A stretch of 64,000 nt of DNA, from the NCBI GenBank assembly GCA_947624785.1, contig CANQLV010000013.1:17791-81790 (forward strand), written 5' to 3'. Positions 1-64,000 of the stretch are shown piece after piece. Within the stretch, counting starts at the first letter, position 1. Each line of letters begins with the position of its first letter. Under the pieces are notes generated by a model that did no database searches, was not told the DNA's origin, and saw only the letters and a program-made list of their open reading frames with translations. The stretch comes from Akkermansia muciniphila (lineage in GTDB: Bacteria; Verrucomicrobiota; Verrucomicrobiia; Verrucomicrobiales; Akkermansiaceae). The position numbers and the translations under genes are program-made.

Positions 1-56
1 CGTTTTTCCGCGCTTCCCCTTCCCTTCCATATCAAAAAGCAACCCGGTTTAACGGC

Positions 57-656
57 CTATGCCGGAACATGCCTGCCGGGCATTTCTTCCCGCGCCCGGC
101 GGGTCATGGCGGCAATCAGCTCCGTCTTTCCCTCCGTATAGGCGTCCCGGTTGAATTCGAACTTCTCTTTTAAAGAGCGTTTTAGGGCGGCGTACCTTTC
201 CGCCTCATCCGGATGCGCGGCCAGGTAATCCCGGAAGTATAATTCATCCCAATCCAGGCAGGGCCGCACATGCAGATGGAACGCCTGGCCCCGGAAGCCG
301 TCCGCGGCATAGCCCTTCACCAGAACCAGGCGCATCCGCGCTTCGTCCCGGTGCATTTCCCGGTAGCCGCACCTTTCCAGCAGCGGAAGCGCTTCAAGGA
401 CGAATGAATCGGGCCGCACTTCCAGCAGAATGTCAATGGTGGGTTTGGCCGCCAGGCCGGGAACGGACGTGCTCCCGAAGTGGGAAAGGCGGCCAATGCG
501 CGAGACGGGCACCACTGATTCCAGCATCTTTTTCTCCCTCCGGTAGATTTCCGCCCACTCCGGCCTGGAATCGCTCAAGATGACGGGAAACAAGCGCCAG
601 AGTTCTTCAAGGCTCATGGCGGACAGGGCGGCTTCATCCGAAACACGGCGGGACAT
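57..656 (-). CDS. GrpB family (UPF0157) nucleotidyltransferase-like protein
   Basis: A 199-residue cytosolic protein of the GrpB/UPF0157 family, which has a nucleotidyltransferase-like fold; the reaction in bacteria is not established. The sequence shows the family core around residues 55-80: 'RLSHFGSTSVPGLAAKPTID', followed by a conserved 'DILLEV' strand. The C-terminal half holds the 'FHLHV' and 'RDYLAAHPDEAERYAALK' segments usual for the family. Length is normal. A second in-frame ATG at residue 14 (MSLEELW) is an alternative start; neither has a strong ribosome binding site. It stands alone on the minus strand at the edge of the window, so its operon context is not visible. Family assignment is firm, function is not. 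Confidence 0.85.
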   Translation of the reverse strand: MSRRVSDEAALSAMSLEELWRLFPVILSDSRPEWAEIYRREKKMLESVVPVSRIGRLSHFGSTSVPGLAAKPTIDILLEVRPDSFVLEALPLLERCGYREMHRDEARMRLVLVKGYAADGFRGQAFHLHVRPCLDWDELYFRDYLAAHPDEAERYAALKRSLKEKFEFNRDAYTEGKTELIAAMTRRAREEMPGRHVPA

Positions 657-752
657 TCCCGGAAGATAAGGGAGACGGAGCCGTGAGTCAACCTCCCCGG
701 CGTTCCTGCCCCTCCTGTAGCCGGGGAACCGCGGCCCTTTTCCTCCCGTTCC

Positions 753-890
753 CTATTTTCTCCGTTTGCGGCGGCCCTGCGGACGGCAGCGCAGGGCCTG
801 GTACCCGGCCACGACAAAGGCGAAGGTGGTCACCGCCAGAAAGGAGCGGAACAGCCACGCCAGAAGTTCCCAGTAAATCTCCTGAGTCAT
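753..890 (-). CDS. 45-residue single-pass membrane protein (too short for ORF track)
   Basis: A short reading frame absent from the supplied track. It encodes 45 residues: a polar start (MTQEIYWELLAWLF), one hydrophobic helix at about residues 9-30 ('FLAVTTFAFVVAGYQAL') and a very basic tail (RPQGRRKRRK), the arrangement of a small N-out/C-in inner-membrane protein. Its ATG overlaps the TGA of the gene just upstream on the same strand (ATGA), which suggests translational coupling. I do not recognise a family. The coupling, hydrophobic segment and positive-inside tail argue that it is real rather than chance. Confidence 0.55.
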   Translation of the reverse strand: MTQEIYWELLAWLFRSFLAVTTFAFVVAGYQALRCRPQGRRKRRK

Positions 891-1099
891 GCGGAAGGTT
901 TTTTACCGGAGTCCGGGACGTTGCCCAGATCTTCCCGGAGACGTTTGACGGCACAGGCAATCAGGGTGGCTTTATCCAGCTGACAGCGTTCCACGTTCAG
1001 AGCGGCCGCTTCCGCATCCCGGAAGAAATGGACGGATAACGGCATTTTCCCCTTGATTTGAATTTTTTTCTGACTCTTTTTCTTATTTCCCGTCTTCAT
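887..1099 (-). CDS. Small RHH-like putative DNA-binding protein
   Basis: A 70-residue basic protein. The start codon is preceded by a good ribosome binding site (AGAAGGA at the right distance), uncommon in this window, which supports the call. After a lysine-rich start, residues 18-55 read as a short strand ('KMPLSVHFF') and two helices ending 'DKATLIACAVKRLREDL', the pattern of a ribbon-helix-helix domain; this is a judgement by eye. It is coupled to the 45-residue membrane protein downstream and divergent from the HTH gene at 1256, sharing a short intergenic region that contains an inverted repeat. Function unknown. Confidence 0.6.
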   Translation of the reverse strand: MKTGNKKKSQKKIQIKGKMPLSVHFFRDAEAAALNVERCQLDKATLIACAVKRLREDLGNVPDSGKKPSA

Positions 1100-1164
1100 A
1101 AAAATCCTTCTTTTGGTGCAATAAGGGCTTCAATAACCCGCTTACGATGCGATAATGCACCTGA

Positions 1165-1196
1165 AACGGTATTCCAGTCAACGAAAATATACCGTT
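1165..1196. promoter_or_regulatory. Inverted repeat in divergent intergenic region, candidate operator
   Basis: Perfect 8-bp arms AACGGTAT and ATACCGTT are separated by 16 bp, in the short gap between the minus-strand RHH-like gene and the plus-strand HTH gene. The place and symmetry suit autoregulation by one of the two proteins. Seen directly; the role is inferred. Confidence 0.4.
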
Positions 1197-1255
1197 AAAA
1201 TGATATTATGCAAAAAAGGTTGAAAAATCGCACCATTTTCGTTACAAAGAGATGC

Positions 1256-1756
1256 ATGAGTGAGAATCAGGATGAACTCAAAGTGCAGATCAAGGCATGG
1301 CTGAAACAGCAGAACATTTCCCGCAACGCATTTGCGGAGGAATGCTTCGTGTCTCCCAATACGGTCCGCAACTGGCTTGCCAAGGTAGCCATTCCCAAAG
1401 ACAAGGAAGCTCTCATCCGGCTCATGATGGAAAAGACGGAAAGGGAGAAAAAACTGAAGGAGGCGGCAAGAGCCCATTGGAAACCCTTCGCCGTCATGCT
1501 GAGCGCCGAGGATTACAAACTTATCGAAGAAGCCGCCAGAAGAGACAACATGACGGTGGAGGAATGGGCGGAAGCCACCCTGATCAAGGACGCCCAGAAG
1601 AGGATGAAGAATTATTACGACGACGAAAGCAGCCTCCCGAACGACATCCCTCTGGCAGCGGAAATTCCGGAGGAGTACGGCGCTCCCAGGCCTTCCTCCT
1701 CTTCCAGTTCTTCTCCCTCCGAACCTTCTCCTCCCCGCCGCAGGCCGCGGCAATAA
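1256..1756 (+). CDS. HTH regulator with second RHH-like domain
   Basis: About 166 residues if translation begins at MSENQDEL; the tracked ORF starts 16 codons earlier at 1208, but the nearer ATG has an AAAGAG-like site. Residues 8-50 form a helix-turn-helix ('RNAFAEECFVSPNTVRNWL') like XRE/phage repressor types. Residues 80-120 ('KPFAVMLSAEDYKLIEEAAR ...') look like a strand-helix-helix unit of RHH or antitoxin type. The tail is serine/proline-rich and ends in a basic patch (RRRPRQ), probably disordered. It may control itself and the divergent two-gene unit through the inverted repeat at 1165-1196. A stable terminator follows. The exact regulated function is unknown. Confidence 0.75.
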   Translation: MSENQDELKVQIKAWLKQQNISRNAFAEECFVSPNTVRNWLAKVAIPKDKEALIRLMMEKTEREKKLKEAARAHWKPFAVMLSAEDYKLIEEAARRDNMTVEEWAEATLIKDAQKRMKNYYDDESSLPNDIPLAAEIPEEYGAPRPSSSSSSSPSEPSPPRRRPRQ

Positions 1757-1822
1757 ACCATGGCGGATATGGCAGGCGCGCCCGTGCAGAAACGCCGCCG
1801 CCCGCGAATTCCCCCTTTGGCT

Positions 1823-1858
1823 GAAAACCCCCGGCTCCCTGCGGTTCCGGGGGTTTTT
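1823..1858 (+). terminator. Rho-independent terminator
   Basis: A stem of AAACCCCCGG pairing with CCGGGGGTTT across a short loop, followed by a T-run, about 65 bp after the HTH gene. The stretch from here to 2045 holds no gene I can support. Confidence 0.75.
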
Positions 1859-2045
1859 CCTGCCAAGGCATCGGGAACGGCGCAAACACTTGCGGCAGCC
1901 GGAACCGGGATGAGCTTCCGCAAACGATTGAAATCACGCGTGACCAGCGGGCACGCTGGGGATATTAGCTGCCGCAGGGGCTTGCCCGCTCCAGTCCGCT
2001 CTTTTTTCTTGCCTGACGAGCTCAAGGAGTTCTATCATATTGACC

Positions 2046-3619
2046 ATGAGTCAACTACTCTGCCTATTGTTCATTTCCGCCTTCTGGCTCCCGCTTTCCG
2101 CCCGTGCGGAGGCGGCTCCGCCGGCCGTTCCCTCCATTGCCGTCAGGATGGTGCATCCGGACAGCCTGGAGCTGGACCGGGAAGGGAAACCGGTTCCGGA
2201 AGGATACACGCCTTATGTGTATGAATTCCGGGACCGCCACGGAAAAATGCATCGGGAACGGCTGTTTCTGAAAGACGAACCCGTCATTACGGAAACGGAG
2301 GTGGAACGTGCAGGCGTCGATCCGGGCACGCCGGGGCATCTTAACATCACCCTGAACACGCCGGGAGGGAGGGCCATGAAAACGGCTACATCCGCCATGA
2401 GGCTGGGACATGACAGGCTGGCTGTCGTCGTTCAGGGAAAAGTCAATTCGGCCCCGGTGGTTCAGGCCATTCTTTCCAATACCTTCGTCATCTCCGGACT
2501 GGACAAGGCGAATGAAGCTGAAAACCTGGCGGAATTGCTCAACCGCAGGGCTGCCGCCGGAAAGGTAGCTTCCTTTACTCCCCGTGACCTGGCCCTGTAC
2601 GCCGTTCATCCGGACAGTGACCGGCTGGTGAAGGAAGGGACGCTTTCCGTACCGGGCTACCGGCTCTGGAGCCGCCCGGGCGCGGGGGAAAGAAAAAACG
2701 CGGAGAAGGAATACCTGTTTTTGGGGAACGCTCCCATCGTCACCGGGGATTACGCCCGGTCCGCACGCCCTAATCTGGATTATCCGGGGCATCTGGACAT
2801 CGTTTGGAATGAAGAAGCGTACAGGAACCTGGAACAGGCCTGCGCCGCCCTCCGGCCCGGCAAGGACAGAATGGCCGTGCCATCCTGTCCACGCCCGTAT
2901 TCCATAAAATGCCTTCCCACGCCACCCTCATTCCCGTGCCGGATGATGACCGCCGGCTGGATGATCTCTGCACGGCCATCAATACCCAGATTCCGCCGCT
3001 CACGGAACAGCAGCAGAGGAAGGCGAAAGAGGAGCTGGCCGTTTATCCCGTGCATCCCCGCAGCACGGAGCTGGAACAGCGGTTCCTCCCGGAACTCCGG
3101 CAGGGGAAAACCATTCACCTGAAAAGCGGGTTCCGCTCCGTCCCCTACACCCGCCCTGATTTCCCGGAGCCTGTTCCATCCTGGGCCTTCATCCGGACGG
3201 AATCCCTGATCGGCCCGGAGGATGTCCGGCACGCGGCACGGGAGCAGGACGGCACGATTGTGTACAGCCTGCTGCCCCAGGCCTGGAAGAAGCTGCGTTC
3301 CTTCATGGACGGAAGCCCGGAAGGAACAGTAGCTGTGGCGATCGTCTTCCAGGGGAAGGTTTACCAGCTGTTCAAGATCAGAGACAGGTTGCTGCAGATG
3401 TGGAGAATCCCCGTGATTACAACCATTCAGCCCATTTCCGCCATTTACATCCTCACCCCGGAGGAGGAACGGCGCATGCACCGGGAATTCCTTTATTACG
3501 TCTTCAGGGACATGCTGTTCCCCGTCAGCCCGTGGTTCTTTAAAAACTGCGTTCCTTTCCGTACGCTGGGTGAACGGAAGCCTTTTTTAATGATTGATTC
3601 CGGCCTGGAGCGCCCCTGA
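2046..3619 (+). pseudogene. Secreted SecD P1-head repeat protein, broken by a 1-base frameshift
   Basis: Two ORFs in different frames (ending 3122 and starting 2909 in the track) join into one protein of about 524 residues. It has a signal peptide (LLCLLFISAFWLPLSARA) and three related repeats of about 150 residues. Each begins with a 'AVHPDS' or 'PVHPRS' strand. The first contains 'GHDRLAVVVQGKVNSAPVV', very like the P1-head region of SecD ('rlAIVLDGKVxSAPVV'). The second repeat runs into the wrong frame after 'GKDRMAV' near base 2880; adding one base restores 'ILSTPVF' and the rest of the repeat. So this is either a disrupted gene or an assembly error. No transmembrane export domains are present, so it is not SecD itself. 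The first start could be TTG at 2040; ATG at 2046 is preferred. Confidence 0.75.
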
Positions 3620-3667
3620 TTTTTTTGCTCGAACCGGGGGCGGCGCTCCGCTATATTGCCTCCCGTT

Positions 3668-5314
3668 ATGGCAACACCGGATTTTCATTACCAGGATCCT
3701 TTTCCCATTGAAAAGGACGACACCCAGTACCGCCTCATCACGTCCGACTACGTGAGCGTGGGGGACTTTGAAGGACACCCCATGCTGAAGGTGGAACCGG
3801 AGGGCCTGCGCCTGCTGGCCGCGGAAGCCTTCCATGACGTGGCCTTTTTCCTGCGCCCCGCCCACCTGAAGCAGGTGGCCGCCATTCTGGACGATCCGGA
3901 AGCCAGCGCCAATGACAAGAGCGTGGCCCTGACGATGCTCCGCAACGCGGAGGTGGCCTCCGCCGGAATCCTGCCGTTCTGCCAGGACACGGGCACCGCC
4001 ACCATCGTGGGCAAGAAGGGCCAGCAGGTCTGGACCGGCTGCGATGACTGCGAACAGCTTTCCCACGGCGTTTACGACGCCTACACCCAGAACAACCTGC
4101 GCTATTCCCAGACCGTGGCGCTGGACATGTATACGGAGAAGAACACCGGCACCAACCTTCCCGCCCAGATTGACATTGAAGCCGTGGAAGGCATGAAGTA
4201 CTCCTTCCTCTTCGTCGCCAAGGGCGGCGGCTCCGCCAACAAGACCTACCTTTACCAGGAAACGAAGGCCCTGCTGAACCCGGCCACGCTGAAGAAGTTC
4301 CTGGTGGAGAAGATGAGCACCCTGGGCACGGCGGCCTGCCCGCCCTATCACATCGCCTTCGTCATCGGCGGCACCTCCGCGGAAAAGTGCCTGAAAACCG
4401 TGAAGATGGCCTCCACGAAGTATTACGACAACCTGCCGACCACGGGCAACGAGTACGGACGCGCCTTCCGCGACCTGGAGCTGGAAAAGGAATTGCATGA
4501 AGAAGCGTGCAAGCTGGGCCTGGGCGCCCAGTTCGGCGGCAAGTGGTACGCGCTGGACGTGCGCGTCATCCGCCTGCCCCGCCACGGAGCCTCCTGCCCG
4601 GTGGGCCTGGGCGTCTCCTGCTCCGCGGACCGCAACGCGAAGGCCAAGATCACGCCGGAAGGCATTTTCATTGAACAGCTGGAAACCAACCCCGGCCAGT
4701 ACATTCCGGAAGCCCTGCGCATGACCTCCAGCGAGGCCGTCTCCATTGACCTGAACCGCCCGATGAAGGAAGTGCTGGCGGAACTGAGCAAGTACCCCGT
4801 CACCACGCGCCTGAGCCTGAACGGCACCATCATCGTGGCTCGGGACATCGCCCACGCCAAGCTGAAGGAACGCCTGGAAAAGGGTGAAGGCATGCCCCAG
4901 TACATGAAGGACCATCCCGTGTACTACGCCGGTCCGGCCAAGACCCCGGAAGGGTATCCCTCCGGCTCCTTCGGCCCCACCACGGCGGGGCGCATGGATT
5001 CCTACGTGGACCTGTTCCAGGAAAACGGCGGCTCCATGATCATGATCGCCAAGGGCAACCGCAGCCAGCAGGTGACGGACGCCTGCCGGAAGCACGGCGG
5101 CTTTTACCTGGGCTCCATCGGCGGCCCCGCCGCCATCCTGGCCAAGAATAACATCAGGAAGGTGGAACTGCTGGAATACCCGGAACTGGGCATGGAAGCC
5201 ATCTGGAAGATTGAGGTGGAGGACTTCCCCGCCTTCATTCTGGTGGACGACAAGGGCAACGATTTCTTCGCGAAGATCCGCGAAGGCTGGGCCTGCGCCG
5301 GCTGCGCCCATTAA
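3668..5314 (+). CDS. fumA: Class I fumarate hydratase (iron-sulfur type)
   Basis: A homodimeric, oxygen-sensitive [4Fe-4S] fumarase interconverting fumarate and malate in the cytosol. The 548-residue length and single-chain order of alpha and beta parts match FumA/FumB. Visible marks are '[17 protein letters not shown]' with a cluster cysteine at residue 105, '[10 protein letters not shown]', '[20 protein letters not shown]' and C-terminal '[16 protein letters not shown]' and '[12 protein letters not shown]'. The tracked start is a TTG at 3656; the ATG at 3668 is more natural. It stands alone between terminators, so it is likely a single-gene transcript. In a strict or near-strict anaerobe it would serve reductive or oxidative branches of the incomplete TCA cycle. 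Assignment is firm; the choice of the fumA symbol over fumB is nominal. Confidence 0.96.
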
Positions 5315-5343
5315 GCCGCCCGGACAGAGCGCCTGATTTTTAC

Positions 5344-5380
5344 CCCTGTTCCGCCATGCCGCGCGGAACAGGGATTTTTT
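5344..5380 (+). terminator. Rho-independent terminator after fumarase
   Basis: CCCTGTTCCGC pairs with GCGGAACAGGG around a short loop, followed by ATTTTTT, about 30 bp after the fumarase stop codon. Confidence 0.85.
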
Positions 5381-5601
5381 ACGGTCCTTTACGGGAAAAC
5401 CCGTTTTATCTCCCCTCCTTTTTCCCTTGAGCTTTTGGATAGATTCTTCCGAATATCCCCGGCACGCTGTTTCAAGCATTCATTAAATCCGGAAGGAGGA
5501 AGAAGCGCAGATATAAATAGGTGGAATCCCCCACCCGTTACAGGCAGGATTTCCATCCTTCAAAAAACCGTTTGTAGGGCATTTTCCGGAGGTTTTCCCT
5601 C

Positions 5602-5629
5602 TTGACTATTTATGGAATTTTTCCATAGT
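5602..5629 (+). promoter_or_regulatory. Promoter with palindrome between -35 and -10
   Basis: TTGACT (5602-5607) and CATAGT (5624-5629) are 16 bp apart. The spacer and -10 contain a perfect palindrome TATGGAA-TTT-TTCCATA (5611-5627), so a repressor bound there would block polymerase. No ORF follows; a terminator lies about 45 bp after the expected start point. Confidence 0.4.
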
Positions 5630-5636
5630 AGTCCCA

Positions 5637-5706
5637 GTTAGTATCATACAGATTACATCAACCTCTAATAAATCGCCCCGTCCTGCTGACACAGGACGGG
5701 GCTTTT
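5637..5706 (+). ncRNA. Candidate small RNA ending in strong terminator
   Basis: The stretch between the promoter-like sequence and a strong hairpin (GCCCCGTCCTG/CAGGACGGGGC, 5675-5702, then TTTT) has no ATG and no coding pattern, so a transcript of about 70 nt would be non-coding. The hairpin could also end transcription from the minus-strand membrane-protein gene at 5932, which weakens the case. The rest of 5381-5931 holds no gene I can support. Confidence 0.35.
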
Positions 5707-5931
5707 CATCAGCTGAACATTAGAGCCTTCCCGTCCTTCCGCTCCATTCTCCCATGCCCGGGGCGGGCGTTTCAGGGAAAGAACGGCAATAGAGCACGTC
5801 CTTTCCAACAACTCCGGAGATGGCCGCCAGGCTGGCAGAGCAACGCGGTTCCCCCATCGCAGCAGGCGCCACGGAAAAGCCCCCGTCCACGGGAAGGCCA
5901 GGGACCACGCCGGATACACAGTGCGCCCGCT

Positions 5932-6468
5932 TCACGCAAGCAGGGAATAAAGCAGCATCAGCGCCAGATTGGCCGCGGCGGCCAGCAGCAGCCCGCCCGG
6001 CTTCAAATACCGCGCTTTTCCCAGGAAAACCGCCAGCACCGTGAAGACGGCATACAGGGATATCCACATCAGAAAGAATTCCGTCAGATTCCTTCCATTC
6101 CCGAGATTGTCCAGGGGCATTTTCCGGCCGGAAAAGAGGAGGGGCAACGCCGGAAGCACGGCATAAACGGCATATACCCAGTTCCTCACCTCCGGCCTGA
6201 AGACGACCGCCAGCGGGTCCCGGCCAAAGAGGATGTTCCGGGAATGGACGCTCTGCACCTTTTCCTTCCGCAGGGCGAAGGGGAGATAGAGGAGAAGAAG
6301 CATCGGCAGCAGAACAGGCCAGGCGTACCAGACCGTGGCCGCCCCCAGCATGAAGACGAAGAAGGCGGTAAAAATGATGGGAATGCCCGCCATGAGCAGG
6401 AAAAGGAGGCTTGTCCTGCGATCCGATTTTTCCCCCATTTTCAGGAAGGACCATGAGAGGAAGGCCAT
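5932..6468 (-). CDS. Four-helix integral membrane protein, unknown function
   Basis: A 178-residue protein with four hydrophobic segments, at about residues 21-42, 44-66, 99-112 and 130-178 (the last probably two helices: 'FFLMWISLYAVFTVLAVFL' and 'LLLAAAANLALMLLYSLLA'). Charged connecting loops include 'LRKEKVQSVHSRNILFG'. I do not recognise a family and see no catalytic motif. An alternative start is Met11 (6438), which would begin MGEKSDRR. It is divergent from the pterin-synthase homologue at 6642 and appears monocistronic. A transporter accessory or stress membrane protein is possible; I do not assign a role. Confidence 0.75.
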   Translation of the reverse strand: MAFLSWSFLKMGEKSDRRTSLLFLLMAGIPIIFTAFFVFMLGAATVWYAWPVLLPMLLLLYLPFALRKEKVQSVHSRNILFGRDPLAVVFRPEVRNWVYAVYAVLPALPLLFSGRKMPLDNLGNGRNLTEFFLMWISLYAVFTVLAVFLGKARYLKPGGLLLAAAANLALMLLYSLLA

Positions 6469-6641
6469 AGGGTAAGAGGTTGGTTTTCCGAAGGTTGCCA
6501 GAAATCACAGCCGCCCGCAAGGAAAAGCCGCCCACGTCCGGCAGAATCCGCGACGAACCCCGTTCCGCACGCAGAAAGCCGGACCGCAGGCAGACTCTGA
6601 TTGGGATTGCCCCCCGCGCCTTCCCACGCTATCCTGCCTTC

Positions 6642-7094
6642 ATGGCCTACCGAATCTGCAAATCCATTGAACTGGAAAGCGGGCACCTTCTGTCCAAGCA
6701 CCCCGGCAACTGCAAATTCCCCCATGGCCACACGCGCTCCGTGGAGATGGTGTTCCGGGCGGATACGCTGGACGCCAACGATATGGTGGTGGATTTCAAG
6801 GCCGTCAAGCAGATGATGGGGGATTTTCTGCAGCAGTTTGACCATTCCCTGTGCGTGAATACGGAAGACCCCAATTACGCCGCCTTCGTGGCCGCGTACG
6901 GAGAGCGCATCATCCCGTTTGACCGGGAGGACCCCACCAGCGAGGTAATGGCCCGCACCATTTTCAACTTCGCCCGGCATGCGCTGGAAAAGGCCAGGGA
7001 AGGTTCCGGAGAATATCCCGTGCGGGACTGCGTCACCCTGGAACGCGTGCGCGTGTGGGAGACCAGCAGTTCCTGGGCGGAATACGGGGAATAA
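6642..7094 (+). CDS. queD: 6-pyruvoyl-tetrahydropterin synthase / QueD family protein
   Basis: A 150-residue T-fold enzyme acting on 7,8-dihydroneopterin triphosphate. In bacteria most members are QueD, making 6-carboxy-tetrahydropterin for queuosine and other 7-deazaguanines. Zinc-binding histidines are visible at 'ELESGHLLSKH' and 'KFPHGHTRSVEM', and the 'FDHSLCVN' segment carries the catalytic Asp-His region. 'VTLERVRVWETSSSWAEY' is the usual C-terminal glutamate motif. The tracked ORF starts 54 codons upstream, but that extension is basic, low in family similarity and overlaps the divergent promoter region, so ATG 6642 is chosen. No queC/queE neighbours are seen here. The family is certain; QueD versus a pterin-making role is less so. 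Confidence 0.88.
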   Translation: MAYRICKSIELESGHLLSKHPGNCKFPHGHTRSVEMVFRADTLDANDMVVDFKAVKQMMGDFLQQFDHSLCVNTEDPNYAAFVAAYGERIIPFDREDPTSEVMARTIFNFARHALEKAREGSGEYPVRDCVTLERVRVWETSSSWAEYGE

Positions 7095-7152
7095 AAGCGC
7101 AGGCCATTCCTCCGGTCCCGCGGTCCGCCGGCAATGCCGTTTCAACCGCATT

Positions 7153-7560
7153 TCACGGTTTGCCCTTCAGGTCGGTTACCCTGCGGACAGGCAGTTCCCA
7201 GGGGAATTCAACCAGGTAAAAATCCGCGCTTCCGGGCCATGTGCGGACGGCGTTTTCTTCCACGACGGGATGGCCGCCCTTCCGGCAGATCAGGACGCAG
7301 ACCGTATCCTTCAAGGCAAAGGTCATTTTCCCCACCGTACGGACGCTTCCCTCTTCCACGCAGGCGGGGAAAGGTATTTGTCCGGATTTCCCAGGCCCCC
7401 AGTCCTTTTCAATGGGAGCCAGAAGGTAAAGGTGTCCTGTATCACGCCGTTCCTGCGGCTCGGCAGGCTCAAGGGAATGCCTCCGTCCGGCAGTTTGACG
7501 CCCTTCCAGTTCCTCCCATGTTTTGCAGAAACCCGGTTGCCGGGCAATTCCCCCGGATAG
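7153..7560 (-). pseudogene. Possible gene remnant without a clear start
   Basis: The minus strand is open from before 7560 to a TGA at 7153 and reads as a plausible protein, with a C-terminal part 'VGKMTFALKDTVCVLIC ... ADFYLVEFPWELPV' having alternating strand-like residues. Upstream in frame I find no ATG and the reading runs back into the tail of the DUF3313 gene. The tracked 68-residue version starts at a GTG inside it. This may be the 3' end of a gene truncated at its front, or a chance ORF. No family recognised. Confidence 0.3.
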
Positions 7561-7580
7561 CGCCCGTGGAGGCTTATCCC

Positions 7581-8339
7581 TTAAAAGGGGTTGAAGGAGA
7601 TCATGCGCTTCTGCGTCCTGTGCCCGTACGTGGAAGAATACACATCAGTAATTTCACGGGCCCATTCGTCAATGGTGCGCTGGTGGTGGGCGTATTTTTT
7701 AAAGTCCTTGGTATCCACGCCCAGCAGGGCGCTGTGGTCTTCTTCATAGTCCGCAAATTCGGAGACGATGCGGCCGTTTTCATCCCGCAGGCGTCCCGCC
7801 ATGGCGATGTGGCCCTTCTTGATGAACCGCTTGACCAGGCCGCCCCCCTTGATGCCGCTCAACGCCGTGACAAAAATGCCGGCTTTGGCGTTCGTGGGCG
7901 TGATGGAGATGATGGCGAGCTCCAGCGTATAGGCCCCCCTGGTTCCCGGAGGCACCATCTCAAAGTGCGGATTTTCAGCAACTTCCTTTTCCATGCTGGC
8001 CGTGACGCTCTTCCGGAAGTATTCCGCCAGACTGTGCAGGGCATCAAATCCTTCCGCGGTATCCGGCCTCACATCCATGTGCACCGTATCCACCGGAACG
8101 ACGGCCATCAGGACTTTTTTGCCGTCCACGCCGTTTACCTTGTCATTCCAGATTTTTTTATCATCAGCATTCCAGTAGGCGTCAAACGGGATATGGGAGT
8201 CGCAATTTTTTATCTGATGAGCCACAAAGCCCGTCCGGGGCACATGCTTGAAGTTATTGGAGCAAGCCACTACCGCCATGCCGCCAAGCAGCACGAGCGC
8301 CATCAGGGAAGCGAGGAACAGGAACCGGTGTTTCTTCAT
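7581..8339 (-). CDS. DUF3313-like lipoprotein
   Basis: A 252-residue exported lipoprotein. The start at MKKHRFLF gives a textbook lipoprotein signal: basic end, hydrophobic core and lipobox 'VVAC' with the cysteine at about residue 26. The mature part ('VLMAVVPVDTVHMDV', 'EMVPPGTRGAYTLELAIISI', 'GHIAMAGRLRDENGRIVSEF') matches the general plan of DUF3313 outer-membrane-associated lipoproteins of unknown function. The tracked ORF begins 11 codons earlier, but a consensus-like promoter overlaps those codons, so they cannot be translated from that transcript. No operon partners. Confidence 0.8.
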   Translation of the reverse strand: MKKHRFLFLASLMALVLLGGMAVVACSNNFKHVPRTGFVAHQIKNCDSHIPFDAYWNADDKKIWNDKVNGVDGKKVLMAVVPVDTVHMDVRPDTAEGFDALHSLAEYFRKSVTASMEKEVAENPHFEMVPPGTRGAYTLELAIISITPTNAKAGIFVTALSGIKGGGLVKRFIKKGHIAMAGRLRDENGRIVSEFADYEEDHSALLGVDTKDFKKYAHHQRTIDEWAREITDVYSSTYGHRTQKRMISFNPF

Positions 8340-8363
8340 AAACAGGCAATCAGCTAGAATCAT

Positions 8364-8392
8364 TTCATACATGACCGGGCATCCGCTGTCAA
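8364..8392 (-). promoter_or_regulatory. Sigma-70-type promoter for the DUF3313 lipoprotein
   Basis: On the minus strand, TTGACA (8392-8387) and TATGAA (8369-8364) are separated by exactly 17 bp, 25 bp before the ATG at 8339. It fixes the start codon of the lipoprotein gene. From 8393 to 8704 I see no supportable gene. Confidence 0.65.
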
Positions 8393-8704
8393 TAAAACCC
8401 AGGAAACAAACCGCTCAAGACCGGAAAAGGGACGCCTTCCTTGTTGAGGCGGCAGGAGTGGGAGCGAAGATTTCCGGCATCCACCGGCCAGGAAGAACGG
8501 GAACGGAAGGAATTTTCCCCTCACTGCATCCGGAAATATCCCGGCAGGGGTGTTGACAAGGGTGGAAATTTTTTATCGGAAGCGCACGGGAGAAGGCACG
8601 GTTTTCCAGCATGTTTTCCCTGTTACCGTCCGGAGTGCCGCAAGGAAAAGGCGCGGCAGGTTTATGAAAATTCCTTTTTAAAGAACGGCCACCCGGGAGA
8701 GTCC

Positions 8705-10390
8705 CTAATTTTCTTCATCCATGGGGCGGTATTTCACGGCCAGTTTTTCCAGAAGCTTCAGGGCCAGGGCCGCGCGGCTGCGGAAGGATTTGTAGTCCCG
8801 CGGGTCGCAGTCGCTCCAGGCCCGTTCTGCCAGCGCCAGCGCGCGGGGCCACGCCATGTATTCCACCAGCCCCATGTCGTACAGGTATTCCGTCCAGATG
8901 TTGGCCTGGAGTCCGCGCACCCTGGAGGCCTCTTCCGGAGACAGTTCCGGCAGTTCATAGCCGTACACCTGCCTGAGAGGTATCAGGCCCCCGATGGCCT
9001 TCGGCTCCGTGGGAGCAGAAGACTGGTAGTAGTCAAAGTAGAAGTGGGAGCACGGGGACAGAATGACCGGATGCCCCTTTCTAACCGCCGCCGCGGCAAA
9101 GTCATTGCCGCGCCACGCCATGACGAAGATGTGTTTGTCCGCCTCCAGTTCCCCTGCCTCATCCCAGACGATGGCGTCATAACCGTCCTTCCGCACGTAG
9201 TCCGCAATCTGCTGCAGGAAGTCCCGGCTCAGGGCCTTGAGGTCCGTCTCGTTCAGGGCCTTCAAACGGTTCTGGCAGTACCTGCATTTTTTCCATGCTT
9301 CCGCGGATACCTCGTCATGGCCCAGATGAATGGGGGAGCCGGGCGGGAAGACGGCCTTGAGTTCATCCACCACGTCTTTCACGAAGCGGAGCGTTTCCGG
9401 ACGCCCCATGCAGACGGCGTCCCGGCCTTTTTTCCCTTCCACGGGAAAGTCCACCCCGTCGCAGATCAAGTCCCCATAAGCGTGCATGGCCGCATAGGAA
9501 TGGCCGGGAAGGTCTATTTCCGGCACAATGGCGACCTGGCGGCTGCGGGCATAGGCAATGATTTCCCTCATCTGCTCCTGGGTGTAAAAACCGCCGTAGG
9601 TGGCCTCCGGGTCATGCTCCTGAATGGCCAGCTTCACTTCCTGCCAGTTCCATTCCCCGTTGGCCAGCGGCACGCGCCACGCGCTCATGGAGGTGAGAAG
9701 GGGGTATTTTTTAATTTCCATCCGCCAGCCGGGGCCGTCCGTCAGGTGCAGGTGAAGCCGGTTGAGCTTGAAGAGGGACATGGCGTCAATCATGCGCTTG
9801 ACCTCCGCCATGGTGAAGAAGTGGCGGGAGACGTCCAGCATGATGCCCCTCCATTCAAAACGGGGAACGTCCCTGATGGAGAAGACGGGCACGGAGAAGC
9901 CTTCCCCGGTCCGGTTGGCGTTCAGTATCTGGACCATGCTCTGCCACGCGTAGAAGAGGCCCTGGGGGTCAGCCGCATTCAGATGCAGTACGCCCCGCCC
10001 TCCCTGCACGCCTTCCAGACGCGCCTCATATCCTTCTCCCGTTCCCGCCGGGGTCCCTCCCAGGGAGCACACCACGTCCGCAGAATTCCTGTCCCGCGTC
10101 ATGGAAAGCCCGGTCAGGACGCCCTGTGCGTTGAGCACATTCAAGAGGGCTTCCACTGCCGGAGCATCCTTTTCCGGGGCATAAACGGCCAGTCTCAATG
10201 GCAAGAGGACCAGGAAAGAAGCGTCCGACCTGCACTCGGAGGGAGCAGGCAGCAGCACGTCTTCCGCAGGGACGGCATGGCCTTTTTCCACCCCCAGGAA
10301 GGCGGCCATGGCCAGCACAGCCGTCCGCAGGTAAAACCGCCTTCCATTCATCATTCCCGGAATACGGGAACGCCACGAACGTTCTTTCAT
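8705..10390 (-). CDS. Secreted GH20 beta-N-acetylhexosaminidase
   Basis: A 561-residue exo-acting enzyme removing terminal GlcNAc/GalNAc from glycans, in this setting probably mucin O-glycans. It starts with a basic segment and a signal peptide ('LRTAVLAMAAFLGVEKGHA'). A GH20b-like N-terminal domain spans about 45-160. The catalytic TIM barrel runs from about 165 ('PRFEWRGIMLDVSRHFFTM') to 530. The catalytic pair is in 'HLGHDEVSAEAW' (Asp-Glu near residue 355), and 'LNRLHLHLTDGPGWRMEIKK' and 'WTEYLYDM' are further family motifs. Length is normal. A downstream Met (13 or 14) is a possible start with the signal still intact. It is a lone minus-strand gene. Specificity for GlcNAc versus GalNAc cannot be read from the sequence. 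Confidence 0.94.
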   Translation of the reverse strand: MKERSWRSRIPGMMNGRRFYLRTAVLAMAAFLGVEKGHAVPAEDVLLPAPSECRSDASFLVLLPLRLAVYAPEKDAPAVEALLNVLNAQGVLTGLSMTRDRNSADVVCSLGGTPAGTGEGYEARLEGVQGGRGVLHLNAADPQGLFYAWQSMVQILNANRTGEGFSVPVFSIRDVPRFEWRGIMLDVSRHFFTMAEVKRMIDAMSLFKLNRLHLHLTDGPGWRMEIKKYPLLTSMSAWRVPLANGEWNWQEVKLAIQEHDPEATYGGFYTQEQMREIIAYARSRQVAIVPEIDLPGHSYAAMHAYGDLICDGVDFPVEGKKGRDAVCMGRPETLRFVKDVVDELKAVFPPGSPIHLGHDEVSAEAWKKCRYCQNRLKALNETDLKALSRDFLQQIADYVRKDGYDAIVWDEAGELEADKHIFVMAWRGNDFAAAAVRKGHPVILSPCSHFYFDYYQSSAPTEPKAIGGLIPLRQVYGYELPELSPEEASRVRGLQANIWTEYLYDMGLVEYMAWPRALALAERAWSDCDPRDYKSFRSRAALALKLLEKLAVKYRPMDEEN

Positions 10391-10448
10391 ATAAAGCCGG
10401 AAGGCTTGCGGCGCACCATACGCGCTCCGGTACTTCCGGCCCCTATTA

Positions 10449-10480
10449 CAAAAAAAGGCGCGGCCATGTTCAGCCGCGCC
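10449..10480 (-). terminator. Rho-independent terminator after ffh
   Basis: On the minus strand GGCGCGGC pairs with GCCGCGCC around an 8-nt loop, followed by a run of seven T, about 25 bp after the ffh stop. Confidence 0.85.
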
Positions 10481-10502
10481 TCCGGGTCAAATCCGTTTCC
10501 GC

Positions 10503-11942
10503 CTATTTGCGGCCGCCAAAGAGACCGCCCAGGCCTCCTCCAAGCCCCCCAAGGCCTTTCAGGCCGCCAAGACCGCCGCCCATGCCGGGAAGGCCGGGCA
10601 TCCTGCCGCCCTTCCCCTTCATGGCGCCCATCTGTTTCATCATGGCGCCCATCTTGCCCTTGCCGGACATCATCTTGCGCATTTCGGAAAAGTTCTTGAT
10701 GAGCTTGTTCACCTCCATCAGGGAGCGTCCGCAGCCGGCGGCAATGCGGCGGCGGCGGGACGGATTCAGCAGGTTGGGGTTGCTTCGCTCCTTCGCCGTC
10801 ATGGAGAGCACGATGGCTTCCATGTGCTTCATCCTCCTGGGGTCCAGCGCACCGTCCGGAAGCTGCTTCTTGATTTTGCCGAATCCGGGGAGCAGGCCCA
10901 GCAGGCCTTCCAGCGGCCCGAGGTTCTGCATCATTTTCATCTGGTCCAGGAAGTCGTTGAAGTCAAATTTGCCGGACATCATGCGGTCCATGGACTTGGC
11001 CGCCTGTTCCTCGTCAATGCGGGCGGCGGCATGCTCCACCAGCCCCACAATGTCACCCATGCCCAGGATGCGGTCCGCCATACGGCCGGGGACAAAGGGG
11101 CCGAACTGGTCCAGTTTTTCCCCCTCCCCGGAAAATTTGATGGGCTTGCCCGTCACGGAACGCATGGAAAGGGCCGCGCCCCCGCGGGCGTCCCCGTCCA
11201 GCTTGGTCAGGACGATGCCCGTGACGTTCACGGCCCGGTCAAAGGTCTGGGCCACGTTTACGGCCTGCTGGCCCGTGGCGGCGTCCACCACCAGGAGGGT
11301 TTCACGCGGGGAGAGGAAGGCGTGCAGGTGGCGCAGCTCGTCAATCAGGGCTTCATCCACTTCCTGGCGGCCCGCCGTGTCAAAGATCATGACGGTCCCG
11401 TTCTGGGTGCGGGCCCATTCCAGGGCTTCACGCGCCACGGCCACCACGTCCCGGCTGCCGGGAGCGGGCTTGTACACGGGCACTTCTATCTGTTCCGCCA
11501 GCGTAGCCAGCTGGTCCACGGCGGCGGGGCGCACCAGGTCGCAGGCCACCAGCAGGGGGCGGCGCCCTTCGTTTTTCAGGCGCAGGGCCAGCTTCGCGCT
11601 GGTGGTGGTTTTACCGGCGCCGTTCAGGCCCACCACCATGATTCTGGCGGGGTCCGTCAGGTCCAGCCCCACGGCGTCGCCGCCCAGCAGGGAAGCGATT
11701 TCATCACGGAAGATTTTGACGATCTGCTCTCCGGGCTTGATGGATTTAAACACTTCCTGCCCCATGGCCCGTTCCTTCACGCGGCCGATGAAATCCCTGG
11801 CCACGCCGAACTCCACGTCCGCTTCCAGCAACGCCATCCGGATGTCGCGCAGGGCGTCCGCAATGTTCTTTTCAGAAATCTTGCCCAGGCCGCGCAGCCG
11901 CCGGAACGTGTTATCCAGTTTATCTGCTAAAAGTGAAAACAT
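10503..11942 (-). CDS. ffh: Signal recognition particle GTPase Ffh
   Basis: The protein part of the SRP, which binds signal sequences on ribosomes and delivers them to FtsY at the membrane. Length is 479 residues from MFSLLADKLDNTF. The N domain covers about 1-90. The G domain has P-loop 'GLNGAGKTTTSAKLA', 'DTAGRQEVDEALIDEL' and 'TKLDGDARGG'. The methionine-rich M domain follows from about 310 and ends in an unusually long Gly/Met/Leu tail (repeats like 'GGLGG'). The tracked start is 21 codons upstream with no similarity to the family. A strong terminator follows. Divergent from nadA; no SRP RNA gene recognised in the window. Confidence 0.97.
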   Translation of the reverse strand: MFSLLADKLDNTFRRLRGLGKISEKNIADALRDIRMALLEADVEFGVARDFIGRVKERAMGQEVFKSIKPGEQIVKIFRDEIASLLGGDAVGLDLTDPARIMVVGLNGAGKTTTSAKLALRLKNEGRRPLLVACDLVRPAAVDQLATLAEQIEVPVYKPAPGSRDVVAVAREALEWARTQNGTVMIFDTAGRQEVDEALIDELRHLHAFLSPRETLLVVDAATGQQAVNVAQTFDRAVNVTGIVLTKLDGDARGGAALSMRSVTGKPIKFSGEGEKLDQFGPFVPGRMADRILGMGDIVGLVEHAAARIDEEQAAKSMDRMMSGKFDFNDFLDQMKMMQNLGPLEGLLGLLPGFGKIKKQLPDGALDPRRMKHMEAIVLSMTAKERSNPNLLNPSRRRRIAAGCGRSLMEVNKLIKNFSEMRKMMSGKGKMGAMMKQMGAMKGKGGRMPGLPGMGGGLGGLKGLGGLGGGLGGLFGGRK

Positions 11943-12053
11943 AATCGTATGGTGCGCCAGACTGTGCCACAATTCCCCGCCCCCGTCAACAAGTGCGCCC
12001 TGCATGGGACATGATGCTTGACTTGCCGGGGGCTTCCCCCCATCTTTTCCCGC

Positions 12054-12989
12054 ATGGCACCCTTTGACCTGAAAGAGGAAATTTTACGCCTGAAAAAAGA
12101 ACGCAACGCCATTATTCTGGCGCACAGCTACCAGACCGGAGACATCCAGGACATGGCCGACTACGTGGGCGATTCCCTGGGGCTGGCCTACAAGGCGCAG
12201 AATACGGATTGCGACGTGATTGCCTTCTGCGGCGTCCATTTCATGGCGGAGACCGCCAAAATCCTCAATCCGGACAAAACCGTCATCCTGCCGGACGCGG
12301 ACGCCGGCTGCTCCCTGGAAGCTTCCTGCGACGCCGGGGAACTGGAAGCCTTTCTGAAGGCAAACGCCGACAAGAATTATTACGTGGTGGCGTACGTGAA
12401 CTGCTCCATCGGCGTCAAGGCGCTGGCGGACGTGATCGTCACTTCCGGGAACGCCGTGAAGATCGTGTCCCAGGCTCCGGAGGGCCGCCCCGTCCTGTTC
12501 GTGCCTGACCAGAACCTGGGCGCCTGGGTAGGCCGCCAGCTGGCCCGCCCCATGGAGTTATGGAACGGGGCCTGCCACGTGCACATGGAGTTCACGCGGG
12601 ACCAGATTCTGGCCCTGAAAGAAAAGCACCCCGGCGCGCCGGTGGTGGCCCACCCGGAATGCACGGAGGCCGTGCGCCTGCTGGCGGACCACATCTGCTC
12701 CACGGAGAAGATGATTCCCTACTGCACGGAAAGCCCTGCCTCCTCCTTCATCATCGTCACGGAATCCGGCATCCTGCACCGCCTGCGCAAGCTGGTGCCG
12801 GGCAAGGAGTTCATTCCCGCCCCCACGGAGCAGTGCTCCTGCAGCACCTGCCCGTACATGAAGATGAACACGCTGGAAAAACTGTACCTGGCCCTGCGGG
12901 ACCTTTCTCCCGCCGTGGAACTGCCGGAAGACCTGCGCAAGAGGGCGGAAGCCCCGCTGCTGCGCATGCTGGAGCAGTCCAAATCCTGA
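12054..12989 (+). CDS. nadA: Quinolinate synthase A
   Basis: Makes quinolinate from iminoaspartate and dihydroxyacetone phosphate in de novo NAD synthesis, using a [4Fe-4S] cluster. The 311-residue protein starts MAPFDLKEEI; the tracked N-terminal 12 codons are not conserved. Marks include 'AIILAHSYQTGDIQDMADY', 'GDSLGLAYKA', 'CGVHFMAETAKILNP', 'YVNCSIGVKALADV' and the C-terminal 'CSCSTCPYMKMNTLEKLYL'; cysteines in the third, fourth and fifth of these match the cluster ligands. It is followed within 16 bp by the MidA-like gene, so the two may be co-transcribed. nadB and nadC are not in the window. Confidence 0.97.
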   Translation: MAPFDLKEEILRLKKERNAIILAHSYQTGDIQDMADYVGDSLGLAYKAQNTDCDVIAFCGVHFMAETAKILNPDKTVILPDADAGCSLEASCDAGELEAFLKANADKNYYVVAYVNCSIGVKALADVIVTSGNAVKIVSQAPEGRPVLFVPDQNLGAWVGRQLARPMELWNGACHVHMEFTRDQILALKEKHPGAPVVAHPECTEAVRLLADHICSTEKMIPYCTESPASSFIIVTESGILHRLRKLVPGKEFIPAPTEQCSCSTCPYMKMNTLEKLYLALRDLSPAVELPEDLRKRAEAPLLRMLEQSKS

Positions 12990-13004
12990 CCCGTTTTCCC
13001 CCGC

Positions 13005-14003
13005 ATGATACGCCTTTCCGACCACATCGCGGCCGCCGGCGGCTGGCTTTCCCTGGAAGCCTTCATGCAGCTGGCCCTGCACCACCCGCAGGAGGGGTAT
13101 TATTCCTCCTCCATTGAAAATATCGGGAGCCGCGGGGATTTTTCCACCACCCCCACGCTTTCCCCCATTCTGGCGAAAGCCGTCGCCGCGCGCTGGAAGG
13201 AGGCCTGCGCCCGTTGCGGCAGGCGGCTGCCCCTGCTGGAGATAGGCGCCGGGTCCGGAGCCCTGGCCGTCAAGATCCTGGAGCAGCTGGGATTCTGGAA
13301 CCGCCTGAACACGGATTACGTAATCGTGGAGGCTTCCCCAAAACTGCGCGAATTCCAGCACCTGCTGCTGGGAAGCCAGGCCAAGATTTATTCCACCATG
13401 GAGAAGGCTCTGAAGCATTGCGGCGGCAAGGCCTTCATTTTTTCCAACGAGCTGGTGGACGCCTTCCCGGCCCGCGTGTTCGAATACACGGAACAGGGCT
13501 GGCGGGAAGCGGGGCTTACCGTCAAGGACGGAGCCGTGCGGGAGGAATTGCGCCCCGTCCGTCAACAGCCGCTTTTTTCCCACATGCTGGAATATGATTC
13601 CCAGCCGGGGCAGCGCCTGGAGATTCACGATTCCTACGCGCGCTGGTTCACCGGCTGGCTGCCCTTCTGGAACATGGGCGTCATGACGGTCATCGACTAC
13701 GGGGACGAAATGGAGCGGCTGTACTACCGCCGCCCCCAGGGTTCCCTGCGCGGGTATAAAGGCCACCAGGTGCTGACCGGAGAGGAACTGTACCGGCACC
13801 CCGGCCTCACGGACCTGACCTGCGACGTGAATTTTACGGACCTGCTGGAGCTTTCCCGCAATTGCCTGGGGGATACGGTCACCCTGATGACCCAGCGGGA
13901 CTACCTGCTCCCTTACGCGGAGGACACGCCGCAGGACGCCTTCCTGACGGACGAACACGGCGCAGGCGGCCATTTCCATGTGCTGATTCAGGAGCGGCTG
14001 TAA
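13005..14003 (+). CDS. MidA/NDUFAF7-family SAM-dependent methyltransferase
   Basis: A 332-residue class I methyltransferase of the family (formerly DUF185) that includes mitochondrial NDUFAF7, which methylates an arginine of a complex I subunit. 'HHPQEGYYSSSIENIGSRGD' and 'GDFSTTPTLSPI' are typical N-terminal motifs. 'LLEIGAGSGALAVKIL' is the SAM-binding loop and 'FSNELVDAFPARVFEY' the family's signature. The gene closely follows nadA and lies, after a 750-bp gap, upstream of nuoB and nuoC. That position is suggestive of complex I maturation, but the bacterial substrate is not established. Confidence 0.87.
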   Translation: MIRLSDHIAAAGGWLSLEAFMQLALHHPQEGYYSSSIENIGSRGDFSTTPTLSPILAKAVAARWKEACARCGRRLPLLEIGAGSGALAVKILEQLGFWNRLNTDYVIVEASPKLREFQHLLLGSQAKIYSTMEKALKHCGGKAFIFSNELVDAFPARVFEYTEQGWREAGLTVKDGAVREELRPVRQQPLFSHMLEYDSQPGQRLEIHDSYARWFTGWLPFWNMGVMTVIDYGDEMERLYYRRPQGSLRGYKGHQVLTGEELYRHPGLTDLTCDVNFTDLLELSRNCLGDTVTLMTQRDYLLPYAEDTPQDAFLTDEHGAGGHFHVLIQERL

Positions 14004-14750
14004 GGTTGCCGCAGCGTGACCATTGAACAGAATTGCCGTCGCTGCGTTCCGGATAAGTTCGGGTACGAAGGCCAGGTGTCCTTCGCTCCCGGGGGAGGGT
14101 GTCTTTCAGCCAAACTGTGGAATATTGCCCTTTTTCCGTGCCCTTCTGATGACGTGCCCTGGGAATAAGGGGTTGATTCGTTCGCGTTGCAGGCCTCTCT
14201 CTCCCTGCGGGCTTCATGCTTGCATTCCGTCCAAACGGGTTTCCCCGGTTTCCCTGCCCTTGTAAATAATCCCTACTCCCCGGAACAGGGAGAGCCGCGG
14301 ATAACGCCTCCGCCGCTTTCACCAAAAGCCCCTTCCCCCAGAAACCTCATGGGGGAATAGCGCCCAACCCTATTTTGCCTTTAAAGACGGCAATTCCATG
14401 AGGCGTTCATGCTCAATGCCCGCCGGATTTTCTTCCAGCTTCCTGTCATAAAATTTTCTCCTTTTTGAACGCAAGCCCCCAACCGGGACTCTAACCTGCA
14501 TCAGTAACAAACCGGGCGGCGGGAGGTAGAGAGACCGCCACCCATTATGGGGAGTTCTGAGTTTCATAGGTAATATAGTTGGATAAAAACCCGCACGGGG
14601 GAGACCCTGTGCGGGTTTATTCATCCCCGCTCCGGAGCGCCCGGAAAACAGGGCCGGAGCAGGCCGCAGAAAATCATGGCTGAATCAAATTAAGGCTTGA
14701 GAGTTGAAGGCATCTCGCTAATCTGGCTTCAGCAAGAATCATCTGTTATC
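14004..14750. other. Long intergenic region before nuoB; no gene recognised
   Basis: About 750 bp without a convincing coding frame; the short ORFs in the track here lack family features. It contains several GC-rich hairpins (for example CGAAGG/CCTTCG near 14079) and, at its end, a strong terminator-like stem at 14585-14618. A leader or non-coding RNA is possible; I checked by eye for tRNA, RNase P and tmRNA landmarks and saw none. Confidence 0.5.
14585..14618 (+). terminator. Strong terminator-like hairpin upstream of nuoB
   Basis: AAACCCGCAC pairs with GTGCGGGTTT around a GA-rich loop, with T-rich flanks on both strands. No gene directly ends at it, so it may close an unannotated transcript or act as an attenuator for nuoB. 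Confidence 0.55.
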
Positions 14751-15332
14751 ATGGTCACCACGAACGAACCGAATGTTTACGAAACAGGAGTACTGGACTC
14801 CAACGCGGAAGGCAATTTTGTCTACACCACCCTGGACGCCGCCATCAACTGGATTCGTAAAAATTCCCTCTGGCCCATGCCGATGGGGCTTTCCTGTTGC
14901 GCCATCGAGTTCATGGCCGTGGCCTGCTCCCGGTATGACCTTTCCCGCTTCGGTTCGGAAGTGACGCGTTTTTCCCCCCGCCAGGCGGACGTGATGATCG
15001 TGGCCGGCACCGTCACCTATAAGATGGCCCTGGCCGTCCGCCGTATCTGGGACCAGATGCCGGAACCCAAGTGGTGCATCGCCATGGGCGCGTGCGCCTC
15101 CACCGGCGGCATGTTCCGCTCCTATTCCGTGCTCCAGGGCGTGGACAAGATTATCCCCGTGGATGTTTACATTTCCGGCTGCCCTCCCCGCCCTGAGGCC
15201 ATTCTGGAAGCCCTGCTTACCCTCCGCAAGAAGCTGGACACCCAGCAGCCCGCACGCACGTTCTTCAAGAAGGAGGAACCGCGCGAAGCCAACGCCCCCG
15301 TGCCGGTCGAGACGGAAATGCCCCTCGAATAA
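14751..15332 (+). CDS. nuoB: NADH-quinone oxidoreductase subunit B
   Basis: The peripheral-arm subunit that binds cluster N2 next to the quinone site of complex I. From [10 protein letters not shown] it has 193 residues. The cluster ligands are visible in '[11 protein letters not shown]' (paired cysteines), '[12 protein letters not shown]' and '[13 protein letters not shown]'. The C-terminal 30 residues are a charged extension. The tracked ORF begins 18 codons upstream, without conservation. nuoC follows 48 bp downstream, but no nuoA precedes and no nuoD follows, so the pair is separated from the rest of the complex genes. Confidence 0.96.
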
Positions 15333-15380
15333 CCCTTTCCGACCGCTTTATTCCATTCCATCTTTTACCATTTCTTCTCC

Positions 15381-15965
15381 ATGCCTTCTCTAGAATCACA
15401 GATCAAGACCGCCGCAGACAACGCCCAGAACCGCTTTGGGAAAGACGTCATCACGGACCGCTACGAGTTCCGCGGCGACATCACGCTGACCGTCGCGCGC
15501 CATGCCGTGGCGGACGTCGTCCGCTGGCTGCGGGATTCCGCCGGGTTTGACATGATGGTGAACCTCTGCTCCGTGGACAACATGGGGGAAAGCCCCCGCT
15601 TTGAAGTCAATTATACGCTGACGCAGGCGGAAACGGGCGTGAACCTGAGCCTCAAGACGAAGGTGGACGACGGAGAGGAAGTGCCCAGCGTCACGGAAAT
15701 CTTCCAATCCGCCAACTGGCACGAGCGTGAAGTATGGGACCTGATGGGCATCAAGTTCTCCGGCCACCCGGATTTGCGCCGCATTCTGATGTGGGAAGGC
15801 TATCCTTATTTCCCCCTGCGAAAGGATTTCCCCGTTCAGGGCGTACCTACTGAACTGCCGGGCGTCGCCTTCACGGAGGCGGCCCCCACCCAGGGAGCGC
15901 CGTTCGCCACGGAACAGGGCCGCTGCCCCAGCGCCTGCCGCGAACCCCGGTCCCATAAATTCTAG
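15381..15965 (+). CDS. nuoC: NADH-quinone oxidoreductase subunit C
   Basis: A 194-residue peripheral subunit of complex I, bridging to NuoD. The signature 'HEREVWDLMGIKFSGHPDLR' followed by 'RILMWEGYPYFPLRKDFP' is fully present. The N-terminal half carries the usual 'FDMMVNLCSVDNMG' and 'FEVNYTL' strands. It is followed by a lipoprotein gene instead of nuoD, and the last 30 residues (TQGAPFATEQGRC...) are not a NuoD fusion. It probably shares a transcript with nuoB. Confidence 0.94.
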   Translation: MPSLESQIKTAADNAQNRFGKDVITDRYEFRGDITLTVARHAVADVVRWLRDSAGFDMMVNLCSVDNMGESPRFEVNYTLTQAETGVNLSLKTKVDDGEEVPSVTEIFQSANWHEREVWDLMGIKFSGHPDLRRILMWEGYPYFPLRKDFPVQGVPTELPGVAFTEAAPTQGAPFATEQGRCPSACREPRSHKF

Positions 15966-16000
15966 CCCATTTTCCAGCCCCGCAAGGCGGGGTCCCTCCC

Positions 16001-16810
16001 ATGACCCGACTCCCCCTCATCCTGCCCGTATGTATCATCAGCCTGCTCAGCGGCTGCCAGGACGCCAACCCGGCAGAGCGGGAATGGAAGGACCAGTTAT
16101 ATAAAAACCTGGCGATCGTGGGAGCCAGAAACTGGATTGTCATTGCGGAGTCCTCCTTCCCGGCCTATACGGGAGCCGGCATCAAGACCATGGTCTCCGA
16201 CAAGACGTCCGATGAAGTGCTTCTGGACGTGCTGAACATGCTGGAGGAGGAAGCCCACGTGGTGCCCCGCATCATGATCAGCTCGGAATTGCGCAGTGTT
16301 ACGGAGGATTACGCCCCCGGCATCAAGCGCTACCGCAACAATATCAATAAAATGCTTCCGGGCCGCCAGCATTTTGAATTGATGAGCCGCACGATCAATT
16401 CCCTGATCGAAGACGCCGCCAAGCAGTTCAACGTGCTGGTTATCAAGACCAAGACGTCCCTCCCCTATTCCAATATTTACATTGAACTTGATTCCGGTTA
16501 CTGGAATTCGGAATCGGAGACGGCGCTCCGCAAATCCCTGGAGGCCAAGGATGCGGTCAACCGCCGCGCGGCCCAGGACAGGGTGCTGGACGTGCCCCTC
16601 ACGCCGGGAGCCGCACCCGCGCCGCAAGACCGCAAGGAGAATCCGCCGGCGCCCGGCGCGCCCGCCTCCACTCCCACGGACAATCTGCCGGAGCTTCCGA
16701 GGGAAAACCGCCAGCCGGCCTCCCCCGCCGGGAACCAGGCGCCCGGCGTGCCCCCGCCGCCCATCAGGGATCCGCTGGGCGGGAAGACCGCCATTGCCAG
16801 ATTTTCATGA
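16001..16810 (+). CDS. Lipoprotein with RbsD/FucU-like domain
   Basis: A 269-residue exported protein with lipobox 'LLSGC' (Cys19). Residues 38-180 recall RbsD/FucU sugar mutarotases: 'GARNWIVIAESSFPAYTGAG', then a central helix and 'VPRIMISSELRSVTEDYAPG', ending in 'LVIKTKTSLPYSNIYIELD'. The usual family is cytosolic, so a lipid-anchored copy is odd. The last 80 residues are proline-rich and look disordered, perhaps a cell-envelope spacer. Its stop codon overlaps the start of the RNase III-like gene (ATGA). The domain call is by eye and should be treated as moderate. Confidence 0.6.
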   Translation: MTRLPLILPVCIISLLSGCQDANPAEREWKDQLYKNLAIVGARNWIVIAESSFPAYTGAGIKTMVSDKTSDEVLLDVLNMLEEEAHVVPRIMISSELRSVTEDYAPGIKRYRNNINKMLPGRQHFELMSRTINSLIEDAAKQFNVLVIKTKTSLPYSNIYIELDSGYWNSESETALRKSLEAKDAVNRRAAQDRVLDVPLTPGAAPAPQDRKENPPAPGAPASTPTDNLPELPRENRQPASPAGNQAPGVPPPPIRDPLGGKTAIARFS

Positions 16811-17118
16811 ACCATCATATGGACAAGGCCACAGAAGAACGCCTCCGCGTGGAGGCATGGGTAGGGGACGCCATTCTGGCGCTGTACGTCAGGGAATGGA
16901 TTCTGGCGGAGGAAGGAGCGATCAACGGAAAGCTTTTCATCGAGTTCACCAGCAATGATTTCCTGCGCCGCACCGGCAACGCCACAGGCGTGGAAGCGGA
17001 AATAGGCCGCACCTTCAAGGCAGGCGGCCTGGAAGCGGCCTACGCCTGGATTGAGCACCATTTGAAGCCCCGCATGGAGGAACGCTGGCACACCCTGCGC
17101 AGAAAAGCCCTCCGGTAG
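16807..17118 (+). CDS. Stand-alone RNase III-like (mini-III type) protein
   Basis: A 103-residue protein whose core 'VEAWVGDAILALYVREWI' matches the RNase III signature (LxxxGDAxLxLxVxxxL) with the acidic residue pair of the first helix. 'FTSNDFLRRTGNATGVEAEI' and 'LEAAYAWIEHHL' match later helices, including the expected region around the second acidic pair, though the canonical ExxxD is not evident to me. No dsRNA-binding domain follows, as in Mini-III, which processes 23S rRNA in Firmicutes. Whether it is active is uncertain. It is translationally coupled to the upstream lipoprotein and is followed closely by the MenE-like gene. Confidence 0.65.
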   Translation: MNHHMDKATEERLRVEAWVGDAILALYVREWILAEEGAINGKLFIEFTSNDFLRRTGNATGVEAEIGRTFKAGGLEAAYAWIEHHLKPRMEERWHTLRRKALR

Positions 17119-17130
17119 CCTGCCGCCGCC

Positions 17131-18258
17131 ATGTCCGCCTCCGGAACACCCCTGCCCTGGGACCGGGACAACGGCCCCTGCGTGATGGCGCCCCCCCATT
17201 TGAGGGATTGGGCGGAAGAGGCCGCCGCCTTCCTTTCCCGCCGGGGCATGGATGGGGTCACGGCCTTTGCCACGTCCGGTTCTTCCGGCTCACCGCCCAA
17301 AGCCATTTTATTCACCCGCCGCGCCCTGGACGTCTGCGCGCGCGGAGCCCTGGACCACCTGCGCGCGGAATATGGGGACTGGTGCTGCCCCCTGCCCGTC
17401 TGGCACGTGGGGGGTGCCATGATTTACCTGCGCGCGGCCCTGGCCGGGACCGCCGTCCATGCGCTTCACGGCAAGTGGAACCCGCAGGCCTATGCGGACC
17501 TGATGAAAAACTCCGGGGCCCGCTGGTCCTCCCTGGTTCCCACGCAGGTGGTTGACCTGGTCAATCTGCGCCTCCGCGCGCCTTCTACCGCCGGATGCAT
17601 CATCGTGGGCGGAGGGGGGCTGGACATGGAGACGGGCAGAAAAGCCCGCGCCCTCGGCTGGCCCGTGGTGCAGAGCTACGGCATGACGGAGTCCGGCTCC
17701 CAGCTTGCCACGGCTCTGCCCGGCGATCCGTACCACACGGACCGCCTTTCCCTGCTGCCCCATTGGGAGACGAAGACGGACGAGGACGGCCTCCTGCGCT
17801 TCCAGGGGGAAGGCAAGCTGTGCGGCCGCCTGCTGACGCGGCCCCATGGAGGTTTTCTGCTGGAACGGGTGGAGCCGCAGGAGTGGTGGCGCACCCGCGA
17901 CCTGGTGCGCCTGGAGGGGCGTTTGCTGACTTTCCTGCGCCGGGCGGACAGGCTCGTCAAAGTCCTGGGGGAACTGGTGGATCCGGACGCCGTCCAGGAC
18001 GCGCTGCGCCGCAGTGTTCCGGAGGCGGTCGTGGAGGCCGTTCCTCACCCTCGGGCCGGAATGGAGCTGGTCGCCTGCGGTCCCGCCGCTCCTCCGCTGG
18101 AACGCGCGTGCCGCGAATGGAATGCGGCGGCTCCCGGCCCCCAGCGCATCCGGGCCGTCATGGAAACGTCCATCCCCCTGACGGTGATGGGAAAACTGGA
18201 CCGCAGCCGGCTGCGCGCGCTACTGAAGGAACACCCGGAAAAACTGCGGGAGGTTTAG
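17131..18258 (+). CDS. menE: MenE-like o-succinylbenzoate-CoA ligase (AMP-binding)
   Basis: A 375-residue adenylate-forming enzyme, short in the way MenE proteins often are. It would activate o-succinylbenzoate with CoA in menaquinone synthesis. The P-loop-like 'FATSGSSGSPPKAILFTRRA', 'QSYGMTESGSQ', 'WWRTRDLVRLEG' and the lysine loop 'IPLTVMGKLDRSRL' are in the right order. The N-terminal domain is about 1-290 and the C-terminal lid domain about 290-375. Other men genes are not adjacent. Other short acyl-CoA ligases cannot be wholly excluded. Confidence 0.82.
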   Translation: MSASGTPLPWDRDNGPCVMAPPHLRDWAEEAAAFLSRRGMDGVTAFATSGSSGSPPKAILFTRRALDVCARGALDHLRAEYGDWCCPLPVWHVGGAMIYLRAALAGTAVHALHGKWNPQAYADLMKNSGARWSSLVPTQVVDLVNLRLRAPSTAGCIIVGGGGLDMETGRKARALGWPVVQSYGMTESGSQLATALPGDPYHTDRLSLLPHWETKTDEDGLLRFQGEGKLCGRLLTRPHGGFLLERVEPQEWWRTRDLVRLEGRLLTFLRRADRLVKVLGELVDPDAVQDALRRSVPEAVVEAVPHPRAGMELVACGPAAPPLERACREWNAAAPGPQRIRAVMETSIPLTVMGKLDRSRLRALLKEHPEKLREV

Positions 18259-18550
18259 TGAGAGGCATTCTCACGGGGCTCTTGTTAAACATAATCCGGA
18301 CTGGATGGACTGAATGGACGGAAGGGGCACAGGGGGGGTTAACATCCCTTGTTTATTTTGTCCATTCCACCTCTGCCGGCTATCATTATCCTCCACCTTG
18401 CGAGCTGCCGCACATGTGCCCGCAGCTTCCCGCCACAGCTTCATTTGCCTTCTTTAAAAAAAGAACGTGACATCATCAATATTTAAACATTCAGGCACGT
18501 GAAAAACGCTTGTAGGGCAGAGGTTTTTCCTGTTAGAAAAGAGTTGATCC
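18259..18550. other. Intergenic region, no gene seen
   Basis: About 290 bp. It contains short imperfect tandem copies of a TGGACTGAATGGAC-like unit near 18300-18325 and a G7 run; no ORF or RNA recognised. Confidence 0.4.
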
Positions 18551-21343
18551 ATGCGTGCCCGTCTTCTGCTTATTCCCTTTATTTTTTCCGTTCCGGTTCA
18601 TGCCCAGGACATTCCGTCCCAGGCAGGGGCAAATCCGCCCGTGCAGGTGGAGCAAGCCCAGGCCCGGGACCTTTCCCAGCTGCCCATGGACGGCGGCTGG
18701 ACGTATGGGGAATTGCTCGGCAAGGCGGCCGCGGGCGACTTCCGGGCCAATATGCTGGCCGGGGAGTACTGGATGGGGCTTTATTACCTGAACCGGGGGG
18801 ACCTGCCGCTGGCCTGCCTGGAGCACATGCAGCATTTTTTCCGTGAAGCGGCCGCCAAATCCGGACATCCGGCTCCCAGGCTCATGATGACGGACCCCTA
18901 CGGGATTTTCGGGATTTTCAAGGCGCAGCCCATGCAGCCGGAGCACGCGGAATGGCTGGACGCCTGCCGCAAGCTGGCCGAGAAGGGAGACATGGACGCC
19001 GTCACGGCGCTGTACACCGTTACGGATTTGCCGGAAGCCGAGTTGAAGCGCTACCTCTCCCCCCTGGAAAAGAAAGCCGCCTCCGGCGACCAGGACGCGC
19101 TGGCCCAGCTCGCCTTTATCAGGGTGGACTGGCTGAAGGAAGACCCCGGCAAGGTGCTTGAGTCCCTGGCGAAGCACCGGAAAGACGCCAAACCGGTTCT
19201 TCTGGCCCGGATGGGGGAACTGGCCCTTTCCCTGGGTGGAGGCCCCTCCGGCAACGATCCGGACGGCAGGGAGTGGCGGGACATGGCCGGCCAGCTCCTT
19301 TCCCAAGCTGCGGAGAAGGGGCACGCGGCAGCCATGCGCCTGCTGGCGGAGATGACGAAGGGAACTGCCGCGGAGCAGTCCGGGAAACTTCTGGCGGAAT
19401 TGCGTTCCAGAGGTGATCTGGAATCCCTGCTGGGCGGCCTTTCCGGCTGCATGAAGGAGAAACGGGGAAGCGTGGACGGGTACCTGCTCCAGACGCTGTT
19501 TGACCAGGCCCGCAAGCTGGGCAGCAACAACGCCTATGCCTGGTACGCCCAGTTGATTTCCGAAGCGAAGCCCCCCCAGGAGCAGGAGCTGCGCAAGGCC
19601 GCCCTGGACCTGCTGGCCCTTCATGACGAACGGGGCATGCCCTTCCTGAAGGAACCGCTTTCCTTCCCCCAGAAAAAGCTTAACCAGCTTCCCCCCTATG
19701 CCAAAACGCACAAGGAGCTGGAGCTGGCCTCCCAGCTTGGAGACGCGGATTCCAGCGTCCAGCTGGGCGAGCTGTGGAAGGAGGAACTGGCCAATACCAT
19801 GGACTCCATAGGAAAAGCCCATGAAGCGCAGGAGAACATGCGCACGTGGTACAAGCAGGCGGCGGAAGAGGGCCACCCCCTCGCCAGGCTGCGCCTGGCC
19901 CAGATGGAAAACCCGGATTTGATGGACAAGCCGGCCGCGGAACCCGCCAGAACGCTGCTGAACGACTGCCTGGTGAAAGCCGCCTCCGGGGATTTCATTA
20001 CGCTGAGAGGGATTTCCGAATACGTCACGCCGGAACAGTGGGAAGAGCTGACCGCCTCCCTCCGCAAAAAAGCCCAGGAAGGGGACGCCCGCAGCCAGGC
20101 GGACCTGGCCTACCTGATGCTGTTCAGCTACAGGAGCGAGGAATCCGGCTATCCGGAAGCCCTGGCCTGGGCCCGGCTTTCCGCCGGACAGGGGGATCCC
20201 TGCGGCATGTACGTGCTGGGCCGCGCCCTTATTTACGAATTCGGCCTGGAAAAACGCATGGCGGAAGGGGATTCCTGGATGTTCCGGGGGGCCCTGAAGG
20301 GCCATGTGGACGCAGCGGACATGTGGAGCTCCAATAATGAAAATCTTCAGCCTTACAGCGCCATGATGCACGGCCTGGCGGCGCGGGGGCACATTCCCTC
20401 CCTGCTTTTCCTCGCCAACCAGGCGGCCTATCCCCAGCATACGGAGGAAACGGCGGCGCAGGACGCCAGACGAAATACCTCCCATTCCGCCTACCAGCAG
20501 GTCAAGCTGAGCTTGAATAGTGAGGAAGGAAACACCCCGCCGTGGCTCCGCAAGCCGGGGCAGAAGGATAACGCGGAAGATACGCTGACGGACGCCGGAG
20601 CCGTCCCCCCGTGGATGACGCCGTCCGGCAGGGAACGCCAGGCCCCTGCCCCGAAAACCATCAATCCGGAAGCCGTGAAGTTCTGGGAACAGGCCGTGGA
20701 ACTCGGCAGCCTGACCGCCCTGGACGAACTGGCCAATTATTATGAAACCGTGGCCGGAAACGTGCAGGACCCCGCGGAACGGCAGCAGCTTCTGGCCTCC
20801 GCCATGACGGCGGCCACCGCGCTGGTGAAGAAGGAGGACGTGCGCGGTCTCAAGAGGCTGGCCCGCTATTACGAGCAGGGAATCGGCGTGCAGGCGAACA
20901 AGGAGCTTCACAAGGATTATGTGCTGAAAGCCGCCGCAACCAAAGACCCGGAAGCCCTGGTGGAAAAGGCGCGCCTGCTCATCAAGGGAGAGGATATGGA
21001 GCCGGACCCGAAAACGGCGATGGACATTCTGACCAAGCTGGAACAGAACCAGACGCATGCCGTGCCCGGCATGTACTTCCTGCTCGGCTACCTGCACGAG
21101 GAAGGCCTCGGCACCCCTCAGGATATGGCCCTGGCCTACCAGTTTTACATCAAGGGCGCGGAACAGGACGACGCCAAGTCCATGAATAACCTGGGCTCCA
21201 TGTACGAACGCGGAACAGGCGTAGCCAAGGACCTGGCGGAAGCCCGGAAGTGGTACGAACAGGCGGCTGAGCTGGGGAATGAAGACGCCCGTGCGAATGT
21301 GGAGCGGGTGAAGGAAAAGATTAAGAAGAAGGCGGGGAAATAG
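18551..21343 (+). CDS. Secreted Sel1-like repeat protein
   Basis: A 930-residue protein with a signal peptide (LLLIPFIFSVPVHAQD). It is mostly helical and built of Sel1-like/TPR-like units, clearest in the C-terminal third: 'LKRLARYYEQGIGVQANKEL', 'FLLGYLHEEGLGTPQDMALA' and 'MNNLGSMYERGTGVAKDLAE'. The middle has weaker copies and a proline-rich linker near 660-710. Sel1 repeats act as protein-binding scaffolds; no enzymatic domain is visible. It stands alone between two intergenic gaps. An envelope role is likely but no partner can be named. Confidence 0.85.
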   Translation: MRARLLLIPFIFSVPVHAQDIPSQAGANPPVQVEQAQARDLSQLPMDGGWTYGELLGKAAAGDFRANMLAGEYWMGLYYLNRGDLPLACLEHMQHFFREAAAKSGHPAPRLMMTDPYGIFGIFKAQPMQPEHAEWLDACRKLAEKGDMDAVTALYTVTDLPEAELKRYLSPLEKKAASGDQDALAQLAFIRVDWLKEDPGKVLESLAKHRKDAKPVLLARMGELALSLGGGPSGNDPDGREWRDMAGQLLSQAAEKGHAAAMRLLAEMTKGTAAEQSGKLLAELRSRGDLESLLGGLSGCMKEKRGSVDGYLLQTLFDQARKLGSNNAYAWYAQLISEAKPPQEQELRKAALDLLALHDERGMPFLKEPLSFPQKKLNQLPPYAKTHKELELASQLGDADSSVQLGELWKEELANTMDSIGKAHEAQENMRTWYKQAAEEGHPLARLRLAQMENPDLMDKPAAEPARTLLNDCLVKAASGDFITLRGISEYVTPEQWEELTASLRKKAQEGDARSQADLAYLMLFSYRSEESGYPEALAWARLSAGQGDPCGMYVLGRALIYEFGLEKRMAEGDSWMFRGALKGHVDAADMWSSNNENLQPYSAMMHGLAARGHIPSLLFLANQAAYPQHTEETAAQDARRNTSHSAYQQVKLSLNSEEGNTPPWLRKPGQKDNAEDTLTDAGAVPPWMTPSGRERQAPAPKTINPEAVKFWEQAVELGSLTALDELANYYETVAGNVQDPAERQQLLASAMTAATALVKKEDVRGLKRLARYYEQGIGVQANKELHKDYVLKAAATKDPEALVEKARLLIKGEDMEPDPKTAMDILTKLEQNQTHAVPGMYFLLGYLHEEGLGTPQDMALAYQFYIKGAEQDDAKSMNNLGSMYERGTGVAKDLAEARKWYEQAAELGNEDARANVERVKEKIKKKAGK

Positions 21344-21627
21344 CCTGCGCCTTTGCCCGGTGAATGCCGCGGAACGGGTTTGCGGGTGCACGGAGCGCCG
21401 CACCGGCTGGGAATGAGGTGAGGGAAGAGAGCGCGATTCTTCAAGGGGACCTTCCCTGTTTTCAAGGGGGGCATTCAAGGTTCGCGCATCCTGCGCATGC
21501 GTGGCCGTCCAGCCGCCCGCATGCGCATATGGAGTTCCCTGTTCCGGCCATACCGTGCCGGGATTGATTTTGCCTTCCGCGGAGGAAGCAGGGACGGAAA
21601 GGCGCTCCATAAGGAGTGCGGCTGAAG
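21344..21627. other. Intergenic region between convergent genes
   Basis: About 280 bp between the Sel1-repeat gene and the GH18 gene, which converge. I see no supportable ORF, clear terminator or repeat. Confidence 0.4.
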
Positions 21628-24600
21628 TTATTCCCGCGTGACTTTCAGGCGCAGGAAGCGCCGCTTCATGGAACTGTCCTGCACGGGCTCCTCATCCCGG
21701 AATTCGGCAGACGTTTTTCCGGCGGTTTCCACTTCCCCCAGGGAAGTCCAGTCGACCAGGTCCGGGGAGGCTTCCACTTCATGCTTTACCTCCGCCGCCT
21801 GCGGATTTACCGGCCACCGCAGTACCAGATGCCTGTTCCCGTCCGCGCCCTCTTCCACGGATACCTTCGTCACGCTTCCGCAGGGTTTCAGGGGATCCAG
21901 GCCCGTGGCGTATTTCATCAGGTTGGTGACGCCGTCCCCGGCGGGAGCGGCATCCGCAGCCGTCCGGTCCGCCGTGGCGTCCGGCGGGAAGGTTTCCTGC
22001 ACCCACTTGTCATAGCCTGCCAGGTCTGCCCCGGCCTGAGTCACGGTGACGGCGCATTCCTGCTTGTCGGAAGCGCGGAACACCACCGTTCCGGACCGTC
22101 CGGCGGCGGATTTGTTTTCCGACGCCGTCAGGATGACCGTGGTCCGGCCGATACCGGAAGCGGCGGAAACGGAAATCCATTCCGGGGATTCCGCCACCAC
22201 CCAGCCCAGGGCTTCCTCTTCCATCTGCACTTCCACATCCACCGCCCCTCCGGCGGCGGGAACGGATGCCCCCACGCGGGACAAGCAGAACGGCGAGGCC
22301 GTGACGGGGAACGACGTGGAAGATACGTAGCGGTTGGCGGCGCGCAGCAGGGAGCGGCGGTCAAAGTAGTTGTTGCTTCCGGAAGCGTCCGCCGCGTCCA
22401 GTCCCATGTCCCAGTACATGAAGCCGGCCAGCTTCTGGTCGCTGATGTATTTGGCTTTCTTCCTGACGGTGGTGACGCCGTTGTAATGCAGCGTCAGATT
22501 GAGACCGGAGTAGGAATAGACGGCCGTGTCATTGTCGGGGTTGTCCGCTTCCGGGCAATTGGCGGCAATGTCCCTGTAGCCCTTGATGTAGTCTCCCGGC
22601 TTTTTCCCGTCAGGCAGTCCGGAGGTTCCGGGAGTTCCCTGAAAGGGAGCGCTCAGGATGATTTTTTTATCCGGAAAGCCCTGATTCCTGAATTTTCCGC
22701 AGGCGGATACCATGCTGTTATAGGTATTCACGTCAATGGCCGGCCCATAATTCTGGAAGGTGAAGTAGTCCACATACTGCATGTAGGCGGCGGGGAACCA
22801 GTAGGCGACGGTATGCAGGGAGATGGAAAAGAACATGTCCGGATTCGTCTCCCGGATGGACTGGGCCAGTTGCCCGTAGCTGGTCCATTTTCCGTCCCCC
22901 TGGTACAGCCATTCAAAGTCCAGGTCCACTCCGTCCAGCGGGTATTTTTTCAACAGGTCCCTGATGCCGTCCGCAAACCTCTGGCGGGCGGCGGCATTCG
23001 TCAGCATGGTGCTCCACGCGCCGCCGGCAATGCCCAGGCGGATGCGCATGCCCCCCACCCCTTCCGTCATGCCGCGCAGGGTGCGCACATGCTCCGCCCA
23101 GGAGGCGGTATCACGGCCGAAGACACCGCTGTTCCCCCAGCGGGCCACCATGAGGCGGTCATTCCAGTTAGGCTGGACTTCCGTGCCCAGGCGGCCGGCC
23201 GGCCGGGCCAGGTGCCATACGCGCATTTCATCTATTTTCCCCTTCAGGTTCCGGCCCACGACGGCATTCGGCGTGCCGTTCATTTCCCCGGCGGCGACCG
23301 CTGCCGTTTCCAGGGGGGAACCGTTGACGTAAAAGACGCCCGTCCCCGCCGTGGAATTGCGGATGAACGCCAGCCAGAAGTATTCATGGAGGGCCACGGC
23401 GGGCAGGTGCGCTTCCCACGCGGCGGTGGAACCCACTTGCAGGCGCGCCTTGTAATGGCCGTCCGCCCACGCCAGCGTCATGGACACGCTGTCGTTTTCA
23501 AACAGGGTGACGTTCTGCTCCCCGGCGGATAGAGCCAGGTTCACTTCAATCGTGAACGCGTTGGCATTGCTGCCCGCCAGCAGTCCGTTGCCCACGTTCA
23601 TATAAGCGTCTTCTCCGGTGAATTCCAGAACGTTCGTCCGCGCGCCGTCAGCGGGGAGAAGCTGCACGCCCCGGCTTTCCGTCACGTCGTTGTCCGGGTA
23701 GGAAAAGCTGATGTCCCCATTGGCGGCGGCGGAAGCGGCGCCGATGTAAATGATATCCGAGTTATTGATCATGTGGGGCCGGGACGGCCAGTTCCACATG
23801 ATATGGCTTTCGCGGACGTATCCGGTCACCAGCATGTAGCGGAAGGTGTTGTTGTCCGTGACGATGGAGAATTCCGTGCCGGACGGCGTCACCGCCTGGT
23901 ACGGGCGGGTGAAGGAGCTGCCCGTTTTATCCGCGAATTCCGTCCACTTGGCGTCCCGGAAGTCTCCGTCCAGCCGCCACAGCCCCACCAGGCGGCCATA
24001 CCTGGGGTGGGCCATGGGCAGCGGCCCCGTCAGGAAAAAGTCGTCCTCCACAGTCCCCAGCTCCGCATTCCAGAACCGCAGTTCGTCCCTGGCGCCCTTG
24101 AACCGCGCCGCCAGCACCAGGCCTGTCCAGCCGTTTTTCATGGAGGCCAGGTAAGGCGCGGCGGGAGCGGTTCCCGCCAATGTTCCGTCCACATACAGGC
24201 TGACGTTTTCCGTTCCCAGGACCACGGCCACATGGTGCCAGGTTCCGGCGGCGAAGGGCTGGCCGGAAGCCTCCACGGAAGCGGGCGTTTCCTCATTCCC
24301 GGATTCCAGATGAAGACGGCCTCCGTTCAGGGAGAGCGTGGAAGCCCCCAGGGCAAGAATGGCGCCGGAGGCGGTGTCCTCATCCGGCCTGACCCACAGC
24401 TCACAGGTCATTTCCCCCGTTCCGGTCCAGGCATCCGCAGGAACGGGAAGCGCCACCGGAGAGGAAAGGACGGTGAGCGCCCTGTTGTGGAGCACGCTGA
24501 CGGGCCGCGGCTCCGGAGCGGAAGGAGCCGGGGTATCATCCGTGCGGACAGTCAGCGCATTCAAATTCAGTGCTCCGGTTCCGGCGGAGTTGCCTTCCTT

Positions 24601-25335
24601 CACCACGTCAAAAACGAGCGTCCCGGCCTCATCCGCCGCCGCAGTCCATTCCATCGCCATATAGGTATCCGCGTCCGCCGTGTTGACGCCTCCTTTCCAC
24701 GTGTCTTCCGTGCGGGAACCGGTGGAGGTCTGAAGCGCCTTCACGTCCACATGAGCGCCGGACACCAGGGAAATGGACTGGTACGCGGGCCTGCCGTTGC
24801 CCAGGAAAAAAGAAACGGCATATTCCTTGCCGGGCGCCAGTCCGGAGAGGGAAACGCGCACCGTGCCGGCCCGGATCGCCATGCCGTTAGTGAATAATTG
24901 CAAACTCGTATTCAGGGCTTCCCCATGATTAGGAAAGGAGAAAACACTTTCCGCCTCCAGCACGCCGCCCGGCTGAGCTCCGCGGGTTTCCCCCTTTTCC
25001 CGCCACGTTGAATTGGCGTTGTTATAGCACATGTTTCCCACGCTCGCTTCCGATTTGGCCGTTACCGCCAGATAAACGGAGCGTCCGAACAGCGTTCCGG
25101 CCAGAAGGGGGGAGGAAGAGGCTTCCAGATTATTCCTCCGCAGGGGCACGCTTTTCAGCGTGGAGGACGGCGTGACGGTCACCACCCCCATATTCGTCCA
25201 GCCCGGCTGCGCCGCAGAAGCCGCATTGCCGAAGTCCACGCCGAATGTTTCCACCGTTCCCGCACCCCGCACCGGATTTCCCAGAGCGGAGAGTACCACC
25301 GCCACAAGGACGCCGAAGAGAGATTTCTTTTTCAT
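21628..25335 (-). CDS. Multidomain secreted GH18 glycoside hydrolase
   Basis: A 1235-residue exported enzyme, starting at MKKKSLFG with a signal peptide ending near 'VRGAG'; the tracked upstream 38 codons are discarded. Domains by eye: residues 30-290, a beta-rich domain also found in the PEP-CTERM protein next door; about 300-450, LamG ('GTWHHVAVVLGTENVSLYVD'); about 590-715, a second LamG; about 715-1010, the GH18 barrel with catalytic motif 'DGVDLDFEW' (DxxDxDxE complete, near residue 800); about 1015-1105, a BACON-like domain ('GWVVAESPEWISVSAASG'); then a C-terminal region. GH18 includes chitinases and endo-beta-N-acetylglucosaminidases; given the mucin-type context the latter is plausible. 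It has no PEP-CTERM of its own. Confidence 0.9.
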   Translation of the reverse strand: MKKKSLFGVLVAVVLSALGNPVRGAGTVETFGVDFGNAASAAQPGWTNMGVVTVTPSSTLKSVPLRRNNLEASSSPLLAGTLFGRSVYLAVTAKSEASVGNMCYNNANSTWREKGETRGAQPGGVLEAESVFSFPNHGEALNTSLQLFTNGMAIRAGTVRVSLSGLAPGKEYAVSFFLGNGRPAYQSISLVSGAHVDVKALQTSTGSRTEDTWKGGVNTADADTYMAMEWTAAADEAGTLVFDVVKEGNSAGTGALNLNALTVRTDDTPAPSAPEPRPVSVLHNRALTVLSSPVALPVPADAWTGTGEMTCELWVRPDEDTASGAILALGASTLSLNGGRLHLESGNEETPASVEASGQPFAAGTWHHVAVVLGTENVSLYVDGTLAGTAPAAPYLASMKNGWTGLVLAARFKGARDELRFWNAELGTVEDDFFLTGPLPMAHPRYGRLVGLWRLDGDFRDAKWTEFADKTGSSFTRPYQAVTPSGTEFSIVTDNNTFRYMLVTGYVRESHIMWNWPSRPHMINNSDIIYIGAASAAANGDISFSYPDNDVTESRGVQLLPADGARTNVLEFTGEDAYMNVGNGLLAGSNANAFTIEVNLALSAGEQNVTLFENDSVSMTLAWADGHYKARLQVGSTAAWEAHLPAVALHEYFWLAFIRNSTAGTGVFYVNGSPLETAAVAAGEMNGTPNAVVGRNLKGKIDEMRVWHLARPAGRLGTEVQPNWNDRLMVARWGNSGVFGRDTASWAEHVRTLRGMTEGVGGMRIRLGIAGGAWSTMLTNAAARQRFADGIRDLLKKYPLDGVDLDFEWLYQGDGKWTSYGQLAQSIRETNPDMFFSISLHTVAYWFPAAYMQYVDYFTFQNYGPAIDVNTYNSMVSACGKFRNQGFPDKKIILSAPFQGTPGTSGLPDGKKPGDYIKGYRDIAANCPEADNPDNDTAVYSYSGLNLTLHYNGVTTVRKKAKYISDQKLAGFMYWDMGLDAADASGSNNYFDRRSLLRAANRYVSSTSFPVTASPFCLSRVGASVPAAGGAVDVEVQMEEEALGWVVAESPEWISVSAASGIGRTTVILTASENKSAAGRSGTVVFRASDKQECAVTVTQAGADLAGYDKWVQETFPPDATADRTAADAAPAGDGVTNLMKYATGLDPLKPCGSVTKVSVEEGADGNRHLVLRWPVNPQAAEVKHEVEASPDLVDWTSLGEVETAGKTSAEFRDEEPVQDSSMKRRFLRLKVTRE

Positions 25336-25349
25336 AGATATAAGATTAT

Positions 25350-25378
25350 TAAATAATCTAACAGATAGATTCCTGCAA
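25350..25378 (-). promoter_or_regulatory. Promoter and palindrome before GH18 gene
   Basis: On the minus strand TTGCAG and TATTTA are 17 bp apart. The -10 lies in a perfect palindrome, AGATTATTAAATAATCT (25343-25359). It would give a very short 5' leader of about 8 nt before ATG 25335, in line with the lack of a Shine-Dalgarno sequence there. Confidence 0.35.
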
Positions 25379-25468
25379 ATAAAAAATACCGGAAAGGAGA
25401 GATGAAAAACATTGCCGGTTCCATCCCTTCTTTCCGGACATTTCGTCAAAGATAATATTGAATGCTCC

Positions 25469-26278
25469 CTAGTTTTTGCGCCGCCGCAACAACAGCGCCG
25501 TCAGTCCGAGCAATCCCAGGGACGCCGTGGCCGGTTCAGGAATGGGCTCCGTTGCCAGCATGAACCCGTTTAAATTGATATCCCCACTTAAAACGTCCGC
25601 GGCCACGCCGGCGGCGCGTTCATAAGTGAGCGTCACCTGGCCCGCACTGTTTGTAGTGAATGCCCATTCCATCCCCACGCCGGAAGAATCCGTCGTTCCC
25701 TGAAAGGTTGATCCGGCCACCGTTCCCGCTCCTTCATACCCGTCCATCAGGCTGCCGGTGACATTGCTGACACCGCCCGAGAGGGTCATGCTGGTTTTAT
25801 TGGTAGAGAAGCCGCTGTTGCCCAGAACGTAGAGATAATAGGTGGTATTGGCCGCCAGGCCGCTCAGCGTGAATTGCAGGCCGACGGTCTGCCCCTTCAC
25901 CCCGTTGCATTTGCCGGAGATGGAAGATTGCGCCATGCTGTCCGGAAACAGGGAGTTGAGGGAGGGGGATGTGCCTGTTGCGTCCAGGTAACCCGCATTC
26001 ATGGCGGCGGTGCTTTTATACGCCATGGTGAGCGTGACGTCCTGACCGTCCAGATTGCCGAGAACCACGGACGGGGAAACGTCTCCCCCGTTTTTGCTCA
26101 AGGAAGCAATGGAGGCGTAGGAGGTGGCTTTTCCTCCCGTGATGGAGGAAGCCTGGGTAGCCACACTGATCCAATCCGAATCCCCGGCAGAGGAAGAACC
26201 CAGATTAATTTTCAGGGAAGCCGCAGAAGCCGCGGAAACGGCGCCTGCCAATAATAGCAGAATGAATGATTTCTTCAT
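25469..26278 (-). CDS. PEP-CTERM sorting-domain protein
   Basis: A 269-residue exported protein with a signal peptide (MKKSFILLLLAGAVSAASA) and a C-terminal PEP-CTERM sorting tag: 'IPEPATASLGLLGLTALLLR' followed by RRKN, i.e. Pro-Glu-Pro, one membrane helix and a basic end. Exosortase/EpsH systems are known to process such tags. The body is Ser/Thr/Gly-rich and beta-strand-like, and resembles the N-terminal domain of the GH18 enzyme downstream ('LSGLAANTTYYLYVLGN' against 'LSGLAPGKEYAVSFFLGN'). A surface carbohydrate-related role is likely but unproved. Confidence 0.85.
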   Translation of the reverse strand: MKKSFILLLLAGAVSAASAASLKINLGSSSAGDSDWISVATQASSITGGKATSYASIASLSKNGGDVSPSVVLGNLDGQDVTLTMAYKSTAAMNAGYLDATGTSPSLNSLFPDSMAQSSISGKCNGVKGQTVGLQFTLSGLAANTTYYLYVLGNSGFSTNKTSMTLSGGVSNVTGSLMDGYEGAGTVAGSTFQGTTDSSGVGMEWAFTTNSAGQVTLTYERAAGVAADVLSGDINLNGFMLATEPIPEPATASLGLLGLTALLLRRRKN

Positions 26279-26299
26279 GGTTTTAGCCAATTCACAAGA

Positions 26300-26328
26300 T
26301 GTATGCCGGATTTGGAATCCGGAGTCAA
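26300..26328 (-). promoter_or_regulatory. Promoter with palindromic spacer for the PEP-CTERM gene
   Basis: On the minus strand TTGACT (26328-26323) and CATACA (26305-26300) flank a spacer of exactly 17 bp that is itself a palindrome, CCGGATT-N3-AATCCGG. The same 16-bp core occurs once more, with its centre reversed, at 26807-26822. The location suggests an operator between -35 and -10. Confidence 0.45.
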
Positions 26329-27009
26329 GCCTACAAAACTGAAAGAAAAACGGTTTTGGAAGATTGGGCTTGCCAATATCGTGGGAATTGCCACAGGGAG
26401 TTCTTGAGGTGACGGGCTTTCTTTTCGTTCCCGCAATGGTTAGTAATCGTCTTTACACTTCGGCGGCGGTAGCCATCAGGGCGGGGAGGCCCCGGCTTCC
26501 AGACGATATGCGGCTGTGAAAGGGAACGGTGGAAATGTTGATGGCGGGCGGTTTTGCGGCTCCTTCTCCCGGAAATGAAAGGATCCCGTCTTTCGTTGTT
26601 GAAACTCTTTCTGTAGCGCAGTGGAAGCTCTCGTTTTTAATAGCCGTCACTACGTTCCGGCAGCAGTATTTATCAAGGACGGGAAGCCCTGGTTATCAGG
26701 GCGATATGCGACCGTGAAAAGGAAATGGGGAAATGGTGAGGAAGCGTCAACTTGGAGCATCCCTGAGTATCGCGAAAGACAACTTTTCCCACCTGTAGAA
26801 TCCATACCGGATTCCAAATCCGTCCGTTTTATAATCCTATCCTGACCAATAAGTTATTTTTTATCATTTAAAGCCTGAATATTCATGATTTCCAGACTTG
26901 ACCAAATATTCCTTTTCCTCCTGTCCATGAATTCCTCTTGATTATTCCGTTTTTTCATGGAGGAAGACGTTTTCACCCATCTGCGATTCTACACCCGGAA
27001 CCAACAAAG

Positions 27010-27034
27010 AAACGGACGGTTTCCCGTCCGTTTT
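27010..27034 (-). terminator. Terminator after the oxidoreductase gene
   Basis: AAACGGACGG pairs with CCGTCCGTTT around TTTC; on the minus strand it is followed by TTTCTTTG, about 30 bp after the stop codon at 27063. It could work in both directions. Confidence 0.6.
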
Positions 27035-27062
27035 CTGGAAATCGAGGCGTTGAACCACCGGG

Positions 27063-28385
27063 TCAGTAGTCCAGTTCCCCTCTCATGACCCGGCGCTCGA
27101 ATTCGGCCACGTCCACCACCTGGCCGGTCAGCCGGGCGTGTTCCGTGGCAAAGGCCATGACATGGGAGTGGGCGGATTCTTCAATGGAGGTAGTCATGTC
27201 CGCCGGGGAGGGAACCGTCAGCATGTCATCGTAAAGGGCTTCCACCAGACCCCAGTCACCTCCGCCGTGGCCCTGGTAGCCGCCGGCCAGCTCCTCCAGC
27301 TCCACCACGCGGGTTTTCCCGCCAAAGTGGGGAGTGACGGTGATTTCACCGGGACCGTTTTCCTTGTAGAAGACTCCGGCGCGGATTTTGCCTTTGGTGC
27401 CGTATATTTCAATATGGCGTCCCTGTTCAAAGGCCGTCATCGTGAAGGTTCCCGTCAGGCCGCCTTCAAAGCGCATGATGGAGACCTGGTGGTCCGGCTG
27501 GTTGTTGTCGCACTGAAGGTAGTCCCTGCCCCACGGTGAGGTTTCAAGCCATTCGCAGATTTCCTCCGCAGTGGCTTCCTGAGCGCGGTCGTACACCATG
27601 CCCAGCCAGCGCTTGCATTCGTCGTCCGTAGCGTATTTGCGGGCGTCCCAGGGGTCTTCCCCTACCGGGGTGGCCCAGTCCGTGCAGCGTTCCGGCCGGG
27701 GAGCGGAGAGCGTTTTTTTCGTGAAGAAGGTGAGCTCCCCGAAGCTGGCGACGGAGAGGCATTTGCGCCGGCCCATGAGCCAGTAGAGGATGTCCATGTC
27801 ATGGCAGCATTTGGCCACGATCATGGGGGTGGAGGTTTTGCTGTTGCCCCAGTGCCCGCGCACAAAGGAGTGGGCGAAGTGCCACGCCCCCACGCCTTCA
27901 TTGGCGTTGAAGGTGATGACGTCCCCGATTTCCCCGCTGTCGATGATTTTTTTCAGGGTCCGGTAGAACTGGGTGTAGCGCAGCACGTGGCACACGGCCA
28001 CGCGGCGTTTCAGCAGCCGCGCCATGTCCCGCAGCTCCAGCGCTTCCTTCAGCGTCTTGGCGATGGGTTTTTCCAGCAGGACATGGTAGCCCAGCTCCAT
28101 GGCCTTTTTGCACGGGGCGTAGTGGTAGTCGTCCTGCGTGCCGATGACGGCCACGTCCGCCAGGCGCGGTTCCGCCAGCAGGGAGGCGGCGTCCTTGAAC
28201 AGGCGGATGGAGTCCCGCTCCTCCTCCGGGGCAAAGTCACGCACGGCTTCCACGCGCTGCTTCACGGGGTCCGCCGCGGCGGCGATGCGGTAGCGGTCTT
28301 TTTGTTCCATGGCCAGCTTCATGTAGGTGCGCGTGCGGGAGCCGCACCCGATGCCAGCGAGAGAGAGTCTTTTTTGTTCAGGCAT
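27063..28385 (-). CDS. Gfo/Idh/MocA-family oxidoreductase
   Basis: A 440-residue NAD(P)-dependent protein. The N-terminal Rossmann fold begins 'LSLAGIGCGSRTRTYMKLA' (glycine-rich loop). 'HVLLEKPIAKTLKEALEL' holds the family's catalytic-region EKP motif, and 'KCCHDMDILYWLMG' the conserved C..D/H segment. The C-terminal half is the usual beta-sheet domain ('GGLTGTFTMTAFEQGRHIEI'). GH109 alpha-N-acetylgalactosaminidases of Akkermansia belong to this superfamily, but this protein has no secretion signal, so a cytosolic sugar dehydrogenase or lyase-type role is as likely. It is 24 bp downstream of the M3 peptidase gene and could be co-transcribed with it. Confidence 0.88.
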   Translation of the reverse strand: MPEQKRLSLAGIGCGSRTRTYMKLAMEQKDRYRIAAAADPVKQRVEAVRDFAPEEERDSIRLFKDAASLLAEPRLADVAVIGTQDDYHYAPCKKAMELGYHVLLEKPIAKTLKEALELRDMARLLKRRVAVCHVLRYTQFYRTLKKIIDSGEIGDVITFNANEGVGAWHFAHSFVRGHWGNSKTSTPMIVAKCCHDMDILYWLMGRRKCLSVASFGELTFFTKKTLSAPRPERCTDWATPVGEDPWDARKYATDDECKRWLGMVYDRAQEATAEEICEWLETSPWGRDYLQCDNNQPDHQVSIMRFEGGLTGTFTMTAFEQGRHIEIYGTKGKIRAGVFYKENGPGEITVTPHFGGKTRVVELEELAGGYQGHGGGDWGLVEALYDDMLTVPSPADMTTSIEESAHSHVMAFATEHARLTGQVVDVAEFERRVMRGELDY

Positions 28386-28409
28386 GAGGATTGTGTTAGA
28401 GAGATTGAT

Positions 28410-30512
28410 TTAAAGGACGCCGGATTTGACAAGCAGAGCTTCCGCGTCCGGATCACGGCCCATGAAGTCGCGGTAGAGTTCCGCGGCAGGCTTGCTGTTG
28501 CCCTTGCTGAGGATGCAGCGGCGGAAGTCGCGCCCGGTCTGCGGGTTCAGCACCCCTTCCTTCAGGAAGCGGCTGAAGGCGTCCGCTTCCAGCACTTCCG
28601 CCCATTTGTAGGAGTAGTAGCCGGAGGCATAGCCCGTGGGGTCCGCGAAGATGTGGGTCAGGCGGCGCGCCACGGAGGGACCGCGGTCCGTCATCGGCAC
28701 CCGGTAGTCCGCCAGGATGCGTTCATCCGTTTCTTCCAGCGGAGCGCCCTTGTACCGCGGCCAGTTCACGTGAAGCTCCAGGTCCAGCTTGCCGAAGCAG
28801 AGCTGGCGCATGAAGTCCGTGCCGCTCATGTAGTTGCGGGCGGCGCGCATTTTGGAGAACAGTTCGTTCGGGATTGTTGCACCCGTTTCATAGTGGGCGG
28901 CGAAGAGGTCCACGGATTCCCGCTCCCAGCACCAGTTTTCATTGATCTGGGAGGGCAGTTCCACAAAGTCCCAGGCTACGTTGGTGCCCGCCAGGGATTT
29001 CACTTCCACATCGGAAAGGAGCTGGTGCAGCAGGTGGCCGAATTCATGGAAGACGGTTTCCACCTCCCGGTGGGACAGCAGCGCGGGCTTGTCCCCCACG
29101 GGCTTGGTCATGTTGCCGACCATGAGGCCCAGATGGGGCACGCGGGGCTTGCCGCCGTGCGGGGGTTCCCCCACGCTGAGGTAGTTCATCCACGCTCCGG
29201 CGCGCTTGGAGTCCCGCGGATGCCAGTCCGCATAAAAGGAACCGAGATGTTCCCCGCTTTCCGCATCATGCAGTTCATAGAACAGGACGTCCGGGTGCCA
29301 TACTTCCACCGCGCCTTCCGGCACTTCCCCGGTTTCACCGGGTTTGAACGCCACCGTGGGGCGCGGCGTCACCGTGATGCCGTACAGGCCGGAGTAGATG
29401 GAGAAGAGGCCGTCCATCACCTTTTCCACAGAGTAGTACGGGCGCAGATCTTCCTCGTCAAAGGAGTACAACTCGCGGCGGCGTTTTTCAGACCAGTAGG
29501 CGGTTTCCCACGGGGAGAGCTTTTCCACGGGTTTTCCGGTTTTTTCCTCCTTGTACCGCCGTACGGCTTCCATGTCTTCCAGGAAGGAGGGCTTCACCTT
29601 GTCATGCAGGTCATTAATAAAGTTCAAGGCGTTGGCTCCGCTCCCGGCCATGCGGCGGGAGGTGGCGTAGTCCGCAAAGCAGCCATACCCCAGCAGATGG
29701 GCCTTTTTATCCCGCAGTTCCAGGATTTCCGCGATGAGGGCCTCGTTGTCATATTCCCCGTCCTTCCCTATGGAGCAGGAGCCTTCCCACATTTTACGGC
29801 GCAGACCGTCCGAGTCCGCAAATTGCATGACGGGCTGGAGGGAGGTGAATTTCTGCGTGAAGCGCCAGCGGGGGGCTTCTTCCGTGCCGTGGCCGCTGGC
29901 CAGGGCATCCAGGCGGGCGGCTTCCTTCGCGGAGTCCGGCAGGCCGGAGAGTTCCGCTTCATTTTCCACGATGAGTTCCCAGGCGTTGGTGGAGTCCAGC
30001 ACGTTTTCCGCGAATTTCTTGGTCTTCAGGGAGAGCCGGGCTTCTATTTCCGCATATTCCGGCTTTACCTCGTCCGGCAGGTCCGCCCCGCTTTCACGGA
30101 AGTCCGCCAGCGTTTCCTGAATGAAGCGCTGCCTGACGGGGGAGAGTTTTTTCACCCAGTCACAGGCCGCGGCGGCTTTCAGGACCGTCCAAAGGCACGG
30201 GTTCAGCGGAACGGAGGAGGAGAAGGCGACCACTTCCGGCAGCATTTCCCCGATGGCTTCCCGCTGGGCGGGTTCGTCATTGACGGAGTCCAGATGCATG
30301 ATGCGGCCCCAGCCGAGGTGCAGTTCCTCGGAGGCTTTTTCCAGAGCGCCGAAGGTGCTTTCATAGGTCAGGGAGTCCAGCGGCTGGTCGCAGATGGCCT
30401 GGATGTTCGCTTTGGCGCGGGCGATGGCTTCCGTAACGTCCGGCTTGATGGCGTCCGGCGTGAGCCGCGACCAGGAAACGAGGAAGGAGGGGTCCAGATA
30501 GGGATGGTTCAT
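28410..30512 (-). CDS. M3-family metallopeptidase (oligopeptidase A / Dcp type)
   Basis: A 700-residue zinc peptidase cleaving short peptides, probably cytosolic because no signal peptide is seen from MNHPYLDPSFL. The tracked N-terminal 31 codons are not conserved. Zinc-binding 'HEFGHLLHQLLSD' is present near residue 487, with the downstream glutamate in 'DFVELPSQINENWCWE'. The C-terminal 'DPTGYASGYYSYKWAEVLEA' matches the family's substrate-binding tyrosine region. Length is standard for OpdA/Dcp. Which of the two activities it has is not clear. Confidence 0.93.
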   Translation of the reverse strand: MNHPYLDPSFLVSWSRLTPDAIKPDVTEAIARAKANIQAICDQPLDSLTYESTFGALEKASEELHLGWGRIMHLDSVNDEPAQREAIGEMLPEVVAFSSSVPLNPCLWTVLKAAAACDWVKKLSPVRQRFIQETLADFRESGADLPDEVKPEYAEIEARLSLKTKKFAENVLDSTNAWELIVENEAELSGLPDSAKEAARLDALASGHGTEEAPRWRFTQKFTSLQPVMQFADSDGLRRKMWEGSCSIGKDGEYDNEALIAEILELRDKKAHLLGYGCFADYATSRRMAGSGANALNFINDLHDKVKPSFLEDMEAVRRYKEEKTGKPVEKLSPWETAYWSEKRRRELYSFDEEDLRPYYSVEKVMDGLFSIYSGLYGITVTPRPTVAFKPGETGEVPEGAVEVWHPDVLFYELHDAESGEHLGSFYADWHPRDSKRAGAWMNYLSVGEPPHGGKPRVPHLGLMVGNMTKPVGDKPALLSHREVETVFHEFGHLLHQLLSDVEVKSLAGTNVAWDFVELPSQINENWCWERESVDLFAAHYETGATIPNELFSKMRAARNYMSGTDFMRQLCFGKLDLELHVNWPRYKGAPLEETDERILADYRVPMTDRGPSVARRLTHIFADPTGYASGYYSYKWAEVLEADAFSRFLKEGVLNPQTGRDFRRCILSKGNSKPAAELYRDFMGRDPDAEALLVKSGVL

Positions 30513-30660
30513 GTTGCTTGATGTATTTGTTATTGAAAATGAAGATGGCCTTATTCCGGGAATACAGGAGTTCATGGGAGCTCCGGCCTTCCCTGCGGCG
30601 GCCATGAAAAGATGAAGTTTACCATGTTTTAGGAGAATCCGGAGGAGCGGCGTTTGCCTG

Positions 30661-31215
30661 TTAAATATTTTTAATGAATGCCGCGGGGTTCCCGCCTACC
30701 AGGGTATGCGGACCGACATCCTTCGTTACGACGGAGCCGGCGCCTACGACAGCCCCTTCACCCACCGTGACGCCGGGACAGAGAACCGCCCTGGAACAGA
30801 TCCACGCCCCTTTTTTTATCACTACAGGCTTATTTTTCAAGATGAACAAGTTGCCGGCATCATGATTGGACGTCAGTATGGAGACCTGCGGCCCGATCAG
30901 CACGTCATCTTCTATCGTGACGCTTCCCGCGGCCATCACGTCCAGGCCTTCGTTGATGAATACGCGCTCGCCCACCGAGACGCAGTGTCCGCGGTCAATC
31001 TGGAAGGGGGGAGAGATGTTGGAGGATTCCGGGAACCTGCCCTCAAAGAGTTCATTCACGAGTGCCCGCACTTCCCCGTCAAACGGTGGGAGCGAATTGA
31101 TTTTCTGGCAAAGCGTGCGGCTTCTCACCGTTTCCGGCCACAGTATTTCCTTGAATTCCCTGGATTCCCGGGTGTTGATCGGTTCTCCGTTTTTCAGTCT
31201 TTCGTAAATATCCAT
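30661..31215 (-). CDS. Maa/NodL-type sugar O-acetyltransferase
   Basis: A left-handed beta-helix acetyltransferase of the maltose/galactoside acetyltransferase group, about 184 residues from MDIYERL. The ORF can start ten codons earlier; GGAAAGG precedes the shorter start. Hexapeptide repeats fill residues 85-180 ('VTIEDDVLIGPQVSILTSNH', 'VTVGEGAVVGAGSVVTKDVG'). The catalytic histidine is probably in 'LTSNHDAGN'. The end 'VGGNPAAFIKNI' is standard. The acceptor sugar is unknown. Not clearly linked to its neighbours. Confidence 0.9.
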   Translation of the reverse strand: MDIYERLKNGEPINTRESREFKEILWPETVRSRTLCQKINSLPPFDGEVRALVNELFEGRFPESSNISPPFQIDRGHCVSVGERVFINEGLDVMAAGSVTIEDDVLIGPQVSILTSNHDAGNLFILKNKPVVIKKGAWICSRAVLCPGVTVGEGAVVGAGSVVTKDVGPHTLVGGNPAAFIKNI

Positions 31216-31320
31216 GTTGTTCGCCTTTCCAAAGCTTTTATTCATCCCAGTCCCTTTCCCGTCTGCCGGGGACGGAGTCTCCAGTCCGTTCCATGAGAAA
31301 CGGCAGGATGGCAGGAGGGG

Positions 31321-32934
31321 TTATTTTCCGGCGGCGCGGGCCTGTTTCAGCGTGTCCAGCACTCCGGCATGGTTCGGGAAGCGTTTGAGCGCCTGTTCGC
31401 ACATGTCCGCGCATTCCCGGTATTTCCCGGCCTTCAGATAGGCACGGGCCAGCTTCCATTCCGCGGGGTACGGCACCACGGGGGGCAGCAGCAGGGAGGA
31501 GAAGCGCTGGCTCCCGATGGCCTCGGACATCCAGACGTTGGCGGAGTCCGGGAACATGAGGGAGCGGATTTCAGAGGAATACAGGCTTCCCATCTGGAGG
31601 CAGCGCGCCCAGTAGGAGACGCTCATCTGCCGCCGGGCGGCGTCCGCGCCGTCCATGAGCAGGCGCAGGACGCCGGACAGTTTGTCAAAGGCGGACGCCA
31701 CGGCGCCCGGCCTGCCCTGCCTGGCAGAGTAACAAGCGCCCATGTATTGGGCGACCACCGCCGCCATGCCGTTGCTCAAGTCCGGAAATCCCTTGGGCAG
31801 CGGCCCCGGAGAAGCCTTGAGCACAAGGGCCTGCGCGGGCAGGTCAGGCCGGGCCAGCATCAGGCGCGCGGGCAGTGTCCTGGCCTCCCATAGTTGCAGG
31901 AGGGTGCCGGGGGCCAGCGGATGCTTTTTGTCCAGGGGAACGGAGGCGGCGCGGGCGGCGACGGCGTTCGCCTGCCTGTAACGTCCGGCGCAGAATTCGG
32001 AAACGGCCCGGTAAAGGATGGAGCGGAACCAGGCGTCATCCAGCGCGGGGGGCACGTTTTCCGCCTTTTCCCAGGCCAGGCACAGGTTTTCAGAGTCCTT
32101 GAAGGCGGCGCATGCCCCTTCATAGTCTCCCGTGCGGAACAGGCAATGGCCCAGCAGATGATGGGCGGACGCGGAGAAGGGGTTGGCGGCCACGGCCCTG
32201 CGGGCGGTTTCCACCGTTTCCGGGGAAATGACGGGAGCCACTTCCTCCAGCAGGGCGCGCATGAACAGGGCGGCCTGGGAGCCGGGGCGTTCTTCCAGGA
32301 CGGCGTCCACCACGCGGACGGCCTCCTTCTGCCCCTCTCCGGGGTTGCCCTGCCCGTCAAAGCCGTCCCGCAGGAGCATGGCGTAAAAGAGGGGGGCGTA
32401 AGGGTCGCGCTTCCAGGTGGAGCAGATGGTTTTCCACGCTTCCTGCGCCTTCACGGGGCCGTTCATCAGCAGCACGGCCAGGGCGTCCGCATAGGCGCGT
32501 TCCTGTTCCGGACAGTCCGGACGCAGCGCCAGCTCCTTCATGCGCTTCATGGAATGGACGCGCTGGTCCTGAAAGGCGGGTCCGGCGCCCATCAGGCTCA
32601 TGCACCTGCCCCAGTGGGCCATGAGGCAGTCCGGGTCCAGACGGAGAGCGGCGTCAAATTTAAGGAAAGCCCGCATGTCCCCGAAGGTGAGCAGATGCGT
32701 CATCCCCTCCAGCACCAGCATTTGCGCGGAGGGAGAGGAGGAGCCCACCATCATCGGCTCCACGCCGGGCGGCAGCACGGCAGGCTGTGCCGGAACGCCG
32801 GCGCGGAAGACGGCCTCCCGCCAGCCGTTCAGGGACGGACTGCTCATCCAGTACCCGTGTTCCCCGCCCCCAGCGGCGGAACAGCATCCCGCCATGGCGG
32901 CGGCCAGCAGGATATGGCGGAAAGAGGCGTTCAT
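31321..32934 (-). CDS. Secreted TPR-containing protein
   Basis: A 537-residue exported protein with a short signal region (ILLAAAMAGCCSAAG) that may be a lipobox (MAGC). Tetratricopeptide-like helices run through the chain: 'MLVLEGMTHLLTFGDMRAFL' then 'KFDAALRLDP', 'ARRAVAANPFSASAHHLLGH', and a final 'AYLKAGKYRECADMCEQALK' then 'RFPNHAGVLDTL'. It ends 13 bp after argS begins its run on the same strand, so it lies immediately downstream of argS. No enzymatic motif is visible; a scaffold in the envelope is likely. Confidence 0.8.
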   Translation of the reverse strand: MNASFRHILLAAAMAGCCSAAGGGEHGYWMSSPSLNGWREAVFRAGVPAQPAVLPPGVEPMMVGSSSPSAQMLVLEGMTHLLTFGDMRAFLKFDAALRLDPDCLMAHWGRCMSLMGAGPAFQDQRVHSMKRMKELALRPDCPEQERAYADALAVLLMNGPVKAQEAWKTICSTWKRDPYAPLFYAMLLRDGFDGQGNPGEGQKEAVRVVDAVLEERPGSQAALFMRALLEEVAPVISPETVETARRAVAANPFSASAHHLLGHCLFRTGDYEGACAAFKDSENLCLAWEKAENVPPALDDAWFRSILYRAVSEFCAGRYRQANAVAARAASVPLDKKHPLAPGTLLQLWEARTLPARLMLARPDLPAQALVLKASPGPLPKGFPDLSNGMAAVVAQYMGACYSARQGRPGAVASAFDKLSGVLRLLMDGADAARRQMSVSYWARCLQMGSLYSSEIRSLMFPDSANVWMSEAIGSQRFSSLLLPPVVPYPAEWKLARAYLKAGKYRECADMCEQALKRFPNHAGVLDTLKQARAAGK

Positions 32935-32947
32935 ACGGAAGAAACGG

Positions 32948-34705
32948 TTACATCCTGTCCGGAAGCTGGATGCCCAGCAGGCCCAGCCCGTGCTTGAGGG
33001 TGCGGGCCGTCAGCTCGCACAGGGCCAGGCGGGAGTGCCGCACCGCCCCTTCCGATTTCAGGACCGGGCACGCCTCATAGAAGGAGTGGAAGGCCCGGGC
33101 CAGGTCAAAAAGGTAGGCGGCCAGCACGTTCGGGCGGCAGTCGTCCAGCACCTGGGGCACCACTTCCCCGTAGCGGGCCAGGAGCCGCGCCAGATGGATT
33201 TCCGCATCTTCCGAAAGCCGGATGGGAGCGGACCAGTCCAGCGGGCTGCCGTCCAGCTTGCGGAAGATGGAACGGACGCGCACGTAGGAGTTCTGGAGGT
33301 ACGGGGCCGTGTCCCCCTGGAGGGCCAGCATCTTGTCCCAGTTGAAGACGTAATCCGTCATGCGGTTCTGGGAAAGCTCCGCAAATTTTACGGCGCCTAT
33401 GCCCACGACTTCCGCCACGCGCTTCTTTTCCTCCTCCGGCATGTCCGGGCTTTTTTCCTCCACCACGCGGGCGGCGCGTTCAATGGCTTCATCCAGCACG
33501 TCCTGGAGGGAAACGGTGTCCCCGGAACGCGTCTTGAACGGCTTGCGGTCGTCCCCCAGGATGGAGCCGAAGGCGATGTGGCGGTAATCACCGTCCATGC
33601 CGCGGCGGCGCTGCGTGGAAAAAATCTGCCGGAAATGCAGGGCTTGCGGAGCGCCCACCACATACCAGATGGAATCCGCCCCCCACGTCCTGATGCGGTG
33701 GTCCAGCGTCGCGAGGTCCGTCGTGGCGTACAGGAAGCCGCCGTCCGCCTTCCGGATGATGCAGGGGTTGGCGCGCCATTCCCCCTTGTCCTGCACGAGG
33801 AAGGGGTCTTCACCAGGCGGCACGGAGCCGTCGGAGAATACGCAGATGGCGCCGTCGCTTTCCCGGGCCATTCCGGCGGCGATCATGCCGTCCACCAGCG
33901 GAGCCAGGGCGTCGTTGTAAAAGCTTTCCCCCAGCCAGTAGTCAAAGTGGATGTCAAGCTGGTCGTAGATTTTGGAAAGGCCGGATTTGGAGACCTCCAC
34001 GCAGCGTTTCCAGATCGCCAGGTTTTCCGCGTCCCCGGCCTGGAGCTTCACCAGCTCCGCCTTGCAGGTGTCCAGCAGTTCCGGCTTTTCCCTGCACATC
34101 AGGTTCACGTCCTTGTACACCCGCAGCAGCTCGTCAATGGGGTTGGCCTCCAGGGCCTGTTCGTCCAGAATGTTCTTCCAGCCCCAAAGGATCATGCCGA
34201 ACTGGGTGCCCCAGTCCCCGATGTGGTTGTCCGTAATCACGTTGTGCCCCACGAAACGGGCCACGCGGGAGAGGGCGTCCCCGATGATGGTGGAGCGGAT
34301 GTGGCCCACATGCATCGGCTTGGCGACGTTGGGCGCGGAAAAGTCAATGACGATGGTTTTGGGGTCTTGCACTTTTTCCACCCCCAGCCGGCCGTCCGCC
34401 AGCATGGACAGCAGCCGCGCGGCGTAAAATTCCGGCCTGATGCGGAAGTTGATGAAGCCGGGTCCGGCAATTTCCAGGGAACAGACGCCGTCCTGCCCCA
34501 TCCGGTCCACTACCTGCTGAGCGAGCGCGCGGGGGTTCGTGCGGCACCGCTTGGCAAGCACCATGGCGGCGTTGCTCTGGTAGTCCCCGAACCGCAAATC
34601 CGCGGAGGGCGTCACCGAGGCGCGAAAATCAGCGGGAAGCTCCTCCCCCAACACCGCCTTCAACGCGGCAGACAACTTTTCTTCAAGAATTCCGGGTATG
34701 GTCAT
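32948..34705 (-). CDS. argS: Arginyl-tRNA synthetase
   Basis: A class I synthetase charging tRNA-Arg. From MTIPGILEEK it has 585 residues; the tracked N-terminal 44 codons are not part of the family. The N-terminal additional domain spans about 1-110. The HIGH motif is 'PMHVGHIRSTIIGDALSR'. The usual weak KMSKS counterpart lies near 'KPFKTRSGDTVSL', and the DALR anticodon-binding domain fills the C-terminus, ending 'HGLGLLGIQLPDRM'. Assignment is firm. Confidence 0.97.
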   Translation of the reverse strand: MTIPGILEEKLSAALKAVLGEELPADFRASVTPSADLRFGDYQSNAAMVLAKRCRTNPRALAQQVVDRMGQDGVCSLEIAGPGFINFRIRPEFYAARLLSMLADGRLGVEKVQDPKTIVIDFSAPNVAKPMHVGHIRSTIIGDALSRVARFVGHNVITDNHIGDWGTQFGMILWGWKNILDEQALEANPIDELLRVYKDVNLMCREKPELLDTCKAELVKLQAGDAENLAIWKRCVEVSKSGLSKIYDQLDIHFDYWLGESFYNDALAPLVDGMIAAGMARESDGAICVFSDGSVPPGEDPFLVQDKGEWRANPCIIRKADGGFLYATTDLATLDHRIRTWGADSIWYVVGAPQALHFRQIFSTQRRRGMDGDYRHIAFGSILGDDRKPFKTRSGDTVSLQDVLDEAIERAARVVEEKSPDMPEEEKKRVAEVVGIGAVKFAELSQNRMTDYVFNWDKMLALQGDTAPYLQNSYVRVRSIFRKLDGSPLDWSAPIRLSEDAEIHLARLLARYGEVVPQVLDDCRPNVLAAYLFDLARAFHSFYEACPVLKSEGAVRHSRLALCELTARTLKHGLGLLGIQLPDRM

Positions 34706-34869
34706 GTCTGCCCAGATGAACGGACATTCCACCGCCGTAGTCAAGGCGCAACTGTCATGAAGACATACCTTTTCCGGTAAAAACAACAGGACGGAGATTC
34801 CATCCCCGTCCCTCTTGGCGAACCGGGCGTCCAGCACCCGAATCCGCCATTTCCGTCAGCAGGCCTTTC

Positions 34870-35013
34870 CTAGAAGGACCGCATTCTGGAAGATTTCAGC
34901 CATGCTTCCAGTTTCTTGGAGGCCCTGGCCTCTTTTTCCCGTTTCTTTTCCGGCACGGACTTTCCGGAGAAAGCCTTCGCCAGAACCAATGCCAGTTTTC
35001 TTTTCATTTTCAT
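34870..35013 (-). CDS. 47-residue basic small protein (candidate)
   Basis: A short frame missing from the track: start MKMKRKLALVLAKAF, then an alternating charged helix ('KKREKEARASKKLEAWLK') ending RSF. Nearly a third of residues are Lys or Arg. It lies on the same strand as argS, 165 bp upstream, and has two in-frame ATGs. No clear ribosome binding site. The rest of 34706-35186 has no gene I can support. Confidence 0.4.
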   Translation of the reverse strand: MKMKRKLALVLAKAFSGKSVPEKKREKEARASKKLEAWLKSSRMRSF

Positions 35014-35098
35014 TCTATTTTTCTATAGGGTTTGCTCCACCGGGAGCGGACGAATTCAGGAAGAATCCCTGCCGTCTCCCTTCGGGGAACGCCGCCTG

Positions 35099-35116
35099 CT
35101 TACTGTAAGCAGTAAG
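35099..35116. repeat. Short inverted repeat CTTACTG/CAGTAAG
   Basis: Two 7-bp arms with a 4-bp centre (TAAG), in the gap before the 47-residue ORF on the minus strand and after the BamE-like lipoprotein gene. Possibly a protein-binding site. Confidence 0.3.
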
Positions 35117-35186
35117 TTTAGTCCAATAGAAAAAAACAATTCCTTGTCATACCTGATACAATAAGACATGAAAAGAACGCAATGCT

Positions 35187-35711
35187 TTAATCAAGAGACT
35201 TTTCCAGAAGCATTGCCTCCTTGGCGGCGTCCGGATCAAAGGGGCGGCCTATTTTTTTCATCTCCGCTTCCACGCGCCGGTGTGACGAATCGTCCTCAAT
35301 CATGCCGTCCAGAGTGCGTTTCAGGGAGGCCAGGTTGGACGTATACAGCTTCTGCCGCCCCTCCGAGCGGGAGGCCAGGATGCCCCGCCGGTCAAACAGG
35401 GCCAGCACCGTATAAACGTCTCCGTTTTTACCGCCGGCGATCAGGTTGACGCCAAAGAGGGGAATATTGCCCAAAACATCATTCTTGGCCTTCCGGTAGC
35501 GGAAGGTCCACAATACGCCGTTTCTCATGGTCACCACGTCGGAGGGCTGCCCCAGCGCGTCGTAAACGTCCGCCTTGGAGGATTTTCCCGGAACCAGGGT
35601 ACCGTATACCGCAGGAGACGCCACGGATTTGTTGCCGTATGTGACGGAACAGGCGGCCAGGGCCAGGCAAAGGGCTCCCAGGAAGGGCAAGAGGACATAA
35701 CGCATCTGCAT
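35187..35711 (-). CDS. BamE/SmpA-like small lipoprotein
   Basis: A 174-residue lipoprotein with lipobox 'LAAC' (cysteine 21). The mature part 'GTLVPGKSSKADVYDALGQP' followed by 'VLWTFRYRKAKN' fits the BamE/OmlA fold (helix-helix-sheet, 'G.tk.dV...lG.P'). In many bacteria BamE helps the outer-membrane protein assembly machine, but this group includes many general lipoproteins. The C-terminal 60 residues are helical and charged. It is a single minus-strand gene. A second start, MRYVLL (35705), is equally good. Confidence 0.72.
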   Translation of the reverse strand: MQMRYVLLPFLGALCLALAACSVTYGNKSVASPAVYGTLVPGKSSKADVYDALGQPSDVVTMRNGVLWTFRYRKAKNDVLGNIPLFGVNLIAGGKNGDVYTVLALFDRRGILASRSEGRQKLYTSNLASLKRTLDGMIEDDSSHRRVEAEMKKIGRPFDPDAAKEAMLLEKSLD

Positions 35712-35820
35712 GGGGGAAAGGTACGTGGCCCGGATTCCAAGTCAATCCCGCAGCCCATCATTTCCCGTGGATGCACTGGAAAGGCCGCCCCGGGAAGAAG
35801 CTCCCGCCCGGAGGCCACCC

Positions 35821-36675
35821 CTACTTCTCGCCGAAATCATATTTCTCCGTCTTCCACAAGAACATGCGCCGGTACAGGTGGTATTCCGTCACGCAGAGGA
35901 CGGGCATGCCGATGATTCCGATGAAGGGAAGCAGCCGGAACAGGTGGCGGCACAGGAAAAGCACCACCATCAGGAAACTTTCCCTGAATACGGTCATGTA
36001 CAGGGAATACGGGTTGATGAGCGTCCTCTTGTACAGGGAGGAGGCCAGCAGCGGCCCCAGGATGGGAATGACCCCCAGCACGACCACGGCCGCGAAGGTC
36101 CAGCCCCTGCGGCGGCCCACATACGCATCATACCGGTCCACGGATTGTTCACCCTGGAGCACCGCCTTTCCGCAGGCGGGGCAGCGCTGGTTCAGCGTAG
36201 GCTCATGGAGCGGCTGGCCGCAGTAGAAGCACCGCCGGTAGCTGCGGAGGACTTCCTCATGCCTTTTCCATCCGGTGGACGGAATCACGGTGCGCAGCCT
36301 GGAATAACCGATCCAGTTCAGGGCGCGGGGAGAAGGGTTGGGCGTGCCGCACTTGGGGCAGTGCAGGCCGCACGGGTACATCATGGTGCCGCATTTGGAG
36401 CAGAAAATGCGGTGGTCGTATTCCCGGCGGCGGCAAAAGAGGTAGTAGGCCCCCAGGGCCAGGCCGCCCAGCAGACCCAGCGCGATCACCACCCACGGAT
36501 ACAGCAGGGAGTAGGCCACCAGGTATTCCGTCCAGGAGTGGTCGGACTGGTGCATGAGGGATTCCGGCCCGATGGGGTTCTGCGCCACGTCCGGAAGGCC
36601 GCTCACATATTTTTCACCCATGTCCCTCAGCGGCCCCGCGGGGAGCCATTGTTGTATGGGAATGGGTTCTCTCAT
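35821..36675 (-). CDS. Membrane protein with two zinc-ribbon units
   Basis: A 284-residue protein with one membrane helix at about 51-75 ('YSLLYPWVVIALGLLGGLAL'), then a Cys-rich stretch of two zinc ribbons: 'FCSKCGTMMYPCGLHCPKCG' and 'CFYCGQPLHEP' with 'CPACGKAVLQG'. Two or three further hydrophobic segments lie at about 190-215 and 232-265. It ends in a charged tail. I do not know a named family with this order. The zinc ribbons are probably cytosolic. Divergent from the GNAT gene at 36869. Confidence 0.75.
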   Translation of the reverse strand: MREPIPIQQWLPAGPLRDMGEKYVSGLPDVAQNPIGPESLMHQSDHSWTEYLVAYSLLYPWVVIALGLLGGLALGAYYLFCRRREYDHRIFCSKCGTMMYPCGLHCPKCGTPNPSPRALNWIGYSRLRTVIPSTGWKRHEEVLRSYRRCFYCGQPLHEPTLNQRCPACGKAVLQGEQSVDRYDAYVGRRRGWTFAAVVVLGVIPILGPLLASSLYKRTLINPYSLYMTVFRESFLMVVLFLCRHLFRLLPFIGIIGMPVLCVTEYHLYRRMFLWKTEKYDFGEK

Positions 36676-36868
36676 GGTTTGGCATGCATGCAGGGTTCAC
36701 AATACAGACAGGATTTCCCCCCGGTTTCCGTCAAAAAAGCCTGTGTCATCCAGCATACGGCGTCCCCGGCGGAATAGGGAGGGGAAAGTGGGCCATGGAC
36801 GGGAATTTCCGCAGGGAACGTGGAAGAGGCCCTTTTCATCCGGGGCTTTTCCGTGTAATATCCCCGCC

Positions 36869-37369
36869 ATGCCAACACTCCGCCAAGCCGCCAAGGACGA
36901 CATCATGCTGATTCATGAACTGGCCCTCCAGGCTTTTCCGGCCACTTACCGGGACCTCCTTTCCCGGGAGCAGATGGATTTCATGATGGACTGGATGTAT
37001 TCCCCCGCCAATCTGGAGAAGCAGATGGAGGAAGGGCATGTGTATTTCATCGCCTCCCACGAGGGGGAGGACTGCGGCTACCTGTCCGTCCAGCCGGAAG
37101 GCCCCGGCATTTTCCATTTGCAGAAAATTTATGTTCTGCCCGGCTTCCAGGGGCTGCACATCGGCAGCTACCTGTTCCGCCAGGCCATCAGCTACATCAG
37201 GAGCATCCATCCGGAACCGTGCCTGATGCGCCTGAACGTGAACCGCTACAATACCCGGGCGGTGGAGTTCTACCGGCGCATGGGGATGCGGGAACTGGAA
37301 CGCGGGGATTTCCACATCGGCCACGGGTATTACATGACGGATTACATCATGGGGCTGGATATTGCCTGA
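36869..37369 (+). CDS. GNAT-family N-acetyltransferase
   Basis: A 166-residue protein of the GCN5-related family, transferring acetyl groups from acetyl-CoA. The start MPTLRQAAKDD is at the first position matching the fold; the ORF track extends 105 codons upstream into the promoter region of the divergent gene. Motif A is 'IYVLPGFQGLHIGSYLFRQA' (Q/RxxGxG/A-like with GLHIG) and 'LNVNRYNTRAVEFYRRMGM' is motif B. Substrate unknown. Confidence 0.92.
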   Translation: MPTLRQAAKDDIMLIHELALQAFPATYRDLLSREQMDFMMDWMYSPANLEKQMEEGHVYFIASHEGEDCGYLSVQPEGPGIFHLQKIYVLPGFQGLHIGSYLFRQAISYIRSIHPEPCLMRLNVNRYNTRAVEFYRRMGMRELERGDFHIGHGYYMTDYIMGLDIA

Positions 37370-37519
37370 AGCGTTTTCCCGCGTGAACGGGCCGCCGGGC
37401 TTCCCCGGACCGGAGGTCCGCAGCCCGTCGCGCAGGAACAGGCGGGACAGCCGGAGAGGGGTCCGCGGGCGCGCGCTTCCTTCTTGACACTCAATGCGGG
37501 ATTCTGCATCATCCATCCT

Positions 37520-38530
37520 ATGAAACCCTTTACCGCCCTCATTCTGTCCGGCTCCGTTGCCGCCATGACGGTCCCGGCTTTCCTCCACGCGGCAGAGAAC
37601 GGCAACGGCGCCAAAGTCACCTACCCATCCTTTGACGAAGGCAGCCACCTCCACGGGCCGAAAGTCAAGGCTTCCGACCTGAAGGGGAAGGTGGTGTTTT
37701 TTGAGTACTGGGGGATCAACTGCCCTCCCTGCATCGCCAGCATGCCGCATTTGCAGGAATTGCAGGACAAATTCCAGTCCAAGGGTTTCACCGTGGTTGG
37801 CAGCCACCGCCAGGGGCTGACCCCCAGGGTGAAGCAGTTCCTGGAGGAAAAGAAGATTACCTTCCCCGTCTATCAGGGGCTGGATATTCCGGCGGCCTCC
37901 TGCCCGGGCGGCCTGCCGCATGCGGTGCTGATCGGGGCCAACGGGAAGGTGGTGGCCAAGGGGCATCCCACCCAGCTTTACGACCTGGTGAAAAAGGAGG
38001 TGATGAAGGTGGAACGCGGCCTTCCCATCCTGGAAGGCGTGGAGCTGGACAAGTACAAGTCCCTCTCCAAGACAGTCGTTTCCAACGGCAGCAACATCGA
38101 GTCCAAGATCACGCCCCTGCGGAAGAAAACGGATGACGAGGAGGCCCAGGCCGTCTGCGCCGCTTTTGACGAATGGCTGGGAGACGCCAAGGACATGGTG
38201 CAGGCCCAGATCCAGTCCAACCCGCTGGAAGCGGTGGCGGCCATCACGCGCCTCAAGACGGCGGTCCCCTCCGTCAAGGAGTTCGACGAACCCCTGGCGA
38301 CCCTGAAGGCGAACAAGGACCTGCCGAAGCTGGCCGACCTGAACAAGAAGATTTCCGCCCTGGAACAGCGCAAGGCGAAAGGGCGAAAGGTATCCGAGTC
38401 CGACCTCAAATCCCTGACGCAGGCCGTGGACAAGTTTACGGAGTCCGACAACGAAGCCACTCAGACCGTTGCCGCCAATCTGAAGAAGAGCCTTTCCTCC
38501 CTGGCCGTGCCGGAAGCTCCCGAGAAATAG
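37520..38530 (+). CDS. Exported TlpA-like thioredoxin-fold protein with C-terminal extension
   Basis: A 336-residue secreted protein. From MKPFTAL it has a signal peptide ending near 'FLHAAEN'. A thioredoxin domain at about 35-165 contains the redox motif 'CPPC' in 'YWGINCPPCIASMPHLQEL' and the cis-proline region 'GGLPHAVLIGANGKV'. The C-terminal 160 residues are a lysine-rich, largely helical extension with no known domain. It probably acts on periplasmic disulfides. The tracked start 12 codons upstream gives no signal peptide, so it was rejected. Confidence 0.88.
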   Translation: MKPFTALILSGSVAAMTVPAFLHAAENGNGAKVTYPSFDEGSHLHGPKVKASDLKGKVVFFEYWGINCPPCIASMPHLQELQDKFQSKGFTVVGSHRQGLTPRVKQFLEEKKITFPVYQGLDIPAASCPGGLPHAVLIGANGKVVAKGHPTQLYDLVKKEVMKVERGLPILEGVELDKYKSLSKTVVSNGSNIESKITPLRKKTDDEEAQAVCAAFDEWLGDAKDMVQAQIQSNPLEAVAAITRLKTAVPSVKEFDEPLATLKANKDLPKLADLNKKISALEQRKAKGRKVSESDLKSLTQAVDKFTESDNEATQTVAANLKKSLSSLAVPEAPEK

Positions 38531-38564
38531 CCCTTTCCGCCAAACGGCCATCCCTTCTTCCCCG

Positions 38565-38596
38565 GCAGGCGTCTACGGACGCCTGCTTCTTTTTTC
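38565..38596 (+). terminator. Terminator between convergent genes
   Basis: GCAGGCGTC/GACGCCTGC with loop TACG, followed by TTCTTTTTTCT, 35 bp after the thioredoxin gene. The stop codon of the TfoX-like gene on the other strand lies in its stem-loop. Confidence 0.8.
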
Positions 38597-38932
38597 TCCA
38601 GACGTTTTTTTCTTCTTCCCCGCCAGAACCTCCGGAGCCGCCAGAACGGAACACGTCTCCCTGACCAAGGAGGAGAGAGCCCGGTCATTATCCAGTTCCG
38701 TCATCAGGAAATGCGGCCTTGCGCCGGGATAGGGGCTGCCTTGTTCCTGCCGCGGCAGCATGTTCAGACCCGGTTCCGTGATCTTGACATATAATTGGTT
38801 GTCACATACCAGTCCGAAAAACTTCCGGTCACAGTACAGGCCGTATTCCCCAAACATTTTTTTGAAGGATATATCCCCGGCATGCCGGAGCTGGAAACAG
38901 ATATATTCTACAACATCCGGGGAAGAGGCCAT
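38573..38932 (-). CDS. TfoX N-terminal domain protein
   Basis: A 119-residue protein starting MASSPDVVEYICFQL. It matches the TfoX_N domain: 'DISFKKMFGEYGLYCDRKFF' and 'VCDNQLYVKITEPG'. The ending is lysine-rich (GKKKKTSGEKRSRRP). The domain occurs in regulators of competence in gamma-proteobacteria, but stand-alone copies are common and of unknown role. The longer tracked start is not conserved. Between it and 39203 (about 270 bp) I see no gene. Confidence 0.88.
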   Translation of the reverse strand: MASSPDVVEYICFQLRHAGDISFKKMFGEYGLYCDRKFFGLVCDNQLYVKITEPGLNMLPRQEQGSPYPGARPHFLMTELDNDRALSSLVRETCSVLAAPEVLAGKKKKTSGEKRSRRP

Positions 38933-39202
38933 GCCCCATGCTCTCATACCTGCCCCGCCTTCTGCAAGCAGCAAACCCCAGTGTGCGGCCCACCGGATCG
39001 GAAATCTCCGGCACGGCGCGGCCTCCCGCGCTCTTCCGCCGGGATTTCCGCATCCCGGAACGCTCCGTTTTCCACGGATTCCGGATCCGGAACCCTACAC
39101 CTTTTCCAGAGGCAGGCGCAGGAGCGGCCAAAAGACGGTTTTTACCCGTCCACGCGCATTTTTTCCCATCTTCCGGAATTCCGGCGGCGGTTCTAATAAA
39201 CA

Positions 39203-39231
39203 TTGACACTGACGGCTAAAAACGCCATTAA
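39203..39231 (+). promoter_or_regulatory. Promoter of the cobalamin operon
   Basis: TTGACA (39203-39208) and CATTAA (39226-39231) with 17 bp between. It directly precedes the riboswitch. The -10 match is weak, the -35 perfect. Confidence 0.45.
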
Positions 39232-39234
39232 ACA

Positions 39235-39410
39235 CGCCGAAGCAACGGGGAATTCCGTGAGAACCGGAAACAGTCGCGCTGCGGTATCGGGTTACAAACC
39301 CTCAAGGAACGCTTTTCCGCCAGCGTTCCGGTCAGCCAGTCCTCCCATTCCGGAGGGTGAAGGCGAGGGGGAGGTTGGAGACCCGGAGTCCGAATATCCT
39401 TGCTCCGGTT
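39235..39410 (+). promoter_or_regulatory. Cobalamin riboswitch
   Basis: Sits between the promoter and cbiK, the first gene of the B12 operon. The aptamer core reads GGGGAATTCCGTGAGAACCG, then a CAGTCGCGCTGCGGTA segment, matching the conserved 'GGGAA..GTG.GAA...C.G.C.CGC..C.G.GGTA' part of B12 riboswitches. A degenerate B12 box follows at AGCCAGTCCTCCC (about 39334-39346). A hairpin CCGGAG/CTCCGG near 39383-39408 could be the expression platform; it has no T-run, so translation control seems more likely than termination. Binding of adenosyl- or methylcobalamin would switch the operon off. Edges are approximate. Confidence 0.8.
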
Positions 39411-39429
39411 CACCATACCTTATCAACGC

Positions 39430-42339
<2,910 letters not shown>

Positions 42340-42345
42340 CTTTTC

Positions 42346-43008
42346 ATGACCGCCGAATTTAACATCCGCTGGGACATGCCCCCCGCCGCCATCGAGGCAG
42401 AGAGTTTTGCAACCATTGAACGGGAGTTCCGGGGCTGGAAAGAGCTGCCGCCTGCCGAATGGAAGGTCATGCGGAGGCTCATCCACACTACGGCGGACCT
42501 TTCCATAGGCACAGGGCTGGCGTTCCGCCATGACCCCATTCCCTCCGCCCTGGAGGCGCTCCGCAGGCACTGCCCCATCTTCTGCGATTCCAACATGATC
42601 CGCGCCGGACTTTCCGTGGAACGGCTGAGGCGCGCCCATCCCGGCTACGCCCGGGAGGACATCCACTGCCATATTTCCGATGCCGACATTGCGGAACAGG
42701 CCAAATCCACAGGCAGGACGCGCGCCATCTGCGCCGCGGAAAAAGCGCGCCCCATCCTGGACGGAGCCATCGTCCTCATCGGGAACGCCCCCCTTTCCCT
42801 GGCCCGCATCGCCCGGTACGCGCTGGAGGAAGGCGTGAGGCCCGCCCTGATCGTAGGCATGCCGGTGGGCTTCGTCAACGTGGTGGAGTCCAAGCTGCTG
42901 ACCGGAACGTGCCCCGTCCCTCAGATCGTGCTGGACGGGCGGCGCGGCGGCAGCGCCCTGGCCGTCACCACCCTGCACGCCATTCTGGAAAACCTGTCCG
43001 CCTCCTAA
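42346..43008 (+). CDS. cbiC: Precorrin-8X / cobalt-precorrin-8 methylmutase
   Basis: Moves a methyl from C-11 to C-12 to give (cobalt-)hydrogenobyrinate/cobyrinate. The 220-residue length is standard. Signatures: 'MRRLIHTTADLSIGTGLAFR' (with the catalytic histidine), 'FCDSNMIRAGLS', 'IVLIGNAPLSLARIARY' and 'ALIVGMPVGFVNVVESK'. It follows the permease by 6 bp and is followed by cbiD after 32 bp. Confidence 0.97.
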   Translation: MTAEFNIRWDMPPAAIEAESFATIEREFRGWKELPPAEWKVMRRLIHTTADLSIGTGLAFRHDPIPSALEALRRHCPIFCDSNMIRAGLSVERLRRAHPGYAREDIHCHISDADIAEQAKSTGRTRAICAAEKARPILDGAIVLIGNAPLSLARIARYALEEGVRPALIVGMPVGFVNVVESKLLTGTCPVPQIVLDGRRGGSALAVTTLHAILENLSAS

Positions 43009-43040
43009 GCTTCCCGCATTCCAAAAAGCCGTCCCCATCC

Positions 43041-44159
43041 ATGTCCGCCCCCCTCCGCCAGCCGCTCCGGAAAGGATTTTCCACAGGAGCCAATGCCGCC
43101 GCCGCCATCACGGCCGCGTGGAAAACGCTGAACGGGGAAAAAATCAACGGGCCTCTTCCCCTGCTTTTCCCGGACGGGGAGACGAGAATGCTTCCTCTGG
43201 CAGACAGCGCGCCGGGGTTCGCCCGCATCGTCAAGGACGGCGGGGACGATCCGGACTGCACCCATGGCGCCGTGCTGGAAGCACGCGTAAGCGCAGCCGT
43301 GCCGGAGCAGGCCGCCCCGGAAGATTATCTCCTGCCCATCGGCCGGGCCCTCCTCATCCTGCGCTCCGGCGGCGGCATAGGCCTGTGCACGCTGCCGGGC
43401 CTGGACTGCGAACAGCACAAATGGGCCATCAACCACGGACCGCGGCGCATGATGATGGACAACCTGGCCCGCGCCGGGATGCGGGAAGGGTGCTGGCTGG
43501 CGGAAATCACCGTGCGGGACGGAGAAAAGCTTGCCGGGAAAACGCTCAATCCCCTGCTTGGCGTGGTGGGGGGCATCTCCATTCTGGGCACCAGCGGCAT
43601 CGTGCGCCCGTACAGCCATGAAGCCTATATCGCCACCATCCGCATCTGCGTGCGCTCCACCCGGCTTTCCGGCTTCAGGAAGGCTGTGTTCTGCACGGGG
43701 GGGCGCACCGCCGCGCTGGCGAAGTCCCTCCTGCCGGAATACCCCTCCATCTCCTTCATCTGCATCGGGGACTTTATTGCGGAAAGCCTGCAAAGCGCGG
43801 GGGAGCAGGGGATGGAGGAAGCCGTGGTAGCCTGCATGCCGGGCAAGCTCTGCAAGTACGCCGCCGGATTCGCCAACACCCACGCCCACAAGGTGGCCCA
43901 GGACATGCCTCTTTTTCTCCGCACGGCGGAACGCCACGCGCCGCTCTCCGAGGAGGCGCGCCGGGGCATCCTGGCCTGTTCCTCCGTCCGCCAGGCGCTC
44001 GCCCTGACGCCGGAAGAGGCGCACCTTTCCATCTACCGCGGCCTCGCCGCAGAAGCGCAGCTCCAGTTCCAGCGCCACGTGCCCGGCCTTCCCGTCCGTT
44101 TCCTGATTTCCGGCTTCTCCGGCAACCTTCTTCTGGACATACCTCCATGCCTCCACTGA
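43041..44159 (+). CDS. cbiD: Cobalt-precorrin-5B (C1)-methyltransferase
   Basis: The C-1 methyltransferase particular to the anaerobic route. 372 residues from MSAPLRQPLRKGFSTG. 'LRKGFSTGANAAAAITAAW' is the diagnostic start. 'NPLLGVVGGISILGTSGIV' and 'GKLCKYAAGFANTHAHK' are further motifs. The ORF track extends 44 codons upstream into cbiC; that extension is rejected. It overlaps the next gene by 13 bp. Presence of CbiD, with CbiK and CbiG, shows that the pathway is the anaerobic one. Confidence 0.96.
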   Translation: MSAPLRQPLRKGFSTGANAAAAITAAWKTLNGEKINGPLPLLFPDGETRMLPLADSAPGFARIVKDGGDDPDCTHGAVLEARVSAAVPEQAAPEDYLLPIGRALLILRSGGGIGLCTLPGLDCEQHKWAINHGPRRMMMDNLARAGMREGCWLAEITVRDGEKLAGKTLNPLLGVVGGISILGTSGIVRPYSHEAYIATIRICVRSTRLSGFRKAVFCTGGRTAALAKSLLPEYPSISFICIGDFIAESLQSAGEQGMEEAVVACMPGKLCKYAAGFANTHAHKVAQDMPLFLRTAERHAPLSEEARRGILACSSVRQALALTPEEAHLSIYRGLAAEAQLQFQRHVPGLPVRFLISGFSGNLLLDIPPCLH

Positions 44160-45364
44160 CTATCTTTTCCTGCGGCACAGGCCCGCTTCAGCCGTCCCCG
44201 GCCCTGCTTGACAAACTGGCAGAGGCGCAGAGCATTTACGCTTCCTCCACCCTGCTGGAAGCCTGCCCCTCTTCCAATGCCCGGCTCATCCCCATCGGCA
44301 GGAACGCCAGGGAACAGGCGCGGGAAGCCCTGGAAGAAGCGCGGCACGGCAACAAGGTGGTGGTGCTGGCCTCCGGAGACGCCCTGTTCCATGGCATGGG
44401 CGGCACACTCCAATCCCTGGCCTGTGACGGAGACCGGCTGGAATTCATCCCCGCCCCCACGGCCTTCCAGGCCCTGTTCCACCGCCTGGGCATGCCGTGG
44501 GACCGCGCCCGCTGCTTCAGCGCGCACAGCACGGAATACATCCCGTGGGGGGAAATTCTGGCCCAGCCGCTCGCCGTCATCTACGGAGGCCATCCCTTCA
44601 CCGCCTGCCGCCTGGCCGCGGCGGCCATGGAGTTCCATCCGGCAGCGGCGAAGCGTTCCGCCGTGGCGGCCCAATGCCTGGGAACGCCTGACGAGCGCAT
44701 TATGCAAGGCCCCCTGGCGGAGCTGGCCAGGGAGGAATGCGCCCCCACCTCCATGCTCCTGCTGCTGCCGGACAAGCGCCCCGGAGCCGCGCCCGTCCTG
44801 CCGCTGGGACTTCCCGCGGATTTTTATGAAAAGGAGAACAACCTGATTACGGCGGAGGAAGTGAGGGCGGTCATCCTGTCCAAGCTGCGCCTTCCGGCCT
44901 GGGGGGTACTGTGGGACGTGGGAGCCGGGAGCGGCTCCATCGGCCTGGAAGCCGCCGCCCTGCGCCCCGGACTTTCCGTGTACGGGCTGGAACGGCAGGC
45001 TAGCCGCCTGGAACTGATGCGCCGGAACTGCCGGCGCCTGGGCTGCGTGAACTACACCTGCATGCAGGGAGAAGCGCCGGAGGCCCTGGACGCGCTGCCC
45101 AAGCCCGACCGCGTTTTCACGGGGGGAGGGGGCGCCGCACTGGAATCCATCATGCAGGCCTGTTTTAAAGCCCTGAACCCCGCCGGCCTTCTGGTAGCCT
45201 CCGCCGTGACCACGGAAAGCGAACACCTGCTTTACGGCTGGAACGCCGCCGCCCGCACGGGGATGTTCTCCCTGGACATCGCCTCCGAATCACCCATTGC
45301 CGGAACCTACCATCATCTGCGGCACGGCAACCGCATCACCCTTTTCACTTATTCCCGCACATGA
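44147..45364 (+). CDS. cbiET: CbiE-CbiT fusion (precorrin-6Y methyltransferase/decarboxylase)
   Basis: 405 residues combining CbiE (about 1-205; C-5 methylation; 'KVVVLASGDALFHGMGGTL') with CbiT (about 215-405; C-15 methylation and decarboxylation; 'LWDVGAGSGSIGLEAAAL' as the SAM loop and 'DRVFTGGGGAALESIM'). The fusion corresponds to CobL of aerobic bacteria and is common. It overlaps cbiD by 13 bp and the next gene by 4 bp. Confidence 0.95.
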   Translation: MPPLTIFSCGTGPLQPSPALLDKLAEAQSIYASSTLLEACPSSNARLIPIGRNAREQAREALEEARHGNKVVVLASGDALFHGMGGTLQSLACDGDRLEFIPAPTAFQALFHRLGMPWDRARCFSAHSTEYIPWGEILAQPLAVIYGGHPFTACRLAAAAMEFHPAAAKRSAVAAQCLGTPDERIMQGPLAELAREECAPTSMLLLLPDKRPGAAPVLPLGLPADFYEKENNLITAEEVRAVILSKLRLPAWGVLWDVGAGSGSIGLEAAALRPGLSVYGLERQASRLELMRRNCRRLGCVNYTCMQGEAPEALDALPKPDRVFTGGGGAALESIMQACFKALNPAGLLVASAVTTESEHLLYGWNAAARTGMFSLDIASESPIAGTYHHLRHGNRITLFTYSRT

Positions 45365-47979
45365 ATACCACCCGTTTTCCCATCCACTTCATAGGAGCCG
45401 GCCCCGGAGCCGAAGACCTGATTACCGAACGAGGCGCCGCCCTCCTGAAGGAGGCCGACGTAGTCGTGTATGCCGGGTCCCTGGTCAACCCGGGGCACCT
45501 CAAACGCTGCCGCCCGGAGGCGGAACTTCATGACAGCGCCAGAATGAACCTGGAGGAACAGGTGGAGGTGATGGCACGGAGCGTGCTGGAAGGAAAAAAA
45601 GTGGTGCGCCTCCACACGGGGGACCCCTCCATGTACGGAGCCGTCGCGGAGCAATTCGACCTTCTGGATAAAAAGGGAATTGAATCCATCGTGGTGCCGG
45701 GAGTCAGCAGCGTTTTTGCGGCGGCGGCGGCCCTGCGCACGGAACTGACCTATCCGGGAATCGCCCAGAGCCTGGTGCTGACGCGCACCCCGGGCAGAAC
45801 GCCCATGCCCGCGGGAGAATCCTGCGAGGCCTTTGCCGGGACGGGAGCCACGCTGGCGTTCTTTCTCAGCGCGGGCAAGCTGGACGAATTGGCCGCACGG
45901 CTGGTCGCCGCAGGGAAATCCCCCGATACGGCGGCGGCCGTGGTGTACCGCGCCACGTGGCCGGATGAAAAAATCATCCGCGGCACGCTGTCCACCATCG
46001 CCGCGGAAGCGTCCCGCGCGGGCATCGGCAGGCAGGCCCTTATCCTGGTGGGAGACGCCATCGGCGCGCATGACTGCGGGCAGTCCCTGCTCTACCACGG
46101 CCAGTTCAGCCACGGCTACCGGAATGAGAAGGAAGACGAACGGTTCGACGGAAGCTGCGCGTTTTACGCCTTCACGGAAAAAGGAGTCCGCAAGGCGCAG
46201 GAGATTTCCCGGTCCCTGGGGAAAGCCGTCATCCATTCCGTAGGCAGGGACGGAGAAACGGAAGGCGCCACGCGGGTTTCCCCGGAGGATTTCGACCCAT
46301 TGCTTGCCCGGCAATGGAACCTGTTTGACGCGCACGTTTTCATCGGGGCTACGGGAATTGCCGTCAGGAAAACGGCTCCCCTGCTCCGGGACAAGGCCAC
46401 GGACCCGGCGGTAGTCTGCTGTTCGGAGTCCGGCTCCCACCTCATTCCCCTGCTTTCCGGCCACCTGGGCGGCGGCAACCGCCTGGCGCGCAGGCTGGCC
46501 CGCATCAGCGGCGGGGAGGCCGTCATCACCACCGCCACGGACACGCGGGGAATCACCGCCTTTGACGAAGCGGCGGCCAGGGAAAAGGCCTGCGTTCTCA
46601 ACCCGGACGCCATCAAAACCCTGAACGCCGCCCTGCTTGCCGGAGACGCCGTCTCCTTTTACGGTCCGCAGGAAATTCACGAACGGTACTGGCGGGACTG
46701 CCCCCAGGTTATTCCGGCGCGGGCGAATGGAGCGGAAGCCGCGGAAAAGCCGCACTTCCCCGCCGTTTATTGGGATGAAGAGCCCCCGGAACCTGTGGAG
46801 GGAACTGCCGCCCTGCTCATTCAGTCAGCCTCCTTCGTGCTTGGGATAGGCTGTAAAAAGGGAACGGACCCCGGGCTGCTGCAACAATACGCGGAAGATT
46901 TTCTTGCCCGGCAGGGAATCTCCCGGTTCCGTATCAAAGCCCTTTCCTCCTGCACGCTCAAGGAGCAGGAACCGGCCATTCTGGCCCTGGCCGCAACATG
47001 GAACGTGCCTTTCCATGTCTTTGAGGCCGCCCAACTGGACGCGGTGGAAATCCCCTCCCCGTCGGACGCCGTCTTTGAAAAAACGGGGACGCATTCCGTT
47101 TCCGAGGCTTCCGCCGTTCTGGCCTCCGGGGGAAAAATCAGCACGCCCAAAACCGTCTGCGGCGGAAACGTCACGCTGGCCCTGGCAACGTGCCCGCACG
47201 GCAGCCGGAACACGGCCCGTCAGGGAGCCGGAAACGTCATCGTCATCGGACTGGGGTCCGGGTCTCCGGACCAGCTCACGCCGGAAGCGGCGGCGGCCAT
47301 GGACAGGTGCACCTGCATTGCCGGCTACACCAAATACCTGGATTTCATCCGGGAACGCATCCACGGAAAAAAGATGATCCAGACCGGGATGATGGGGGAG
47401 GTTCCGCGGTGCATGGCCGCGCTGGAAGCGGCGCTGGACGGGGAAAATGTCTGCATGGTCTGCTCCGGTGACCCGGGCATCCTGGCCATGGCCGGGCTGC
47501 TCTACGAAATGAGGAAGGAAAACGAACGCTTTTCCCCGGTCCGCATTGAAGTGCTCCCGGGAATTACGGCGGCCAGCATATCCGCCTCCGCGCTGGGGGC
47601 ACCCCTCCAGAACGGCTTCTGCCTGCTGAGCCTGTCCGATCTGCTGGTCCCTGCGGAGGAAATCCGGGCCAACCTGGAGCAAAGCGCCGGAACGGCCCTG
47701 CCCGTGGTCCTTTACAACCCCGCCGGACGCAAGCGCCGCCATCTGCTGGAGGAGGCCCTGGATATCTTCCGGAACCAACGCGGGGGGCAAACCCTCTGCG
47801 CCTATGTGAAGCACGCGGGACGCCCGGCCCAGAAGAAATGGGTGGGCACGCTGGACGAGTTCCCGCTGGAGGACGTGGACATGTCCACGCTGGTGCTCCT
47901 AGGCGGCCCCCGGACCATCAGGGACGGAGACGTTCTCTTTGAACGGAGGGGCTACGCCGATAAATACGGAATATCCTGA
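45361..47979 (+). CDS. cbiFGH: CbiF-CbiG-CbiH triple fusion
   Basis: An 872-residue protein joining three pathway steps. Residues 5-255 are CbiF (C-11 methyltransferase; 'VRLHTGDPSMYGAVAEQFDL' and 'PGVSSVFAAAAAL'). Residues 265-615 are CbiG (lactone opening/deacetylation; 'LFDAHVFIGATGIAVRKTAP', 'SESGSHLIPLLSGHLGG', and C-terminal 'VLGIGCKKGTDPGLLQQ'). Residues 622-870 are CbiH (C-17 methylation and ring contraction; 'VIVIGLGSGSPDQLTPEAA', 'DRCTCIAGYTKYLDFI', 'VCSGDPGILAMAGLLYE'). The pair CbiG-CbiH fused is known elsewhere; all three in one chain is less usual. In the accepted order, CbiH and CbiF act one after the other with CbiG, so the fusion would channel intermediates. Confidence 0.93.
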   Translation: MNTTRFPIHFIGAGPGAEDLITERGAALLKEADVVVYAGSLVNPGHLKRCRPEAELHDSARMNLEEQVEVMARSVLEGKKVVRLHTGDPSMYGAVAEQFDLLDKKGIESIVVPGVSSVFAAAAALRTELTYPGIAQSLVLTRTPGRTPMPAGESCEAFAGTGATLAFFLSAGKLDELAARLVAAGKSPDTAAAVVYRATWPDEKIIRGTLSTIAAEASRAGIGRQALILVGDAIGAHDCGQSLLYHGQFSHGYRNEKEDERFDGSCAFYAFTEKGVRKAQEISRSLGKAVIHSVGRDGETEGATRVSPEDFDPLLARQWNLFDAHVFIGATGIAVRKTAPLLRDKATDPAVVCCSESGSHLIPLLSGHLGGGNRLARRLARISGGEAVITTATDTRGITAFDEAAAREKACVLNPDAIKTLNAALLAGDAVSFYGPQEIHERYWRDCPQVIPARANGAEAAEKPHFPAVYWDEEPPEPVEGTAALLIQSASFVLGIGCKKGTDPGLLQQYAEDFLARQGISRFRIKALSSCTLKEQEPAILALAATWNVPFHVFEAAQLDAVEIPSPSDAVFEKTGTHSVSEASAVLASGGKISTPKTVCGGNVTLALATCPHGSRNTARQGAGNVIVIGLGSGSPDQLTPEAAAAMDRCTCIAGYTKYLDFIRERIHGKKMIQTGMMGEVPRCMAALEAALDGENVCMVCSGDPGILAMAGLLYEMRKENERFSPVRIEVLPGITAASISASALGAPLQNGFCLLSLSDLLVPAEEIRANLEQSAGTALPVVLYNPAGRKRRHLLEEALDIFRNQRGGQTLCAYVKHAGRPAQKKWVGTLDEFPLEDVDMSTLVLLGGPRTIRDGDVLFERRGYADKYGIS

Positions 47980-48022
47980 CCTGACCCGGAAAGACAGCAT
48001 CCGCAGAGTTTGCCTGTTTCCC

Positions 48023-49906
48023 ATGAATAAGCCTTTTCACGCCTTCTGCATCGCCTCCACCCAGTCCGGGGGAGGCAAGACCACGGTATCCCTCGCCCTG
48101 ATGGCGGCGCTCTCCGTCCGGGGATTACGCGTGCAGGCCTTCAAGTGCGGTCCGGACTACATTGACCCCTCCTTCCACCGGCAGGCGACGGGATTGCCTT
48201 CCTTCAATCTGGACACGTGGATGATGGGGAAAAACGGAGTCCGCACCCAATGGGCGCGGCACGCCTCCTGCGCGGACATCGCCATTTGTGAGGGGGTCAT
48301 GGGCCTCTTTGACGCCAGATCGCCGGAAAGCCTGGAAGGAAGCACGGCGGACTGCGCCCTTACGCTTGGCCTCCCCGTCCTGCTGGTGGTTCAGGCGCGG
48401 GGCATGGCGGGGTCCATTTCCGCCGTCGTCTGCGGCTTCTCCCAACACCATCCCGGCCTGAACATCGCGGGCGTGATTGCCAACGGCGTGGGAAGCGCCG
48501 CGCATGCGGACCTTCTGCGCCGGGCGCTGGACCGCCACGGCATGCCGCCGCTGGTGGCGGCGTTCCCCAACAACTCGGAGTGGACGCTCCCGGAACGGCA
48601 GCTGGGCCTTGTTCCCGCAGAAGAGGAGGCCCGGCAGCAATCCTGGTTCCACCGGATGGCGGCGGAAACGGAAAAGCGCGTCAACTGGGAACTGCTGATG
48701 AACATCACGGAAAGCAGACGTCCGGAGCCGCTGAAAGTTCCCCTGCCGTCCGCTCCTTCCCGCGGGATTCTGGCCGCAGCCCGAGACAATGCCTTCTGCT
48801 TTTACTACGAGGACAACCTGGAACGGCTGAGGCAAACGGGCTGGGACATCACCTGCTTTTCTCCGCTGGAAGACGCGGCCCTGCCGGAAGGTGCCAAAGC
48901 CCTTTACCTGGGAGGCGGCTATCCGGAAATCTTCGCGGACCGATTGGAAGGCAATGAAGCCATGCGGAAGGCCATCCTGGACTTTGCCCGGAACGGCGGA
49001 GAAATCTTTGCGGAATGCGGGGGGTACATGTACCTCTGCAAGGAACTGGTGCTCCCCGACGGAACACGCAGGAACATGTGCGGCGTCATTGACGGAACGG
49101 CCCAGATGGGACAAAAGCTCCGTTCCCTGGGATACCGGGAAGCCGTAATGGAAACGGAAGCCCCGTTCGGCCTGCCTTCCACCCGCATCCGCGGCCATGA
49201 ATTCCATTGGTCCCGAATTGAACTGAACCGGCCCTACCCGCCCCTTTACACAGTGGCGGACAAGAATGGAAATACGAGCCGGGAAGGCGTGGCGGATAAA
49301 AACGTGAAAGCCGGCTACGTCCACCTGTACTGGGGAACGGAAATCCCGGACCACCTGCAGGAGCCCGAGCCGGGGCTGGGGCGCGTCATCCTGCTCAACG
49401 GAGCCTCCAGCGCGGGAAAGAGCACGCTGGCCCGGACCATGCAGCGCCTGATGAAGGAGGAGGCCATGATTTTCTCCATGGATGACTATCTGGCCATGAG
49501 CCGGGGAAGGCATGAAAACGCCCTGGACGCCGTCCGGGAAACCGGTCTGCCTTTCATTGAATCCTTCCACGCCGCCATTGCGGAGGCCGCGCGGAAAGGA
49601 GCCCTGGTCATCGTGGACCACGTCATCGGCGAATCCAGCGTTTGGGTCCGGGACCTGCTGAACCGCCTGAGCGGCATTCCCCGCTCCCTCGTCAGGGTGG
49701 AATGCCGTCAGGACATCCTGCTGGGGCGCGAGCGATGCCGTACCGACCGGACTCCCGATCCGGCCCACGCGGAACGCCAGCATGGAAGCATCCACCGTCA
49801 CTTTCCGCATGATTTATCCATAGACACCTCCGAAGCCACGCCCCAAGAATGCGCCATGGAACTTATCAACCGCCTGCCACGTGAATTCCTGATGCCGCAG
49901 GAATAG
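48023..49906 (+). CDS. cbiA: Cobyrinate a,c-diamide synthase fused to CPT-like kinase
   Basis: 627 residues. The first about 445 are CbiA, amidating the a and c side chains with glutamine and ATP: P-loop 'STQSGGGKTTVSLALMAAL', 'KCGPDYIDPSFHRQAT', and a glutaminase part with 'YLGGGYPEIFADRLEGN' and nucleophile Cys about 331 in 'FAECGGYMYLC'. Residues about 450-625 are a second ATP-binding domain like chloramphenicol 3-O-phosphotransferase: Walker A 'ILLNGASSAGKSTLARTMQ', 'IFSMDDYLAMS', 'VIVDHVIGESSVWVRDLLN', and a lid-like 'GRERCRTDRTPDPAHAERQH'. I know of no common CbiA with such a tail. A kinase step in late B12 synthesis (the aminopropanol or cobinamide phosphate) is conceivable but unproved. 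The ATG at 48023 is used; the track start lies in cbiFGH. Confidence 0.9.
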   Translation: MNKPFHAFCIASTQSGGGKTTVSLALMAALSVRGLRVQAFKCGPDYIDPSFHRQATGLPSFNLDTWMMGKNGVRTQWARHASCADIAICEGVMGLFDARSPESLEGSTADCALTLGLPVLLVVQARGMAGSISAVVCGFSQHHPGLNIAGVIANGVGSAAHADLLRRALDRHGMPPLVAAFPNNSEWTLPERQLGLVPAEEEARQQSWFHRMAAETEKRVNWELLMNITESRRPEPLKVPLPSAPSRGILAAARDNAFCFYYEDNLERLRQTGWDITCFSPLEDAALPEGAKALYLGGGYPEIFADRLEGNEAMRKAILDFARNGGEIFAECGGYMYLCKELVLPDGTRRNMCGVIDGTAQMGQKLRSLGYREAVMETEAPFGLPSTRIRGHEFHWSRIELNRPYPPLYTVADKNGNTSREGVADKNVKAGYVHLYWGTEIPDHLQEPEPGLGRVILLNGASSAGKSTLARTMQRLMKEEAMIFSMDDYLAMSRGRHENALDAVRETGLPFIESFHAAIAEAARKGALVIVDHVIGESSVWVRDLLNRLSGIPRSLVRVECRQDILLGRERCRTDRTPDPAHAERQHGSIHRHFPHDLSIDTSEATPQECAMELINRLPREFLMPQE

Positions 49907-49966
49907 ATATGGAACCTCCGGGCAAGGAGAAACAGGTTATTCCATGGGAGAAGAAGAAAGAAAATC

Positions 49967-50494
49967 CTAAAACTCCACCTTCCGCTGCGCCTTGATCCCC
50001 TGCTGGAAGGCATGTTTGACGCATTCAATCCGGCTCACGGTATCAGCCATGGCGGCAACTTCCCCAGGGGCATCCCGGCCTGTCAGCACCACCACCTTTC
50101 CGGGAGCGGTTCTTTTCAGCGCATCCACGACTTCCTCAACAGGGATGAATCCATAATTCAGAGGGTAAAAAATCTCGTCCAGAATCACGGTTCCCACGGA
50201 TTCGTCCTCCAGCCTCTGCCGGGCCAGCCGCCACCCGTCACGGGCGGCGGAAGCATGGCGTTCACGGGATTTTTCATCCCTAGCGCGGCCCGTAAACCCG
50301 GCGCCGGAACACACCACCTCCGCATTCGGAAACTGCCGGAGGGCCACAACCTCCCCATAGGAACCGTCGTGCTTGATAAACTGAACCACGGCCACTTTCC
50401 CGCCATGCCCCAAAGCGCGCAGGGCCATGCCGAAGGCGGAAGTCGTCTTTCCCTTGCCGGGCCCGGTCAGAACAAGAATGCGGGAGCCTTTCAT
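49967..50494 (-). CDS. cobO: Cob(I)yrinic acid a,c-diamide adenosyltransferase
   Basis: A 175-residue CobA/CobO/BtuR-type enzyme that adenosylates corrinoids using ATP. The P-loop 'LVLTGPGKGKTTSAFGMAL', 'KVAVVQFIKHDGSYGE', 'GTVILDEIFYPLNYGFIPVE' and 'VVLTGRDAPGEV' are family motifs. The start MKGSRILV is chosen over the tracked start 12 codons earlier. It converges with the CbiA gene, so it is transcribed separately from the operon even though it serves the same pathway. No riboswitch seen in front of it. Confidence 0.95.
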   Translation of the reverse strand: MKGSRILVLTGPGKGKTTSAFGMALRALGHGGKVAVVQFIKHDGSYGEVVALRQFPNAEVVCSGAGFTGRARDEKSRERHASAARDGWRLARQRLEDESVGTVILDEIFYPLNYGFIPVEEVVDALKRTAPGKVVVLTGRDAPGEVAAMADTVSRIECVKHAFQQGIKAQRKVEF

Positions 50495-50735
50495 GCCCGG
50501 CATTATACAGGCCCCAAGGGTAATACCCAACCCAAATTCCCATGGATCCCCGACGTAAAATGCACTACCAATCTCCGCATTCCACTGCTGTTCAGCGAAA
50601 AATCATTTCTCCCGGCAGCAGAAAAATTCATGAAGCACAGATTCTCATGCCATCTTCGCAAACCTATGGGCAGACGTGAATAGAGCTTTACACAACCGCC
50701 TTCTTCACGGTAGCTTATGCCCGCGCTTGTTGCAT

Positions 50736-50823
50736 GGAGAGATGGCAGAGCGGTTTAATGCAGCGGTCTTGAAAACCGCCGTGGGGCAACCCACCGTGGG
50801 TTCGAATCCCACTCTCTCCGCCA
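50736..50823 (+). tRNA. tRNA-Ser (anticodon UGA)
   Basis: Acceptor stem GGAGAGA/TCTCTCC closes the cloverleaf, with G and an encoded CCA at the 3' end. The anticodon stem GCGGT/ACCGC encloses CTTGAAA, anticodon TGA. A long variable arm (CCGTGGGGCAACCCACCG) identifies a serine tRNA, and GGTTCGAATCC is the T arm. Total 88 nt. It marks the edge between the B12 region and the glycosyltransferase cluster and could be an integration site. Confidence 0.96.
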
Positions 50824-51059
50824 TCCCTTAACTATTGATTGTTAAAGAATATTGAATAAATATCATTAGTTTCCCGGGAGGTTTATTACCGGCATTTCCT
50901 TTCCCTATTTGTCCTGTGGAGGTGTTCGTTTCCACAATATGTTATTAGGGAATAAAAAATTACGTCCGTGATTCCAACGGAGCGGCAGCGGCCTCGGCAA
51001 AGGCCGGGGCGGTTCTCCTATCCCCAAGGGGCATATAAGAGGGTTGCCCCCTGAAATTT
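50824..51059. other. Spacer between tRNA-Ser and glycosyltransferase operon
   Basis: About 236 bp without an ORF. It includes GC-rich short hairpins (for example CCCCAAGGGG near 51021) which may end the minus-strand operon, though none has a convincing T-run. I see no integrase gene and no second copy of the tRNA 3' end inside the window. Confidence 0.4.
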
Positions 51060-53969
51060 TTACCTATCTTCCATGATCCACGCGTTCAGATCGATATATT
51101 TCGGTGGGGAGGATTTCCCTTTCAAGTCGTCAAAACAGCAATCCGCCACGCGCTTGAATATTTCCGGATATTGCTGAATGAAGTTTTTCGCACTCTTGCA
51201 TTCATTTTTTTCCCCCCAGCCGCAGGGGGGCGAGAAATTGTAAATGGTCCGGAGAGAATGAAGGAGATTGTCTTCCATTTGTTCCTGTTTACTGTTGCTT
51301 ATATGAAAAGCGTACGCACAAGTACCTATTCCTTGCGCCCGATTTTCCTTAAGCAGCAACGACGGATCGATCCGGAGACGTTTTTCTTGAGGACAGTTTT
51401 CCTCTGTGCACCGGCTTTCCCGGCCGACGTTCCACGGCATTCCGAGAATTCCGGTCCGGACGGAAGGATAGCGTTTTTTAATGCCTGAAGCGAGAAGAAG
51501 GCAGGCAACGGCTTCTTCCACCCTCCCTGCCAGGAGGATGCGCTTTGCGTGCGGAGTGGCGGCGAGAAATTCAAGGATATCCCGTCTCATGTTGTCCAAA
51601 TGGTCTTCCAGGTTCCAGGAAGAATAACGGATAAGAACAACGGGACGCCCCGTTGAATGCAGCCACGGTTTTTCCGGGGAGCCGCAGAGAGCAATGACAT
51701 ATTCATCCGCAATACAGGAGTCCGGCGCCATGAATGAATAGGAAGAGAACCAGTACTTCCCGTCCTCTCTGTGAAGAAAGGTTTCCTTTCCCCAGTAATC
51801 CCAGCCTATGACGAGTTTTTTGTCCGTGTATTCCAGGATTTCGCCTCCATCGTTGCAATTTAAACGCCTTCCCCTGTTTCCCGTGATGCACAAGCCATCC
51901 GTCCAGTCCTGCTGGCGCAAATGAATAATGGAGGAGGCACGGGAAGGAGATTGGACGGAGGCGGTTTCTTCCTCCTTCCGTAAACGGTAGGCGCCTTCTT
52001 CCATTTTCGTAAAGGTTTCCACGCCCCATTTATCCCATTTCAATGTGATTTCCACTCCGGTCAGAGACAGCACGTCGGCTTCATCCCGAGGTCCGTCCAA
52101 GCGAATGGCCCGTCCATTGCTGATTTTCACGCATCCTTTCCAGTCAGAATGGATGATGTCCACGAGGTGTTCATCATTCCCGGCATCCGTAGAAACACCG
52201 TTCTGCATTTTCCGGAATTCCTCGGAAACAGTACCTCCCCGCATGATGGAAGCATTGCTTTTCTGCATAATCAGATGGCTGTGAATTCCCCGCTTTTTCA
52301 GATAGGGCGCTATGTCAGCACAGCCATGCTCCAGCATGACGGTCTGGAACAGCTGGTCTTCCGCAAAGCCAAATTGATAGAATCCCGTTTGCCTTAAACA
52401 ACGGTACATGGCTTCCTTCATAGCCGCGCAGTCGGTTTCCCACGCCAGCAGATCCTCCATGACCCGCCGCGACATGACTTGAGCCGGCCCCAGGGCCAGC
52501 AGGAAGGATTTTTCCAGATAAGGGTATCCCTCATGCCGTTTCAGCCACAGGCCCTCCCCACAGTGGCAGCTTGAATAACCATCGGGCAACAGGGCATGAA
52601 AATCGGCAATATGCCGGAAGTAGTCCGGGTCATAGAAGTCATCATCGTCAATCTTGGCAAAAAGGTCATAGGATGAAATATCCAGCCCACGGACGGTATC
52701 CAAGAAGTTGGTAAGCTGGTTTCTGTTAGGGTAAAGGCGCAGCGTCACTCTTCCGGCGTCAATGAACGGCTGCACATGGGGAAGCAGAACCCTGCGGACC
52801 GTTTCAGCCGAAATTCCCTTAACTGCTGCAAATACATGCAGATGGGGATAGCTCTGGTTCATCATGCAGAGAATTTGGCGAAGGAGGTCTTCCACCCTCT
52901 TATATGATGCAATGCATGCCGCCATATTGAATGGCCGTCCAAGCGGCCTTTTCTCAGAAGGAGAAACAGTTTCCGAAACCGTCCATGGTTTCCCATCGTC
53001 ATACCGCGGCATCAAAATTTCCTCATGAAGCAACGGTTCATTTTTTCCCTCCACGGAGGCAGGCTGCCGCCCGGCATTTCCCTCCCTGAAAATTTTCTTT
53101 AAAAACAAGGCAGCTTCATCCAGCAGCCCGTCCACGCCGATCTGCCCCTGGTCAAACAAGGGGCCGCTGAAGTAGGAGAGGTATTCGTCAACATTCCTGT
53201 CCAGGTGCTCCACATACCGGACCAGTTCCGCATGATTGCGAAAATCACGGGCGTTGATGAACCGCCCGGGGTTAAATTCGCGGCAGGCATCCGGCGCTCC
53301 CCAGTAAACGGGCAGGCTTCCGGCAGCAAAGGCATCCGTCAGTTTTTGCGTTACGTAACCGGGGGCAGCATGGTTTTCAAACGCTATGGTGAATTTGTAC
53401 CGGGAGCAGAATTCGACTTTGTCTTTGACGACGATGCCCGTGTTGTTCAGAAGCCGGCCGGAACTGTCTACGTATTTGTATTGGGAAAGAGTTTCCAAAA
53501 AATGGACGGCTTCCCGGAATTCTCCTCCGGAATAGACGAAATTACAGAATTTTTCATGCCGGTTAACAATATCCCCTGGTACGGAGGAGTATTGTTCAAT
53601 GTGGCCCGTCCTGCGGATATAGCCGGTATTTAACCACGCAGGAAAACGAAAATGACGCCCCCCGGAAAGAGTTCCATCTCTCAGGCTTGTCAGGGAATAG
53701 GAGCCTTTCCTCCAGCGCGGCAAAACAGGTTCTTCCGTATAAAACAGACGAGGACCTTTAAAGGAATGCGCGGCATTTCCAAAGATTGAATAAATCAGCA
53801 AGTCGGCGCTGGCCAGGTCATCCACAAAAACAGCGCCCAAACGTTCTTTCAAGATCAGGCCCAGAATGTGGTTTTGCGGTTTAAATCCGGATTCAAAGTC
53901 GGTAAAAGCTATGCGAGCGGGAGAGTCCATCCGGGGGGGGGTAAGATAAAAGTTTTTCCGAGAAAACAC
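51060..53969 (-). CDS. GT10 fucosyltransferase fused to GT2 and two KWDxWG modules
   Basis: 969 residues in four parts. 1-310: GT10-like (Lewis-type alpha-1,3/4-fucosyltransferase), with the donor-binding signature 'IAFENHAAPGYVTQKLTDAF' and 'SLPVYWGAPDACREF'. 350-600: GT2-like, 'CIASYKRVEDLLRQILCMMN' and acidic motif 'LFAKIDDDDFYDPDYF'; this part is a close paralogue of that in the 58048 gene. 601-665 and 680-745: two copies of a module ending 'ITLKWDKWGVETF' / 'LVIGWDYWGKETF'. 750-960: a domain also ending the 54842 protein, not recognised. The likely start is GTG 53969 (AGGAAA upstream), so a C9 tract is translated at codons 10-13; a second start, ATG 53930, lies after it. It is last in a six-gene operon. 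Confidence 0.85.
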   Translation of the reverse strand: MFSRKNFYLTPPRMDSPARIAFTDFESGFKPQNHILGLILKERLGAVFVDDLASADLLIYSIFGNAAHSFKGPRLFYTEEPVLPRWRKGSYSLTSLRDGTLSGGRHFRFPAWLNTGYIRRTGHIEQYSSVPGDIVNRHEKFCNFVYSGGEFREAVHFLETLSQYKYVDSSGRLLNNTGIVVKDKVEFCSRYKFTIAFENHAAPGYVTQKLTDAFAAGSLPVYWGAPDACREFNPGRFINARDFRNHAELVRYVEHLDRNVDEYLSYFSGPLFDQGQIGVDGLLDEAALFLKKIFREGNAGRQPASVEGKNEPLLHEEILMPRYDDGKPWTVSETVSPSEKRPLGRPFNMAACIASYKRVEDLLRQILCMMNQSYPHLHVFAAVKGISAETVRRVLLPHVQPFIDAGRVTLRLYPNRNQLTNFLDTVRGLDISSYDLFAKIDDDDFYDPDYFRHIADFHALLPDGYSSCHCGEGLWLKRHEGYPYLEKSFLLALGPAQVMSRRVMEDLLAWETDCAAMKEAMYRCLRQTGFYQFGFAEDQLFQTVMLEHGCADIAPYLKKRGIHSHLIMQKSNASIMRGGTVSEEFRKMQNGVSTDAGNDEHLVDIIHSDWKGCVKISNGRAIRLDGPRDEADVLSLTGVEITLKWDKWGVETFTKMEEGAYRLRKEEETASVQSPSRASSIIHLRQQDWTDGLCITGNRGRRLNCNDGGEILEYTDKKLVIGWDYWGKETFLHREDGKYWFSSYSFMAPDSCIADEYVIALCGSPEKPWLHSTGRPVVLIRYSSWNLEDHLDNMRRDILEFLAATPHAKRILLAGRVEEAVACLLLASGIKKRYPSVRTGILGMPWNVGRESRCTEENCPQEKRLRIDPSLLLKENRAQGIGTCAYAFHISNSKQEQMEDNLLHSLRTIYNFSPPCGWGEKNECKSAKNFIQQYPEIFKRVADCCFDDLKGKSSPPKYIDLNAWIMEDR
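53933..53941 (-). repeat. Poly-C(9) tract near start of GT10 fusion gene
   Basis: Nine consecutive C on the coding strand, reading ACC CCC CCC CGG just before ATG 53930. It is the longest C/G homopolymer I saw in the window. Gain or loss of one base would put the upstream GTG start out of frame, as in phase-variable genes. Confidence 0.85.
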
Positions 53970-54001
53970 GCGGTTTCCTGTCTAACCGGCACCAAACGGA
54001 G

Positions 54002-54808
54002 CTAGTCCAGGAGGAGATGCGCATACGGGCTTTTTGCCTCCTGCAATAACGGCAGAATCCGGGAGAGAAAACACTCCCGCAGAGAGGGCCTTTGAGAAAG
54101 AGGGATGACTTCATCGTCATAAAATTCCCGGATGACATTCTTGTATTTAGCCGTTTTCATGAAGTGCATCCAACAGGCACCAGGATAAGGGGTCACCTGA
54201 GGATGAGCGGTTATATCCACTTCGTAAGGCGCCGCAATTCCAAAGCGGGGCAAGTTGTTCATGCCGCAGATGAGGGAGTCTCCGCCCCCATTTACAGGGT
54301 GAGGACCATAAATCATCAACCTTTGCTGATGAACCAGGGTATTGTACCCCCGGATGGAGACGCAATCCTCCGGACCGGATATCATTTGAAAGGCTGCTTC
54401 CAGTTCCCGGGTAAAGTAAATTTGATCGGCGTCTATTTTGGAAACGCAAAACAGCTGCCCTTCATAAAGACGGCGAATGAATTCCATGCCGAAATTCAAG
54501 TAGGTATCAATCCTGTTTTCCCGGGGAAGGCTCCTCAAGTCATTCACGGAATGAGGGGGAACGATATGATGCGGATAATGAAGAAAGCTGACCCGGCATT
54601 GGCAAGCGTTGAAAAGGTGATGTTCCCATTCCTTGACCAGGTCAATGCTGCGGTCATCCATATCCGCCCAGAGCACCACAACGTGGTCCAGAACGGGAGC
54701 TACGCTCAACAGACATGGGATAACGGCGTTTTCTTCATTAAGAACACGGAGAAAACCTATCCGTTTCATGCTTTCGGGCATTTTTGTTTTTTGTGATTCG
54801 CATTCCAT
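54002..54808 (-). CDS. Putative GT2-like glycosyltransferase
   Basis: A 268-residue protein with the plan of a short glycosyltransferase: 'KRIGFLRVLNEENAVIPCLL', a DxD-type 'ADMDDRSIDLVKEWE', and 'LFCVSKIDADQIYFTREL' (DAD). The 'HPQVTPYPGACWMHFMK' segment is likely in the acceptor half. I cannot name a CAZy family with confidence. Three Met codons (1, 10, 15) are possible starts; Met15 (MKRIGF, 54766) follows CCCGAAAGC. It lies 33 bp after the 54842 gene and 32 bp before the GT10-GT2 gene in the same operon. Confidence 0.7.
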   Translation of the reverse strand: MECESQKTKMPESMKRIGFLRVLNEENAVIPCLLSVAPVLDHVVVLWADMDDRSIDLVKEWEHHLFNACQCRVSFLHYPHHIVPPHSVNDLRSLPRENRIDTYLNFGMEFIRRLYEGQLFCVSKIDADQIYFTRELEAAFQMISGPEDCVSIRGYNTLVHQQRLMIYGPHPVNGGGDSLICGMNNLPRFGIAAPYEVDITAHPQVTPYPGACWMHFMKTAKYKNVIREFYDDEVIPLSQRPSLRECFLSRILPLLQEAKSPYAHLLLD

Positions 54809-54841
54809 TTTTTTGATTAGGTATTTTTAGTTATGGAGCGC

Positions 54842-57800
54842 CTAGGCGGATATACGCAGATTTCTCCTCACCTCATGATTCCCGCTTTCCGTTTTCATCA
54901 TCCGGAACATTTCCTCAATCCAGGATTGAACCAATGCCGGCTTTTCCTTGACCAGATGTACGATTTTTCCGTGAACAACAGTATAATGTTCCTTGCTGCC
55001 AGCCGGGTGGGCATATGTTTTCAGAAGGTAAGGAGCCAATCTGTTCGTTGCTTCTTCATCAAGAGTCCAATGTTGATTGGTACTGTAAAAGGCAAACAAA
55101 CAAAGTCCGGAGGATTCCGGCTGCCGGAGCAGTTGGAGAGGATCTCCATAACGCTCCAAAAGATTGTTGAACGGTCTTTTTTCCCTTATCTGTTCATGAG
55201 ATGGGGAAACTTTTATTCCCCGGTATACAGGAGACTTCCCACTAAAATCCACCGTCCATGGGCACCCCCACACTCCAATATGAAGATGGGGAAAGTCCTT
55301 TTTCAATCGCTGCGCCAGAATAAGGGCAGCAAACGCATCCTTGCAAATACCCATCAGCAGGACGGATTGAAGCCGGGGCATTTTTCGTACCCCTTTTTCA
55401 ATATCACGATACATGCGTTCCAGCAGCAGCAATCCCTCCCATTGATGATACCTCATGCCGATAAAAGGACGGCTGGAATGCCGGAACACGGAGTTATTAC
55501 CGTCATACGGGTTGATGAGCAATTCCACCGCGTATTTGTTCACTTCATTGATAGTGGAAGAATAATGATAGTCAAGGTACCGATATTTTCCCTCTTCCAT
55601 CTTCAGAAACTCTTCAGTTCCCCAGTTATCCCATTTAAGAACGAGCTTGCTTTCATCATGTTGAAGTATGGTTGCGTGGTCATTGCGGTGAAGCCTTCGC
55701 CCCCGTTTTTCAGTCATCTGAAATTGGTCCGTCCACTGAGGATGGCTGATGAGAATGGTGTCCACGGGAACCATGTCCGGTGAGGAGCCATTATCCTGGG
55801 AAGAAACCGGAAGCGCCGGGGTGGAGTAATGAAATTCACCGGCGGCATCTTCCAGAATGGGAATGACTCTTCCGCTGTCAATAAGGGACTGCATGTAGGC
55901 ATTTTCCGTTGGCGCATGATGCTTTGAAGAACCCGCGGCCCTCAGGTTCATATCCGTATCTCCCAGATAGTAAAGCTGGGCTTCAGGGAATAAATAGTCC
56001 GCCAGACAAAGCGCTTTGCTCAACGTGGTAAAATTGCCCGTGCTGCGGTGAACTTCTCCCGGCATGAATTTCCAGTTTTCCAGCCTTTCCCTGCAGGCAA
56101 ATTCATTGGAATAGCCCAATTCTTCATTGTTGAAGTAAATTTCCGGGACTCCGCGTAAAATTTCCATATGCCTTTCCTTAGGAGAAAAAGCCAGGTATCC
56201 GGGGAAGCATGAAACAAGAACAATATCCGTCCTTTTTCCCGCCAGGCCGGAATTCAAATTATCCATTTTGCTGATTCTCATTACTTTATCGCAAGAGTCG
56301 ACAAACGAGGAATAGTTGCGTTTCAAATCACGTTTATTTGAGACGATGCAAATACGTTTTTTATGCCCTTCTGAAGCCAGAAAACATTGACAGTCTTTAA
56401 ATTCACCCAACCGTGACAAGACTTTCCATTCCTCTTCCGTATCAATTTGCAGACAGCAGGGAAAATCGTTGGGATAGGGGCACGAGCCGTCATCAAACAT
56501 CGTACCTGATTCCAGAAATTTTTTCCGGGTAACAACATTAATATTTCCGTCAAAAAAATAGAAAAATTTCTTGGCGTCCTGTTCCCGATGCGCCAGATGA
56601 AAATGTCCCTCCAGATGACCAATCATTTTGGTTTTGCGGGCTGTGTAGGCGGATTGAATGATCCCTTTTTCCATGTCTTCCGCCATTTGGCGCAACAGTC
56701 CCCGACGGCGGAAGGGAGAAGTCGGCTGAAGTACGGCGAACATGTCACAGGAGAAACGGGCCAATACCTGGCGTACGCAATTTTCCATTCGACGGTCGTC
56801 CACCGTCTCCCGGAAGCACTGGATGCCTTCCCGACGGCAGCGTTCCATCACTTCTTCACTGTCCGTACTGACAACCGGAACAAATCCTTCCTGGAGGGCA
56901 TAGGAAACGGAATATAGGAACAGGGGCCTTCCATTCAACAGGCGCCTGTTTTTATGCGGACAGCGCTCCGAATGTTTTTTAGCCGGAATAATGGCCAGCT
57001 TGCGGATGAATTGGGAAGCCGTGTCCTTCCCTTCCGGACAAAACACGGGGAACGGAGTTTCCTTTATCGATTGGGGCAGCAGAAGTTCCGCCTTTCCCGT
57101 CCATTGTTTTCCGTCATCATGACGGGACATGACGGGATAGCCGTGATGCAGACGGCAAGCCGCCGTACGCGGCCTGCCAGTCCGGCATATATTCCCGCCG
57201 CATGAAATCATGGAAAAGAATTCTGTCAAACGGTTCACATATTCTCCGATGTCCGGCTGGCCCGGGACAAAAAGGGGACCGTCCATATAACTGAGGTAAA
57301 GGTCTTCATCCTGATCAAGACGAATCACATATTCAGCCACGGCCTCCGGGGTGGAAAAATCCGCGGCATCGACGAACCGGGATGGATTGGCCTCCATTCC
57401 TGCATCGGGGGCTCCCCAATAAATGGGAAGGGAAAGAGCGGCAAGAGAATCAAATAGTTTTTCAGTTACGTAACCGGCAGCCGGATAGTTTTCAAAGGCA
57501 ATCGTGAATTTGCAGGAAGAGCAGAAAGCTATTTTATCCCGAACGCAGGAGCCCATGTTGTTCATGACCATCCCGCCGCAATCTACATGCTTGTACCGGG
57601 AAAGCAGGCGCAGGAAATGAATTCTTTCCGGAGCATTCCCATTGGAATATATAAAGTTGCAAAACCGGGTATGCCTGGACAGGAGGGACTTTCTATCTTT
57701 GGAGTATTGCTCTACTTTTCCCGTTCTCCTGACAGGGCCATTGTTCATCCAGCAGGGCATCCTCAAATGGCATTCGGGATAGGGAATATCCTCCCTCATG

Positions 57801-58069
57801 AATGAAATGGCATAATCGCACTCATCCCAACGCGGTTTGACGGATTCCCCTGTATAAAAAACTCGAATCCCTTTAAAGTTCTGATGCTTGTCTCCAAAAA
57901 CGGAGTAGATTAAAAAATCCGCCTGATCCTGGTCATCCACAACGGACATGCCCAGTCTTTCCGTCAAAACCGCGGACAGAATATTATCATGCGGATCGAA
58001 CCCCGGCCAGAAGTCCGCAAAAGCGACACGTTTGGCGTGCCGGGAATTTATACCTGCTGTCTCAACCAT
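54842..58069 (-). CDS. GT10-like, CMP-sialate synthetase-like and sialyltransferase-like fusion
   Basis: 1075 residues. 1-310: GT10-like, with 'IAFENYPAAGYVTEKLFDSL' and 'SLPIYWGAPDAGME'. About 355-570: acylneuraminate cytidylyltransferase (NeuA)-like, 'LAIIPAKKHSERCPHKNRRL' and 'AVLQPTSPFRRRGLLRQM'. About 570-740: a domain with 'ICIVSNKRDLKRNYSSFVDS' and 'YYLGDTDMNLRA', which resembles the start of sialyltransferase-type sequences (iD....Vi Ri); this is a weak call. 769-835: a KWDxWG module ('LVLKWDNWGTEEFLKMEEGK'). 845-1060: the unrecognised C-terminal domain shared with the 51060 gene. It overlaps the upstream gene by 22 bp. In NeuA the first motif is usually IPAR.GSKR; here it is IPAKKHSER, so activity is uncertain. 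Confidence 0.8.
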   Translation of the reverse strand: MVETAGINSRHAKRVAFADFWPGFDPHDNILSAVLTERLGMSVVDDQDQADFLIYSVFGDKHQNFKGIRVFYTGESVKPRWDECDYAISFMREDIPYPECHLRMPCWMNNGPVRRTGKVEQYSKDRKSLLSRHTRFCNFIYSNGNAPERIHFLRLLSRYKHVDCGGMVMNNMGSCVRDKIAFCSSCKFTIAFENYPAAGYVTEKLFDSLAALSLPIYWGAPDAGMEANPSRFVDAADFSTPEAVAEYVIRLDQDEDLYLSYMDGPLFVPGQPDIGEYVNRLTEFFSMISCGGNICRTGRPRTAACRLHHGYPVMSRHDDGKQWTGKAELLLPQSIKETPFPVFCPEGKDTASQFIRKLAIIPAKKHSERCPHKNRRLLNGRPLFLYSVSYALQEGFVPVVSTDSEEVMERCRREGIQCFRETVDDRRMENCVRQVLARFSCDMFAVLQPTSPFRRRGLLRQMAEDMEKGIIQSAYTARKTKMIGHLEGHFHLAHREQDAKKFFYFFDGNINVVTRKKFLESGTMFDDGSCPYPNDFPCCLQIDTEEEWKVLSRLGEFKDCQCFLASEGHKKRICIVSNKRDLKRNYSSFVDSCDKVMRISKMDNLNSGLAGKRTDIVLVSCFPGYLAFSPKERHMEILRGVPEIYFNNEELGYSNEFACRERLENWKFMPGEVHRSTGNFTTLSKALCLADYLFPEAQLYYLGDTDMNLRAAGSSKHHAPTENAYMQSLIDSGRVIPILEDAAGEFHYSTPALPVSSQDNGSSPDMVPVDTILISHPQWTDQFQMTEKRGRRLHRNDHATILQHDESKLVLKWDNWGTEEFLKMEEGKYRYLDYHYSSTINEVNKYAVELLINPYDGNNSVFRHSSRPFIGMRYHQWEGLLLLERMYRDIEKGVRKMPRLQSVLLMGICKDAFAALILAQRLKKDFPHLHIGVWGCPWTVDFSGKSPVYRGIKVSPSHEQIREKRPFNNLLERYGDPLQLLRQPESSGLCLFAFYSTNQHWTLDEEATNRLAPYLLKTYAHPAGSKEHYTVVHGKIVHLVKEKPALVQSWIEEMFRMMKTESGNHEVRRNLRISA

Positions 58070-60408
58070 GCGTGACCTCCGTGTTTTTGAAGAGATTTAT
58101 CCTTTACGATCATTTTTACTTTCGGTTTGATCGCCATGAGATTTTTTTGATTAAAGTACAATGTTTCAGGGAATAAATATTCCGGAGACAGAACAAGGGG
58201 ATGCCGGCCAATCACGTATTTATTGAGGTGGCTTTCATCGTGCCAAACGGCAATGACGCCGTCCTCAAGATCCCGCCTGACGGCATCCGCCAACTCCCGG
58301 CACATGCGGAGATAGTCTTCAGCCCTTCCCCCGTTGAAGCCTCCGGCGACATAATATTCTCCTTCGGATTGGAGCACCCGTGCCCGGGACATTCCATTTT
58401 TTTCATAGGGGTAAGTGGAACGGGCGCATTGGTAGTATCCCGGATGAAGCGCCACCATGAGCCCCTGCCGGTCCGTCGGGAAAATTTCCTGACCGACAGG
58501 CGCTACGGGAAGCAAAGTTCCATTCATGAAATAAATGTAGTCGTATTGCCGCAATTCCTCCCGAACAGTTAAAAAAGTCTCAAACCTTCTCAAGGTTTCC
58601 ATGGGCCATGGATAAAACGGCTTGGAGACAAGAGTCACGTCATCGCCGGTTTCCACTTCCGGATGATCCGTGAACAGAAAATAATGCACGTCATGCCCTG
58701 TCAGGAAATATTGTTTGGAGGCCGCATAAAACTCCTCCCAGAACGTCATATAACGCCCCGTGGCTATAAACAGGACAGCCACTTTTTTCCGGGGAGAAGA
58801 AGGCTCCTCCTGCCTGCCGCCGCTTAATAAATAGAAGGTTCCATCCTCCATCTTTTTAAACGACTCCACGCCCCAGCAATCCCACTTAAGAGTTATTTTC
58901 TCATCAGTGACGGAGAGGACGTCCGCTTCGTCATCCCGTTCAAAACGGCGAGCCCTGTCCCCAAAGACACGGACAATATCATGCCATTGCGGATGATGCA
59001 CTTCCATGAGACGCTCCTCATTAACCTGATTCGTAGAAATGTTCCAGTTTCTGCCCCTGAAATCTCCCGGAACCAGTCCTCCCCGCATCACGGAAGCATT
59101 GCCGGTCTGAATTGCCAGATGCATGGGCAGGGCCATTTCCTGTACATACCGGGTGCGGTTGCTGCTCCCGGTATCCAGCATCATCATATGCATGAAGTTG
59201 TCTTCCGTAAATCCATACCCGGCATGACGGAGCCTGGGCGAGATTTGAGAGATCATGTGAGGATTGGTCTCACAAATTATTAATTTCTCCAGCACATCCC
59301 GACTCAATACCAAGGTGGGGCCAAAGCAGCCGAAAAATCCGTTTCCTGAGAAGGGATACCCTCCACGCACGCTTAGATATTCGCCCGGCCCGCAATAAAA
59401 GCTGCTGAATTCCGGCGGAAGATGCAGATGGAATTTATTGACTGACTTGAAATAATCCCTTCCGTACAAATCATCATCGTCAATTTTGGCGAAGAGATCG
59501 TAATCGGAAACATTCAAATCCCTTACCGTGTCCAAGAAATTGGATAGCTGGTTCTTGTTGGGGAAAAGCCGCATCGTCAAACGGCCTTCGTGGATATAAT
59601 GTTCAAAGAGAGGGAGCACCGTTCTGCGGTACGTTCCTTCCGGGATCCCCTTGACAGCTGCGAACACATGGAGATTCGGATAGCTCTGATCCATCATGCA
59701 CCAAATCTGCCTCTGCAAATCCGTCAGCCGCTTATAGGATGAGAGACAAACAGCAATCTTGCAATCGGGCCTCTGCTTAGTCCGTTCGTGCTGGTAAAAC
59801 AAATTGTGGCGGGCCACACGGATCTTGAGGTCTCCCTGGCTGTTGGCAGCCTCCAGGGCAATATCAGTCGGCAACCGGTAATCGGCAAAAACCCGGGCAA
59901 CCCTGGAGCGTCGGGAAGCAGGGATGACGAGAGCATGCGTTCCCCATACGTAGGAGGTATTGGCATCCGTTTCTCCCGTTTTAAAATCTTCAAACAAGAT
60001 TTCATCAGTCTCACCCGGAGCCCCTTGCGGAGACCACACCGCATGATGGAACAGCCGGAAAATATCCGTCTCCGGATGCTCCTTCATTTCCTCCCTGAGA
60101 GCCGTTTCCAAACGGGAAGAAGCCACCATCGGCACGGCATCGCTTTCTCCGAAAATAAGCAGGTCATTTCCGGCATAGCTCCTGTCCTCCAGCAGACGTA
60201 TGAAAGATGCCCGCAAGGAACGGACGTGCGAACGTTCCGCAGACGCCGGAGACCTTCCCAGGTAGGAGGCGCTTTCCTCTTCCCGTGTATCCCTAAGGGC
60301 GGAAAGATCCGCGGTAGAGGGATAGAGCTCCAGCTCATAACCCATCCGGTGCAATTCCGAAGCCCCCTCCGACTTTTCCCCAGGCGACACAATCAAAACG
60401 CATTTCAT
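58048..60408 (-). CDS. GT2 / GT6 (ABO-type) fusion glycosyltransferase
   Basis: 786 residues. 1-205: a domain reminiscent of GT25 ('LLIFGESDAVPMVASSRLET'), moderate only. 215-470: GT2-like, 'VCLSSYKRLTDLQRQIWCMM' and 'LFAKIDDDDLYGRDYF'. 475-545: KWDxWG module ('ITLKWDCWGVESFKKMEDGT'). 555-786: GT6, the family of the human ABO enzymes. 'VALHPGYYQCARSTYPYEKN', 'GGFNGGRAEDYLRMC' and 'IAVWHDESHLNKYVIGRHPL' followed by 'VLSPEYLFPE' match closely. Where ABO enzymes have the metal-binding DVD, it reads FMNGTLL, so NGT; other bacterial GT6 proteins carry NxN and act without metal. The start has AAGAGGT. It overlaps the next gene by 22 bp and follows the GT31/GT11 gene by 12 bp. Confidence 0.87.
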   Translation of the reverse strand: MKCVLIVSPGEKSEGASELHRMGYELELYPSTADLSALRDTREEESASYLGRSPASAERSHVRSLRASFIRLLEDRSYAGNDLLIFGESDAVPMVASSRLETALREEMKEHPETDIFRLFHHAVWSPQGAPGETDEILFEDFKTGETDANTSYVWGTHALVIPASRRSRVARVFADYRLPTDIALEAANSQGDLKIRVARHNLFYQHERTKQRPDCKIAVCLSSYKRLTDLQRQIWCMMDQSYPNLHVFAAVKGIPEGTYRRTVLPLFEHYIHEGRLTMRLFPNKNQLSNFLDTVRDLNVSDYDLFAKIDDDDLYGRDYFKSVNKFHLHLPPEFSSFYCGPGEYLSVRGGYPFSGNGFFGCFGPTLVLSRDVLEKLIICETNPHMISQISPRLRHAGYGFTEDNFMHMMMLDTGSSNRTRYVQEMALPMHLAIQTGNASVMRGGLVPGDFRGRNWNISTNQVNEERLMEVHHPQWHDIVRVFGDRARRFERDDEADVLSVTDEKITLKWDCWGVESFKKMEDGTFYLLSGGRQEEPSSPRKKVAVLFIATGRYMTFWEEFYAASKQYFLTGHDVHYFLFTDHPEVETGDDVTLVSKPFYPWPMETLRRFETFLTVREELRQYDYIYFMNGTLLPVAPVGQEIFPTDRQGLMVALHPGYYQCARSTYPYEKNGMSRARVLQSEGEYYVAGGFNGGRAEDYLRMCRELADAVRRDLEDGVIAVWHDESHLNKYVIGRHPLVLSPEYLFPETLYFNQKNLMAIKPKVKMIVKDKSLQKHGGHAWLRQQV

Positions 60409-60420
60409 AAAATGTACCTC

Positions 60421-62676
60421 TTAAAGTTTAATCCATTGCGGGCAGAAAATGTCCTGCTCGTCCTCAATCTTTCCGGCAAACCACTGTTTTTGAATAAAAA
60501 CCCTCTGCTGGCCTCCAAGCCATGCCCCCCACCAGGAAAAGGAGGAACAGGAAAGGACGAGTTCCTGCATGGACGTCAATTCCCGGAGGGCGTCCAGCGT
60601 CTGATGCTCATCCATGACTATTTCAAAACGCCTTGCTTCCGGAACGCCCTCCATCAATTTCCGGGCCAATTCCGGAGAATCGGAAAAGACGGCCAGCTTA
60701 CTGATGTTGCCGGAAAGCCTCCGTAAAGCTTCATTAAGAAATGGAACATCCGGCGTACGGTACATATCCGTACGGTCAAGATAGTCCCCCATCCTTATAT
60801 GGACGCCGGCCACGCCCTCCTGGACGGGAGCAAGAAGAGGAGCAAACAGGGAACGGATTTCTTCCGCAACATCCTTGAAATACCGCTCACTCTGGAAATA
60901 CCCTCTCAGGGCGCCGTACCGAACCGTTTCAGGAATGGGATGGTACGAAAATCCGGGCTCCCGGTATGTCACGGGATCGTTATATCCGCCGTCCGGACAC
61001 AAGGCGCAAGCCTCGCCCAGATAAGTCATCAGCTCCCAGGTCTCGGAACTGTATCTCCAGGGAATACGGCATCCCACACCCAGCCGGAGAGCATGCGCAT
61101 AGGCAGCAGCTATCTGGAACAGATGGTTGCATGTACGCGAGCCGGGCATAAACTGCGTCGTGACGTAACCGGGAGATGCCGGAACAGAAGCGGGACGCAT
61201 GGATAAAAATTTACCGGTAACAGTCTTCTGCGGTTTCCGGGCATCCAGGCAGACCGTACCCAGCAGGTCAAAAGGATGTTCATCCCTGTCAGATCGCCTT
61301 TCAAGACACTGAAGGTGCAAATGGCGGGAATTACCCGGAGCGTGCTGGGAAACCTGGAACCCCAGCTCTTCCAAAACATAACTCAGGAAATCGGCAGACC
61401 ACAGGGATTGTTGCTTGTAGACTTCCATAAATGCACATAAATCATTCTCCGGAGTGTGATTTCCCTTCCCCTGCTCCTTCATGTATTGCCTGAACGCGGG
61501 CGTCATCACCCCGCGCATCAGGCGCACGTCCCGGAAACTTAATCGTAAGATTCCTCCGGGTTTTAGAGCACGGAAGGCTTCCGTGAAAAATCGGCAGGCC
61601 TCTGCAGGCGTTACTGTTCCAATGACGTGTTCCAGATAAAAAGCGTCTACGGAATCGCCCTTCCACGGGAGCGGCCTGGTAATATCATAATTGGGAGCGT
61701 CCAGATTCAACCAGCCATTCAATCTCCGGGTGCCGCACCCCAAATGGATATACAGGAGAGGAGATTGATCCATGATTTCCACGTTGCCGGAAGAAAGGCG
61801 GCGTTCAGCCCATAACCGGGCCAGGGACGGCATGTCCGGCCGCTGGAATATCTCCGTTTCAGACCCGATATACCGTTCTCCCTCCAAAAGGAGCTGCTCC
61901 ATAGGCCACATCTGCCATTTCAGCTTCAGTTCACCTTTGGAGCCAATACTCCACCAGCCGTAGCAGGAAGTATCCATTCTCCTGAACGCCCCGTTGGAAT
62001 AAAACAGCATTTCCCCTTTCCAGTGAAGATGAACAACATCACACACGGCGGAGGGAATTTTGTAATTGAACGAATACAGGGCCTGCATGATGTCGGGAGA
62101 ACACCAGTGGGCCGTTACCATGTCGTTATCCTGTTCCGGGTAATAAACATTGGACATGTAAAGGCGTTTCGTGGATTTCAAGCGTCCTCCGAGCCGGCCT
62201 GCCAGTTCACCCACGATCACATCCTCTGCCCCGCATTCCGCAAAACCCGGCGCATTCACCAGCTTTTCCACCATGCTGCGCTTCAGCAGGTAGCCCGCCC
62301 CTCCGCTCGGTGAATTGCGAAGCGCAACCATCGCATCCCCAATCAGATCATAATCTTCATCTATCAAGGAGGTCAACCGGCTCAATTCCAAATACGTATC
62401 GTCATCACATTTAAAGAGCCATTCAAATTCGTAATTCTCCAGCGCGTAACGAAAGAAGGATTTCACTTTTGCGGGGAGCTCGTTGTAGCCATCGGCCGCG
62501 TCAAGCCCCACCGTATCTTCTTCTTCCCCCTCCGGAGCCCGGTTTCCTCCCACAAAGAACATGCATTCAACGTTCTGCGCGGGATGGTTCAGCCACGTAG
62601 ACCTTACCGCCTTACGTTTATCTCCCGTTCCATGGCATGAACAAATGCCTACGACAATGTTTGTTTTCTTTTTCAT
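60421..62676 (-). CDS. GT31 / methyltransferase / GT11 fusion
   Basis: 751 residues from MKKKTNIVVG; GGAGGA lies 6 bp before this ATG and decides it against the tracked start five codons upstream. 1-200: GT31-like beta-1,3-glycosyltransferase ('KRKAVRSTWLNH', 'EWLFKCDDDTYLELSRL', 'AECGAEDVIVGELAG'). 210-275: a weaker KWDxWG module ('LKLKWQMWPMEQLL'). 305-470: SAM-dependent methyltransferase-like ('YIHLGCGTRRLNGWLNLD'). 490-751: GT11 alpha-1,2-fucosyltransferase ('GVHIRMGDYLDRTDM', 'LSCSSFSWWGAWLGGQQRVF'). In GT11 the donor motif is normally HxRRGD; here the second Arg is Met, and the GGxGNQ start is replaced by 'GSRTCNHLFQ'. Second gene of the operon. Confidence 0.85.
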   Translation of the reverse strand: MKKKTNIVVGICSCHGTGDKRKAVRSTWLNHPAQNVECMFFVGGNRAPEGEEEDTVGLDAADGYNELPAKVKSFFRYALENYEFEWLFKCDDDTYLELSRLTSLIDEDYDLIGDAMVALRNSPSGGAGYLLKRSMVEKLVNAPGFAECGAEDVIVGELAGRLGGRLKSTKRLYMSNVYYPEQDNDMVTAHWCSPDIMQALYSFNYKIPSAVCDVVHLHWKGEMLFYSNGAFRRMDTSCYGWWSIGSKGELKLKWQMWPMEQLLLEGERYIGSETEIFQRPDMPSLARLWAERRLSSGNVEIMDQSPLLYIHLGCGTRRLNGWLNLDAPNYDITRPLPWKGDSVDAFYLEHVIGTVTPAEACRFFTEAFRALKPGGILRLSFRDVRLMRGVMTPAFRQYMKEQGKGNHTPENDLCAFMEVYKQQSLWSADFLSYVLEELGFQVSQHAPGNSRHLHLQCLERRSDRDEHPFDLLGTVCLDARKPQKTVTGKFLSMRPASVPASPGYVTTQFMPGSRTCNHLFQIAAAYAHALRLGVGCRIPWRYSSETWELMTYLGEACALCPDGGYNDPVTYREPGFSYHPIPETVRYGALRGYFQSERYFKDVAEEIRSLFAPLLAPVQEGVAGVHIRMGDYLDRTDMYRTPDVPFLNEALRRLSGNISKLAVFSDSPELARKLMEGVPEARRFEIVMDEHQTLDALRELTSMQELVLSCSSFSWWGAWLGGQQRVFIQKQWFAGKIEDEQDIFCPQWIKL

Positions 62677-62693
62677 GGTTTTTCCTCCCATTT

Positions 62694-63740
62694 CTAAGCC
62701 GGCAGTTTTTCCACCGCGTCAAAGACTTCCTCCCAGCTGGCTACAGACGCTTCCAGCCCTCCAAGCTCCAGTCCACGTTCCCGCGCCGCATGGGCCATGT
62801 CGGATCTAAGGTTGGGTTCGTAAGCCATCTTGCTGGCGTAGTAAATGAAATCCCGTTCATGGTCGCACAGCCAGCCGGTTTTTCCGTGTTCCACCATCTG
62901 CCTCCAACCTCCACGGTTGTCCACCACAAGCACGCTTCCGCTGGCCATGGATTCAAACCCGACGCGCGGCCAGTTTTCCGTCGTGTCCGTCGGCTGGAGC
63001 ACGATTTGGCAGTGCTTGTAAAAGTCCTGCTGGCTCACTTCCCTCTGGTCGCGGGCCGTACGTATCCAACCGTAGGGCTCTCCGATTTTTTCCCGGCTCC
63101 TCTGGTCAAAGCCCAGAAACAGGCCCCTCTTAAAAAGGGGCGAGACGAAGTATTCGTAGATGTGGAGCGTGTTGGCCGCAAATTTGTCCGCGTCCTGGCG
63201 CGAGATGCGCCCGCAGCCGAAGTATTCCTGCGTCCTCTCCTCAATGAAAGGGAAGGATTCGTTGTAGAAGTAAGGCTTGAACGTCATGAAAACAATGGAG
63301 GGGTCGTCGTTGCAGCGCTTGAGCAGGGGCATGTTCTTCTGCCTGACTTCCTCATTCTGGTAAAGAAACATGGCAATGAGCCCCTGCTTCATGAGTTCCT
63401 TTTCCTTGTTGAAAAGCCAGGTCATGCAGTTGACAAAAATGGTGCGTTTGGTGCGCTGGCGAATGGCTGGCATGTTTTCCAGGAATTCTCCGTTGCAGAA
63501 TCCGATGATGGCATCCCCTTCCTGCAGGACTGTCCAGTCGTTGGGAGCGTGGATATGAACGCCCAGACGGATCATTTCCAAATAAAGGGCTTCATTTTCA
63601 AATCCGCCGTTGGTGGGGATGATATGGACGTCAATACCCATGTGGAGCCAGACCAGAATCTGGTGGTGGAGTTCGGTTCCCGCTCCCCCGTAGAGGCTGG
63701 GGAACCCGTTGACATAGATCTTTTTCAATGTGGTGCTCAT
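62694..63740 (-). CDS. GT4-like glycosyltransferase, first gene of operon
   Basis: A 348-residue GT-B type transferase. N-terminal 'IYVNGFPSLYGGAGTELHHQ' is the glycine-rich acceptor loop; 'FYKHCQIVLQPTDTTENWPR' and 'GFESMASGSVLVVDNRGGWR' form the GT4 donor site (E..ASG). Its stop lies 17 bp before the ATG of the GT31 fusion. It lacks the fused modules of its neighbours. As the first gene it should set expression of the operon. Confidence 0.9.
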   Translation of the reverse strand: MSTTLKKIYVNGFPSLYGGAGTELHHQILVWLHMGIDVHIIPTNGGFENEALYLEMIRLGVHIHAPNDWTVLQEGDAIIGFCNGEFLENMPAIRQRTKRTIFVNCMTWLFNKEKELMKQGLIAMFLYQNEEVRQKNMPLLKRCNDDPSIVFMTFKPYFYNESFPFIEERTQEYFGCGRISRQDADKFAANTLHIYEYFVSPLFKRGLFLGFDQRSREKIGEPYGWIRTARDQREVSQQDFYKHCQIVLQPTDTTENWPRVGFESMASGSVLVVDNRGGWRQMVEHGKTGWLCDHERDFIYYASKMAYEPNLRSDMAHAARERGLELGGLEASVASWEEVFDAVEKLPA

Positions 63741-64000
63741 GAAATAATGGAGTTAGATGTTGAACGAATTCATTGATGGACGCTAGCACGCTGCCTTTTA
63801 AGCTGGCAATGGGTAAATTTTGAAAATATGGCAAAGAAATACGTGCCACCGGAGAAGAATCCCCTCCCTTTTCCCACGTTGCCATCCGCCTCAAAAACTC
63901 ACCAAATATCATAACGTTCCCGACGTGTTTACACTGGTAATTCTTGTTCTCATGGTAGTTGGAACCATTGAACAATTTTACCTTCATTACCATGAACAAC
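63741..64000. other. Upstream region of the glycosyltransferase operon
   Basis: About 260 bp to the window end, visibly richer in A and T. The tracked 122-residue ORF here overlaps the GT4 gene in another frame and has no family features. A promoter for the operon should lie here; I see no clear -35/-10 pair. Confidence 0.4.

Follow-up and report, generated by a model that had tools for sequence, protein, structure and literature searches.

The closest described relatives of the protein studied here are BoGT6a of Bacteroides ovatus (4AYJ, 4CJ8; PMC3961637), a single-domain GT6 enzyme of 246 aa, and the human ABO transferases GTA and GTB, which are Golgi enzymes with a DVD metal site. In the BoGT6a-UDP-GalNAc complex no metal was seen; Asn95 makes several contacts with the substrate and Ala96 a contact by its main-chain N alone, whereas Asn97 makes none (PMC3961637). 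The presence of two Asn in place of two Asp was argued to relieve charge repulsion (PMC3961637). The GT6 family and its fold are known, and what is new here is the gene cluster, the architecture of the fused chain and a refined motif. A literature search found no paper describing GT6 in Akkermansia.

The fused protein is encoded in the window (the whole stretch of 64,000 nt that was analyzed; Table 1). Its GT6 domain resembles BoGT6a in fold (Z 35, 37% identity) and keeps the first Asn, the AGG triplet, the catalytic Glu, Lys231, His239 and Arg243, but has NGT instead of NAN, Glu instead of Asn69 and Pro instead of Thr134, and is joined to three other domains. It is also homologous to human GTA and GTB (E about 4e-33), with the catalytic Glu303 and the histidine of HPG present, whereas the DVD metal site is replaced by NGT and a Golgi enzyme by a bacterial multi-domain chain. 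The stand-alone Akkermansia GT6 proteins (L003, L004, L010, L060, L201 and L202) are likewise of the metal-independent type, with the first Asn kept and N, D or T as the second, but they are unfused and form a separate clade. For the N-terminal domain, the comparison is with COLGALT1 of GT25 (9EVK), which is alike in GT-A fold, but EDD is replaced by GESD and there is no GT25 match by Pfam sequence profile.

GT6 membership and domain architecture

The sequence-only reading had described an open reading frame at 58048-60408 ending in a GT6 domain, and the coordinates, the PF03414 profile, the BoGT6a match and the fold all agree with it; the motifs that it listed, HPGYY, AVWHDESHLNKY and LSPEYL, were all found in the frame. 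PF03414 matched residues 543-760 with 118.6 bits (cut-off 25, E = 3.2e-34), and a profile search of the 3.08 Mb genome returned only one GT6 copy (120.2 bits). The best PDB match was BoGT6a (4ayj, residues 542-784, E = 2.8e-53), followed by the human ABO transferases (about 4e-33). The predicted GT6 fold aligned to 4cj8 (BoGT6a) over 237 residues (Z 35.0, rmsd 1.2). The score for NCBIfam NF041524 (Gltr_6) was 238.3 bits, just under the cut-off of 250. The window is Akkermansia DNA; its nearest named record was A. muciniphila strain CSUN-56, with a GT6 part 89% identical.

The mean pLDDT of the full 786-aa chain was 84.5 (AlphaFold2 model). The fold search list of the whole chain was swamped by GT6, and residues 1-535 were therefore modelled and searched apart. 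The predicted fold of residues 1-209 matched residues 338-561 of COLGALT1 (9EVK; Z 14.6, rmsd 3.5, 185 aligned) and also the beta-1,4-GalT 8xkd (Z 13.9), and 'FGESDAVP' occupies the place of the GT25 EDD motif. No Pfam match was found for this domain at E ≤ 5, GT25 PF01755 included (HMMER filters may lose weak matches), and a PDB sequence search gave none. A common GT-A fold, as predicted here, does not by itself prove GT25 membership. Near homologues of the N-terminal domain were confined to Akkermansia within the sample searched. For the middle domain, the predicted fold of residues 215-440 matched GT2-type enzymes (SpsA, Z 15.8, rmsd 3.2), and the alignment contained both the DxD (IDDDD) and the xED (TEDN) of GT2 type, but a search with the domain alone gave no Pfam Glycos_transf_2 match at E ≤ 5 (weak matches may again be lost to the HMMER filters). 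Because sequence profiles detect neither domain, the labels GT25-like and GT2-like rest on fold and motifs. The earlier description of a fusion to GT2 was right about a GT2-like domain but incomplete, in that a GT25-like domain and a beta module are also there.

Proteins of approximately 550 aa consisting of the GT25-like/GT2-like/module block alone were found at other Akkermansia loci (42-48% identity in the first domain). With this block alone and GT6 alone elsewhere in Akkermansia, the fused chain appears to have been put together from pre-existing parts.

Table 1. Features of the fused glycosyltransferase and its gene cluster (positions in the window)
Feature	Position	Strand	Remarks
Fused glycosyltransferase, GT25-like + GT2-like + beta module + GT6	58048..60408	(-)	786 aa, ATG start
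GT25-like GT-A domain, residues 1-212	59773..60408	(-)	predicted fold; without Pfam match
GT2-like GT-A domain, residues 213-440	59089..59772	(-)	fold; IDDDD and TEDN (xED) motifs
All-beta module MOD, residues 465-527	58828..59016 (also delimited as 58813-59031)	(-)	seven predicted strands; HPxW...LKWDxWGxExF
GT6 domain, residues 541-786	58051..58788	(-)	PF03414 profile, BoGT6a match, fold
NGT triad, N629-G630-T631	58516..58524	(-)	aligned to N95-A96-N97 (BoGT6a) and DVD (human GTA)
AGG donor-selectivity triplet, residues 688-690	58339..58347	(-)	identical to BoGT6a 155-157 (GalNAc enzyme)
Catalytic Glu725 (WHDES)	58234..58236	(-)	E192 of BoGT6a, E303 of human GTA
Lys771, diphosphate / leaving group	58096..58098	(-)	Lys231 of BoGT6a; role from PMC3961637
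GT4-like glycosyltransferase, first cluster gene	62694..63740	(-)	
Upstream gene: GT31 (beta-1,3-Gal type) + MOD + methyltransferase-like + GT11 (alpha-1,2-fucosyltransferase type)	60421..62691	(-)	
Downstream gene: GT10 fucosyltransferase + PseF/CMP-sugar synthetase-like + unnamed domain + MOD + unnamed C-terminal domain	54842..58069	(-)	
CgtA-like transferase, last cluster gene	54002..54808	(-)	weak PF06306
GT10 + GT2-like + two MODs + unnamed domain	51060..53969	(-)	near tRNA-Ser
Other MOD copies	55556-55777, 51960-52187, 51720-51956, 61846-62049		
Unnamed C-terminal domain, two occurrences	54842-55555, 51063-51719		about 200 aa; without Pfam match
tRNA-Ser	50736-50823		adjoins the glycan cluster end

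The NGT triad and the active site

The alignment confirmed that N-G-T stands in place of the ABO DVD, and NGT was identical in each of the seven Akkermansia genomes in which the fusion was detected. The assignment to the bacterial metal-independent enzymes, also made in the sequence-only reading, agrees with the retention of N629 and with the tree, in which the fusion GT6 and BoGT6a shared a clade of 40 rows away from the DxD forms (support 96/89). That reading had further pointed to the loss of the second Asn; a striking mechanistic meaning of this loss is not supported: Asn97 lacks a substrate contact (PMC3961637) and has been replaced in separate lineages. The triads of stand-alone Akkermansia GT6 were NAN, NAD, NSD, NGD and NST. 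When the triad columns were left out of the tree, the position of the second Asn still required at least three changes between N and non-N. All members of the metal-independent clade that were examined had kept the first Asn. The third triad position of the clade was N, D or T, with T631 in the Akkermansia fusion. Given this variation within the clade and the lack of a substrate contact at the site in BoGT6a, the second Asn is an unsound defining feature, and the conserved signature of bacterial metal-independent GT6 is, as judged from the sequences compared, N-x-x and not NxN. The published signature is thereby narrowed to one residue, which is a testable claim. The existence of natural N-x-D enzymes makes the charge-repulsion argument of PMC3961637 worth re-testing.

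Of the BoGT6a sites examined, those retained in the fusion were T10, Y13, W66, T70, R73, N95, H122, AGG 155-157, W189, H190, D191, E192, K231, H239 and R243, and those altered were N69 (to E, Glu604), A96 (to G), N97 (to T) and T134 (to P, Pro667). Sites 69 and 134 were highly variable across bacterial GT6, with Pro common at 134, and the donor triplets of the bacterial family included AGG, CGG, MGA and QGC. Within the fusion clade, the catalytic Glu was invariant, as were almost all of the remaining key contacts. The dN/dS of the GT6 part was 0.07-0.18, like that of the other domains (simple Nei-Gojobori; dS saturated in some pairs). The fused GT6 enzyme is probably active.

Gene cluster, beta module and distribution

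The downstream gene overlaps the fused gene by 22 bases. The five-gene order (GT4; GT31-GT11; fused GT6 protein; GT10-CMP-synthetase; CgtA-like) was syntenic in three other Akkermansia sequences (L148, L150 and L151). L149 and L018 (CSUN-56 lineage) had the cluster with a downstream gene that lacked its GT10 half (755 aa vs. 1075 aa), and the L019 sequence starts within the GT31-GT11 gene. Sialyltransferase identity of the third domain of 54842-58069 was unsupported by PDB and Pfam sequence searches. One unnamed C-terminal domain is common to two genes of the region (Table 1). Genes for tRNA-Ser are common sites for genomic islands, and one adjoins the end of this cluster.

Characterized GT11 enzymes form Fuc-alpha-1,2-Gal, and characterized GT31 enzymes form beta-1,3-Gal linkages. 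Among 48 other GT6 loci, 26 had a GT11-like gene within 6 kb, and in two of them GT6 and GT11 shared one frame; this is a lower bound from a single BLAST query, and the count is of GT6 loci alone. Single frames matched by both GT6 and GT11, natural fusions of the two, were L033:2008-3738 and L043:1223-2803 (Kuenenia MAG; Magasanikbacteria). Because GT11 and GT31 are in the cluster and GT11 is so often adjacent, GT6 most likely follows GT11, and the GT2-like step would not directly precede GT6. The synthesis of A-, H- and Lewis-type epitopes appears to be within the capacity of the cluster.

MOD, of approximately 60 aa and with the motifs HPxW and LKWDxWGxExF, occurs five times in the cluster. 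Up to eight copies were found per genome, in 3 of the 151 Verrucomicrobiota genera sampled, with nearly all matches in Akkermansia, and most MOD-bearing proteins examined had GT domains. There was no Pfam match to MOD and no fold match of its own in the whole-chain or residues 1-535 lists, which is not in itself a sign of a new fold. Our guess is that MOD docks the growing glycan or spaces the active sites. It is an undescribed recurrent part, useful for the study of fused transferases.

GT6 scored above cut-off in 14 of 76 Akkermansia species genomes, and in seven of these it was in the fused form, with a frame length of about 790 aa. The fusion GT6 clade and the GT6 of gut Alphaproteobacteria nested together (support 98/95), apart from stand-alone Akkermansia GT6, and this placement in different clades suggests separate acquisition. 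The alphaproteobacterial relative L021 also has NGT; a single NGT origin for L021 and the Akkermansia fusions gave p-AU 0.29, which is compatible with one or two origins. Phage origin of the fusion was rejected: when phages were searched with the whole protein by tblastn, the GT6 part alone was matched (≤43% identity), a full-chain phage scan found nothing, and all viral GT6 domains retrieved had a DxD triad. A plasmid collection contained two distant GT6 only. Long fusions with diverged GT6, the triads KPQ, RPQ or DAV and the catalytic Glu kept were found in other genera of the same family (L012, L013, L014 and L015), and in a sister genus (L002) a GT8-GT6 fusion with DAD represents an independent fused GT6 of metal-type motif. 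Two stand-alone Akkermansia proteins (L201 and L202) have a hydrophobic C-terminal tail, a possible membrane anchor.

Proposed function and its alternatives

We consider it rather likely that the GT6 domain at the C-terminus is functional, as a retaining and metal-independent alpha-1,3-GalNAc transferase of blood-group-A type that completes an A/Lewis-like surface glycan. UDP-GalNAc would be held by Asn629 together with main-chain groups, Lys771, His779 and Arg783, which would stand in for a metal ion, and Thr631 would be neutral. GT31 would add Gal, GT11 would add alpha-1,2-Fuc to give an H-type structure and GT6 would cap it with GalNAc; GT10 could add Lewis-type Fuc, the product being a host-like surface glycan. 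The GT25-like/GT2-like/module N-terminus would be an older Akkermansia unit that GT6 joined later, and this GT6, a relative of the gut alphaproteobacterial one, was probably gained by horizontal transfer.

An active metal-independent GT6 might instead use another acceptor or donor (for example UDP-Gal, or a non-fucosylated or bacterial sugar), with a product that is not group A. We regard this as possible but unlikely. Pro667 for the acceptor-side Thr134 and Glu604 for Asn69 could change acceptor or nucleotide binding, so that the acceptor may differ from the H structure, and the donor triplet varies in the bacterial family; Pro at site 134, however, is common among bacterial GT6, AGG, His122 and Arg73 are the same as in the GalNAc transferase BoGT6a, and GT11 and GT31 are encoded in the adjoining gene. 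That gene also bears on the suggestion of the sequence-only reading that one chain performs two sequential transfers, with the GT2-like and GT6 domains acting consecutively on one acceptor. The two domains do share a chain, and IDDDD and xED are retained in the GT2-like domain, but the fucosylated Gal for GT6 would come from the GT11 of the upstream polypeptide, on which GT11 (and GT31) would make the H-type acceptor. The two steps also seem separable, because the N-terminal/GT2-like/module unit occurs alone in some Akkermansia and GT6 alone in others, and we consider consecutive action improbable.

It is similarly hard to credit that the GT6 domain is dead or decaying, a glycan-binding or structural appendage in which NGT marks the loss. 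The triad does deviate from both DxD and NxN, and KPQ, RPQ and DAV in the more distant fusions of the family may be such decay. Within the fusion clade, however, NGT is fixed, dN/dS is about 0.1, the catalytic Glu and almost all of the other key contacts are invariant, and stand-alone enzymes show equal freedom at the second site. A pseudo-enzyme reading of NGT was rejected as the leading idea on the grounds of purifying selection and of nearly all other contacts being kept; fixed, under purifying selection and with nearly all other UDP-GalNAc contacts retained, NGT is to all appearances not decay.

Returning to the capping GalNAc transferase, the broader proposal is a tentative one and, as a whole, rather doubtful: some Akkermansia may display A/Lewis-like antigens by means of fused-transferase chains, with MOD docking the glycan or arranging the active sites and with GT6 metal independence resting on a single Asn (N-x-x). 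Published A. muciniphila LOS data mention fucose and hexosamines and do not mention a blood-group epitope; the strain concerned may lack the cluster. Akkermansia degrade mucin and themselves consume ABH glycans. An epitope-building cluster in this prominent gut genus would bear on natural anti-A antibodies and immune tolerance, and cluster-bearing strains would contrast with strains that only degrade blood-group-type glycans.
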